From: Clostridiaceae bacterium
Lineage (GTDB): Bacteria > Bacillota > Clostridia > Oscillospirales > Acutalibacteraceae
DNA length: 37,510 nucleotides
Assembly: GCA_016290665.1 (NCBI GenBank)
Contig: JAEEUW010000012.1
Location: 1-37,510, forward strand
Reading direction: 5' to 3'
Shown: positions 1-37,510 of the stretch, piece after piece
Position numbering within the stretch: position 1 is the first letter of the stretch
Layout of the letters: each line of letters opens with the position of its first letter
Notes under the pieces: generated by a model
Database searches by the model: none
Seen by the model: the letters and a program-made list of their open reading frames with translations, nothing else
What the model was told of the DNA's origin: nothing
Translations under genes and position numbers: made by a program

Positions 1-803
1 GCCACATAGGGCTTGAAATAGATGATCAGCACCGCGCCGACGAGCGCCGCCGCACAGACGAACAAGAGCGAGCGCACATCGCCCGAGCGCAGGAACGCGA
101 TGATCAGAAACGTAAAGAAGAAGATCAGCGCCGTGCCGAAGTCCTTCATCAAAAACAGCACGCCGATACAGCCGAGGGCATAGGCAATATAGAGATAGAT
201 GTTCTTTGCCGTCAGCAGCTTGTCGAGCGTGGCCGCGCCCACGAAGACGAAGGCCACCTTGACGAATTCCGACGGCTGGATCGAAAACAGGCCGTTGCCG
301 ATCACCAGCCAGTTATAGGCGCCGTTGATGGCGCCGACGAAAAAGCGGATGAACACGAACGCGCCGGCAAGGCCGACGAGCGACAGCGCCGCCAGCGGCA
401 GGCGCACCTTCATCACGCGGCGCACGTCCTTGAGGAACCACAGCAGCACGTCATAGACCGCCACGCCCAGCACGATGGCGCAAAGCTGCTTGAGCTGGCT
501 GTGCTTGTCCGCGCTCGTGCCGAGCGTCATGCCGACGCCGCACAGAAAGAACGCGATGAATTCCAGCTCGAAGTTGACCTTTTTGAAGCCGTAGTGCATC
601 ACGGCCACATAGAGCCATTCAAAGAGGATATAACCCGCGAACATCAGCGCGTTCTGCCAATAGAACGTGTTGCCCTCAAACACGGCGGGCACGGCGCAGA
701 ACAACTGAAAGACCGTCAGCAAAAGCAGGATAAAGCCGCGGTCCACATAGCGGTATTTGCGTGCGCGGGCGGTTTCCCGCCGCGCCTTGGAAGCTTTTGA
801 CAT
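1..803 (-). CDS. FtsW/RodA/SpoVE-family cell-cycle protein (SEDS), truncated at window edge
   Basis: Reverse-strand translation from ATG at 803 (MSKASKARRETARARKYRYVDRGFILLLLTVFQLF...YNWLVIGNGLFSIQPSEFVKVAFVFVGAATLDKLL...FLMKDFGTALIFFFTFLIIAFLRSGD...); 'QPSEFVK' and 'KDFGTALIFF' are SEDS-like motifs; RBS ggagg upstream. Runs off the window so absent from the ORF track. Confidence 0.9.
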   Translation of the reverse strand, partial: MSKASKARRETARARKYRYVDRGFILLLLTVFQLFCAVPAVFEGNTFYWQNALMFAGYILFEWLYVAVMHYGFKKVNFELEFIAFFLCGVGMTLGTSADKHSQLKQLCAIVLGVAVYDVLLWFLKDVRRVMKVRLPLAALSLVGLAGAFVFIRFFVGAINGAYNWLVIGNGLFSIQPSEFVKVAFVFVGAATLDKLLTAKNIYLYIAYALGCIGVLFLMKDFGTALIFFFTFLIIAFLRSGDVRSLLFVCAAALVGAVLIIYFKPYV

Positions 804-819
804 AGGGTTCCTCCGGAGT

Positions 820-837
820 AATTCGGAATTCGGAATT
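820..837. repeat. Short heptanucleotide tandem repeat (AATTCGG x2 + AATT)
   Basis: aattcgg aattcgg aatt immediately before the 838-868 palindrome. Confidence 0.7.
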
Positions 838-868
838 GTTTCAATCGCGCCGTCAGCGCGATTGAAAC
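838..868. repeat. Perfect 13-bp inverted repeat (gtttcaatcgcgc-cgtca-gcgcgattgaaac) overlapping the stop codon of the FHA gene
   Basis: Read directly; arms 838-850 and 856-868. Confidence 0.85.
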
Positions 869-1776
869 GTAAACTTCTCCCCGCCGATATCGATCACGTC
901 GCCGGGGAAGAGCAGCTGCGGCTTCGTCACGCGGCTGCCGTTGAGAAAGGTGCCGCGGGCACTCCCGAGGTCGTCGATCGCCCAGCCGTCCTCATAGAGA
1001 ATCAGCAGCGCGTGGCGGCGCGAGGCGGCGGGGGAGGCCGCCGGAATGTCGCAGCCTGCGCCGCGGCCGATGGACACGCGGTTGCCGGTGAGCGAATAGG
1101 TCTCGCGCGTTCCGGCGTTCTGCAGCACGGCGCGGCGGCCGGAATCGGAGAACACGTCGCCCCTTCCCTGCGGCGGGCCGGCCTCCGAAATGAAATCCGG
1201 CTGCTTCTTTTCAAAATGCAGCTGCGGCCTGTGCGCGTCGTCATAGGCGGAAAGCGGCGTGAACAGCGCCGTCCGGCCGGGCGTTTCCGCGGCGGGCTCT
1301 GCACCCGGCGCGGCGGGGGCTTCCGGCGCGTCGTCGGGAATCGTGATTGCTTTTTTCTTTTTCCTGCCCACGCGGATCACCGGGTCGTTGACCACGGCGA
1401 AGCGGAACGCCATGCTGCCCAGCGTCAGCAGGTCGCCGGGCCGGATCTGCGCCTTTTCGCCGGCGGGCTGTCCGTTCACCAGAATGCCCGACTTGGAATT
1501 GAGGTCGTAGACGTACCAGCCGTCGATGCGCCGGCTGATGACGGCGTGGCTGCGCGAGACGGTCTCATAGCCGATCACAACGTCGCAGTGCTTGCTGCGG
1601 CCGATCGAGGTTTCCCACATGTTCAGCGGGAACCGCGCGCCGTCCACCTGATCGATCAGATAGCCGTAGATTTTTTCCTGCGGGTGGCCCAGCAGCAGCG
1701 TGAGCAGGCATTTGGCCAGAATCACGAGCCCCAGCACGGGCAGCAGGTATCTGGAAATGGAAATCACAACGTCCAT
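853..1776 (-). CDS. Protein with N-terminal TM segment and two FHA domains
   Basis: 307 aa; two FHA signatures: 'TSIGRSKHCDVVIGYETVSRSHAVI...LNSKSGILVNGQ' and 'VSIGRGAGCDIPAASPAASRRHALL...LGSARGTFLNGSRV'. Confidence 0.88.
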   Translation of the reverse strand: MDVVISISRYLLPVLGLVILAKCLLTLLLGHPQEKIYGYLIDQVDGARFPLNMWETSIGRSKHCDVVIGYETVSRSHAVISRRIDGWYVYDLNSKSGILVNGQPAGEKAQIRPGDLLTLGSMAFRFAVVNDPVIRVGRKKKKAITIPDDAPEAPAAPGAEPAAETPGRTALFTPLSAYDDAHRPQLHFEKKQPDFISEAGPPQGRGDVFSDSGRRAVLQNAGTRETYSLTGNRVSIGRGAGCDIPAASPAASRRHALLILYEDGWAIDDLGSARGTFLNGSRVTKPQLLFPGDVIDIGGEKFTFQSR

Positions 1777-1887
1777 GTTGTCCTCCGCGTCTTTGATAGG
1801 GGTATGATATCGCTTTCCGCCCGGATTGTCAATGAAACGAACTATAAACTTTGCTTGCTTTTCCGAAAGGAATCTGCTACAATCAAG

Positions 1888-2559
1888 TCAGCGTTTCGTC
1901 GCCTTCAGCGCGAAGATCGGCTGCCCGAGCGAAACGAAGCGCGATTCATATTCCGTCATGACGTTGTCCTCCGGTTCGTCGGCGTGCAGATCCAGCGTGA
2001 CGTCGGAAAGCTCAAAGCCGCAGCGCGAAAACGCGCAGATCGACGAAGCGAACAGAATGCGGTTGTCGGTCTTTTGCAAAATTTCGCCGCCGTCCGTCAG
2101 GATCGCGCGGTAGATCTGAAGAAAGCTGTCGTGCGTCAGGCGGCGCTTTGCCTGCCGCTTTTTCGGGAACGGCGTGGAAAAGTTGAGATAGATGCGCCCG
2201 ATGCTGCCCTCCGGCAGCAGCACGCCGAGCTTCTCGGCGCCGAGCAGCAGAAAGCGGAGATTCTTGAGCCCGGCGGCCTGCGCCTTTTCACAGGCCTGCA
2301 CCACCACGTTCGGGTTGACCTCCACGGCAAGAAAGTTGCGCTCGGGGTGCTTTGCGGCAATCGCGGCGGCGAACTGGCCCTTGCCGCAGCCGATCTCCAG
2401 CTCCACGGGATGCGCGTTGCCAAAGAGCCCGACGAGGTCCAGCTTCTCTGCGCAAAACGGCAGTCCCTGATAGCCGCCCTCGGTTTCGCCGATATCGACG
2501 AGACAGTCTGCGACCCGCCGGAGCCGTTCGTCCAGATTCTTCTTTCTGCGCATGCGCAT
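1888..2559 (-). CDS. trmB: tRNA (guanine-N7-)-methyltransferase TrmB
   Basis: 223 aa; 'PVELEIGCGKGQFAAAIAAKHPERNFLAVEVNPNVV', 'IYLNFSTPFPKKRQAKRRLTHDSFL'. Confidence 0.93.
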   Translation of the reverse strand: MRMRRKKNLDERLRRVADCLVDIGETEGGYQGLPFCAEKLDLVGLFGNAHPVELEIGCGKGQFAAAIAAKHPERNFLAVEVNPNVVVQACEKAQAAGLKNLRFLLLGAEKLGVLLPEGSIGRIYLNFSTPFPKKRQAKRRLTHDSFLQIYRAILTDGGEILQKTDNRILFASSICAFSRCGFELSDVTLDLHADEPEDNVMTEYESRFVSLGQPIFALKATKR

Positions 2560-2632
2560 CGCGCGTCACCTCCGGAGATGTTTACCGAAACAGTATACCA
2601 TAGATGAAACCAAACGACAAGGAGTTTTTGCA

Positions 2633-3472
2633 ATGTTTTCCAAAGAGAGAAGAAATGAGCGGAGCTTTCAGAAGCACACCCAGCGCGAATTGAAAACGCT
2701 TTGCCGCGGCGGGGACCACCCCTTCCTGTCGCCCTATACGGCGTCCGACGTTCTGACGCATCCCTCCAGGGCGGAGGTGAAGATCGTGCCGTTCTTTTTG
2801 AAGAAAAAAGCCCCGGTGGTGCTTTGCTGCCCGGGCGGCGCCTATGCGGGCGTGTCGTGGATCAACGAGGGCTATGACATTGCGCGTGCGCTGAACGAGC
2901 GCGGCTTTTCCGTGCTGCTTTTGCGCTACCGCACCGGCCCGCGCGCCAAAAACGGCAACCCGCCCGCCGACGTTGCCGCCGCCATGCAGTGGCTCCGGGA
3001 CAACGCAGACAAGTATCGGCTCGACGCCGAAAACGTGTTCCTTTGCGGCTTTTCCGCGGGCGGTCACCTTGCGGCCTATTACGCCGCAACGGCAAAGAAA
3101 AACGGCTGGCTCTGCCCCAAGGCGCTGGTGCTCGGCTACCCGGTGATCTCGCTGGAAACCGAGACCCACGGCCGCACGCGGCAGTTGTTTCTCGGCAAGC
3201 ACGAGCACAACGCCGCCGCGCAGCGTCTCGCTTCGGTGGAACAGATTGCCGACGCACAGTATCCGCCCACGTTCACCATGCACTGCGAAGACGATACCTG
3301 CGTGCCGCCGAGCAACAGTCTGCGGCTGAAGGCGAGGCTGGACGAAGTCGGCGTGCCGTGCGAATGCGCGCTTTACCCCACGGGCGGCCACGGCTGCGGC
3401 CTTGGCAAAGACACGAGCGCCGACGGCTGGATCGACCGCGCGGCGGACTTTCTGAAGCGTTATACGGAGTGA
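2633..3472 (+). CDS. Alpha/beta hydrolase (acetylesterase/BD-FAE-like)
   Basis: Start chosen at ATG 2633 (MFSKERRNERS...) after aagga; 'CCPGGAYAGVSWINEGYDIARALNERGFSVLLLRYR', nucleophile elbow 'CGFSAGGHLAAYYAA', C-terminal 'PTGGHGCGLG'. Confidence 0.85.
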   Translation: MFSKERRNERSFQKHTQRELKTLCRGGDHPFLSPYTASDVLTHPSRAEVKIVPFFLKKKAPVVLCCPGGAYAGVSWINEGYDIARALNERGFSVLLLRYRTGPRAKNGNPPADVAAAMQWLRDNADKYRLDAENVFLCGFSAGGHLAAYYAATAKKNGWLCPKALVLGYPVISLETETHGRTRQLFLGKHEHNAAAQRLASVEQIADAQYPPTFTMHCEDDTCVPPSNSLRLKARLDEVGVPCECALYPTGGHGCGLGKDTSADGWIDRAADFLKRYTE

Positions 3473-3477
3473 GAATC

Positions 3478-4113
3478 ATGCGCAACTATCAGAAGGAGCT
3501 GGACGCGATCATCGCGCGTCACAGCGAAAAAGGAGAGGTGCCGCGGCTGCTGCTGCACGCCTGCTGCGCCCCCTGCAGCAGCTATTGTCTGGAATATCTC
3601 TCGCAGTATTTTTCCATTACGCTGTTCTACTACAACCCGAATATCTACCCCGCGTCGGAATATACCCACCGGGTGGAGGAAGCGAAGCGGCTGGTGCGCG
3701 AGCTTCCGGCAAAGCACCCGATCACGTTTCTGGAGGGGATGTTCGACCCGCAGGCGTTCTATGACGCCGTGCAGGGTCTGGAAAACGAGCCCGAGGGCGG
3801 CGCGCGCTGCGAAAAGTGCTATCTGCTGCGGCTGAAAGAAGCGGGGAAACAGGCCAAAGCGGGCGGCTTCGATTACTTCACCACCACGCTTTCCATCAGT
3901 CCGCTCAAGAGCGCCGACAAGCTCAACCGCGCCGGAGAAGAAGCCGCTGTGGCGTGCGGCGTGCCGTTTCTCCCGTCGGATTTCAAAAAGAAAAACGGCT
4001 TCAAGCGCTCGATCGAGCTGTCGAAGGAATACGAGCTTTACCGCCAGAACTACTGCGGGTGTGTGTTCAGCCGGAAAGAAGTCAACAGCCAACAGTCAAC
4101 AGTTCACAGCTGA
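3478..4113 (+). CDS. queH: Epoxyqueuosine reductase QueH (DUF208 family)
   Basis: 'LLLHACCAPCSSYCLEYL', 'FYYNPNIYPASEYTHRVEE', 'GGARCEKCYLLRL', 'TTTLSISPLKSADKLN', 'QNYCGCVFS'. Last residues EVNSQQSTVHS are encoded by heptamer repeats. Confidence 0.92.
   Translation: MRNYQKELDAIIARHSEKGEVPRLLLHACCAPCSSYCLEYLSQYFSITLFYYNPNIYPASEYTHRVEEAKRLVRELPAKHPITFLEGMFDPQAFYDAVQGLENEPEGGARCEKCYLLRLKEAGKQAKAGGFDYFTTTLSISPLKSADKLNRAGEEAAVACGVPFLPSDFKKKNGFKRSIELSKEYELYRQNYCGCVFSRKEVNSQQSTVHS
4081..4108. repeat. Heptanucleotide tandem repeat, 4 units (gtcaaca gccaaca gtcaaca gttcaca), inside the 3' end of queH
   Basis: Direct reading, period exactly 7. Confidence 0.9.
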
Positions 4114-4135
4114 GCCGCCCGCCGGGCGGCTTTTT
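4114..4135 (+). terminator. Intrinsic terminator after queH
   Basis: gccgcccgccgggcggc followed by TTTTT. Confidence 0.8.
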
Positions 4136-4160
4136 CCATTCTTTATGTTTAACCCCGCAC

Positions 4161-4189
4161 TTGACAACTTTTTCCATCCGTGCTATAAT
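4161..4189 (+). promoter_or_regulatory. SigmaA-type promoter driving the TPP riboswitch/thiT
   Basis: TTGACA - 17 nt - TATAAT, both boxes perfect consensus. Confidence 0.9.
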
Positions 4190-4202
4190 TCCAGACAGAA
4201 TA

Positions 4203-4283
4203 TTGCAGGGGTGCCACCGGCTGAGACCGCTTCACGCGGAACCCTTACACCTGATCCGGATCATACCGGCGTAGGGAGCGATG
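4203..4283 (+). promoter_or_regulatory. TPP (thiamine pyrophosphate) riboswitch, THI element
   Basis: Canonical core: 'aggggtgcc...ctgaga...cggaacccttacacctgatccggatcataccggcgtagggag'. Confidence 0.96.
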
Positions 4284-4284
4284 T

Positions 4285-4322
4285 AACGCCTTGTGATATC
4301 CAGATCACGGGCGTGTTTTTTT
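4285..4322 (+). terminator. Intrinsic terminator forming the riboswitch expression platform
   Basis: acgcc-ttgtgat...atcacgg-gcgt hairpin followed by a T run, between riboswitch core and the thiT RBS. Confidence 0.85.
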
Positions 4323-4347
4323 CGCCCGAAAAAAAGGAGCGATTCTT

Positions 4348-4986
4348 ATGTCAGAAAACAAACGGATTTCATCCACCCAGAAGCTCGCCGAATGCGCGAT
4401 CATGCTTGCGCTGTCTGTGCTGCTCAATGCGTTTCCCATCTATAAAATGCCGATGGGCGGCGACGTCACGCTGTTTTGCCAGCTGCCCATTGTTGTCATC
4501 AGCTACCGTCACGGCTTGCGTTGGGGGCTTTTGACCGGCTTTGCCATGGGTGTCATCCAGATGTTGTTCGGCCTTTCCAACTTCTCTTATGTGACCGGCA
4601 TCGTTGCGTATCTCGTAGTTGCGTGTGCCGATTATCTCATTGCATTCTCTTCGCTCGGCTTGGGTGGAATCTTCCGCGGGAAGATCAAGAATCAGGCTGC
4701 TGCGCTGGCGGCCGGCGGCGCGCTCGTTTCTGTTATCCGCTTTGTATGCCACTTTATTTCCGGTGTCACCGTGTGGGCCGATTACGCCAACGGAGCTAAG
4801 GCCGTTTGGATCTATTCGCTGGGTTATAACGGCACATATATGGCCGCCGAGCTGGTGCTGACTGTGATCGGCGCGCTGGCGCTCGGCTCGCTGATCGACT
4901 TCCGTTCCGCCCGGCTCCGCGGCCTGCGCCGCGGGGCAAAGGCTGTTGCCGACGAAACGGACGCAGACGCCGAAAACAACGAATAA
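4348..4986 (+). CDS. thiT: Energy-coupled thiamine transporter ThiT (ECF S component)
   Basis: 212 aa multi-TM; 'LAECAIMLALSVLLNAFPIYKMPMGGDVTLFCQLPI', 'RFVCHFISGVTVWADYA', 'YSLGYNGTYMAAELVL'; directly under a TPP riboswitch. Confidence 0.92.
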   Translation: MSENKRISSTQKLAECAIMLALSVLLNAFPIYKMPMGGDVTLFCQLPIVVISYRHGLRWGLLTGFAMGVIQMLFGLSNFSYVTGIVAYLVVACADYLIAFSSLGLGGIFRGKIKNQAAALAAGGALVSVIRFVCHFISGVTVWADYANGAKAVWIYSLGYNGTYMAAELVLTVIGALALGSLIDFRSARLRGLRRGAKAVADETDADAENNE

Positions 4987-5005
4987 TCCCCTCACTTGAT
5001 AAAGC

Positions 5006-5038
5006 GAAACGCAGCCGCGGGAAACCGGGCTGCGTTTT
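5006..5038. terminator. Probable bidirectional terminator between convergent thiT and beta-propeller gene
   Basis: aaacgcagccgcgggaaaccgggctgcgtttt hairpin. Confidence 0.7.
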
Positions 5039-5058
5039 GCTGTTGTTTTGTATGTCCG

Positions 5059-7224
5059 TCAATCGTAGATGACGGCGCCGTTCGTCACAAGGCCGTAATC
5101 CACCACCGTGACGTCGGGTTCGCTTTCGCGTTCGGCATACTGCACGGTGCGGGTCTGCTGTTCGGTCTCCATCGAGAACTCGCGCACGTCCACGTCGCTG
5201 ACGGTGTAAACGCTGTCGCCGATGAAGGTGCCGCGGAACAGCCGGCTCAGGGCGTAGGCGTAGTTCGCGCCCTCCGTGCCGTGGACAAACGCTTTCATTT
5301 CGCCGAAGCGGTCGCCGTCCACGGTGAACCAGCGGAACACGGCTTTCGTGCCGACCCAGCAGTCGCTCTTGTCGAATACCGAATAGGTCACGGGGATCCC
5401 GAACGCGCCGTGCTGCGAATCGAACACAAACGCTTTCGGCTCAAACACCACGTCGGTGCCGGCCTGCTTGATCACGTGGCTGTCGGTCTCTCTGGGGTGC
5501 GTCGGGTCGCTGATGTCGAAGAGGGAGAGCTTCACGCTGTTGTAATCGGCGCTTTCGTCATCGCCGTTATAGCCGACGCCCAGCAGCAGCGTGCTCGTCA
5601 GCGGATGCAGATAGGCCGAGAAGCCGGGCAGCTTGACCTTGCCGAGAATCGCCGGCTTTGCCGGGTCTCTGAGGTCGATCGCGAACAGGGGATCGGTGTT
5701 GCGGAAGGTGACCACGTAGGCGAGGTCGCCCAGAAAGCGCGTGCTCTTGACCTGCTCGTCGGGGGCGAAGTCCGTGAGCTCGCCGACAATCATCAGCCGG
5801 CTGTCCAGCACATAGAGCGAGCTGACGTCCATATCGGTCTTGTAGTTGTAGTCGGTCGTGGTGATGCGCAGATAGCCGCCGCACTGGTCGATTGCGTAAT
5901 CGTCGCCCGCTTCGCCGGGCACCGCGCCGGTCGCCTTGAGCGTCACCGTGGCGCCGTCCAGCCCGAAGGCATAGATGTTCGTGCGGCAGTTGCCGTCGTC
6001 AGACACGTTCCAGTCGGTAGCAAGCAGATAGAGCGTGTCGGCGGAGCAGTACATCTCGCTGCTGTAGCCCAGCACGGACAGGCGGGTGGTTTCGGCGTCC
6101 TTCTTTGTCACGTCGAACGCGGAAAGCACCAGGTAGCTTGTGTCCTCCGCCTTTCTGTCGCGGATCAGGATTTCGTCGCTTGTCAGCGTCTTGCCGTCCA
6201 CGGCGGGGGCGTAGTTCTTTTCCACCGCTTCCTTGCTGTAGACGTTGACGTCATACTGCGTCACGGTATAGAGCACGTTCCCGATCATGCGGGTCTGCAG
6301 CAGGTTGCCGTCCTGGCGCAGCTCGCGCAGCAGCACCGGCTTTGCTTTGTCGGTGGTATCATAGATGAACTGCACGGTGCCGTTCGTTTCAAACCACGAA
6401 AGCCCGTCGTAATAATAGCCGCCCTTCGTATTCTTGCGGTCAAAGCGCTTGCGCTCCGCTGCCGTGAGGACCAGCCGGTTTTCCAGCACGTAGGCTTCCT
6501 GAAAATAATAGCTGCTCTCGTCGTCCTTCGGCTGCGGCTGCAAGACGCTCAGCTTCTGCATCGTCGTTGTGTCAATGATCGTCAGCGCGTCGCCGTTGGC
6601 GATATAGAGATAACGGCCGTCGTTTTTGAGGATATCCGCTTCGTCCACGTTTCCGTCGCGGGTGTTGGTCTGGCCGTAATTGCCGGCGGCGGCCCCGATT
6701 TCGGCGGCTGCGCGGGTGACGGCGTTCGCGTCGTTCACTGCCTGCGGCATGACGGCGTCAGACTCGAAATGCTCTTCGTCCACGGCATAGTCCGCGGCCT
6801 TGTTGACGACGCCGTTGAAGAAGATCCCCTTGCGGCGGATGGCGGCTTCGTCCTGATAGAGATTGCCGAAATACGCCTTGAGGTCGCTGTCGCTCTCGAA
6901 GCGCGAAAGCACCGGCGCCTTGAGCGTCCGCACGGGTTTGAGCTCGTTTTGCGGCTGTGTCTGAGTCGAAACCGGCGCGTCTGCGTTGACGATGGTGACC
7001 TGTTTGTGGATCGGCGGCAGCAGCGAGACGCTCGTGACGACGATGGCCACGGCGGCCGCGGCTGCAAGCACCTTGGGCAGCACGTGCTTTTTCTTTTTGA
7101 ATTGTTTGACGTTGTGTTCCCGGACCATGCTTTTCACATTTTCCGTTGAAAGGCTGTCGGGCAGCTCAATTTCTGCGCTGAACAGGGCTTTCAGGTCTTT
7201 GTCGTTTGGTTCGTTTCGTTTCAT
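5059..7224 (-). CDS. Membrane-anchored beta-propeller domain protein; candidate anti-sigma factor
   Basis: 721 aa; short cytosolic N-terminus, TM 'VLPKVLAAAAAVAIVVTSVSLL', then 'NVDEADILKNDGRYLYIANGDALTIIDT', a signature of the secreted beta-propeller family (PF09826-like); start overlaps the sigma stop by 4 nt. Confidence 0.82.
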   Translation of the reverse strand: MKRNEPNDKDLKALFSAEIELPDSLSTENVKSMVREHNVKQFKKKKHVLPKVLAAAAAVAIVVTSVSLLPPIHKQVTIVNADAPVSTQTQPQNELKPVRTLKAPVLSRFESDSDLKAYFGNLYQDEAAIRRKGIFFNGVVNKAADYAVDEEHFESDAVMPQAVNDANAVTRAAAEIGAAAGNYGQTNTRDGNVDEADILKNDGRYLYIANGDALTIIDTTTMQKLSVLQPQPKDDESSYYFQEAYVLENRLVLTAAERKRFDRKNTKGGYYYDGLSWFETNGTVQFIYDTTDKAKPVLLRELRQDGNLLQTRMIGNVLYTVTQYDVNVYSKEAVEKNYAPAVDGKTLTSDEILIRDRKAEDTSYLVLSAFDVTKKDAETTRLSVLGYSSEMYCSADTLYLLATDWNVSDDGNCRTNIYAFGLDGATVTLKATGAVPGEAGDDYAIDQCGGYLRITTTDYNYKTDMDVSSLYVLDSRLMIVGELTDFAPDEQVKSTRFLGDLAYVVTFRNTDPLFAIDLRDPAKPAILGKVKLPGFSAYLHPLTSTLLLGVGYNGDDESADYNSVKLSLFDISDPTHPRETDSHVIKQAGTDVVFEPKAFVFDSQHGAFGIPVTYSVFDKSDCWVGTKAVFRWFTVDGDRFGEMKAFVHGTEGANYAYALSRLFRGTFIGDSVYTVSDVDVREFSMETEQQTRTVQYAERESEPDVTVVDYGLVTNGAVIYD

Positions 7225-7757
7225 GATTGTTCGTCTCCTTCACGAAGCATGGCGCGCAGGGTGTCCTTCGTCCGCGAAAGGCGCGAACGGACGGTGCCGC
7301 TTTTGCTGCCGGTCATCTCCGCCAGTTCCTTGCTGTTGTAGCCGAACAGCACGGAAAGCAGCAGCAGCTCGCGGTCGGCGTCCGGCAGCTGCCGCAGCGC
7401 CATGTGCAGCGCCGCGTGCGACGCCGGGTCGCTTTCCTGCCCCAGCAGACGGCAGCAGTCTTCAATGTCAAGAAGCTGTGTCTGCAGGGCTTTTTCGCGC
7501 TGCTTCCGGCGGCAGCAGTTGAGCAGAATGGAAAAGAACCAGCTGCGCACACTTTGGGCTTTTTTCAGTTGTCGAATGTTCTGGAACGCGAGCAGCACAC
7601 AGTCGCTGACCGCGTCCTCCGCGAGATGGGGCGACGACGTCTGGTAATACGCAAAGCGGAACAGGTCGTGCCGAAGGTCGGCATACAGCTCGCCGAACGC
7701 GTCCGCGTCGCCTGCCTGTGCGCGGCGCACAAGCGTTTTTTGGTCTTCCGGTTTCAT
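7221..7757 (-). CDS. RNA polymerase sigma factor, sigma-70 family (ECF-type)
   Basis: 178 aa; region 2 'FGELYADLRHDLFRFAYYQTSSPHLAEDAVSDCVLLAFQNI', region 4 'DADRELLLLSVLFGYNSKELAEMTGSKSGTVRSRLSRTKDTLRAML'. Confidence 0.92.
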   Translation of the reverse strand: MKPEDQKTLVRRAQAGDADAFGELYADLRHDLFRFAYYQTSSPHLAEDAVSDCVLLAFQNIRQLKKAQSVRSWFFSILLNCCRRKQREKALQTQLLDIEDCCRLLGQESDPASHAALHMALRQLPDADRELLLLSVLFGYNSKELAEMTGSKSGTVRSRLSRTKDTLRAMLREGDEQS

Positions 7758-7779
7758 GTGATCACATCCGTTCGATCTG

Positions 7780-7809
7780 TTAGATGGAAAAAAGCCGCAA
7801 AGTGTTGCA
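7780..7809 (-). promoter_or_regulatory. Putative ECF-type autoregulatory promoter of the sigma gene
   Basis: Minus strand TGCAAC - 17 nt - CATCTAA; AAC-type -35 and CGTC-like -10 typical of ECF promoters (inference). Confidence 0.45.
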
Positions 7810-7835
7810 CGGGAAAGGAAACTTTTTTCAAAAAC

Positions 7836-7865
7836 AGTATAGCACGTGTTTCAGTCGACAGTCAA
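7836..7865 (-). promoter_or_regulatory. Putative sigmaA-type promoter whose -35 lies in the heptamer array
   Basis: Minus strand TTGACT (7860-7865) - 18 nt - TATACT (7836-7841). Confidence 0.5.
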
Positions 7866-7930
7866 CAGTAGACAGTCAACAGTAGACAGTCAACAGTAGA
7901 CAGTCAACAGTCGACAGGGAACAGGGAACA
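7854..7930. repeat. Heptanucleotide tandem repeat, 11 uninterrupted units
   Basis: gtcgaca gtcaaca gtagaca gtcaaca gtagaca gtcaaca gtagaca gtcaaca gtcgaca gggaaca gggaaca. Confidence 0.97.
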
Positions 7931-7940
7931 GGGATGGATG

Positions 7941-7970
7941 AAAAAGACTCCCCTCCGAACAGGAGAGGAG
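7941..7970 (-). terminator. Intrinsic terminator downstream of the DHHW gene
   Basis: Minus: CTCCTCTCC-tgttc-GGAGGGGAG then TCTTTTT. Confidence 0.75.
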
Positions 7971-8001
7971 CGATTTAAAATCAAGCGGCCGGTTCCCGCG
8001 T

Positions 8002-9192
8002 TCAGCTCGCCAGCACGCCCGCCAAAGACTTGTCGGCCAGGAACGTGTTGAGATTATAGACGAACAGAATGTGCGTGAAGTCGTTGTCGTCCGTGATGTT
8101 CTGCAGGGAATCGCTGAAGTAGCGCGGATCGATGATGACGATCTTGGAAAAATAGGGGGTCAGCATCGGAATCAGGCAGTTGGCGTAGGAGTCCTTGAAC
8201 AGCAGCAGCGTGTCCTCGGTCTGCGAAAGCGTCTGAATCACGATCTTGTCGAAGTTGCCGCCGAGGAAGACCTCATACTGGTTCTTCTGGTCGAGCTTTG
8301 TTCTGTCGAACACGCTGGGCGCCGTTTTGTTCTGCGATTCATAGTGGACCGCATAGGTGCCCTCGCTCTTGTTCGGAATGCAGACCTTCAGCACGTCGCG
8401 GAGCTTCCGGTCGCCGTAGGACGCGGCCAGCGTGCCGGAGAACCGGTCGGAGACCGCCGCCACGGTAAAATGCTTCTCCTTTGCGCCGAGCTCCCATTTG
8501 CCGCTCAGCGCCAGAAAGGCGCGCAGGGCGGCGTCGGTCGTCCAGTGGTGGTCGGTGCGGTAATAGAGCGTGGTCGGATCCTCGACCTTTTCATAGCTCT
8601 TGAGCACGCTGATCCAGCTGAACTTTTCGCCCGAAAGCTTTGCCTTCACCTGCGAAAGCTGCGCCTTCTGGTCGTCCATTCTGATATGATAGGGGAGATA
8701 CTTTTTCAGCACGTAACTGCTGTTCGGCGCCAGAATCATGGCGGCCTGCGCGTGGCGGTGCTGCCCGAGGAAGTCGTTGATCGCGTCGGTCGTTTTCTGC
8801 AGCAGCTCTTCGTTCAGCGGGGTCTGGCGTTCAAACAGAAAGCCGCGCCTGCCCAGCAGCACGCCGTTCTCTTCGCGGCGGCCGGTCAGCGTTGCAAAAA
8901 AGCTGTGCATCGAAATCAGACCGTCGCGGCCCGGGAACTGGTCGGTCAGATAGGTCTCGTATTTTTTCATGAAGCTGCCGTCGGCAACGGCGGAGAGGGT
9001 CAGCTTCGGCTTTTGCTGCAGCGTGCGGTTCTCGTTTTCCGACATGGCTTTGTCGGGAACGACAAGGAACAGGAACGCGTGCAGCGCCAAAAACGCCGCG
9101 AACGCGACGCAGATGCAAAGGCAGACCAGCGTTGTCAGACTGCGCTTTTCCGCCTTGGGCGTGTTGGAATCGGGAGCTGTCGGTCGTTTCAT
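8002..9192 (-). CDS. DHHW-family (AlgX/AlgJ-like) secreted protein
   Basis: 396 aa; N-terminal TM, 'SENENRTLQQKPKLT', 'YYRTDHHWTTDAALRAFLAL', 'LLLFKDSYANCLIPMLTPYF'. Confidence 0.85.
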   Translation of the reverse strand: MKRPTAPDSNTPKAEKRSLTTLVCLCICVAFAAFLALHAFLFLVVPDKAMSENENRTLQQKPKLTLSAVADGSFMKKYETYLTDQFPGRDGLISMHSFFATLTGRREENGVLLGRRGFLFERQTPLNEELLQKTTDAINDFLGQHRHAQAAMILAPNSSYVLKKYLPYHIRMDDQKAQLSQVKAKLSGEKFSWISVLKSYEKVEDPTTLYYRTDHHWTTDAALRAFLALSGKWELGAKEKHFTVAAVSDRFSGTLAASYGDRKLRDVLKVCIPNKSEGTYAVHYESQNKTAPSVFDRTKLDQKNQYEVFLGGNFDKIVIQTLSQTEDTLLLFKDSYANCLIPMLTPYFSKIVIIDPRYFSDSLQNITDDNDFTHILFVYNLNTFLADKSLAGVLAS

Positions 9193-9203
9193 GGTTTCTT
9201 CCT

Positions 9204-10619
9204 TTAAAATCTGAAATAGAGGAACGGGTTATAGGTGTCGCTGACGAGGCTGACCACGCACAGCGCAAGCACGGCGGCATAGCCGACGGCCTGCAGGGCC
9301 AGACGCACGTTGGCGTTGCGCAGCTTGGGGAATTTGCGGAAATAGCCGAGGGCGCTGCAGGTCATCACGGCGAACGGGAAGAGGTTCGACATCAGCAGAT
9401 ACCAGGTGTCGCCGTCCCAAAGGCCGCCGAAGCCCACCATGGCGCCGAGATACTTCGCCGCGCCGCCGAAGGTTTCGGCCGAGAAGAAGACCCAGCCGAC
9501 GATGACGATGAGCATCGTGAGCACGCGCCGCGCCCAGAGCGGCAGCTTTTCAACAAGGCTGCCGAAGACGTACTTTTCAAGAATCAGCAGCACGCCGTAG
9601 TAGGCGCCCCAGGCCACGAAGTTCCACGCCGCGCCGTGCCACAGGCCGGTCAGCGACCAGACGATCAGCAAATTGACGATCGTGCGGGCCGTGCCCTTGC
9701 GGTTGCCGCCCAGCGGGATATAGACGTAGTCGCGGAACCAGGCGGACAGCGAGATGTGCCAGCGGCTCCAGAAGTCCTTGATGGACGAGGCGGTGTAGGG
9801 GAAGTTGAAGTTCTGCACGAAGTCGAAGCCGAACATCTTGCCCAGACCGATCGCCATGTCGGAATAGCCCGAGAAGTCGAAATAAATCTGCAGGGTGTAG
9901 CAGAGAATGCCGAACCACGCGGTCACAAGGCCCAGCGAAGAGACGTCGCGCGCCGTGATTTCGGTATAGACCGCGCCGATGGTGTTGGCGAACAGCACCT
10001 TTTTGCCCAGACCGCGCACAAAGAACAGCACGCCCGCCGAGAATTTGCGAATGCCGATCCGCCGGCCCGTCAGCTGGCGTTCGATATCGCCGTACTGCAC
10101 GATGGGGCCGGCAATCAGCTGCGGGAACATGGTGATGTAGGTCGCAAACGACAGCAGGCTCCTTTGCGCGCGGCACTTGCCGCGATAGACGTCAATCACA
10201 TAGGAAAGGATCTGGAAGGTATAGAACGAAATGCCGATCGGCAGCGAAATGTTCGCCGCCTTGATCTCCATGGAAAACAGGCGGTTGAGGTTGTCCACCG
10301 CAAAGGGATAATATTTGAAAAAGCCCAGCACGAACAGGTTGAACACCACGGCGCAGACAAAGACCGTTTTGCGCCTTTTCGGGTTGCGCACCGGCGTTTG
10401 CAGATCCAGGCCGATATTATAGTTGAAATAGATGCTGATCAGCATCAGCAGAATATAGACCGGCTCGCCCCACGCATAGAACACGAGGCTGGCCAGACAG
10501 AGCACGGCGTTTTTCTTGGTGATTTCCAGCTTCGGCTCGTGCCGGAAGAACGGCACAAAATAGAAGAGCAGAACGACCGGAAGAAACACAAACAGGAAGG
10601 TTGCGCTGCTGAATAACAT
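9204..10619 (-). CDS. MBOAT-family O-acyltransferase (AlgI-like)
   Basis: 471 aa; 'MLFSSATFLFVFLPVVLLFYF', 'IDFYRG'-like 'VIDVYRGK', 'FDFSGYSDMAIGLGKMFGF', 'FPYTASSIKDFWSRWHISLSAWFRDYVYIPLGGNRKG', 'GLWHGAAWNFVAWG'. Confidence 0.95.
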   Translation of the reverse strand: MLFSSATFLFVFLPVVLLFYFVPFFRHEPKLEITKKNAVLCLASLVFYAWGEPVYILLMLISIYFNYNIGLDLQTPVRNPKRRKTVFVCAVVFNLFVLGFFKYYPFAVDNLNRLFSMEIKAANISLPIGISFYTFQILSYVIDVYRGKCRAQRSLLSFATYITMFPQLIAGPIVQYGDIERQLTGRRIGIRKFSAGVLFFVRGLGKKVLFANTIGAVYTEITARDVSSLGLVTAWFGILCYTLQIYFDFSGYSDMAIGLGKMFGFDFVQNFNFPYTASSIKDFWSRWHISLSAWFRDYVYIPLGGNRKGTARTIVNLLIVWSLTGLWHGAAWNFVAWGAYYGVLLILEKYVFGSLVEKLPLWARRVLTMLIVIVGWVFFSAETFGGAAKYLGAMVGFGGLWDGDTWYLLMSNLFPFAVMTCSALGYFRKFPKLRNANVRLALQAVGYAAVLALCVVSLVSDTYNPFLYFRF

Positions 10620-10664
10620 GAATGTCTCCTTACAAATCAGTGAAGCCGTTGAACGGCGGATGAA

Positions 10665-11135
10665 TTACAATGCCTTTTTGAACGCGCGGACCGCTTCGTC
10701 GGGCGTGTCGGAAACGACGTAGAGCACGTAGCCGCTGCGCTGCAGCAGCACGTAGGATTCCAGATAGCCGCTCTGCTCGGGCGCATAGCCGGCGAACAGC
10801 TCGGCCTTGTCGTTCACGCTGGCCTTGATTCTGTCAAGCAGCGCCTGTCCGTCGTTGTCCTGGGGAAGCTTGACCAGAAGCAGCTCGCGCACCTCCATCA
10901 CGTCGTCGGAGGCGAGATAGCGCACGTCGTCGAACTCCTGGGCGTCCAGACCGAACTCTTTTTTGAACCGGCTCTCAGCGCAGTCCTCCAGCGCCGAAAC
11001 GTCAACAGCGCCCGAAACGGCGTCAAACACGCTTTGCAGGTCGGCGGAGCTTTGCTTGTTCTGCGTGGAAAGCACCAGAATGAACACCAGCAGAACGACC
11101 ACGCAGGCCGCTTCTTTGATTCTCAGTTTGTTCAT
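10665..11135 (-). CDS. DUF4358-like membrane-anchored protein
   Basis: Start at M51 of the 206-aa ORF (MNKLRIKEAACVVVLLVFILVLS...), giving a 4-nt overlap with the upstream SGNH gene; 156 aa. Confidence 0.7.
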   Translation of the reverse strand: MNKLRIKEAACVVVLLVFILVLSTQNKQSSADLQSVFDAVSGAVDVSALEDCAESRFKKEFGLDAQEFDDVRYLASDDVMEVRELLLVKLPQDNDGQALLDRIKASVNDKAELFAGYAPEQSGYLESYVLLQRSGYVLYVVSDTPDEAVRAFKKAL

Positions 11136-11935
11136 GCGCCGATCTCCAATTCTCTGATCAAATGGACCAGCCAGTTGTTGCGGTAGAACGAGGCGGAAAG
11201 GTGGATGCCGTCCGCGCCGTAGAACGCGGTGCTCCCGCCGAAGGCCGGGGCGGAATCGAGCCACTCCACGCCGAGCGTTGTGCACATCTCCTTCAGCGCG
11301 CTGTTATAGTCGTCGATGCGCCCGAACTCGGGCGAAACGGCCTTGCTGCGGTCCACGGGGAAGAGCAGCGAGACCACGATGCGCGTCTTGGGCAGCTTGT
11401 CCTGCAGCTGCCGGATCAGCGACGTATAGTTGCGGATAAACGTGTTCAGCTGCGCGTCGCCGGTCGAAATCATGTTGAGTCCGTAATGCAGCAGCAGAAT
11501 GGGCGGGTGCTTGGCCACGATCTTGGAAAGGTTCGACTCCAGATGATGCAGGCTTGCCGAAACCTCCGCAAAGATGTGGTTGGCGTTGAGGATGTTGTAG
11601 ACCTCCAGTCCGGCCATCAGCGAATCGCCGGCGATATAGAGATCCGACAGCGCCTTGCGGTAGGAGAGCTGGCCCGCCTGAATCAGGCTGATGATCTCCT
11701 GCGTCTTGAGCTCGCGCTTTGCCCTGGCCAGCGCTTCCAGGCGCTGCTGTTCAATGACGTCCAGCTTTTTCTGGATCTCGTCCAGCGGAACGTCCTCCAG
11801 ATCCTGCAGCATGGAGACGCCCTCTTCGGGGTCCAGACCCCGCGGCATGCGGTAGCTGCGCGCCGCGACGAAGCCGGTCAGGGGCAGCAGCGATAGCACG
11901 CAGAGAAACACAACGGCAATCAAAAACTTCTTCAA
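11132..11935 (-). CDS. SGNH/GDSL-hydrolase-like secreted protein
   Basis: 267 aa; signal/TM N-terminus; 'DLYIAGDSLMAGLEVYNIL', 'ILLLHYGLNMI', 'YGADGIHLSASFYRNNWLVHL'. Confidence 0.82.
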   Translation of the reverse strand: MKKFLIAVVFLCVLSLLPLTGFVAARSYRMPRGLDPEEGVSMLQDLEDVPLDEIQKKLDVIEQQRLEALARAKRELKTQEIISLIQAGQLSYRKALSDLYIAGDSLMAGLEVYNILNANHIFAEVSASLHHLESNLSKIVAKHPPILLLHYGLNMISTGDAQLNTFIRNYTSLIRQLQDKLPKTRIVVSLLFPVDRSKAVSPEFGRIDDYNSALKEMCTTLGVEWLDSAPAFGGSTAFYGADGIHLSASFYRNNWLVHLIRELEIGA

Positions 11936-12114
11936 AAAAATAACCTCCGATAACGGGGAACAGCGTTCACTTTTTTAATATGATAATACTTGTCGAATTT
12001 GAAGTCAAGATGTCGAAAGCGAATTTTTAAAATTTAAGAAAACAGACAAAAATCTGCCCGATGCACGTACTTTTTTTATTTCTTTTTTTCTGTCCCGCGA
12101 ACGGCCGGCCGGAG

Positions 12115-12143
12115 TTGACTTTCCTCTTCAAAAATGGTATCAT
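12115..12143 (+). promoter_or_regulatory. SigmaA-type promoter upstream of zinc-ribbon/TPM genes
   Basis: TTGACT - 17 nt - TATCAT. Confidence 0.75.
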
Positions 12144-12262
12144 GAAGTCAGAATGGACAATCGGGTAAATCTGCCCTTTTTATTCTGCAATACCGATTCC
12201 GGCCCGGAATTCCGCGCGGCGCGCGCCGCCGTTCCGGCCGAAGACGCAAAGGAGGAGACGCG

Positions 12263-13363
12263 ATGGCAGACGTTCAGGAGTTCAAATGTCCGCGCTGCGG
12301 CGGCAAGCTGGAGTTTGACGCGGCCGGACAAACGATGAAGTGTCCCTATTGCGACAGCACGTTCGACCCGGAATCGCTGCGCCGGGCAAGCGACAACGCC
12401 ACGGCGGGGCCTGCCGACGCGCCCGCGGCGGGCGAAGAGGCAGCGTGGGAGCCTGCCGGGCAAAACTGGACCGGCGCCGAGGAAAGCGCCGTGCAGACCT
12501 ACGTCTGCAAATCCTGCGGCGGCGAGATCCTTTCGGAAGAGACGACGGCTGCCACGGCCTGCCCCTTCTGCGGCAACCCGGTGGTGCTTGCGGGCCGGGT
12601 GAGCGGCACGCTCAAGCCGGACTACGTGATTCCGTTCAAGCTCAACCGGCAGCAGGCGATGGATAAGCTCAGGGAGTTCGTCAAAGGCAAACGCTTCACG
12701 CCGCGCTTTTTCGCCTCCGAAAACCGCCTGCAGGAGATCCGCGGGCTGTACGTGCCGTTCTGGCTGTTTGATTCCGACGTCAGCGCCGCGGTGGAGTTTG
12801 ACGCCACCACGACGCGCCGCTGGTCCGACAGCGACTACGACTATGTGGAGACCTCGCATTACGACGTGCTCCGCTCCGGCACGATGCGTTTTGAAAACAT
12901 CCCCGTGGACGGCTCCAAAAAGATGGCGGACGACCTGATGGATTCGCTGGAGCCCTTCTTCATGGACGACGCGGTGGATTTTCAGACGGCGTATCTTTCC
13001 GGCTTCCTGGCCGACAAATACGACGTGACCATGGAGCAGAGCATGCCCCGCGCCAACGCGCGCACCAAAGCCAGCGCCAAGGCCGCGCTGCACACCGATC
13101 TGGGGAAATACACCAGCGTGATTCCGAAAAGCGAAAACGTGCAGATCGTCCCCGGCAAGGCGAAATACGCCCTGTTTCCGGTGTGGCTGCTCAACACGAG
13201 CTATCACGGCAAGACCTACACCTTCGCCATGAACGGCCAGACGGGTCGCTTCATCGGCAATCTGCCGATCTCCAAAAGCAAGCTTGCCGGACTGTTCGTC
13301 GGCGTTGCCGCCGGCGTCAGCGCCGTCACCTTCCTTGCCGGTCTGCTGGCCGGGCTGTTTTGA
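12263..13363 (+). CDS. Zinc-ribbon protein with C-terminal hydrophobic segment
   Basis: 366 aa; 'FKCPRCGGKLEFDAAGQTMKCPYCDSTF' and second ribbon 'YVCKSCGGEILSEETTAATACPFCGNPVVL', C-terminal TM 'LFVGVAAGVSAVTFLAGLLAGLF'. Confidence 0.85.
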   Translation: MADVQEFKCPRCGGKLEFDAAGQTMKCPYCDSTFDPESLRRASDNATAGPADAPAAGEEAAWEPAGQNWTGAEESAVQTYVCKSCGGEILSEETTAATACPFCGNPVVLAGRVSGTLKPDYVIPFKLNRQQAMDKLREFVKGKRFTPRFFASENRLQEIRGLYVPFWLFDSDVSAAVEFDATTTRRWSDSDYDYVETSHYDVLRSGTMRFENIPVDGSKKMADDLMDSLEPFFMDDAVDFQTAYLSGFLADKYDVTMEQSMPRANARTKASAKAALHTDLGKYTSVIPKSENVQIVPGKAKYALFPVWLLNTSYHGKTYTFAMNGQTGRFIGNLPISKSKLAGLFVGVAAGVSAVTFLAGLLAGLF

Positions 13364-13375
13364 GGAGGGCGCGCC

Positions 13376-14710
13376 ATGAAACGAATTCTGATCCTGCTGC
13401 TTTCCCTGTTGCTGCTGGCCGCGTCGGCGCTGCCCTGCGCAGCCGCCCCGGCGGGCTTCGTGCGGCTGGACAACGCGCCGACCGAAGACGAAACGGCCAG
13501 CCTCGGCGTCTGGTTCGATCTGATCCTGCAGTCCTACGGCGTGGAAGCCTATTTCCTGATCAACTATGACTATGAGGGCGGCGAACCCTTCAAGGCTTAT
13601 GCCAAGGACTATCTGAACGAGCACCAGACCGGCGACGACGCCCTGGTCTTTGCCGTTTCCTCCACCACCTATTACATGAACACCCGCGGCAGAGCAAGCG
13701 ATCTGCTGCTGGACGGCGACATGGATCAGCTCTATGACGCGATCCGCGCCGCCGACGAAAAGGGCGAACAGTATAACGCCGCGGTGCAGTTCTACAAAGC
13801 GCTCGACAAGCTGCTGAAATGGCGGCTTGCCAACGTGCCCTCGCTGACCACCGCCGCCGCGCCGGACGCCTCGCAGGCATCGACCGGGACGCCCGTGCCC
13901 CCGGAGCGGGTCGTGATTCCCGGCAGCGTGGAGATTCCGGACGAGATTTCGCCCGTGCGCGGCAACCGGCTGGTGGACGAGGCCGATCTGCTGACGCCAG
14001 AGGCTGAAACCGCGCTGCGGGAAAAGCTGGACCGCATCAGCGAAGCGCTGCAGTTCGACGTGGTCATCGTCACCGCAAAGCATATCGGCTCGCGCACCCC
14101 GATGGAGTTCGCCGACGACTATTTCGATTATAACGGCTTCGGCTACGGCCCCGGTTACGACGGCGTGTGCCTGCTGGTCAGCATGGCCGAGCGCGACTGG
14201 TGGATTTCCACCAGCGGCTTTGGCGAGACCGCGCTGTCGGACGATTATTTCATCGACATCATGGACCCGTCCGATCTGACCTATTACCTGAAAAAAGGGG
14301 AGTACGACCGGTCGTTCAACTACTTTGCGGACACGGTCAACGACTTCGTGCTGGAGGCGAAGGTCGGCGAGCCGTTCTCGCGCAGTCACCGCTATCAGGA
14401 CTGGAAGAACAAGGTGATCGGCGTCTGCATCTCGCTGGCGCTCGGGTTGATCGTTGCGGCAATCGTGACGTATTACAAGAAGGAGACCTACGTTTCCGCC
14501 GTGCACGAGAAGCGCGAAGCCGGCGGCTATATGGTCGGCTCCGTCCGCTTCGGCGAATGCTATGACCGATATCTCTATTCCAGCGTCCACAAGTCCAGAC
14601 GCGTGACGGAAAGCAGCAGCTCGTCCTCCTCGGGCGGCAGCTCCTCCTCCGGCGGCCACCACACGTCCTCTTCCGGCCGCAGTCACGGCGGCGGGGGCGG
14701 AAAGTTTTAA
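13376..14710 (+). CDS. TPM-domain membrane protein (apparent tandem TPM-like domains) with Ser/Gly/His-rich tail
   Basis: 444 aa; 'LVDEADLLTPEAETALREKLDRISEALQFDVVIVTAKHIGSRTPMEFADDYFDYNGFGYG...DGVCLLVSMAERDWWISTSG'; C-term SSSSSSSGGSSSSGGHHTSSSGRSHGGGGGKF; N-terminal domain looks like a second divergent copy. Confidence 0.85.
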   Translation: MKRILILLLSLLLLAASALPCAAAPAGFVRLDNAPTEDETASLGVWFDLILQSYGVEAYFLINYDYEGGEPFKAYAKDYLNEHQTGDDALVFAVSSTTYYMNTRGRASDLLLDGDMDQLYDAIRAADEKGEQYNAAVQFYKALDKLLKWRLANVPSLTTAAAPDASQASTGTPVPPERVVIPGSVEIPDEISPVRGNRLVDEADLLTPEAETALREKLDRISEALQFDVVIVTAKHIGSRTPMEFADDYFDYNGFGYGPGYDGVCLLVSMAERDWWISTSGFGETALSDDYFIDIMDPSDLTYYLKKGEYDRSFNYFADTVNDFVLEAKVGEPFSRSHRYQDWKNKVIGVCISLALGLIVAAIVTYYKKETYVSAVHEKREAGGYMVGSVRFGECYDRYLYSSVHKSRRVTESSSSSSSGGSSSSGGHHTSSSGRSHGGGGGKF

Positions 14711-14774
14711 TTCAGATGGCCAGAAGCCAGATAAACAGAAACAAGAATTGCTGATGAAACCGGAGGTGTCTCCC

Positions 14775-15386
14775 ATGCAGAAAAAACAGAAATGGCTTGC
14801 GCTCCTGCTCTGCCTGTGCGTGGCGTTGAGCAGCCTGATTCCGGCCTTTGCCGCAGACGGCGAAGCAACGGGCAAGCTCGGCTTCAACGTGGGCTATACG
14901 CTGGACGAAACGACCGGCGAGGTGCTCATCTTTCTGATGAACGGCGCAAAGTCCGGCTCCATGGCAGGCTTTGCGCAGTCGCCCTTTTCGGATCCCGCGA
15001 AGGTGAAGACCGTCAGGATCGACCCGTGGGTGCACAACATCGGCGCAGGCGCGTTTGCCGGCTGCGTCAACCTGACCGAGATTTGGATTCCCTTCACCGT
15101 GAGCGAAATCGGCGCCGACGCCTTTGCGGGCTGCAGCGGCTTCACCGTGCGTTACGACGGCTCCGAAGAGGCGTGGAAGACCGTGCAGATCGGCGGCGGC
15201 AACGAAGCGCTGACCGCCGCGCCCCTGATCATCGGCCCGTTTGAAGACGCCCCCATCACGGAACCGACGGTGGAACCGAAGCCGGAGAATCTCTGCCCGT
15301 GGTGCGACACGGTCCACGGCGACGGCTTCTTCCAGCGGATCGTTGCGTGGTTCCATAGTATTTTGGCAAAAATCATCCGCAAATAA
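14775..15386 (+). CDS. Secreted LRR_5 (BspA-type) protein with CPWC...GDGFFQRIVAWFHSILAKIIRK tail
   Basis: Signal peptide MQKKQKWLALLLCLCVALSSLIPAFA; 'GAGAFAGCVNLTEIWIPFTVSEIGADAFAGCSGFTVRYDG'; RBS ggaggtg before 14775. Confidence 0.82.
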   Translation: MQKKQKWLALLLCLCVALSSLIPAFAADGEATGKLGFNVGYTLDETTGEVLIFLMNGAKSGSMAGFAQSPFSDPAKVKTVRIDPWVHNIGAGAFAGCVNLTEIWIPFTVSEIGADAFAGCSGFTVRYDGSEEAWKTVQIGGGNEALTAAPLIIGPFEDAPITEPTVEPKPENLCPWCDTVHGDGFFQRIVAWFHSILAKIIRK

Positions 15387-15418
15387 ACCAACACAAACAC
15401 CGAAAAGGAGATGTGCGT

Positions 15419-16981
15419 ATGAAAACAAGAAAACTGTTCGCCCTGATTCTGGCAGTCCTCATGCTGCTGTCGGTCGCGCCCGTCGGCGCCCTTGCCGCCA
15501 ATCTGCCGACTGCGCAGAACGTCCGGGTTTCCGGCGGCGACGAAACCATCAGCGTCCAGTGGGATCCCATCAACGACTTCAACGCCAGAAAGGATCTCAA
15601 ATCGTTCCATGTGCTGTATTCGACCGACCGGACAAACTGGATGCTTGCGGGCGGCTCGCCCAGAGATTCGTCCATGTGCGTGCTCAGAGAGCCGGAGGAG
15701 GGCAGCTTCAAGGCCGGCACGACCTATTACTTTGCCGTGCAGACCGTCAGCTGGAGCGACGAGCTCGGCCCCATCAGCGAACCCTCCGCGCCGATCAAGT
15801 ACACGAATTCCACGGCCGACAAGCGGGCCGAGTGGGAGGCCGTGATGGCCGGCTACAACACGCCGACCAAAGAGACCGGCACCAAGTATGACAAGGTCAA
15901 GCTCGTCAAGGGCGAAAAAGTGGTCTGGGACAACGGCCTTTATACCCTGACCGTGACCGTGACCGCCGTGTCCGCCGCCCAGGCGACGCTGAACGTCGCC
16001 ATGAAGAACAAGACCCCCTGCACCTTTGAATGTACCTTCGTTTCGTGGAACGGCGTCGGCGGCAGGTCGTCCGGCGAAAGCGTGGACGTGCACGAGGGCT
16101 CCAAGACGCTGAAAATCGACCTGACGAACCTGAAGGACGGCGCCAACTATTTCGCGTTCTCCGTGTCCGGCTACGGCAACCCGGTGTCGCAGTATTACGG
16201 CGTGGCCAGAGGCGGCGAGTATAACGAATACGCCGACAAGCTGATCTATCTCGGCCGCAAGCATTCGCTGTGCTTCCAGAAGGCCCCCAACGCGGGCAAG
16301 ATTGCCGCAAACGAGGTTTCCGCAACCAAGAATTCCATCACCGTCGGCAAGGCGTATCAATCAACCAGCGAGGCCGCAAAGGGCTCCGGCACCATTCTGT
16401 TCTACCGGGTGGACGGCACCAAGAAGTTTGCGAAAAAGACCTTTGCCGCCGGCAAGGCGCTGAAGCTGACCAAGCTGAAGGCCAACACGCTTTATGAGAT
16501 CAAGGCGATCAACTATGTCAAGGGCGTTTCCGCCGCCGACAACAAGACGCTCGTCACCTCCAAGAGCGGCTACAGCAACCGCATCTGGATCCGCACCGCG
16601 GTGGCTTCTGCGCCCGAAATTCAGTCGATCAAGGTCAGCGGCGCCAAGGTGGGCAAGATCCACGTCAACGGCTATTGGGAATCCGACGGCGACTGGCATC
16701 CGGCCTATGACGTGACGGTCACGACCTATCAGATCACCGTCACGCTCAAGAGCGCGCCCAAGGGCATTCAGGGCATCAAGGTCACCGGCGTCGACCGCAA
16801 CGGCTATCCGCACTGGATCAAGGGCACCGGCAAGACCTTCACGATCAACGCCAACGCCAAGGGCAACGCCAAAGGCAAGAGCGTCAATCTCGGCATCGCC
16901 ACGTTCACCAACCAGTTCGGCAGCGATTCCGGCTACAGCGGCTACAGCCCCGTGACGAAGAAAGCCGTCACAATCCGATAA
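15419..16981 (+). CDS. Secreted fibronectin type III-like protein
   Basis: Signal peptide MKTRKLFALILAVLMLLSVAPVGALA; 'PTAQNVRVSGGDETISVQWDPINDF' Fn3-like start; several beta-rich domains. Confidence 0.8.
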   Translation: MKTRKLFALILAVLMLLSVAPVGALAANLPTAQNVRVSGGDETISVQWDPINDFNARKDLKSFHVLYSTDRTNWMLAGGSPRDSSMCVLREPEEGSFKAGTTYYFAVQTVSWSDELGPISEPSAPIKYTNSTADKRAEWEAVMAGYNTPTKETGTKYDKVKLVKGEKVVWDNGLYTLTVTVTAVSAAQATLNVAMKNKTPCTFECTFVSWNGVGGRSSGESVDVHEGSKTLKIDLTNLKDGANYFAFSVSGYGNPVSQYYGVARGGEYNEYADKLIYLGRKHSLCFQKAPNAGKIAANEVSATKNSITVGKAYQSTSEAAKGSGTILFYRVDGTKKFAKKTFAAGKALKLTKLKANTLYEIKAINYVKGVSAADNKTLVTSKSGYSNRIWIRTAVASAPEIQSIKVSGAKVGKIHVNGYWESDGDWHPAYDVTVTTYQITVTLKSAPKGIQGIKVTGVDRNGYPHWIKGTGKTFTINANAKGNAKGKSVNLGIATFTNQFGSDSGYSGYSPVTKKAVTIR

Positions 16982-17014
16982 ACAAAGGGTGCAAAAGCAC
17001 CGGGAGGTGTTTCC

Positions 17015-17761
17015 ATGAAACAAACCAAAAAGGCGGTTTCCCTGCTGCTGGTCCTTGTCCTGCTGCTGGGAGCCCTGTCCGCCGGGTCGGTCTGCTTTGC
17101 CGCCGCCCGCGGCCAATGCGGCCCCGAAATGTACTGGGTGCTGGATGACAACGGTCTGCTGACCATCTCCGGCAAGGGCAGAATGACCGACGCCTCAACG
17201 TGGGAGAACTGCGCTTCCGCCATCCGCACCGTCAAATTCAGCTGCGTGCCCGAAAACATCGGCGCGGGCTCGTTTGAACACTGCGTGAATCTCAAAACCA
17301 TCGCAATCCCCGACGGAGTGAAAACCATCGGGATCCAGGCCTTCGTCGGCTGCACGGCGCTGGAGTCCGTCGACTTGCCGGCTTCCGTGGAAAAGATCGG
17401 CTCCAAGGCATTCGGCGGCTGCAGCGCGCTGAAAAGCGTGACGATCCCCGAAAAGGTCAAAGAGCTTCCGCCCTATCTGTTCGAAAACTGTGCCGCGCTG
17501 ACAAGCGTGACGCTGCCGCAGGGCCTTTCCGAAATCGGCTTTGCCGTGTTCCGCGGCTGCACCGCGCTGAAGGACGTCTATTTCGGCGGCACCCGCGCCC
17601 AATGGAACGCGGTGCAGACAGAGGACGACAACGCGCCGCTTGCTGCCGCGACCGTTCACTGCACCGACGACAATCAGGTGAAGCGGCCGATTATCGGCCG
17701 CATCGTGGCCGCCATCCGCAGATTCTTTGAACGGATTCTGAGCCTGTTCACACGAAGATAA
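17015..17761 (+). CDS. Secreted LRR_5 (BspA-type) surface protein
   Basis: 248 aa; signal peptide; tandem 'IGAGSFEHCVNLKTIAIPDGVKTIGIQAFVGCTALESVDLPASVEKIGSKAFGGCSALKSVTIPEKV'; C-term 'RPIIGRIVAAIRRFFERILSLFTRR'. Confidence 0.88.
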   Translation: MKQTKKAVSLLLVLVLLLGALSAGSVCFAAARGQCGPEMYWVLDDNGLLTISGKGRMTDASTWENCASAIRTVKFSCVPENIGAGSFEHCVNLKTIAIPDGVKTIGIQAFVGCTALESVDLPASVEKIGSKAFGGCSALKSVTIPEKVKELPPYLFENCAALTSVTLPQGLSEIGFAVFRGCTALKDVYFGGTRAQWNAVQTEDDNAPLAAATVHCTDDNQVKRPIIGRIVAAIRRFFERILSLFTRR

Positions 17762-17807
17762 CAGCTCTTTGCGGCAACGAAACCGCAAAGCCAGAAAGGA
17801 GAAACCC

Positions 17808-20800
17808 ATGAAACTGACGAAGAAAGCACTCTGTATCTTTCTTGCCGTTCTGATGCTGCTGTCCTGCGCGGCAGTCAGTGCGTCGGCCTATTCCAGAATC
17901 CAGAATACCGACGCTTATCTGGCAAAGACAGGCGAGACTGTCGACATGATCGCTTTTTACAAAGCCAACCGCTACGGCGCCAGCGGCGCCAACCAGTTTT
18001 ACAACCTGAAAACCGTTACGATCACCGACAAGGGCGACACCTACGCCAGCGTCAGCGGCACGAAGGTCAAGTTCCCGCAGGGCGGCAAGGCCGTCGTCAA
18101 GCTCAACGCGCAGTACATCGTTGCCAAAACCGGAAAGATCGTGGACGACGTTGTCTCCTATACCTTCTACGTTTCCAGCGGCAGCGATTACATCCTGATC
18201 TTCGAGCCGAACGGCGGCTCGGGTAAGGCCGCCGTCTATTCCGGCAACGCAACGGTGCTTGCCGGCTATCAGCCGAAGTATACGCGTTCGGGCTATACGC
18301 TGGACGGCTGGACCAGAACGCCGACGGGCCAGATGGAGTTCACCGGCAACATTTCGGCCTCCAAAAGCATCCCGGTGGTGCTCTATGCCCACTGGAAGCC
18401 CAACACCTACACGTTGTCGTTCAACGCCAACGGCGGCTCGGTGTCTCCGGCCAGCAAGAGCGTGACCTACGGCAGCACCTTCGGCACGCTGCCCACGCCG
18501 ACCCGCGCCGGCTACAGGTTTGACGGCTGGTACGGCACGGCCACCGGCGGCGGCCAGTTCACCTCGTCCAGCCTCTATTCGTTCCCGCAGAACCTGACGA
18601 TTTTCGCCCACTGGACCAAGCTGACCGAAATCAAGTCCGTTGACATCACGGGCGTGGTTGCGCCGGTTGTCGGTGCTGCGCCCGTGAAAACAGGCTATAA
18701 GATTTCTTCCAACGTGACGGTGAAATTGTTCAACTGGACCAACAAGATCGGCGGCGGCAACTATGCCACGACGACCGATGCAACCTTCCAGGACGGAAAG
18801 GATTACGCCGTTTCGTTCCAGCTTACGCCGAACGATGGCTACGCCTTTGCCGCGGCGGGCAGCATGAAAGCAACCGTGAACGGAAAAACCGCAATGTTCA
18901 CCAATCCGCAGCAGGGCGTCTACTATGTCAGATATGTGTTCGGCGCCCCGGCCAAAACCGTCTCCTCCGTGATGATTACCGGCGTGAGCGAGCCGACCTA
19001 CGGCGGCAAGGTGACAACGTCGGGCATCAAGGCGTCTGCCGGCTTTGAAATCACCAACTCCTACTGGACCAAAAAGCAGAGCAACGGCACCTATCAGACC
19101 ACGACCGATACCACCTTCCAGCGCGGCGGGGAATACGGCCTGAATATTTCGGGCAAGATCGCGTCCGGCTATGTGGTGTCCGGCACGCTGAGCATCTCGG
19201 TCGGCAGCAAGAAGGCCACTGTGAAGCACAACGGGGGCGAATACTATGCCGCTTCCTGCTATTATAATCCGGTGACGCAGAGCGTCTGGGTGACCTTCGA
19301 TCCCGACGGCGGCACGCTTGCGGCTTCCGAAAAGACCAAAATCGTCACCGTCGGCTCCGCCTACGGCGCGCTGCCGACGCCGACCAAGAGCGGCCTGTCG
19401 TTCGACGGCTGGTATGACGGCAGCACGAAAATCACCTCGACCTCCAAGGTTCAGCGGACCGAAAACCACACCTTGAAAGCGCACTGGAAAGACAAGATGC
19501 CCACCAACGTGGCCGTCACCTTCGACCCGAACGGCGGCACGATCGGCGACGCGCAAAAAACCAAGATCGTCACCGTCGGCAACCCCTACGGCGCGCTGCC
19601 GGTTCCGACCCGCACGGGCTACACGTTTGAGGGCTGGTTCAACGCCGCCAATAATCAGATTACGGCTGCCACCACCGTCACGGTCAGCTCGAACCACACC
19701 CTGACCGCCAAATGGAAAAAGGTTGAGCCGAAAACCGTTACCGTCACGTTCGACGCGACGCCCGGCCTTGTGGGCGAGCACAGCAAGACGGTCACCGTCG
19801 GCGAAAAATACGGCCTGCTGCCCATCGCGTCGCGCGGGGGCTACAAGTTCCTGGGCTGGTATGACGACGCCGACGTGCACATCACGAGCGTGTCCGTCGT
19901 TGAAAAAACGACCGACCACACGCTGAAGGCGAAATGGGAAAGCACGGCCGCCCCGCACACCGAGCACACCTACGACGCGGGGACGGTGACCAAGGATCCC
20001 ACCTGCACCGCAGTGGGCGAAAAGACGTTTACCTGCACGGTCTGCGGCGCGACGAAGACCGAGGAAATTCCCATGAAGCCGCATACCTTTGACGCGGGCA
20101 CGGTAATCAAAGAAGCCACCTGCACCGCCACGGGCGAAAAGACCCTCAAATGCACCGTCTGCGGCCTGACGAAGACCGAAGTGATCCCCAAGGCGCCCCA
20201 CACCTACACCGACGCCGTTGTGACGAAGGAAGCCACCTGCACCGCCACCGGCGAAAAGAGCTTCACCTGCACGGTCTGCGGCGGCAGCTATGTGGAAGTG
20301 ATTCCCATGACGGGCCACAGCTTTGTTGAAAGCACCACGCCCGCCACGCTCAAGAAGAGCGGCGAAGTGGTCGGCACCTGCAGCGTCTGCGGCGAAACGC
20401 AGCAGCTCGCGGTCATCTATCGTCCGAAGACCTACACGCTCTCTGCCAACAGGTTCACCTACAACGGCAAGGCGAAGACGCCCTCGGTGACCGTGACCGA
20501 CGCCAAGGGCAATCTCATCGAGCCCGAAAGCTACGAGCTGACCTATGCGAACAACAAGGACGTCGGCGTCGCCAAGGTGAAGATCACCTTCAAGGGCGAC
20601 TACAGCGGCACGAAGACGGTGAAGTTTAAGATCCTGCCGAAGAAGACCGGGCTCAAAAAGCTGACCGCCGGCAACGGCGCGTTCAAGGCCGTCTGGAAGG
20701 AGATCAAATCCGGCGACGGCTATCAGCTCCAATACGCGACCAATAAGAGCTTCAAGAACGCCAAGACCGTGACGATCAACGATTCCACCGTGACGGCAAA

Positions 20801-20921
20801 GACGATCAAGAAGCTGCTTTCCGGCAAGACCTACTATGTGCGGGTCCGCACCGTGAAGCTGGTCGGCGAAAAGCCGTTCTATGCCGAATGGGGCAAGATC
20901 AAGAAGGTCAAGACGAAGTAA
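17808..20921 (+). CDS. Large secreted protein with InlB B-type repeats, CxxC repeats and Fn3-like C-terminus
   Basis: Start at ATG 17808 after agaaaggag; signal peptide; repeated 'VTFDPNGGT...TGYTFEGWF...HTLTAKWK' units, then three 'TCTATGEKxxxCTVCG' units. Confidence 0.9.
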   Translation: MKLTKKALCIFLAVLMLLSCAAVSASAYSRIQNTDAYLAKTGETVDMIAFYKANRYGASGANQFYNLKTVTITDKGDTYASVSGTKVKFPQGGKAVVKLNAQYIVAKTGKIVDDVVSYTFYVSSGSDYILIFEPNGGSGKAAVYSGNATVLAGYQPKYTRSGYTLDGWTRTPTGQMEFTGNISASKSIPVVLYAHWKPNTYTLSFNANGGSVSPASKSVTYGSTFGTLPTPTRAGYRFDGWYGTATGGGQFTSSSLYSFPQNLTIFAHWTKLTEIKSVDITGVVAPVVGAAPVKTGYKISSNVTVKLFNWTNKIGGGNYATTTDATFQDGKDYAVSFQLTPNDGYAFAAAGSMKATVNGKTAMFTNPQQGVYYVRYVFGAPAKTVSSVMITGVSEPTYGGKVTTSGIKASAGFEITNSYWTKKQSNGTYQTTTDTTFQRGGEYGLNISGKIASGYVVSGTLSISVGSKKATVKHNGGEYYAASCYYNPVTQSVWVTFDPDGGTLAASEKTKIVTVGSAYGALPTPTKSGLSFDGWYDGSTKITSTSKVQRTENHTLKAHWKDKMPTNVAVTFDPNGGTIGDAQKTKIVTVGNPYGALPVPTRTGYTFEGWFNAANNQITAATTVTVSSNHTLTAKWKKVEPKTVTVTFDATPGLVGEHSKTVTVGEKYGLLPIASRGGYKFLGWYDDADVHITSVSVVEKTTDHTLKAKWESTAAPHTEHTYDAGTVTKDPTCTAVGEKTFTCTVCGATKTEEIPMKPHTFDAGTVIKEATCTATGEKTLKCTVCGLTKTEVIPKAPHTYTDAVVTKEATCTATGEKSFTCTVCGGSYVEVIPMTGHSFVESTTPATLKKSGEVVGTCSVCGETQQLAVIYRPKTYTLSANRFTYNGKAKTPSVTVTDAKGNLIEPESYELTYANNKDVGVAKVKITFKGDYSGTKTVKFKILPKKTGLKKLTAGNGAFKAVWKEIKSGDGYQLQYATNKSFKNAKTVTINDSTVTAKTIKKLLSGKTYYVRVRTVKLVGEKPFYAEWGKIKKVKTK
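19960..20330 (+). repeat. Intragenic tandem repeats encoding CxxC modules (about 40 aa period, three units)
   Basis: HTYDAGTVTKDPTCTAVGEKTFTCTVCGATKTEEIP / HTFDAGTVIKEATCTATGEKTLKCTVCGLTKTEVIP / HTYTDAVVTKEATCTATGEKSFTCTVCGGSYVEVIP. Confidence 0.88.
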
Positions 20922-20946
20922 GCAGAGATTACGACGAAAAAACCGT

Positions 20947-21053
20947 TGTCCGTTCTGCTCGTTCAATGATTTCTGCAAGCGCACGGCAGCGGCTTCTTTG
21001 AAAGAATCATCGCCTGGTTCCACAACCTGCTGGCAAAGCTATTCAAACGTTAA
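20947..21053 (+). pseudogene. Frame-disrupted relic of the CPxC...FF..I..WFH..LAK..K/R C-terminal tail
   Basis: TGTCCGTTCTGC (CPFC) in one frame, then HGSGFFERIIAWFHNLLAKLFKR* in the frame of the upstream 17808 ORF but after its TAA and a further TGA; matches CPWCDTVHGDGFFQRIVAWFHSILAKIIRK at 15386. Confidence 0.72.
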
Positions 21054-21067
21054 CAACCGACAAAGCA

Positions 21068-21097
21068 AACGCGGCGTTCTCCGGAGCGCCGCGTTTT
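21068..21097 (+). terminator. Intrinsic terminator
   Basis: aacgcggcg-ttctccgga-gcgccgcgtt followed by TT. Confidence 0.7.
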
Positions 21098-21200
21098 CTC
21101 ATGCCCTTTTCCCTCGTTCTCAACAAATTTCGCCGTTCCGCTGGACATTTTTCCGCAACGGGACTATAATGAAAGCAGACCTGTAAAAGGAGGACTTCCG

Positions 21201-22607
21201 ATGAAAACAACGATGAAAAAAACGATCAGTCTGCTGCTCGCGCTCGTCTGCGCGCTGTCGTGCTTTGCGGTGGCGTCGTCCGCGGCGCAGTCGGAGCCCA
21301 TGATCGTGGCGCCCCTGCCTTTCCTGCACACCGAAGGCGAGCAGATCGTCAATGAAAACGGAGAGGCTGTCGTCCTGCGCGGCACCAACTTCGGCGGCTG
21401 GGGCATCATGGAGGACTGGTTCTGCCCCTACACCTCGCCCGCCGGCGAAGACGTGATGATCGAAACGCTGGTCGAACGCTTCGGGCCGGAAAAGACCCAT
21501 GCCCTGATGCAGCAGTACCGCGCGAACTGGATCACCGAGGTCGATTATAAAAACGTCGCCGACCTCGGCATGAACGTCATCCGTCTGCCGATCTGGTACC
21601 GCAACTTCCAGTCGGACGATAACGGCACCTGGTACCGTGACGCGAACGGGGAGATCGACCTCCACGAGCTGGACGAGGTCGTCGCCATGTGCAAAAAGTA
21701 CGGGCTGTATCTGATCATCGACCTGCACGGGCTGCCGGGCTATCAGAACGACTATGACCACTGCGGCCGCTCCAAGTCGATGAGCCTGTTCGACGACACC
21801 GAAAAGGGCGCCCGCTACCGCGAAGTGGTCAAAGACTTCTGGGTCACGCTCGCCGCGCGCTACAAGGACGAGCCGACTGTTGCCATGTATGACCTGATGA
21901 ACGAGCCGCTCGGTACGAACATCACGATCGACAAGAGCTATCAGCAGCGCTTCTTCGATTTTTCCGACGAGCTCTACCGCGCCGTCCGCGCCGCGGACAG
22001 CCGCCACATCATCTCGATGGAGGCGATCTGGTCGCCCGACGCGATTCCCGCGCCGTCGGTCTACGGCTGGGAAAACATCGTCTATCAGGAGCATCTCTAC
22101 GACGTGACCAATCCGACGATTCTGCGCAAGGCGGACGAGATCAAAAAAGCCGGTTACGGCCAGCCGTTCCTGATCGGTGAGTTCTATCCCCGCGGCCTGA
22201 CGAGCTTCAGCTATCTGTTCTCCGTCTTCAACGACCGCGGCTTGAGCTGGACCACCTGGACCTACAAGGGCGCCGGGCCGCGCGCCGACAAATCGCCGTG
22301 GTTCCTCTACGGGTCCTCGGAGATCGAAAAGGTCGACTTTGAAAACGACAGCTACGACGTGCTGCTGCAAAAGTTCGGCGAAGTGCTGCGCACCGACGGC
22401 GGCAAGTTTACCCGCACGGCATTCGCCGATTACGTGATGAACTTCGTCCACGGCGAAGTGGACAAGGCGTCGCTCTATTCCTTCGGCGCTGTGGAGACCC
22501 GCGGCACGCTGCGCGAGCGGTTCATGCTGTTCACCGATAAGCTGAACGCGGTCATGACGACGATCCGCGACTGGCTGCGCAAGCTGAAAACCGGCGATCT
22601 GCTGTAA
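21201..22607 (+). CDS. Secreted glycoside hydrolase family 5 (cellulase-like)
   Basis: 468 aa; signal peptide; 'VLRGTNFGGW', 'DLGMNVIRLPIWYRNF', 'GLYLIIDLHGLPG', acid/base 'MYDLMNEPLG', nucleophile 'FLIGEFYPRG'. Confidence 0.9.
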   Translation: MKTTMKKTISLLLALVCALSCFAVASSAAQSEPMIVAPLPFLHTEGEQIVNENGEAVVLRGTNFGGWGIMEDWFCPYTSPAGEDVMIETLVERFGPEKTHALMQQYRANWITEVDYKNVADLGMNVIRLPIWYRNFQSDDNGTWYRDANGEIDLHELDEVVAMCKKYGLYLIIDLHGLPGYQNDYDHCGRSKSMSLFDDTEKGARYREVVKDFWVTLAARYKDEPTVAMYDLMNEPLGTNITIDKSYQQRFFDFSDELYRAVRAADSRHIISMEAIWSPDAIPAPSVYGWENIVYQEHLYDVTNPTILRKADEIKKAGYGQPFLIGEFYPRGLTSFSYLFSVFNDRGLSWTTWTYKGAGPRADKSPWFLYGSSEIEKVDFENDSYDVLLQKFGEVLRTDGGKFTRTAFADYVMNFVHGEVDKASLYSFGAVETRGTLRERFMLFTDKLNAVMTTIRDWLRKLKTGDLL

Positions 22608-22627
22608 GGGCAGGGGAGAGGTGCAAA

Positions 22628-23359
22628 ATGAAGATTCCGATGCAAAGAGCGACGGCACTTGCGCTGGCAATCGTTGCGTGGCTGGCGGCGCTGTTCGGCT
22701 ATTATTCCGCCGCGGACGTGGATGCGTTTCTGCAGTCTGACGACAAGGTGACGGTCAGTGAGGTCCGGGAGGGCCGGCTGTTTGACGGCCCGGGCGAACG
22801 CGACGCGCTGATCTTTTATCCCGGCGCAAAAGTGGAGGCCGCGGCCTATGCGCCGCTGCTGCGGAAGCTTGCGGAAAACGGCGTCGATTGCTTTTTGGCG
22901 GAAATGCCGCTGGGGCTCGCCATCTTCGGCGTCAACAAGGCCGACCGCCTGCTAAAGCGTTACGACTACGACCGCTGGTATCTTGCCGGGCATTCCCTCG
23001 GCGGCGCCATGGCGGCGCAGTACGCGGCAAAGCACGCGGACGCCCTGTCGGGCCTGTTCCTGCTGGGCGCCTACACGGCGACGGACCTGACGACCGTTGC
23101 GTTCCCCGTGGTCTATCTTTACGGCACGGAGGACGGGGTTATCAACCGCACCAAGCTGGAAAAGGGCGTTCTGATGTCGCCGCTGGGTACGCTGACGGTG
23201 GAGCTGGACGGCGGCAACCACGCGCAGTTCGGCCTTTACGGGCCGCAGAAGGGCGACGGCGAGGCGACGATTTCCGCCGAAGCCCAGCAGACGATGGCGG
23301 CAAACGAGATTCTGCGTGTAATCAAGGGCGACGCGCAGGCGCAGCCGGCCGCCGCTTAA
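22628..23359 (+). CDS. Alpha/beta hydrolase with N-terminal TM
   Basis: 243 aa; 'DALIFYPGAKVEAAAYAPLLRKLAENGVDCFL', 'WYLAGHSLGGAMAAQYA', 'YLYGTEDGVI', 'GGNHAQFGLYGPQ'. Confidence 0.87.
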   Translation: MKIPMQRATALALAIVAWLAALFGYYSAADVDAFLQSDDKVTVSEVREGRLFDGPGERDALIFYPGAKVEAAAYAPLLRKLAENGVDCFLAEMPLGLAIFGVNKADRLLKRYDYDRWYLAGHSLGGAMAAQYAAKHADALSGLFLLGAYTATDLTTVAFPVVYLYGTEDGVINRTKLEKGVLMSPLGTLTVELDGGNHAQFGLYGPQKGDGEATISAEAQQTMAANEILRVIKGDAQAQPAAA

Positions 23360-23412
23360 CCGGTCATACCGCCTATGGCGTGATGATAAATCTTTTTACA
23401 GGAGCGTGCTTT

Positions 23413-23448
23413 TTGAAAAAGTACAACAAAACGGAGATTGTTCGCTGA
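23413..23448 (+). CDS. Possible 11-codon leader ORF / truncated ORF relic (TTG start; LKKYNKTEIVR)
   Basis: AGGAG 8 nt upstream of TTG; immediately followed by hairpin 23450-23483. Confidence 0.3.
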   Translation: MKKYNKTEIVR

Positions 23449-23449
23449 C

Positions 23450-23483
23450 CGGGAGGTTTGCGGACGATCCGGAAAACCTCCCG
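23450..23483 (+). repeat. Stable inverted repeat in the GNAT gene leader
   Basis: cgggaggttt ... aaacctcccg (10-bp perfect arms) with inner cgga/tccg. Confidence 0.75.
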
Positions 23484-23524
23484 CGAAACGCCGTGAAAGT
23501 CATCATGATTCAGGAGGTAAAACA

Positions 23525-24151
23525 ATGAATACAACTGACGTACGCATCCGATTGGAACAGCAGGAAGACCGCCGCGCGGTGGAAACGCTGATCCGCGATT
23601 CGTTCTGGAACGTCTACCGTCCCGGCTGCAGCGAGCACTATGTGATCCACGTGCTGCGCAGCGACCCGGCCTTTGTGCCGGAACTCGATTTTGTCATGGA
23701 AAAGGACGGCGCGCTGATCGGGCAGAATATGTTCATGCGCACCGTGATTGAAGCCGACGACGGCCGCACGGTTCCCGTGCTGACCATGGGGCCGATCTGC
23801 ATCGCCCCGGCGTTCAAGCGCAAAGGCTTCGGCAAGCGGCTGCTGGATCATTCGCTGGCGCAGGCCGCGTCTCTCGGCTTCGGGGCCGTGCTGTTTGAGG
23901 GCAACATCGCCTTCTACGGCAAAAGCGGCTTCGATTACGCCGCAAGGTTCGGCATCCGTTACCACGATCTGCCCGAGGACGCAGACGCTTCGTTCTTCCT
24001 GTGCAAAGAGCTGATGCCGGGTTATCTCGACGGCGTCACCGGCGTCTATCAGACCCCGCGGGGCTATTATGTGGACGACGCGGACGTGGAAGCCTTTGAC
24101 AGGGACTTTCCGCCGAAACAAAAGCAAAAGCTGCCGGGGCAGCTGTTCTGA
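23525..24151 (+). CDS. GNAT-family N-acetyltransferase
   Basis: 'VRIRLEQQEDRRAVETLIRDSFWN', acetyl-CoA loop 'GPICIAPAFKRKGFGKRLLDHSL', 'LFEGNIAFYGKSGFDYA'. Confidence 0.9.
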   Translation: MNTTDVRIRLEQQEDRRAVETLIRDSFWNVYRPGCSEHYVIHVLRSDPAFVPELDFVMEKDGALIGQNMFMRTVIEADDGRTVPVLTMGPICIAPAFKRKGFGKRLLDHSLAQAASLGFGAVLFEGNIAFYGKSGFDYAARFGIRYHDLPEDADASFFLCKELMPGYLDGVTGVYQTPRGYYVDDADVEAFDRDFPPKQKQKLPGQLF

Positions 24152-24165
24152 AAGAATGTAAAAAA

Positions 24166-24195
24166 GGGCAGGAGAGGCGACTCTCCTGCTCTTTT
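24166..24195. terminator. Bidirectional terminator between GNAT and capA-like genes
   Basis: aaaaaggGCAGGAGAGgcgaCTCTCCTGCtctttt. Confidence 0.85.
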
Positions 24196-24207
24196 GCCGT
24201 AACCGGG

Positions 24208-25458
24208 TTATTTGCTTGCCTTGTCGCCCTCTTCGCCGAGGATCTTATGGCAATGGGCCAGCGCGGTTTTGATCCGCTGATAGGAATTCGGGCCGACGAA
24301 TTTGGAAGTACCGTTCTCATATTCCTTGATGGCGGTGTGCATGTTGACCAGCATGCGGCGCGAGCCGGCCGGCAGGTCGTCGCGGTGCAGCATGTAATAG
24401 GGCGTGTAGCGGATGTCGGTGATCTTCGTCTTGCCGGTCTTCTGGTTCTTGGTCAGCTCCAGGTCGAGAATGATCGTCGTCTTGGTCGCCGGCTCCTGCT
24501 GCTGGTTCGAAATGAAGTTGCCGAAGGAATAGATCACGAAGCCCTTCTTTTCGTTGCCCCGGTTATCGGTGAACTTCACCGTTTCATAGGGCTGCAGCAC
24601 GTGCGGGTGGCCGCCGAGAATGATGTCGGCGCCTTCCTTGAACAGGTGGTCGGCAATCTTGCGCTGATAGTCGTTCGGCGCGTTCTGATATTCCACGCCC
24701 CAGTGGATCATCACGGCGATCAGGTCGGTGCCCAGCGCGCGGGCGGCGGCCATATCGGCGTCCACGGTTTCATAGTCGAAATCGGAGAGCGTGGTGGTGT
24801 AGTCCTTGTTGAAGATGTTGACCGCGAAGCGCTGATCCTCTTTGAGGCTGAAGCCGTTGAGGCCGTAGGTGTAGCACAGAAAGGCCGCGGAGATCCCGCC
24901 GATGTCCGCCACATAGATGCCGGAATTCAGGTCGCGTTCCTCCTGGCTGCGATAGGTACCCACGTGGGCAAGGCCGAGCTCGTCCAGCACGTCGAGCGTG
25001 CGGAAGATGCCGTCCACGCCCTGGTCGCGCGTGTGGTTGTTGGCAGTGGCCAGCAGGTCGAACCCGGCGTTTTTGGCCGCCTCGGCCAGCGCGTCGGGCG
25101 AGCTGAAGCAGGGGAAGCCGGAATACTTGGGCCCGCCGCCGAGCACGGTTTCCAGATTGGCGACCGCGTAGTCCGCTTTCTTGAGCTGCTTCGCCGCGTC
25201 GGTGAACATGTGGTTATAGTCATATTTGCCGGTGGAGGCGACATAGGCGTCGTTCAGCTGCGGAATATGGCTCATGATGTCGCCGCCCGCCATCAGGTGC
25301 GCCTTGATCGGCGGCGGGTCGGTGGTTTCTTTTTCGGTTGTGGTGTCCGATTCCACGGTGACGTAGGGGTTGTTCTCCATCTCTTCCAGCTGCGACTGTG
25401 CGGCACAGCCCGTGAGCAGCAGAAGCAAAATGAGCACCAGCGCCGTCATTCTTTTCAT
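24208..25458 (-). CDS. CapA-family (poly-gamma-glutamate capsule-type) lipoprotein
   Basis: Start at MKRMTALVLILLLLLTGC (lipobox LTGC); 'LMAGGDIMSHIP', 'VANLETVLGGGPKYSGFPCFSSPDALAEAAKNAGFDLLATANNHTRDQG', 'VMIHWGVEYQ', 'DIILGGHPHVLQPYE'. Confidence 0.92.
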   Translation of the reverse strand: MKRMTALVLILLLLLTGCAAQSQLEEMENNPYVTVESDTTTEKETTDPPPIKAHLMAGGDIMSHIPQLNDAYVASTGKYDYNHMFTDAAKQLKKADYAVANLETVLGGGPKYSGFPCFSSPDALAEAAKNAGFDLLATANNHTRDQGVDGIFRTLDVLDELGLAHVGTYRSQEERDLNSGIYVADIGGISAAFLCYTYGLNGFSLKEDQRFAVNIFNKDYTTTLSDFDYETVDADMAAARALGTDLIAVMIHWGVEYQNAPNDYQRKIADHLFKEGADIILGGHPHVLQPYETVKFTDNRGNEKKGFVIYSFGNFISNQQQEPATKTTIILDLELTKNQKTGKTKITDIRYTPYYMLHRDDLPAGSRRMLVNMHTAIKEYENGTSKFVGPNSYQRIKTALAHCHKILGEEGDKASK

Positions 25459-25581
25459 AAGGCGGTCCTCCAAACGGAAATGTTTGCCATTATTATAATA
25501 TAAATCGCGGAAAGAATCAAGAGGCATTCGGCCGCCGCGGCAGTTGTGACAAAAAAGTTGCACAAATGAGAACAAAATCTG

Positions 25582-25610
25582 TTGACGCTGCCGCAATAAC
25601 ATGTTATATT
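25582..25610 (+). promoter_or_regulatory. SigmaA-type promoter
   Basis: TTGACG - 17 nt - TATATT upstream of 25648. Confidence 0.7.
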
Positions 25611-25647
25611 TAATTGATAGTTTTTATCCGACGGGAGGTATCGGATT

Positions 25648-27159
25648 ATGAATCAATACGACGTGATTGTGGTCGGCGCGGGCAACGGCGGTCTGGTTGC
25701 CGCGGCAACGGTCGCCAAGGCCGGCTACCGCACGCTGCTGCTGGAAAAGCACAACATTCCGGGCGGCTGCGCCACCAGCTTCGTACGCGGGCGGTTTGAG
25801 TTTGAGCCCTCGCTGCATGAGCTTTGCTTTGAGGGGTCGCGGGAGGACCAGGCGTCCGCCTCCGGGCTGTTCCGGTCGCTCGGCGCCGACGTGCCGCTGT
25901 ATCTGGAGGACACGCTGTTCCGCGTGATTGCCAAGGGCCCCGACGGCTATGACGTCACGCTTCAGGCGGGGATGGAGGCCTTCCTCGATTCCATGGAAGA
26001 AGCCGTGCCCGGCTGCCGCGGGAGCGTGAAGGCGTTCTTCGACCTGATCGATCCCATCGACGACGCCATGAACGCCATGGGCGACGGCTTGCCCAATCCG
26101 GTCAATCTGCTGCGCAAGCACAGCGACTTCATCCGCATCGCCGGCCACAGCACCGAAGAGGTCATGAACGCGCTGGGCGTGCCGCAGAAGGCGCAGGACC
26201 TCATCAACACCTACTGGGGCTACCTCGGCGTACCCACCGACGACCTCAACGCGCTGCACTATCTGAGCATGGTCACCGCCTATATCAAGGGCCGGCCCTC
26301 CATGCCCTACCACCGCTCGCACGAGCTTTCGCTGGCACTGGTCAAGGCCCTGCAGGATGCCGGCGGCGAAATCCGCTACAACAGCGAGGTCACCCGCTTC
26401 CTTTATGACGGCCAGAACGCGGTCTGCGGCGTCATTGCGGGCGGCGAAGCCCTCTGGGCCAAAAAGGTGATCTCCAATATCATTCCGAACAACGTGTTCA
26501 ACCGCTCCGACAACCGCCACATTTCCAAACGCAGCCGCAAGCTGGCCAACGCGCGCAAGCTCGGCATGACCTTCGTCACGATCTATCTCGGCCTCGACTG
26601 CACGATGGAAGAGCTCGGCGTCAATGATTACAGCCTGTTCATTCTGCGCGACCGCAACCCGCGCAGGCAGTTCGACCTGCGGGCGGACCGCAGCATCTAT
26701 ATCGTCAACTGCCTCAACAAGGCGCTGCCGGACGCCACGCCGCCGGGCACCTGCACGCTGTTCTTCACCATTCCGATCATGCCCGGCGACCTGCCGAAGG
26801 ATCTTTCGCCTCAAAACTACAAGGCCTATAAGAATCAGATGGCCGAAACCTACATCCGGGACTACGAGGAGACGATGGGCGTTTCCGTCCTGCCGCATAT
26901 CGAAGAAATCTCCGTGGCGACGCCCGTCACCTTTGCGCGCTATCTTTCCACGCCCCGCGGCGCCATCTACGGCTATGCCAACGAGGGCTGGGACAACATC
27001 ATTGCGCGTTCGGTTACCGAAGCCATGGATTACGACACGCCGAACCTGTATTTCTGCGGCGGCCACTATATCCGCGGCGACGGCTATCCGTCCGGCTATA
27101 TGACCGGCGACATGGCGGCGAAGGCCGTGATCGCCGCGCTGAAGAAGGAGGGCAAGTGA
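25648..27159 (+). CDS. NAD(P)/FAD-dependent oxidoreductase (phytoene desaturase/carotenoid isomerase-like fold)
   Basis: 503 aa; 'YDVIVVGAGNGGLVAAATVAKAGYRTLLLEKHNIPGGCATSFVRGRFEFEPSLHEL', C-term 'NLYFCGGHYIRGDGYPSGYMTGDMAAKAVI'. Confidence 0.87.
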   Translation: MNQYDVIVVGAGNGGLVAAATVAKAGYRTLLLEKHNIPGGCATSFVRGRFEFEPSLHELCFEGSREDQASASGLFRSLGADVPLYLEDTLFRVIAKGPDGYDVTLQAGMEAFLDSMEEAVPGCRGSVKAFFDLIDPIDDAMNAMGDGLPNPVNLLRKHSDFIRIAGHSTEEVMNALGVPQKAQDLINTYWGYLGVPTDDLNALHYLSMVTAYIKGRPSMPYHRSHELSLALVKALQDAGGEIRYNSEVTRFLYDGQNAVCGVIAGGEALWAKKVISNIIPNNVFNRSDNRHISKRSRKLANARKLGMTFVTIYLGLDCTMEELGVNDYSLFILRDRNPRRQFDLRADRSIYIVNCLNKALPDATPPGTCTLFFTIPIMPGDLPKDLSPQNYKAYKNQMAETYIRDYEETMGVSVLPHIEEISVATPVTFARYLSTPRGAIYGYANEGWDNIIARSVTEAMDYDTPNLYFCGGHYIRGDGYPSGYMTGDMAAKAVIAALKKEGK

Positions 27160-27160
27160 G

Positions 27161-28378
27161 ATGGCAAACAAGAACAAAAAGCTGCAGTCCCTTTCCATGA
27201 GCGGCTTTGTCAAATCGGTGGCCGCGCGTCTGGGCGCGGTGAACAAAAGCAGCGACGCGCCCGTGCCCGACCTGCTTTCCTACCCCGAAAACAGGCTGGC
27301 CGAAGAGCTGCACCCGCACGTGCAGTTCCTGACCGTCAAGGACGTGATCGAGCATTCGCCCGACATGAAGAGCTATCTGCTCGCGCCCGACAAAAAGCGC
27401 GGCACCGCTGCGCTCGCGTGGTTTTCCGCGGGGCAGTATCTGGTGCTTTCCCTGCCTGTGGACGGCAAGACCGTTTCACGGCCCTATTCCATTGCGTCTT
27501 CACCGCGCGACACGCTGCACGGCGTCTATCAGATCACCGTCAAGCGTGTGGAGGGCGGCGTTGCGTCCGGCTGGATTCTGGACAACTGGAAGCCCGGCAC
27601 GGCGGTGACCGCCTCGGCGCCGCTGGGCGACTTCACCTATGAACCGCTGCGCGACGCAAAGACCGTGATCGGCATCGCCGGCGGCAGCGGCATCACGCCG
27701 TTCCGCGCGTTTGCCCGCGCCATTGCGCAGGGGGACGAAGACTTCAACCTCGTGCTGCTCTATGGCTCCCGCGCCAAAAAAGACGCCGTGTTCAGCGACG
27801 AGATCGCTTCGCTGGCGGAAAGCTGCGGCAAAATCAAGCTGGTCAACGTGCTCAGCGCCTCCAAGGCCAAAGACTGCGAGCACGGCTTCATCACAGCCGA
27901 CCTGATCCGCAAGTACGCGCCGCAGGACGCGCCGTATTCCGTGTTCCTCTGCGGTCCGCAGGCGATGTACCGGTTTGTGGACAAGGAGATCGAAACGCTC
28001 TCCCTGCGGCGAAAATTCGTCCGTCACGAGCTGTTCGGCGAATACTTCCACCCGGAGCAGAACGACGATTACCCGCAGGACGGCAAGGCGGTCTATACCG
28101 TGACGGTGCATATCGCCGGCGTCACGCATACCGTTTCCTGCCCGGCCGACACGTCGCTGCTGCGCGCCATGGAGGCCGCGGGGCTCAACCCGCCGTCCGA
28201 CTGCCGCTCCGGCCGCTGCGGCTGGTGCCATTCGCAGCTGCTGCAGGGCGACGTCTATGTGCCTGAAAGCGTGGACGGCCGCCGCATGGCCGACAAGATC
28301 TACGGCTATATCCACCCGTGCTGCACGTTCCCGCTATCCGACTGCGAGATCGACGTGCCGCCGATGCCCTATGTATAA
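27161..28378 (+). CDS. FAD/NAD(P) ferredoxin reductase with C-terminal 2Fe-2S domain
   Basis: 405 aa; 'RPYSIASSP', 'VIGIAGGSGITPFRAFAR', 'YSVFLCGPQAMYRFV', plant-type 2Fe-2S 'CRSGRCGWCHSQLL...C'. Confidence 0.9.
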   Translation: MANKNKKLQSLSMSGFVKSVAARLGAVNKSSDAPVPDLLSYPENRLAEELHPHVQFLTVKDVIEHSPDMKSYLLAPDKKRGTAALAWFSAGQYLVLSLPVDGKTVSRPYSIASSPRDTLHGVYQITVKRVEGGVASGWILDNWKPGTAVTASAPLGDFTYEPLRDAKTVIGIAGGSGITPFRAFARAIAQGDEDFNLVLLYGSRAKKDAVFSDEIASLAESCGKIKLVNVLSASKAKDCEHGFITADLIRKYAPQDAPYSVFLCGPQAMYRFVDKEIETLSLRRKFVRHELFGEYFHPEQNDDYPQDGKAVYTVTVHIAGVTHTVSCPADTSLLRAMEAAGLNPPSDCRSGRCGWCHSQLLQGDVYVPESVDGRRMADKIYGYIHPCCTFPLSDCEIDVPPMPYV

Positions 28379-28379
28379 A

Positions 28380-28401
28380 AGCGCCCCCGAGGCGCTTTTT
28401 T
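28380..28401 (+). terminator. Intrinsic terminator
   Basis: aagcgcccccgaggcgcttttttg. Confidence 0.8.
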
Positions 28402-28444
28402 GCGCGGTTTTGTCCGTGATGCAGAAATGAAAGGAGCAACCTTT

Positions 28445-29764
28445 ATGAAAATTACATTCATGGGCGCCGGGAGCACCGTTTTCGCCCGCAACGTCATCGG
28501 CGACTGCATGTGCACCGACGCGCTCAAAGACAGCGTGTTCGCGCTGTATGACATCGACGCGCAGCGGCTTGAAGAGAGCCGCACCATTCTGGAGGCCATC
28601 CGCAAGGCCAAGGGCGGCTGCGGCAAAATCGAATGCTACGTCGGCGTGGAGAACCGCAGGGACGCCCTGCGCGGCGCTTCGTTCGTGGTCAACGCGATTC
28701 AGGTCGGCCTTTACGACCCCTGCACGATCATCGACTTCGAGGTGCCCAAGAAATACGGCCTGCGCCAGACGATCGGCGACACGCTCGGCATCGGCGGCAT
28801 CATGCGCACCCTGCGCACCATCCCCGTGCTCAAGGGCTTTGCTGACGATATGGCCGAGGTCTGCCCAGACGCGCTGTTCCTCAACTACGTGAACCCCATG
28901 GCGATGCTCACCGGCTTCATGCTGCGCTATACGCCGATCAAAACCGTCGGCCTTTGCCACAGCGTGCAGGTCTGTTCCCGCGACCTGTTGAAAAAGCTTG
29001 ACATGGAAGACCGGCTGGAGGGCCGCAAGGAGCTGATCGCCGGCATCAACCACATGGCGTGGCTGCTGGAGATCAAGGACAAAAACGGCGTCGACCTCTA
29101 TCCCGAAATCAAGGCGCGCGTGCCGAAATACATGGAAAAACCCGACGCGAACGACAAGGTGCGCATGGACTATATTCGCAACTTCGGTTACTACTGCACG
29201 GAGTCGAGCGAGCACAACGCCGAATACAACATGTTCTATATCAAATCGAAGTATCCCGAGCTGATCGAACGCTACAATATCCCGCTGGACGAGTATCCGC
29301 GCCGCTGCATCGACCAGATTGCGCGCTGGAAGGAAGATTACGCCAATATGCTGCAAAACGGCGTGAAGGAGCATAACCGTTCCAACGAATACGCCTCGCA
29401 GATCATGGAAACCATCGTCACAGGCGGCACCTATCAGATCGGCGGCAACGTGCTGAACACCGGCCGTCTGATCTCCAATCTGCCGGAGGAGGCCTGCGTG
29501 GAGGTGCCCTGTCTCGTGAACGGCTACGGCGTGCAGCCCTGCCGTGTGGGCCCGCTGCCGCTGCAGTGCGCCGCGATGAACATGACGAACATCAACGTCC
29601 AGCTGCTCACGATCGAAGCTGCTGTGACCGGCAAAAGAGAGCACATCTATCAGGCGGCCATGCTGGAGCCGCACACCGCCAGCGAGCTGGACATCGACAC
29701 CATCAGACGCATGGTGGACGACCTGATCGAAGCCCACGGCGATTATCTGCCGAAGTATCATTAA
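28445..29764 (+). CDS. Glycoside hydrolase family 4 (alpha-galactosidase/alpha-glucosidase type)
   Basis: 'MKITFMGAGSTVFARNVIGDC', 'VVNAIQVGLYDPCTIIDFEVPKKYGLRQTIGDTLGIGGIMRTLRTIPVL', 'NYVNPMAMLTG', 'TVGLCHSVQ', 'AGINHMAWLLEI'. Confidence 0.94.
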   Translation: MKITFMGAGSTVFARNVIGDCMCTDALKDSVFALYDIDAQRLEESRTILEAIRKAKGGCGKIECYVGVENRRDALRGASFVVNAIQVGLYDPCTIIDFEVPKKYGLRQTIGDTLGIGGIMRTLRTIPVLKGFADDMAEVCPDALFLNYVNPMAMLTGFMLRYTPIKTVGLCHSVQVCSRDLLKKLDMEDRLEGRKELIAGINHMAWLLEIKDKNGVDLYPEIKARVPKYMEKPDANDKVRMDYIRNFGYYCTESSEHNAEYNMFYIKSKYPELIERYNIPLDEYPRRCIDQIARWKEDYANMLQNGVKEHNRSNEYASQIMETIVTGGTYQIGGNVLNTGRLISNLPEEACVEVPCLVNGYGVQPCRVGPLPLQCAAMNMTNINVQLLTIEAAVTGKREHIYQAAMLEPHTASELDIDTIRRMVDDLIEAHGDYLPKYH

Positions 29765-29784
29765 CAAAGAAAGGGGTGCTTCCC

Positions 29785-31032
29785 GTGAATCAAACCAAAA
29801 AGCTGCTTGCCGCCGTCTTGTGCCTTCTGCTTTTGCTCTCGCTTGCGGCGCCTGCCGCCGCGGGCGCGGAAGGGGAGATCCGCAACGTGATCTTCATGAT
29901 CGGCGACGGCATGGGCTACAACCATCTGAAAATGGCCGAAGAGCAGGGCTATGACGTCTGGATGGACGACGCGCCCGACCTCGCGGGCTGGTCGCGCACC
30001 CGCTCCGCCAATAAAGACGTGACCGACAGCGCCGCCGGCGGCACCGCGCTGGCCTGCGGCGTGCGCACCAACAACGACATGCTGGCCGTCTATCCGGAAC
30101 AGGTCAAGCGCGGCTTCGTGCAGCCGCGGTCGCTGACCGAAAACGCCGCTCTGCACGGCATGCGCACCGGCGTCGTGACCACCGACCAGACCAACGGCGC
30201 AACGCCCGCCGCCTTCAGCGTGCACGCGCTCAGCCGCAGCGACACCGAAGACATTGTGGCGCAGCAGCTGCAATGCGGCGTCGATCTGATCTGGGGTAAG
30301 GCGCAGAGTGCCGCGACCCAGTCCGCGACAGAAGAAGCCGGCCGTGTCTATGTATCGGACAGCGCCGGCATGGATGCGCTTTCCGCCGGCAGCCGCAGCT
30401 ACGGTCAGTTTACCAACAGCCTTTGGAAGCTGAATCCGCAGGGCAATTCGCCCACGCTGCAGCAGATGAGCGAAAAGGCGCTGGCGCTTTTGACCGAGGG
30501 CAACGACAAGGGCTTTTTCCTGATGATCGAAGGCGCGCACATCGACAAGCATTCCCACAGCTCCCAAGACGGCGTGTACGATTATCCCGAAAAGCTGGCG
30601 AACGCCGCCGAAGCGGTCAAAGCCTTTGACAATACGATCCGTGCCATGGTCGAGTTTGCCCGCGCGGACGGCCACACGCTGGTGATCATCACCGCCGACC
30701 ATGAAACTGGCGATCTGCGCTATGAAGAGAGCAACGGCCGCATGACCTACCATTCCGCTGGCCACAGCGGCGCGAACGTGCCGGTGTTCGTCTACGGCGC
30801 GAACGATCTGTTCCAGAACGGCGCGGAGTTTGACAACCGCGATATTGCGAACATGCTGGCCGGAAAGCTCGGCTGGACCGAGCGCTTCCCGATTGAAGAC
30901 GCCGTAACCGACCAGAAGACGGGAGAATCCGCATCCAAAACAAGATCGTTCTTCTGGCAGATCTGGGCGAACATCCGCGACTTCTTTTTGCGCATCGGCG
31001 ACTTCTTCCGCAGTGTGTTCAAAATCGGCTGA
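29785..31032 (+). CDS. Secreted alkaline phosphatase
   Basis: GTG start 29785 with signal peptide; 'IFMIGDGMGYNHL', 'VTDSAAGGTALACGVRTNN', 'FFLMIEGAHIDKHSHS', 'VIITADHETGDL', 'YHSAGHSGANVPVFVYG'; tail 'FFWQIWANIRDFFLRIGDFFRSVFKIG'. Confidence 0.92.
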   Translation: MNQTKKLLAAVLCLLLLLSLAAPAAAGAEGEIRNVIFMIGDGMGYNHLKMAEEQGYDVWMDDAPDLAGWSRTRSANKDVTDSAAGGTALACGVRTNNDMLAVYPEQVKRGFVQPRSLTENAALHGMRTGVVTTDQTNGATPAAFSVHALSRSDTEDIVAQQLQCGVDLIWGKAQSAATQSATEEAGRVYVSDSAGMDALSAGSRSYGQFTNSLWKLNPQGNSPTLQQMSEKALALLTEGNDKGFFLMIEGAHIDKHSHSSQDGVYDYPEKLANAAEAVKAFDNTIRAMVEFARADGHTLVIITADHETGDLRYEESNGRMTYHSAGHSGANVPVFVYGANDLFQNGAEFDNRDIANMLAGKLGWTERFPIEDAVTDQKTGESASKTRSFFWQIWANIRDFFLRIGDFFRSVFKIG

Positions 31033-31043
31033 ACGGCATCAGA

Positions 31044-31079
31044 AAACGACAAGAGCTGCTGCGGCGGCTCTTGTCGTTT
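31044..31079 (+). terminator. Intrinsic terminator after alkaline phosphatase gene
   Basis: aaacgacaagagc-tgctgcggcg-gctcttgtcgttt, then gacttttt. Confidence 0.75.
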
Positions 31080-31125
31080 GACTTTTTGCGGAAAAAACAG
31101 TAGAATAAAAAGCGTCTTCCCGCAT

Positions 31126-31201
31126 CCTTTCAGAAAAAAAGAAGTGTCCGTTACGTGATACCGTAACAGACACTCGCTTTGGTCGGAGTGACGGGACTTG
31201 A
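31126..31201 (-). repeat. Direct repeat copy A: tRNA 3'-end fragment plus terminator
   Basis: About 76 nt nearly identical to 31293-31369; contains TCAAGTCCCGTCACTCCGACCA and AGTGTCTGTTACGG...CGTAACGGACACTTCTTTTTTT on the minus strand. Confidence 0.92.
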
Positions 31202-31290
31202 TTCGCGGCGCGAACTGCGCGCCTTGGTCGGCCGCGGTCGAAACAGTCCACCGGACTGTTTCTCTGTGCCGCGGCTCCTTCAAGTCCCGC
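31190..31290 (-). repeat. Multi-arm palindromic element between the tRNA-end copies
   Basis: Outer arms cgggacttga (31192-31201)/tcaagtcccg (31280-31289); inner arms ggcgcg/cgcgcc (31207-31223) and gccgcgg...aaacagtcc-acc-ggactgttt...ccgcggc (31231-31275). Confidence 0.85.
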
Positions 31291-31292
31291 TT

Positions 31293-31347
31293 CCTTTCAG
31301 AAAAAAAGAAGTGTCCGTTACGTTCGTTCCGTAACAGACACTATCTC
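31293..31347 (-). terminator. Intrinsic terminator of tRNA-Pro (within direct repeat copy B)
   Basis: Minus: AGTGTCTGTTACGG-aacga-ACGTAACGGACACTTCTTTTTTT. Confidence 0.85.
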
Positions 31348-31429
<82 letters not shown>

Positions 31430-31538
31430 GTTTTGTCACTCGCTTATTATAGCGAGGAAAGGGCGGCTTGTCAAGCCTTTTTCCGCTTTATTTTTCCGTA
31501 TTCGCTCACTTTTCTTCCTCAGCCGAAAGGAGACCCCC

Positions 31539-32192
31539 ATGCCCGATTATACGCTGATCCGCTCCGACCGCAAAACGCTGGCGCTGGAAATCGACCGCAC
31601 CGGCGCGCTGATCGTGCGCGCGCCGAGACGCCTGAGCCGGGCCGCCGTCGACCGCTTTGTGGAAAGCCGCAGCGCCTGGATCGCCGAAAAGCAGCGCCTG
31701 CAGCAGGTACGCGCTTCGGCGGTGACGCCTGCGGGCGGGTGGGACGCCGCCGTCTGGTACCGCGGCAGACAATACCCCGTTTTGCGCCGGCAGGTCAGAC
31801 AGCCCGCCTTCACAGACGAAGCGCTGATGATTCCGGAAGGCTGGACTGCGCAGCGGCTGCGCGCGTTTCTGAAAGAGGAGTGCCGCCGTCTGGTCGCCGT
31901 GCGGCTGCCGGTGCTTTCTGCGCGGACCGGCCTTTGCCCAACGGGCTTTCACGTCACCGAAGCGCAGACCCGCTGGGGCTCCTGCAGCGGCAAAAACAGC
32001 CTCAATTTTGCCTGGCGGCTGGTGTTCTGCCCGCCGGAGATCATGGACTACGTGATGCTCCACGAGCTGTGCCATATCCGCCATAAGAATCATTCCGCCG
32101 CCTTCTGGGCGCTTGTGGCGCAGTTTGACCCCGATTATGCCGCCCACCGGGCGTGGCTGCGCGAGCACGCAGCCCTGATGGAGCTGTTTTGA
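31539..32192 (+). CDS. YgjP-like (DUF45/M48) metallopeptidase
   Basis: Start ATG 31539; 'TRWGSCSGKNSLNFAWRLVFCPPEIMDYVMLHELCHIRHKNHSAAFWALVAQFDPDY' (HELCH...H). Confidence 0.92.
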   Translation: MPDYTLIRSDRKTLALEIDRTGALIVRAPRRLSRAAVDRFVESRSAWIAEKQRLQQVRASAVTPAGGWDAAVWYRGRQYPVLRRQVRQPAFTDEALMIPEGWTAQRLRAFLKEECRRLVAVRLPVLSARTGLCPTGFHVTEAQTRWGSCSGKNSLNFAWRLVFCPPEIMDYVMLHELCHIRHKNHSAAFWALVAQFDPDYAAHRAWLREHAALMELF

Positions 32193-32236
32193 CCTTGATT
32201 TGCGAGAATTCATAAAAAGTTTTTTCCGCGGCCATC

Positions 32237-32264
32237 TTGCTTTCACAAAAATATGTGATAAAAT
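32237..32264 (+). promoter_or_regulatory. Putative sigmaA-type promoter
   Basis: TTGCTT - 16 nt - TAAAAT upstream of 32302. Confidence 0.45.
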
Positions 32265-32301
32265 AAGATGAAATAGTTTCAGTTTGAAAGGTTGTGATCG
32301 A

Positions 32302-33630
32302 ATGAAAAAACGGCTGCTGTTCGTTTTCTTCTGTTCGATTCTTCTGTGCCTGTCCCTTGCGGCCGTTGCGGCCGACGGCGACGCGCCGGTGCTGAACGTC
32401 ATCTGTCAGCAGCAGGGGCACGACGAACAGGTGCTCACGGGCGCCGCGCCGACCTGCCTGCAGCCGGGCAAGACCGACGGCCGCGTCTGCAAACGCTGCG
32501 GCATGATCACGCAGCCGCAGACCGTCATCCCCGCCACGGGCCACACGCTTGTGATCGACGAAGCCGTGCCCGTGACCTGCACCACCGACGGCAAGACCGC
32601 GGGCAGCCACTGCAGCGTCTGCGGCCAGATCATTGAGCGCCAGAAGACCATCACCTGCACAGGCCACCATACCGTGATCGACAAGGGCTATCCGTCCACC
32701 TGCAGCGAACGCGGCCGCACCGACGGGAGCCACTGCGACATTTGCGGCGAGGTGTTCTATGAGCCGGTCGTGCTGCCGCTTCTTGAGCACGAGTTCAACG
32801 TCTCCAAGGTGGGCCGCACCTGCACCACCGACGGCTACACGCTGCATACCTGCATCCACTGCGGCTTTTCCTATATGAGCGACTTCGACTACGCCACAGG
32901 CCACCAGCTCGACGTGGTGCCCGGCTATCCGCAGACCTGCACCGAGCCCGGTCTGTCGCCGCAGGCGACCTGCACCGTGTGCGGCAAGGTGGTGGAAAAG
33001 GCCGAGCCGATTCCGCCGTTCGGCCACCAGTGGAAGGACGACGTGACCCGCGCCACCGCCAGAAAAGACGGCCTGCGGATTACGACCTGCTCCATCTGCG
33101 GCGAAAAACAGGGCGAAGCGCCGATTCCGCGGATCGCTTCGGTCAAGCTTTCCGAAACGAAGTTCGTGTATGACAAAAAGTCGAAAAAGCCCGCCGTGAC
33201 TGTCAAGGACGCGCTGGGCAACACCCTGACTTACAAAAAGGATTACAAGCTCAGCTACGATTCCGGCCGCAAGAATCCGGGCACCTATTACGTGACCGTC
33301 GTGTTCCGCGGCGCCTACAGCGGCATCAAAACGCTGAAGTTCAAAGTCCTCCTGCCCGAGACCACGGGCCTCAAGGTGACCGCCGGCAAGAACGCGGCCA
33401 CGCTGACCTGGAAGCAGACCCCCGGCGCCAGAAAATACGTGATCTATTATGCGCTGACCAAAAACGGGACCTATAAAAAAGCGGCCGTCTCCAAAAAGAC
33501 GACCTGCACGGTGGAGAACCTGACGCCCGGCGCGACCTATTTCTTCAAGGTTCGTCCGCTGACCACCGACGTCAACGGCGCAAGCGTATCGGGCGGCTAC
33601 AGCAAACCGAAGAGCGTCAAAGTTCTGTAA
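32302..33630 (+). CDS. Secreted CxxC-repeat protein with C-terminal Fn3-like domain
   Basis: Signal peptide MKKRLLFVFFCSILLCLSLAAVAA; repeated 'xTCTTDGKTAGSHCSVCGQ', 'STCSERGRTDGSHCDICGE'; C-term 'TTGLKVTAGKNAATLTWKQTPGARKYVIYYAL'. Confidence 0.88.
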   Translation: MKKRLLFVFFCSILLCLSLAAVAADGDAPVLNVICQQQGHDEQVLTGAAPTCLQPGKTDGRVCKRCGMITQPQTVIPATGHTLVIDEAVPVTCTTDGKTAGSHCSVCGQIIERQKTITCTGHHTVIDKGYPSTCSERGRTDGSHCDICGEVFYEPVVLPLLEHEFNVSKVGRTCTTDGYTLHTCIHCGFSYMSDFDYATGHQLDVVPGYPQTCTEPGLSPQATCTVCGKVVEKAEPIPPFGHQWKDDVTRATARKDGLRITTCSICGEKQGEAPIPRIASVKLSETKFVYDKKSKKPAVTVKDALGNTLTYKKDYKLSYDSGRKNPGTYYVTVVFRGAYSGIKTLKFKVLLPETTGLKVTAGKNAATLTWKQTPGARKYVIYYALTKNGTYKKAAVSKKTTCTVENLTPGATYFFKVRPLTTDVNGASVSGGYSKPKSVKVL

Positions 33631-33667
33631 AAAAAAGAAGCCATCGCGGATGGCTTCTTTTTTTATG
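33631..33667. terminator. Bidirectional terminator
   Basis: aaaaaagaagccatc-gcg-gatggcttcttttttt. Confidence 0.85.
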
Positions 33668-33672
33668 CTCTT

Positions 33673-34140
33673 TCATTTGCTGAACAGCGAGGTGATCGAA
33701 ATACGCAGCCTTGCCAGAACGGTCTGCATGGTGACCAGAAAGTTCATCACGCTTTGCAAAAACTGCGGCAGAACGGTGACCTTCACGCTGCACGACGCGC
33801 CGGAACCGGGGTCGGTGACCGTCACGGTCGCGCTGCCGGTTTTCTTGCCGGTCAGAATCACGTAGCCGTATTCATAGGTGTCGCGCTTGCCCGGGCGGAC
33901 GCCGAGCACGCTTTCGTTGCTGCTTGTGATCGTTGCGGCGTAGATGTCGAACTGATCTTTGGCGTTGTCCGGCCGCGGATAAATATACAGCTCGTCTTCG
34001 CCGCCGGCAATCATCCACATGGAATCGCCGATGGCGGAGTTGTCCAGCGTTTCGATTTTTGCTTCATTTGCCGCAAGCGCGGTCGCGCCCGGCAGAAGGA
34101 GCATCAGAACGACCAGAAGCAGACTGATGGTTTTTTTCAT
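33673..34140 (-). CDS. Small secreted Ig-like (BIG2-like) protein with hydrophobic/cationic C-terminal helix
   Basis: 155 aa; signal peptide; 'TITSSNESVLGVRPGKRDTYEYGYVILTGKKTGSATVTVTD'; tail 'LPQFLQSVMNFLVTMQTVLARLRISITSLFSK'. Confidence 0.75.
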   Translation of the reverse strand: MKKTISLLLVVLMLLLPGATALAANEAKIETLDNSAIGDSMWMIAGGEDELYIYPRPDNAKDQFDIYAATITSSNESVLGVRPGKRDTYEYGYVILTGKKTGSATVTVTDPGSGASCSVKVTVLPQFLQSVMNFLVTMQTVLARLRISITSLFSK

Positions 34141-34206
34141 GAAAATCCCTCCGATTGACAGTGAAAGTTGGAACGAAAAGAAGGAGCCGCGCTCTTTCTA
34201 TTTTTC

Positions 34207-35724
34207 TTACAGAACGATGCTTTCGCCGGTCATTTCCGCAGGCTGCGGTATTCCCATGATTTTGAGCATCGTCGGGGCAAGGTCGCACAGGCGGCCGCCC
34301 TCGCGCACGCTGCAGTCGTAACCCGCAACGATGAACGGCACGGGGTTGGTCGTGTGCGCCGTGAACGGCGTGCCGTCGTCCTCCAGCATCTTGTCGGCGT
34401 TGCCGTGGTCTGCTGTGATGATGACCTTGCCGCCCTTTGCGAGCACTGCCTCCGTGACCTGACCGATGCAGTCATCGACCGCCTCGACCGCTGCCACGGC
34501 TGCGTCAAACACGCCCGTGTGACCGACCATGTCGCAGTTTGCGAAGTTCAGGATGATCGCATCGAACTTATCTGCTGCAATCTCCTTCAGCACTGCCTCG
34601 GTGACCTCGTAGGCACTCATCTCCGGCTTCATATCGAAGGTCGCAACATCCGGGGACTTGATGAGGATTCTGTCCTCGCCCTCAAACTGCCGCTCCTCGC
34701 CGCCGTTGAAGAAGAAGGTGACATGTGCATATTTCTGCGTCTCGGCAATGCGGAGCTGTGTCTTGCCGCACTTTGCGAGATACTCGCCCATCGTCATCGA
34801 GAGCTCCTCGGGCGGGAATGCGACGGAGACATTCGGCATGGTCGCGTCATACTGTGCCATGCAGACGAAATGCACCGGGAAATAGCCCTTCTTGCGCTCG
34901 AAGCCCTTGAACTCCGGGTCAACGAATGCACGGGTGAGCTGGCGCGCACGGTCGGGGCGGAAGTTGAAGAACACGACGCTGTCATTCTCTGCGATCACTG
35001 CGCCGCCCTCGATCACTGCCGGGAGCATGAACTCATCGGTGACGCCGTTTGCGTAGGAATTCTGAATCGCCTGCACCGGGTCGGTCTCTGCGATGCCCTC
35101 GCCGTAGGTCAGCGCGGCATATGCCTTCTCGACACGGTCCCATGCGTTGTCGCGGTCCATTGCGTAGTATCTGCCCATGACGGTCGCGATCTTGCCGACG
35201 CCGATCTCGCGGAGCTTCGCGGCTGCCTCCGCAACATATTCCGCAGCGGAGGAAGGCGGCACATCTCTGCCGTCAAGATAAGCGTGGACATAGACCTTCT
35301 CAAGCCCGAAGCGCTTTGCCATCTCCACGAGACCGTAGAGGTGCTCCTGGTGGCTGTGGACGCCGCCGGGGGAGACAAGACCCATCAGGTGCAGGGCTGT
35401 GCCCTTTGTCTTTGCGTTCTCCATCGCGGCGACGAGCGCCTTGTTCTCAAAGAAATCGCCGTCCTGAATGGACTTTGTGATCTTGACAAGCTGCTGATAG
35501 ACGATTCTGCCGGCGCCGATATTGGTGTGACCGACCTCGGAATTGCCCATCTGACCGTCTGGCAGACCGACATCCAGACCGGATGCGCCGATGGTGGTGT
35601 TCGGATATTTTGCGAAGTAGCCGTCGAGATTCGGGGTCTTCGCGGCACGGATGGCATTGCCGTAGTCGCTCGGATTGATGCCGAAGCCATCCATGATCAG
35701 CAGTGCAACAGGTGCTTTACTCAT
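34207..35724 (-). CDS. gpmI: 2,3-bisphosphoglycerate-independent phosphoglycerate mutase
   Basis: 505 aa; 'ALLIMDGFGINPSDYGNAI', 'GQMGNSEVGHTNIGAGRIVYQ', 'GRYYAMDRDNAWDRV', 'NFANCDMVGHTGVFDAAVAAVEAVD', 'ITADHGNADKM'. Confidence 0.96.
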   Translation of the reverse strand: MSKAPVALLIMDGFGINPSDYGNAIRAAKTPNLDGYFAKYPNTTIGASGLDVGLPDGQMGNSEVGHTNIGAGRIVYQQLVKITKSIQDGDFFENKALVAAMENAKTKGTALHLMGLVSPGGVHSHQEHLYGLVEMAKRFGLEKVYVHAYLDGRDVPPSSAAEYVAEAAAKLREIGVGKIATVMGRYYAMDRDNAWDRVEKAYAALTYGEGIAETDPVQAIQNSYANGVTDEFMLPAVIEGGAVIAENDSVVFFNFRPDRARQLTRAFVDPEFKGFERKKGYFPVHFVCMAQYDATMPNVSVAFPPEELSMTMGEYLAKCGKTQLRIAETQKYAHVTFFFNGGEERQFEGEDRILIKSPDVATFDMKPEMSAYEVTEAVLKEIAADKFDAIILNFANCDMVGHTGVFDAAVAAVEAVDDCIGQVTEAVLAKGGKVIITADHGNADKMLEDDGTPFTAHTTNPVPFIVAGYDCSVREGGRLCDLAPTMLKIMGIPQPAEMTGESIVL

Positions 35725-35756
35725 TGTTTTTTCTCCTTTTTTATGTATTTGCGGTG

Positions 35757-36866
35757 TTATTCAATGACCGCGATGCGGTGAATGGGGATGTAATTGCATT
35801 CCAACACATAGTAGTCGCCGTGGGCATACATATTCGAGTGCTGGAAATAGGTGCTTTCGTCGGCGGTTTCCGCCTCGACCACGGCGTCGATATAGCGCAT
35901 GGTCGGAATTTCGCCGTGAACGGGATAATAGAGGTAAAACGCCTGCCCGCCCGTGACGACCTTCCAGCCGTGCGCGGTGCCCGTTGCGAGATCGGTGTTC
36001 GGATACTGTTCGCGGAAGCGGCGGATGACTGCATCCCCATCCTCGAGCGTGACCTTCGGCGGTGCGCCCTCCTGCTCATAGCTGTACATGACCTTGAAAT
36101 CGCCGCAGTCCATGACATCATAGGAAAACGCCTCGCTGCCGTCCACGCGGACATATAAGCCGCCGGTCAGCATCGGTGCCCAGTCCTCGCCTCTGAAATA
36201 GACCTCCGTCTGCAGTGCATCTGCCAGATGCGCCGCGCTGTCGAAGGAAAACATCTCCGTGAAAATCTCGAAATCGCGCAGAATCGGGAAATCCGGCGCA
36301 TTGGCGAATTCTGTGTTCACATAGCCGAGCTTCAAATGGAGCTGCATCAGCTCCGGAAGAATACTTTTGAGATTGTCGCCGGTGAACTTCTTGCGGACAA
36401 AGCTGCCGTCGTTGCCCTTGTTGACATACTCAAACCGCAGCACCTTTCCGCCCGACAGAATGCCATTAACCTCTTCGAGCAGCGCATCCTCGATCTCCTG
36501 ATGCTGGTAATCGTCGCCGGTGTGCTCGTCACCCTCGCCGACCAGCACGCGGAATGAATTGTCCCCGTCCGATGCCCAGACGATCGCCGTGCCGGTGTAG
36601 TAGGAATCAAACAGCGCGCCGTCGCGTTTCAAATCAACGTCCGTGATCTCGGGTGTGAAGCCGTATTTCTCCTGCACCCATCGGGCCGCGTCGCCCTGCG
36701 CACGCTCTGTGCGGAGTGCCTCCTCCCGGTCTCTGCCCGCCTCAGCGCAGCGAAGATAGACATAGGTTCCGCCGGCGATCAGCACCGCGAGCCCTGCCGC
36801 GCTCCCGATGAGAATGAGGAGGAGCTTTTTCACGGAGACGGGCTGTTTCTTCTCACTGTGCTGCAT
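35757..36866 (-). CDS. Uncharacterised single-TM protein
   Basis: 369 aa; N-terminal TM 'KKLLLILIGSAAGLAVLIAGGTYVYL', extracytoplasmic remainder; no family recognised. Confidence 0.75.
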   Translation of the reverse strand: MQHSEKKQPVSVKKLLLILIGSAAGLAVLIAGGTYVYLRCAEAGRDREEALRTERAQGDAARWVQEKYGFTPEITDVDLKRDGALFDSYYTGTAIVWASDGDNSFRVLVGEGDEHTGDDYQHQEIEDALLEEVNGILSGGKVLRFEYVNKGNDGSFVRKKFTGDNLKSILPELMQLHLKLGYVNTEFANAPDFPILRDFEIFTEMFSFDSAAHLADALQTEVYFRGEDWAPMLTGGLYVRVDGSEAFSYDVMDCGDFKVMYSYEQEGAPPKVTLEDGDAVIRRFREQYPNTDLATGTAHGWKVVTGGQAFYLYYPVHGEIPTMRYIDAVVEAETADESTYFQHSNMYAHGDYYVLECNYIPIHRIAVIE

Positions 36867-37347
36867 CGCGTGACCTCTGCCAGATCATACCTGCCGCCGC
36901 TGCCATCGCGAGCATCGCAAAGGTGCTCAGCACGCCAAACCAGCTTCCGAAGCTGCTGAGGGTGCTGATCTTCGCGTACATCATCGTGCCTGCGCTGCGG
37001 GCGATCCACATATTCTGCACCAGATTGAACACCAACGAAAGCGCCGAAAGCACGATCGGTGCGCCGACACCCGCCAGAAGCATCAGCCCGGCATTCTGCT
37101 GCGGGGCATTCTGATCGAGGTGCTGCTTCATCGCGAAATACAGGATCACATACACAGTGAGCGAAACGACCGGCATCAGCAGCACCGACAGAAAGCCCAC
37201 GCGGTCTGCGGCAGAAAATGCGCTGCTGCCGGACAGGCGCAGGATCTGATCCTGAAGCGCCCAGATGCCGAACAGGATCGCCGTATGCGCGATCTTTGCA
37301 ATCAGCCCCGCCGTGAGCCATATACGAATCGAATGTGTTTTGTCCAT
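36853..37347 (-). CDS. Uncharacterised multi-TM membrane protein
   Basis: Start at MDKTHSIRIWLTAGLIAK (37347); about four TM segments; 14-nt overlap with the 369-aa gene. Confidence 0.68.
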   Translation of the reverse strand: MDKTHSIRIWLTAGLIAKIAHTAILFGIWALQDQILRLSGSSAFSAADRVGFLSVLLMPVVSLTVYVILYFAMKQHLDQNAPQQNAGLMLLAGVGAPIVLSALSLVFNLVQNMWIARSAGTMMYAKISTLSSFGSWFGVLSTFAMLAMAAAAGMIWQRSRDAAQ

Positions 37348-37410
37348 TGTTTCCTTACCGCAGAAGCGGAAATGCAGAGGACTCCGCATTTCCGCATCCG
37401 TTCCTGTCAA

Positions 37411-37510
37411 TTAACCGTTGACCGCTGCCTGCACGATGACGTTGAAATCCTCAGCCTTCAGCGATGCGCCGCCGATCAGACCGCCGTCGATATCCGGCTG
37501 TGCGAGCAGA
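37411..37510 (-). CDS. tpiA: Triosephosphate isomerase, C-terminal fragment (truncated at window edge)
   Basis: Minus translation [32 protein letters not shown], the TIM C-terminal '[10 protein letters not shown]' motif. Confidence 0.92.

Follow-up and report, generated by a model that had tools for sequence, protein, structure and literature searches.

A heptamer array beside the predicted promoters of an ECF sigma-factor operon is probably an ordinary spacer repeat

Introduction

In cyanobacteria, STRR arrays are built from units such as CAACAGT. Heptamers are a common class of long simple-sequence repeats (LSSRs) in bacteria and are mostly intergenic (PMC4679880, PMC4692102); examples include the TAACTGA arrays of Beggiatoaceae, most of them just before start codons (PMC4679880), and the GGGAATC arrays of Xanthomonas and Nostoc (PMC4692102). 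In Haemophilus influenzae, heptamer number changes the expression of hmw1A. A heptamer overlaps the -35 box of promoter P1, which was inactive under the conditions tested, and the length effect ran through P2, a promoter on the far side that transcribes the repeat (PMC8262952). Regarding ECF sigma factors, Tt-RpoE1/Tt-TolB of Thermoanaerobacter tengcongensis form an operon of an ECF sigma factor and a membrane anti-sigma factor, whose promoter arrangement has been shown (PMC3397946).

Here, we analyzed a heptamer array upstream of an ECF sigma-factor gene in a 37,510-nucleotide stretch of DNA (the window) from a Clostridiaceae bacterium. The source assembly is a draft MAG with a completeness of 85%, and our species comparisons use one genome per species. 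The array shares with heptameric LSSRs and STRRs a 7-bp unit, many intergenic copies, mixed variants and a patchy distribution among relatives, and its GTCAACA unit is a circular shift of CAACAGT. Unlike the known heptameric LSSRs, it belongs to a rumen-type Ruminococcaceae lineage and has the units GTYRACA and GGGRACA.

Results

The array in the window

Read base by base, the array comprises 11 seven-base units (7854-7930), nine GTNNACA (7854-7916) and two GGGAACA (7917-7930), followed by GGGA (Table 1). From 7854, the order is GTCGACA, GTCAACA and GTAGACA in alternation (7861-7909), GTCGACA at 7910 and GGGAACA twice; the GTCAACA/GTAGACA alternation has a permutation P of 0.009. Tandem Repeats Finder recovers the array with period 7/14, and lag-7 scoring places the tandem 7-bp unit beyond chance (window best = 25; 60 Markov shuffles, 10 or less). 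The minus strand holds four TTGACT copies (7860-7865, 7874-7879, 7888-7893 and 7902-7907), 14 bp apart.

A sequence-only reading of this DNA had described the 11 units and the 14-bp gtcaaca/gtagaca alternation correctly to the base. The coordinates bear out its four TTGAC copies at 14-bp spacing, as well as its TTGACT exactly 18 nt from TATACT (7860-7865 and 7836-7841, minus strand). It also placed the TTGACT copy nearest the gene rightly, but the gene-nearest unit is GTCGACA, with the -35 box at the edge of the second unit. Rfam showed no known RNA element at the array, and a phage or plasmid origin was rejected, as no match was found.

Table 1. Features of the window and of related loci (positions in the window unless a locus is named).
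Feature	Position	Strand	Remark
TTGACT, predicted -35 box, inside the array	7860..7865	-	TTGACG at equal spacing in array-less G015
TATACT, predicted extended -10 (TGC before)	7836..7841	-	kept in G012 and G015
Nine GTNNACA heptamers, 14-bp higher-order unit	7854..7916	.	
Second heptamer type, GGGAACA x2 + GGGA	7917..7934	.	unit shared with the many other GGGRACA arrays of the genome
Intrinsic-terminator-like hairpin with T run, downstream of DHHW gene	7947..7971	-	array starts 12 bp past the stem
DHHW/AlgX-like gene, upstream of the array	8002..9192	-	
MBOAT gene, further upstream than the DHHW gene	9204-10619		
Second, short heptamer array, same family as the window array	4080..4103	+	3' end of queH
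ECF sigma-factor gene (Sigma70_r2 + Sigma70_r4_2)	7221..7757	-	
Beta-propeller protein gene (PF09826)	5059..7224	-	overlaps sigma stop codon; hydrophobic segment near N-terminus
TGCAACA, -35 of conserved ECF-type promoter (predicted)	7803..7809	-	
CATCTA, -10 of conserved ECF-type promoter (predicted)	7781..7786	-	
~270-bp elements with inverted heptamer ends, conserved boundaries	L144:9972-10240, 267-538, 18485-18753; L146:5777-6065, 6778-7044; L118:2508-2765		

The array at the end of queH (4080-4113) encodes the last residues of the protein, NSQQSTVHS, and is followed by a GC-rich terminator-like hairpin. A TPP riboswitch (4197-4294) precedes the gene for a thiamine transporter (Thia_YuaJ, 4348-4986).

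Heptamer arrays across the genome and genus

The pattern (ACAGNNN)2ACAG has 118 matches in the genome, against nine for the mirrored pattern. The array units of the genome include a GGGRACA and a GTYRACA group, many dispersed copies have related units, and the 14-bp alternation is also found in other arrays. Several congeners (e.g., G018, G028 and G019) carry the pattern frequently and others do not, while a longer form of it is rare in the rest of the order (nine of 147 genomes). Among periods of 4-24, period 7 is the commonest tandem repeat in all seven genus members sampled.

The array counts that follow were taken from sampled stretches. Crude gene calls place 33 of the 43 sampled arrays between genes, when ~13% of the sequence is non-coding, and a terminator-like hairpin lies within 45 bp of 14 of the 43, compared to 10% of random intergenic positions. 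Thus, arrays here are often beside terminators, whereas those of Beggiatoaceae are mostly before start codons (PMC4679880). None of the other sampled TTGAC-bearing arrays has a -10 above 4/6, and we rejected the array as a general supplier of promoters on this ground.

It should be noted that several arrays, in L068, L072, L075, L076, L080, L082 and L083, are no more than a few hundred bases from a contig end; such repeats probably interrupt the assembly and are under-counted. G018 (L126:1857-2189) has a densely packed group of CAGGGGA heptamer arrays in which whole blocks recur as direct repeats; with its GGG-N4 spacing, this cluster could form G-quadruplexes.

A predicted sigma-70-type promoter at the array edge

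A promoter scan returned one sigma-70-like site, TTGACT-18-TATACT, when 0.1 would be expected from shuffles. Its predicted -10 is preceded by TG, making it an extended -10, a feature absent from the earlier reading. The best candidate wholly inside the array, TTGACT-15-TCTACT, has a -10 of 4/6 and was rejected as too weak.

We then took the orthologues of the sigma gene from congeners and compared their upstream regions. In G015, the orthologous region has TTGACG-18-TGTGCTATACT (promoter score 10/12) and the array is absent. In G012, TTGCCA-18-TATGCTATACT (10/12) lies beside GTGCACT heptamers and CTCTTGCC octamers, both unrelated to the window array. In G001, the -10 is missing and ATTCCGA heptamers are present. 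Alignment showed an 18-nt spacer and an extended -10 common to three species, with different sequence upstream of the -35 in each. The site thus has what is expected of a sigma-70 promoter, namely -35/-10 hexamers (10/12) at a spacing of 16-18 nt (here 18) that are kept in relatives (three species). Since it is also present in array-less G015 and beside unrelated repeats in G012, the predicted promoter predates the array or does not need it. The promoter that had been read at the array edge is supported by its conservation in the two nearest -10-bearing relatives, but its supply by the array is not supported, as G015 is array-less. The -35 falls within repeats in two species, where repeats could therefore be favoured, a point that counts against a near-neutral reading of the array.

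The predicted ECF-type promoter of the operon

The stress-type sigma gene carries sigma regions 2 and 4 only, as autoregulated ECF factors do. Its closest named matches are in two MAGs, Ruminococcaceae RUG13829 and the goat-rumen Clostridia RGIG3704. By analogy with Tt-TolB, the PF09826 propeller encoded after the sigma factor is likely a membrane anti-sigma factor; a search for an anti-sigma partner via solved-structure sequences gave no match. Upstream of the sigma gene, GCAACA-16/17-C(A/G)TCTA precedes GAACGGATGTGAT and the start codon. Its strict form is present in 26 of 30 orthologues, including the window gene, and in 0.2% of shuffles. Three of the other four orthologues show by eye a recognisable variant.

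Within the family, an AAC-type -35 beside an ECF sigma gene points to autoregulation. The conserved AAC-type -35 found before this gene itself suggests that GCAACA-16/17-C(A/G)TCTA is most likely an autoregulatory promoter, a related layout having been demonstrated for Tt-RpoE1 (PMC3397946), and we infer that it is bound by the neighbouring sigma factor. It is this ECF-type element, separate from the sigma-70-type one at the array edge, that is conserved across the genus. In the genome, the pattern matches the operon and one other site; as the mirrored control gives more matches, we make no claim of a regulon. A weak terminator-like hairpin (window 7795-7812, minus strand) overlaps the ECF -35 box and could act as an attenuator of transcription from the sigma-70-type promoter upstream.

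As in Tt-RpoE1/Tt-TolB (PMC3397946), an ECF sigma gene with its own promoter upstream is followed by a gene for a large membrane protein. The promoters differ (TGTTAC-18-TCTATA in Tt-RpoE1, GCAACA-16-C(A/G)TCTA here), as do the partners, a TolB domain in Tt-TolB and here a PF09826 propeller whose anti-sigma role is putative.

Effect of changes in array length

In computed edits, every in-register deletion or duplication of 14 or 28 bp keeps TTGACT 18 nt from TATACT, and TTGACT is replaced only by some changes of 7 or 21 bp. Because neighbouring units differ, 14-bp slippage would be the more likely event. Therefore, of two features expected of a phase-variable promoter, the array has one, a repeat that overlaps a promoter element (the predicted -35). 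It lacks the other, an altered promoter geometry or transcribed leader upon gain or loss of units: changes of 14 and 28 bp are neutral, and the two predicted promoters are both on its gene-proximal side. The sequence upstream may have a modest effect on the predicted promoter.

Dispersed elements with heptamer ends

In G001, 12 of 13 arrays are paired in inverted orientation at a distance of about 235-340 bp. The paired arrays enclose a related body, whose boundaries are a GCGCCGC...GCGGCGATGCGCC hairpin and ACCCGCGACCGC. Full-length elements of this kind, ~270 bp long and heptamer-ended, are numerous in G001 and G010, and matches to the body or an end were found in 25 of 34 genus members, G000 included. 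The boundaries are conserved, the ends and body variable. The elements match no Rfam family, and by eye we found no consistent target-site duplication.

Discussion

Our analysis points to the array in the window as a single copy of a heptameric simple-sequence repeat that is dispersed in the genome. The array occupies the spacer that separates the predicted promoters of the ECF-sigma/beta-propeller operon from the DHHW gene and its terminator, and would be near-neutral in effect; to this reading we give a probability of roughly 0.7 on the sequence comparisons above. It would thus probably be an ordinary spacer repeat and not a genetic switch, best assigned to a kind already known in bacteria, the heptameric simple-sequence repeats. 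In a plausible history, slippage or unequal exchange extended the array in 7/14-bp units until it met the -35 box; there, selection on the older promoter, TTGAC-18-TGC-TATACT, would have halted its growth. The sigma-70-type promoter would provide basal transcription of the operon and the GCAACA-16-CATCTA promoter sigma-dependent autoregulation, the array itself being most likely near-neutral.

One alternative is a contingency locus, in which changes in array length would tune transcription of the ECF sigma factor, as (ATCTTTC)n does at hmw1A. The likeness, which counts against the near-neutral reading, is that in both cases the last heptamer of the array overlaps a -35 box, and slippage is plausible given the many short units. 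However, the active promoter of hmw1A is on the far side and transcribes the repeat (PMC8262952), whereas here both predicted promoters are gene-proximal, the far side holds a terminator and the promoter scan gave no second sigma-70 promoter there. In addition, 14-bp gains and losses leave the -35/-10 geometry unaltered, which disfavours a simple length switch, and orthologous sites do without the array. We consider such a locus unlikely, and the proposal of the sequence-only reading that expansion or contraction retunes or phase-varies sigma-factor transcription is unsupported, given the promoter left intact by 14/28-bp edits and the array-less G015. Its other proposal, a protein-binding ladder, fares worse. 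Four identical TTGACT copies at 14-bp spacing, in an alternation that permutation makes improbable by chance, might suggest binding sites for a regulator, or -35 decoys for RNA polymerase, that control the sigma operon. Yet comparable alternation is present in arrays with other units elsewhere in the genome, the orthologous loci have no such array, and steps of 14 bp would be 1.33 helical turns, so that successive copies would leave one helix face; we regard a ladder as highly improbable.

Another explanation starts from the dispersed elements: the array could be the solo end of a heptamer-ended, MITE-like element that lost its body after insertion. The paired arrays of G001, the element matches across the genus and an inverted heptamer pair in G012 at the same intergenic region argue for it. 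On the other hand, within 500 bp of the window array there is no inverted partner, its flanks are not similar to those of other arrays, and the inverted-partner test pairs only three of the 36 arrays in G000. Having found neither partner nor shared flank, we do not claim that the window array belongs to an element, and its origin as a solo end seems improbable. Somewhat less doubtful, but still tentative, is the broader idea that the heptamer arrays of the genus arose as the inverted ends of an undescribed ~270-bp element with ACCCGCGACCGC and GCGCCGC-hairpin boundaries, or were captured by these ends; solo arrays, including that of the window, would be remnants, and a mobile element, not slippage alone, would spread the heptamers.

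With the spacer-repeat reading preferred, this locus is a case in which a repeat seems to build a promoter although the promoter would be older than the repeat, and G000, G012, G015 and G001 together make a clean comparative test. If it is true that heptamer arrays are the ends of elements, this would bear on the spread of heptamer repeats in bacterial genomes.
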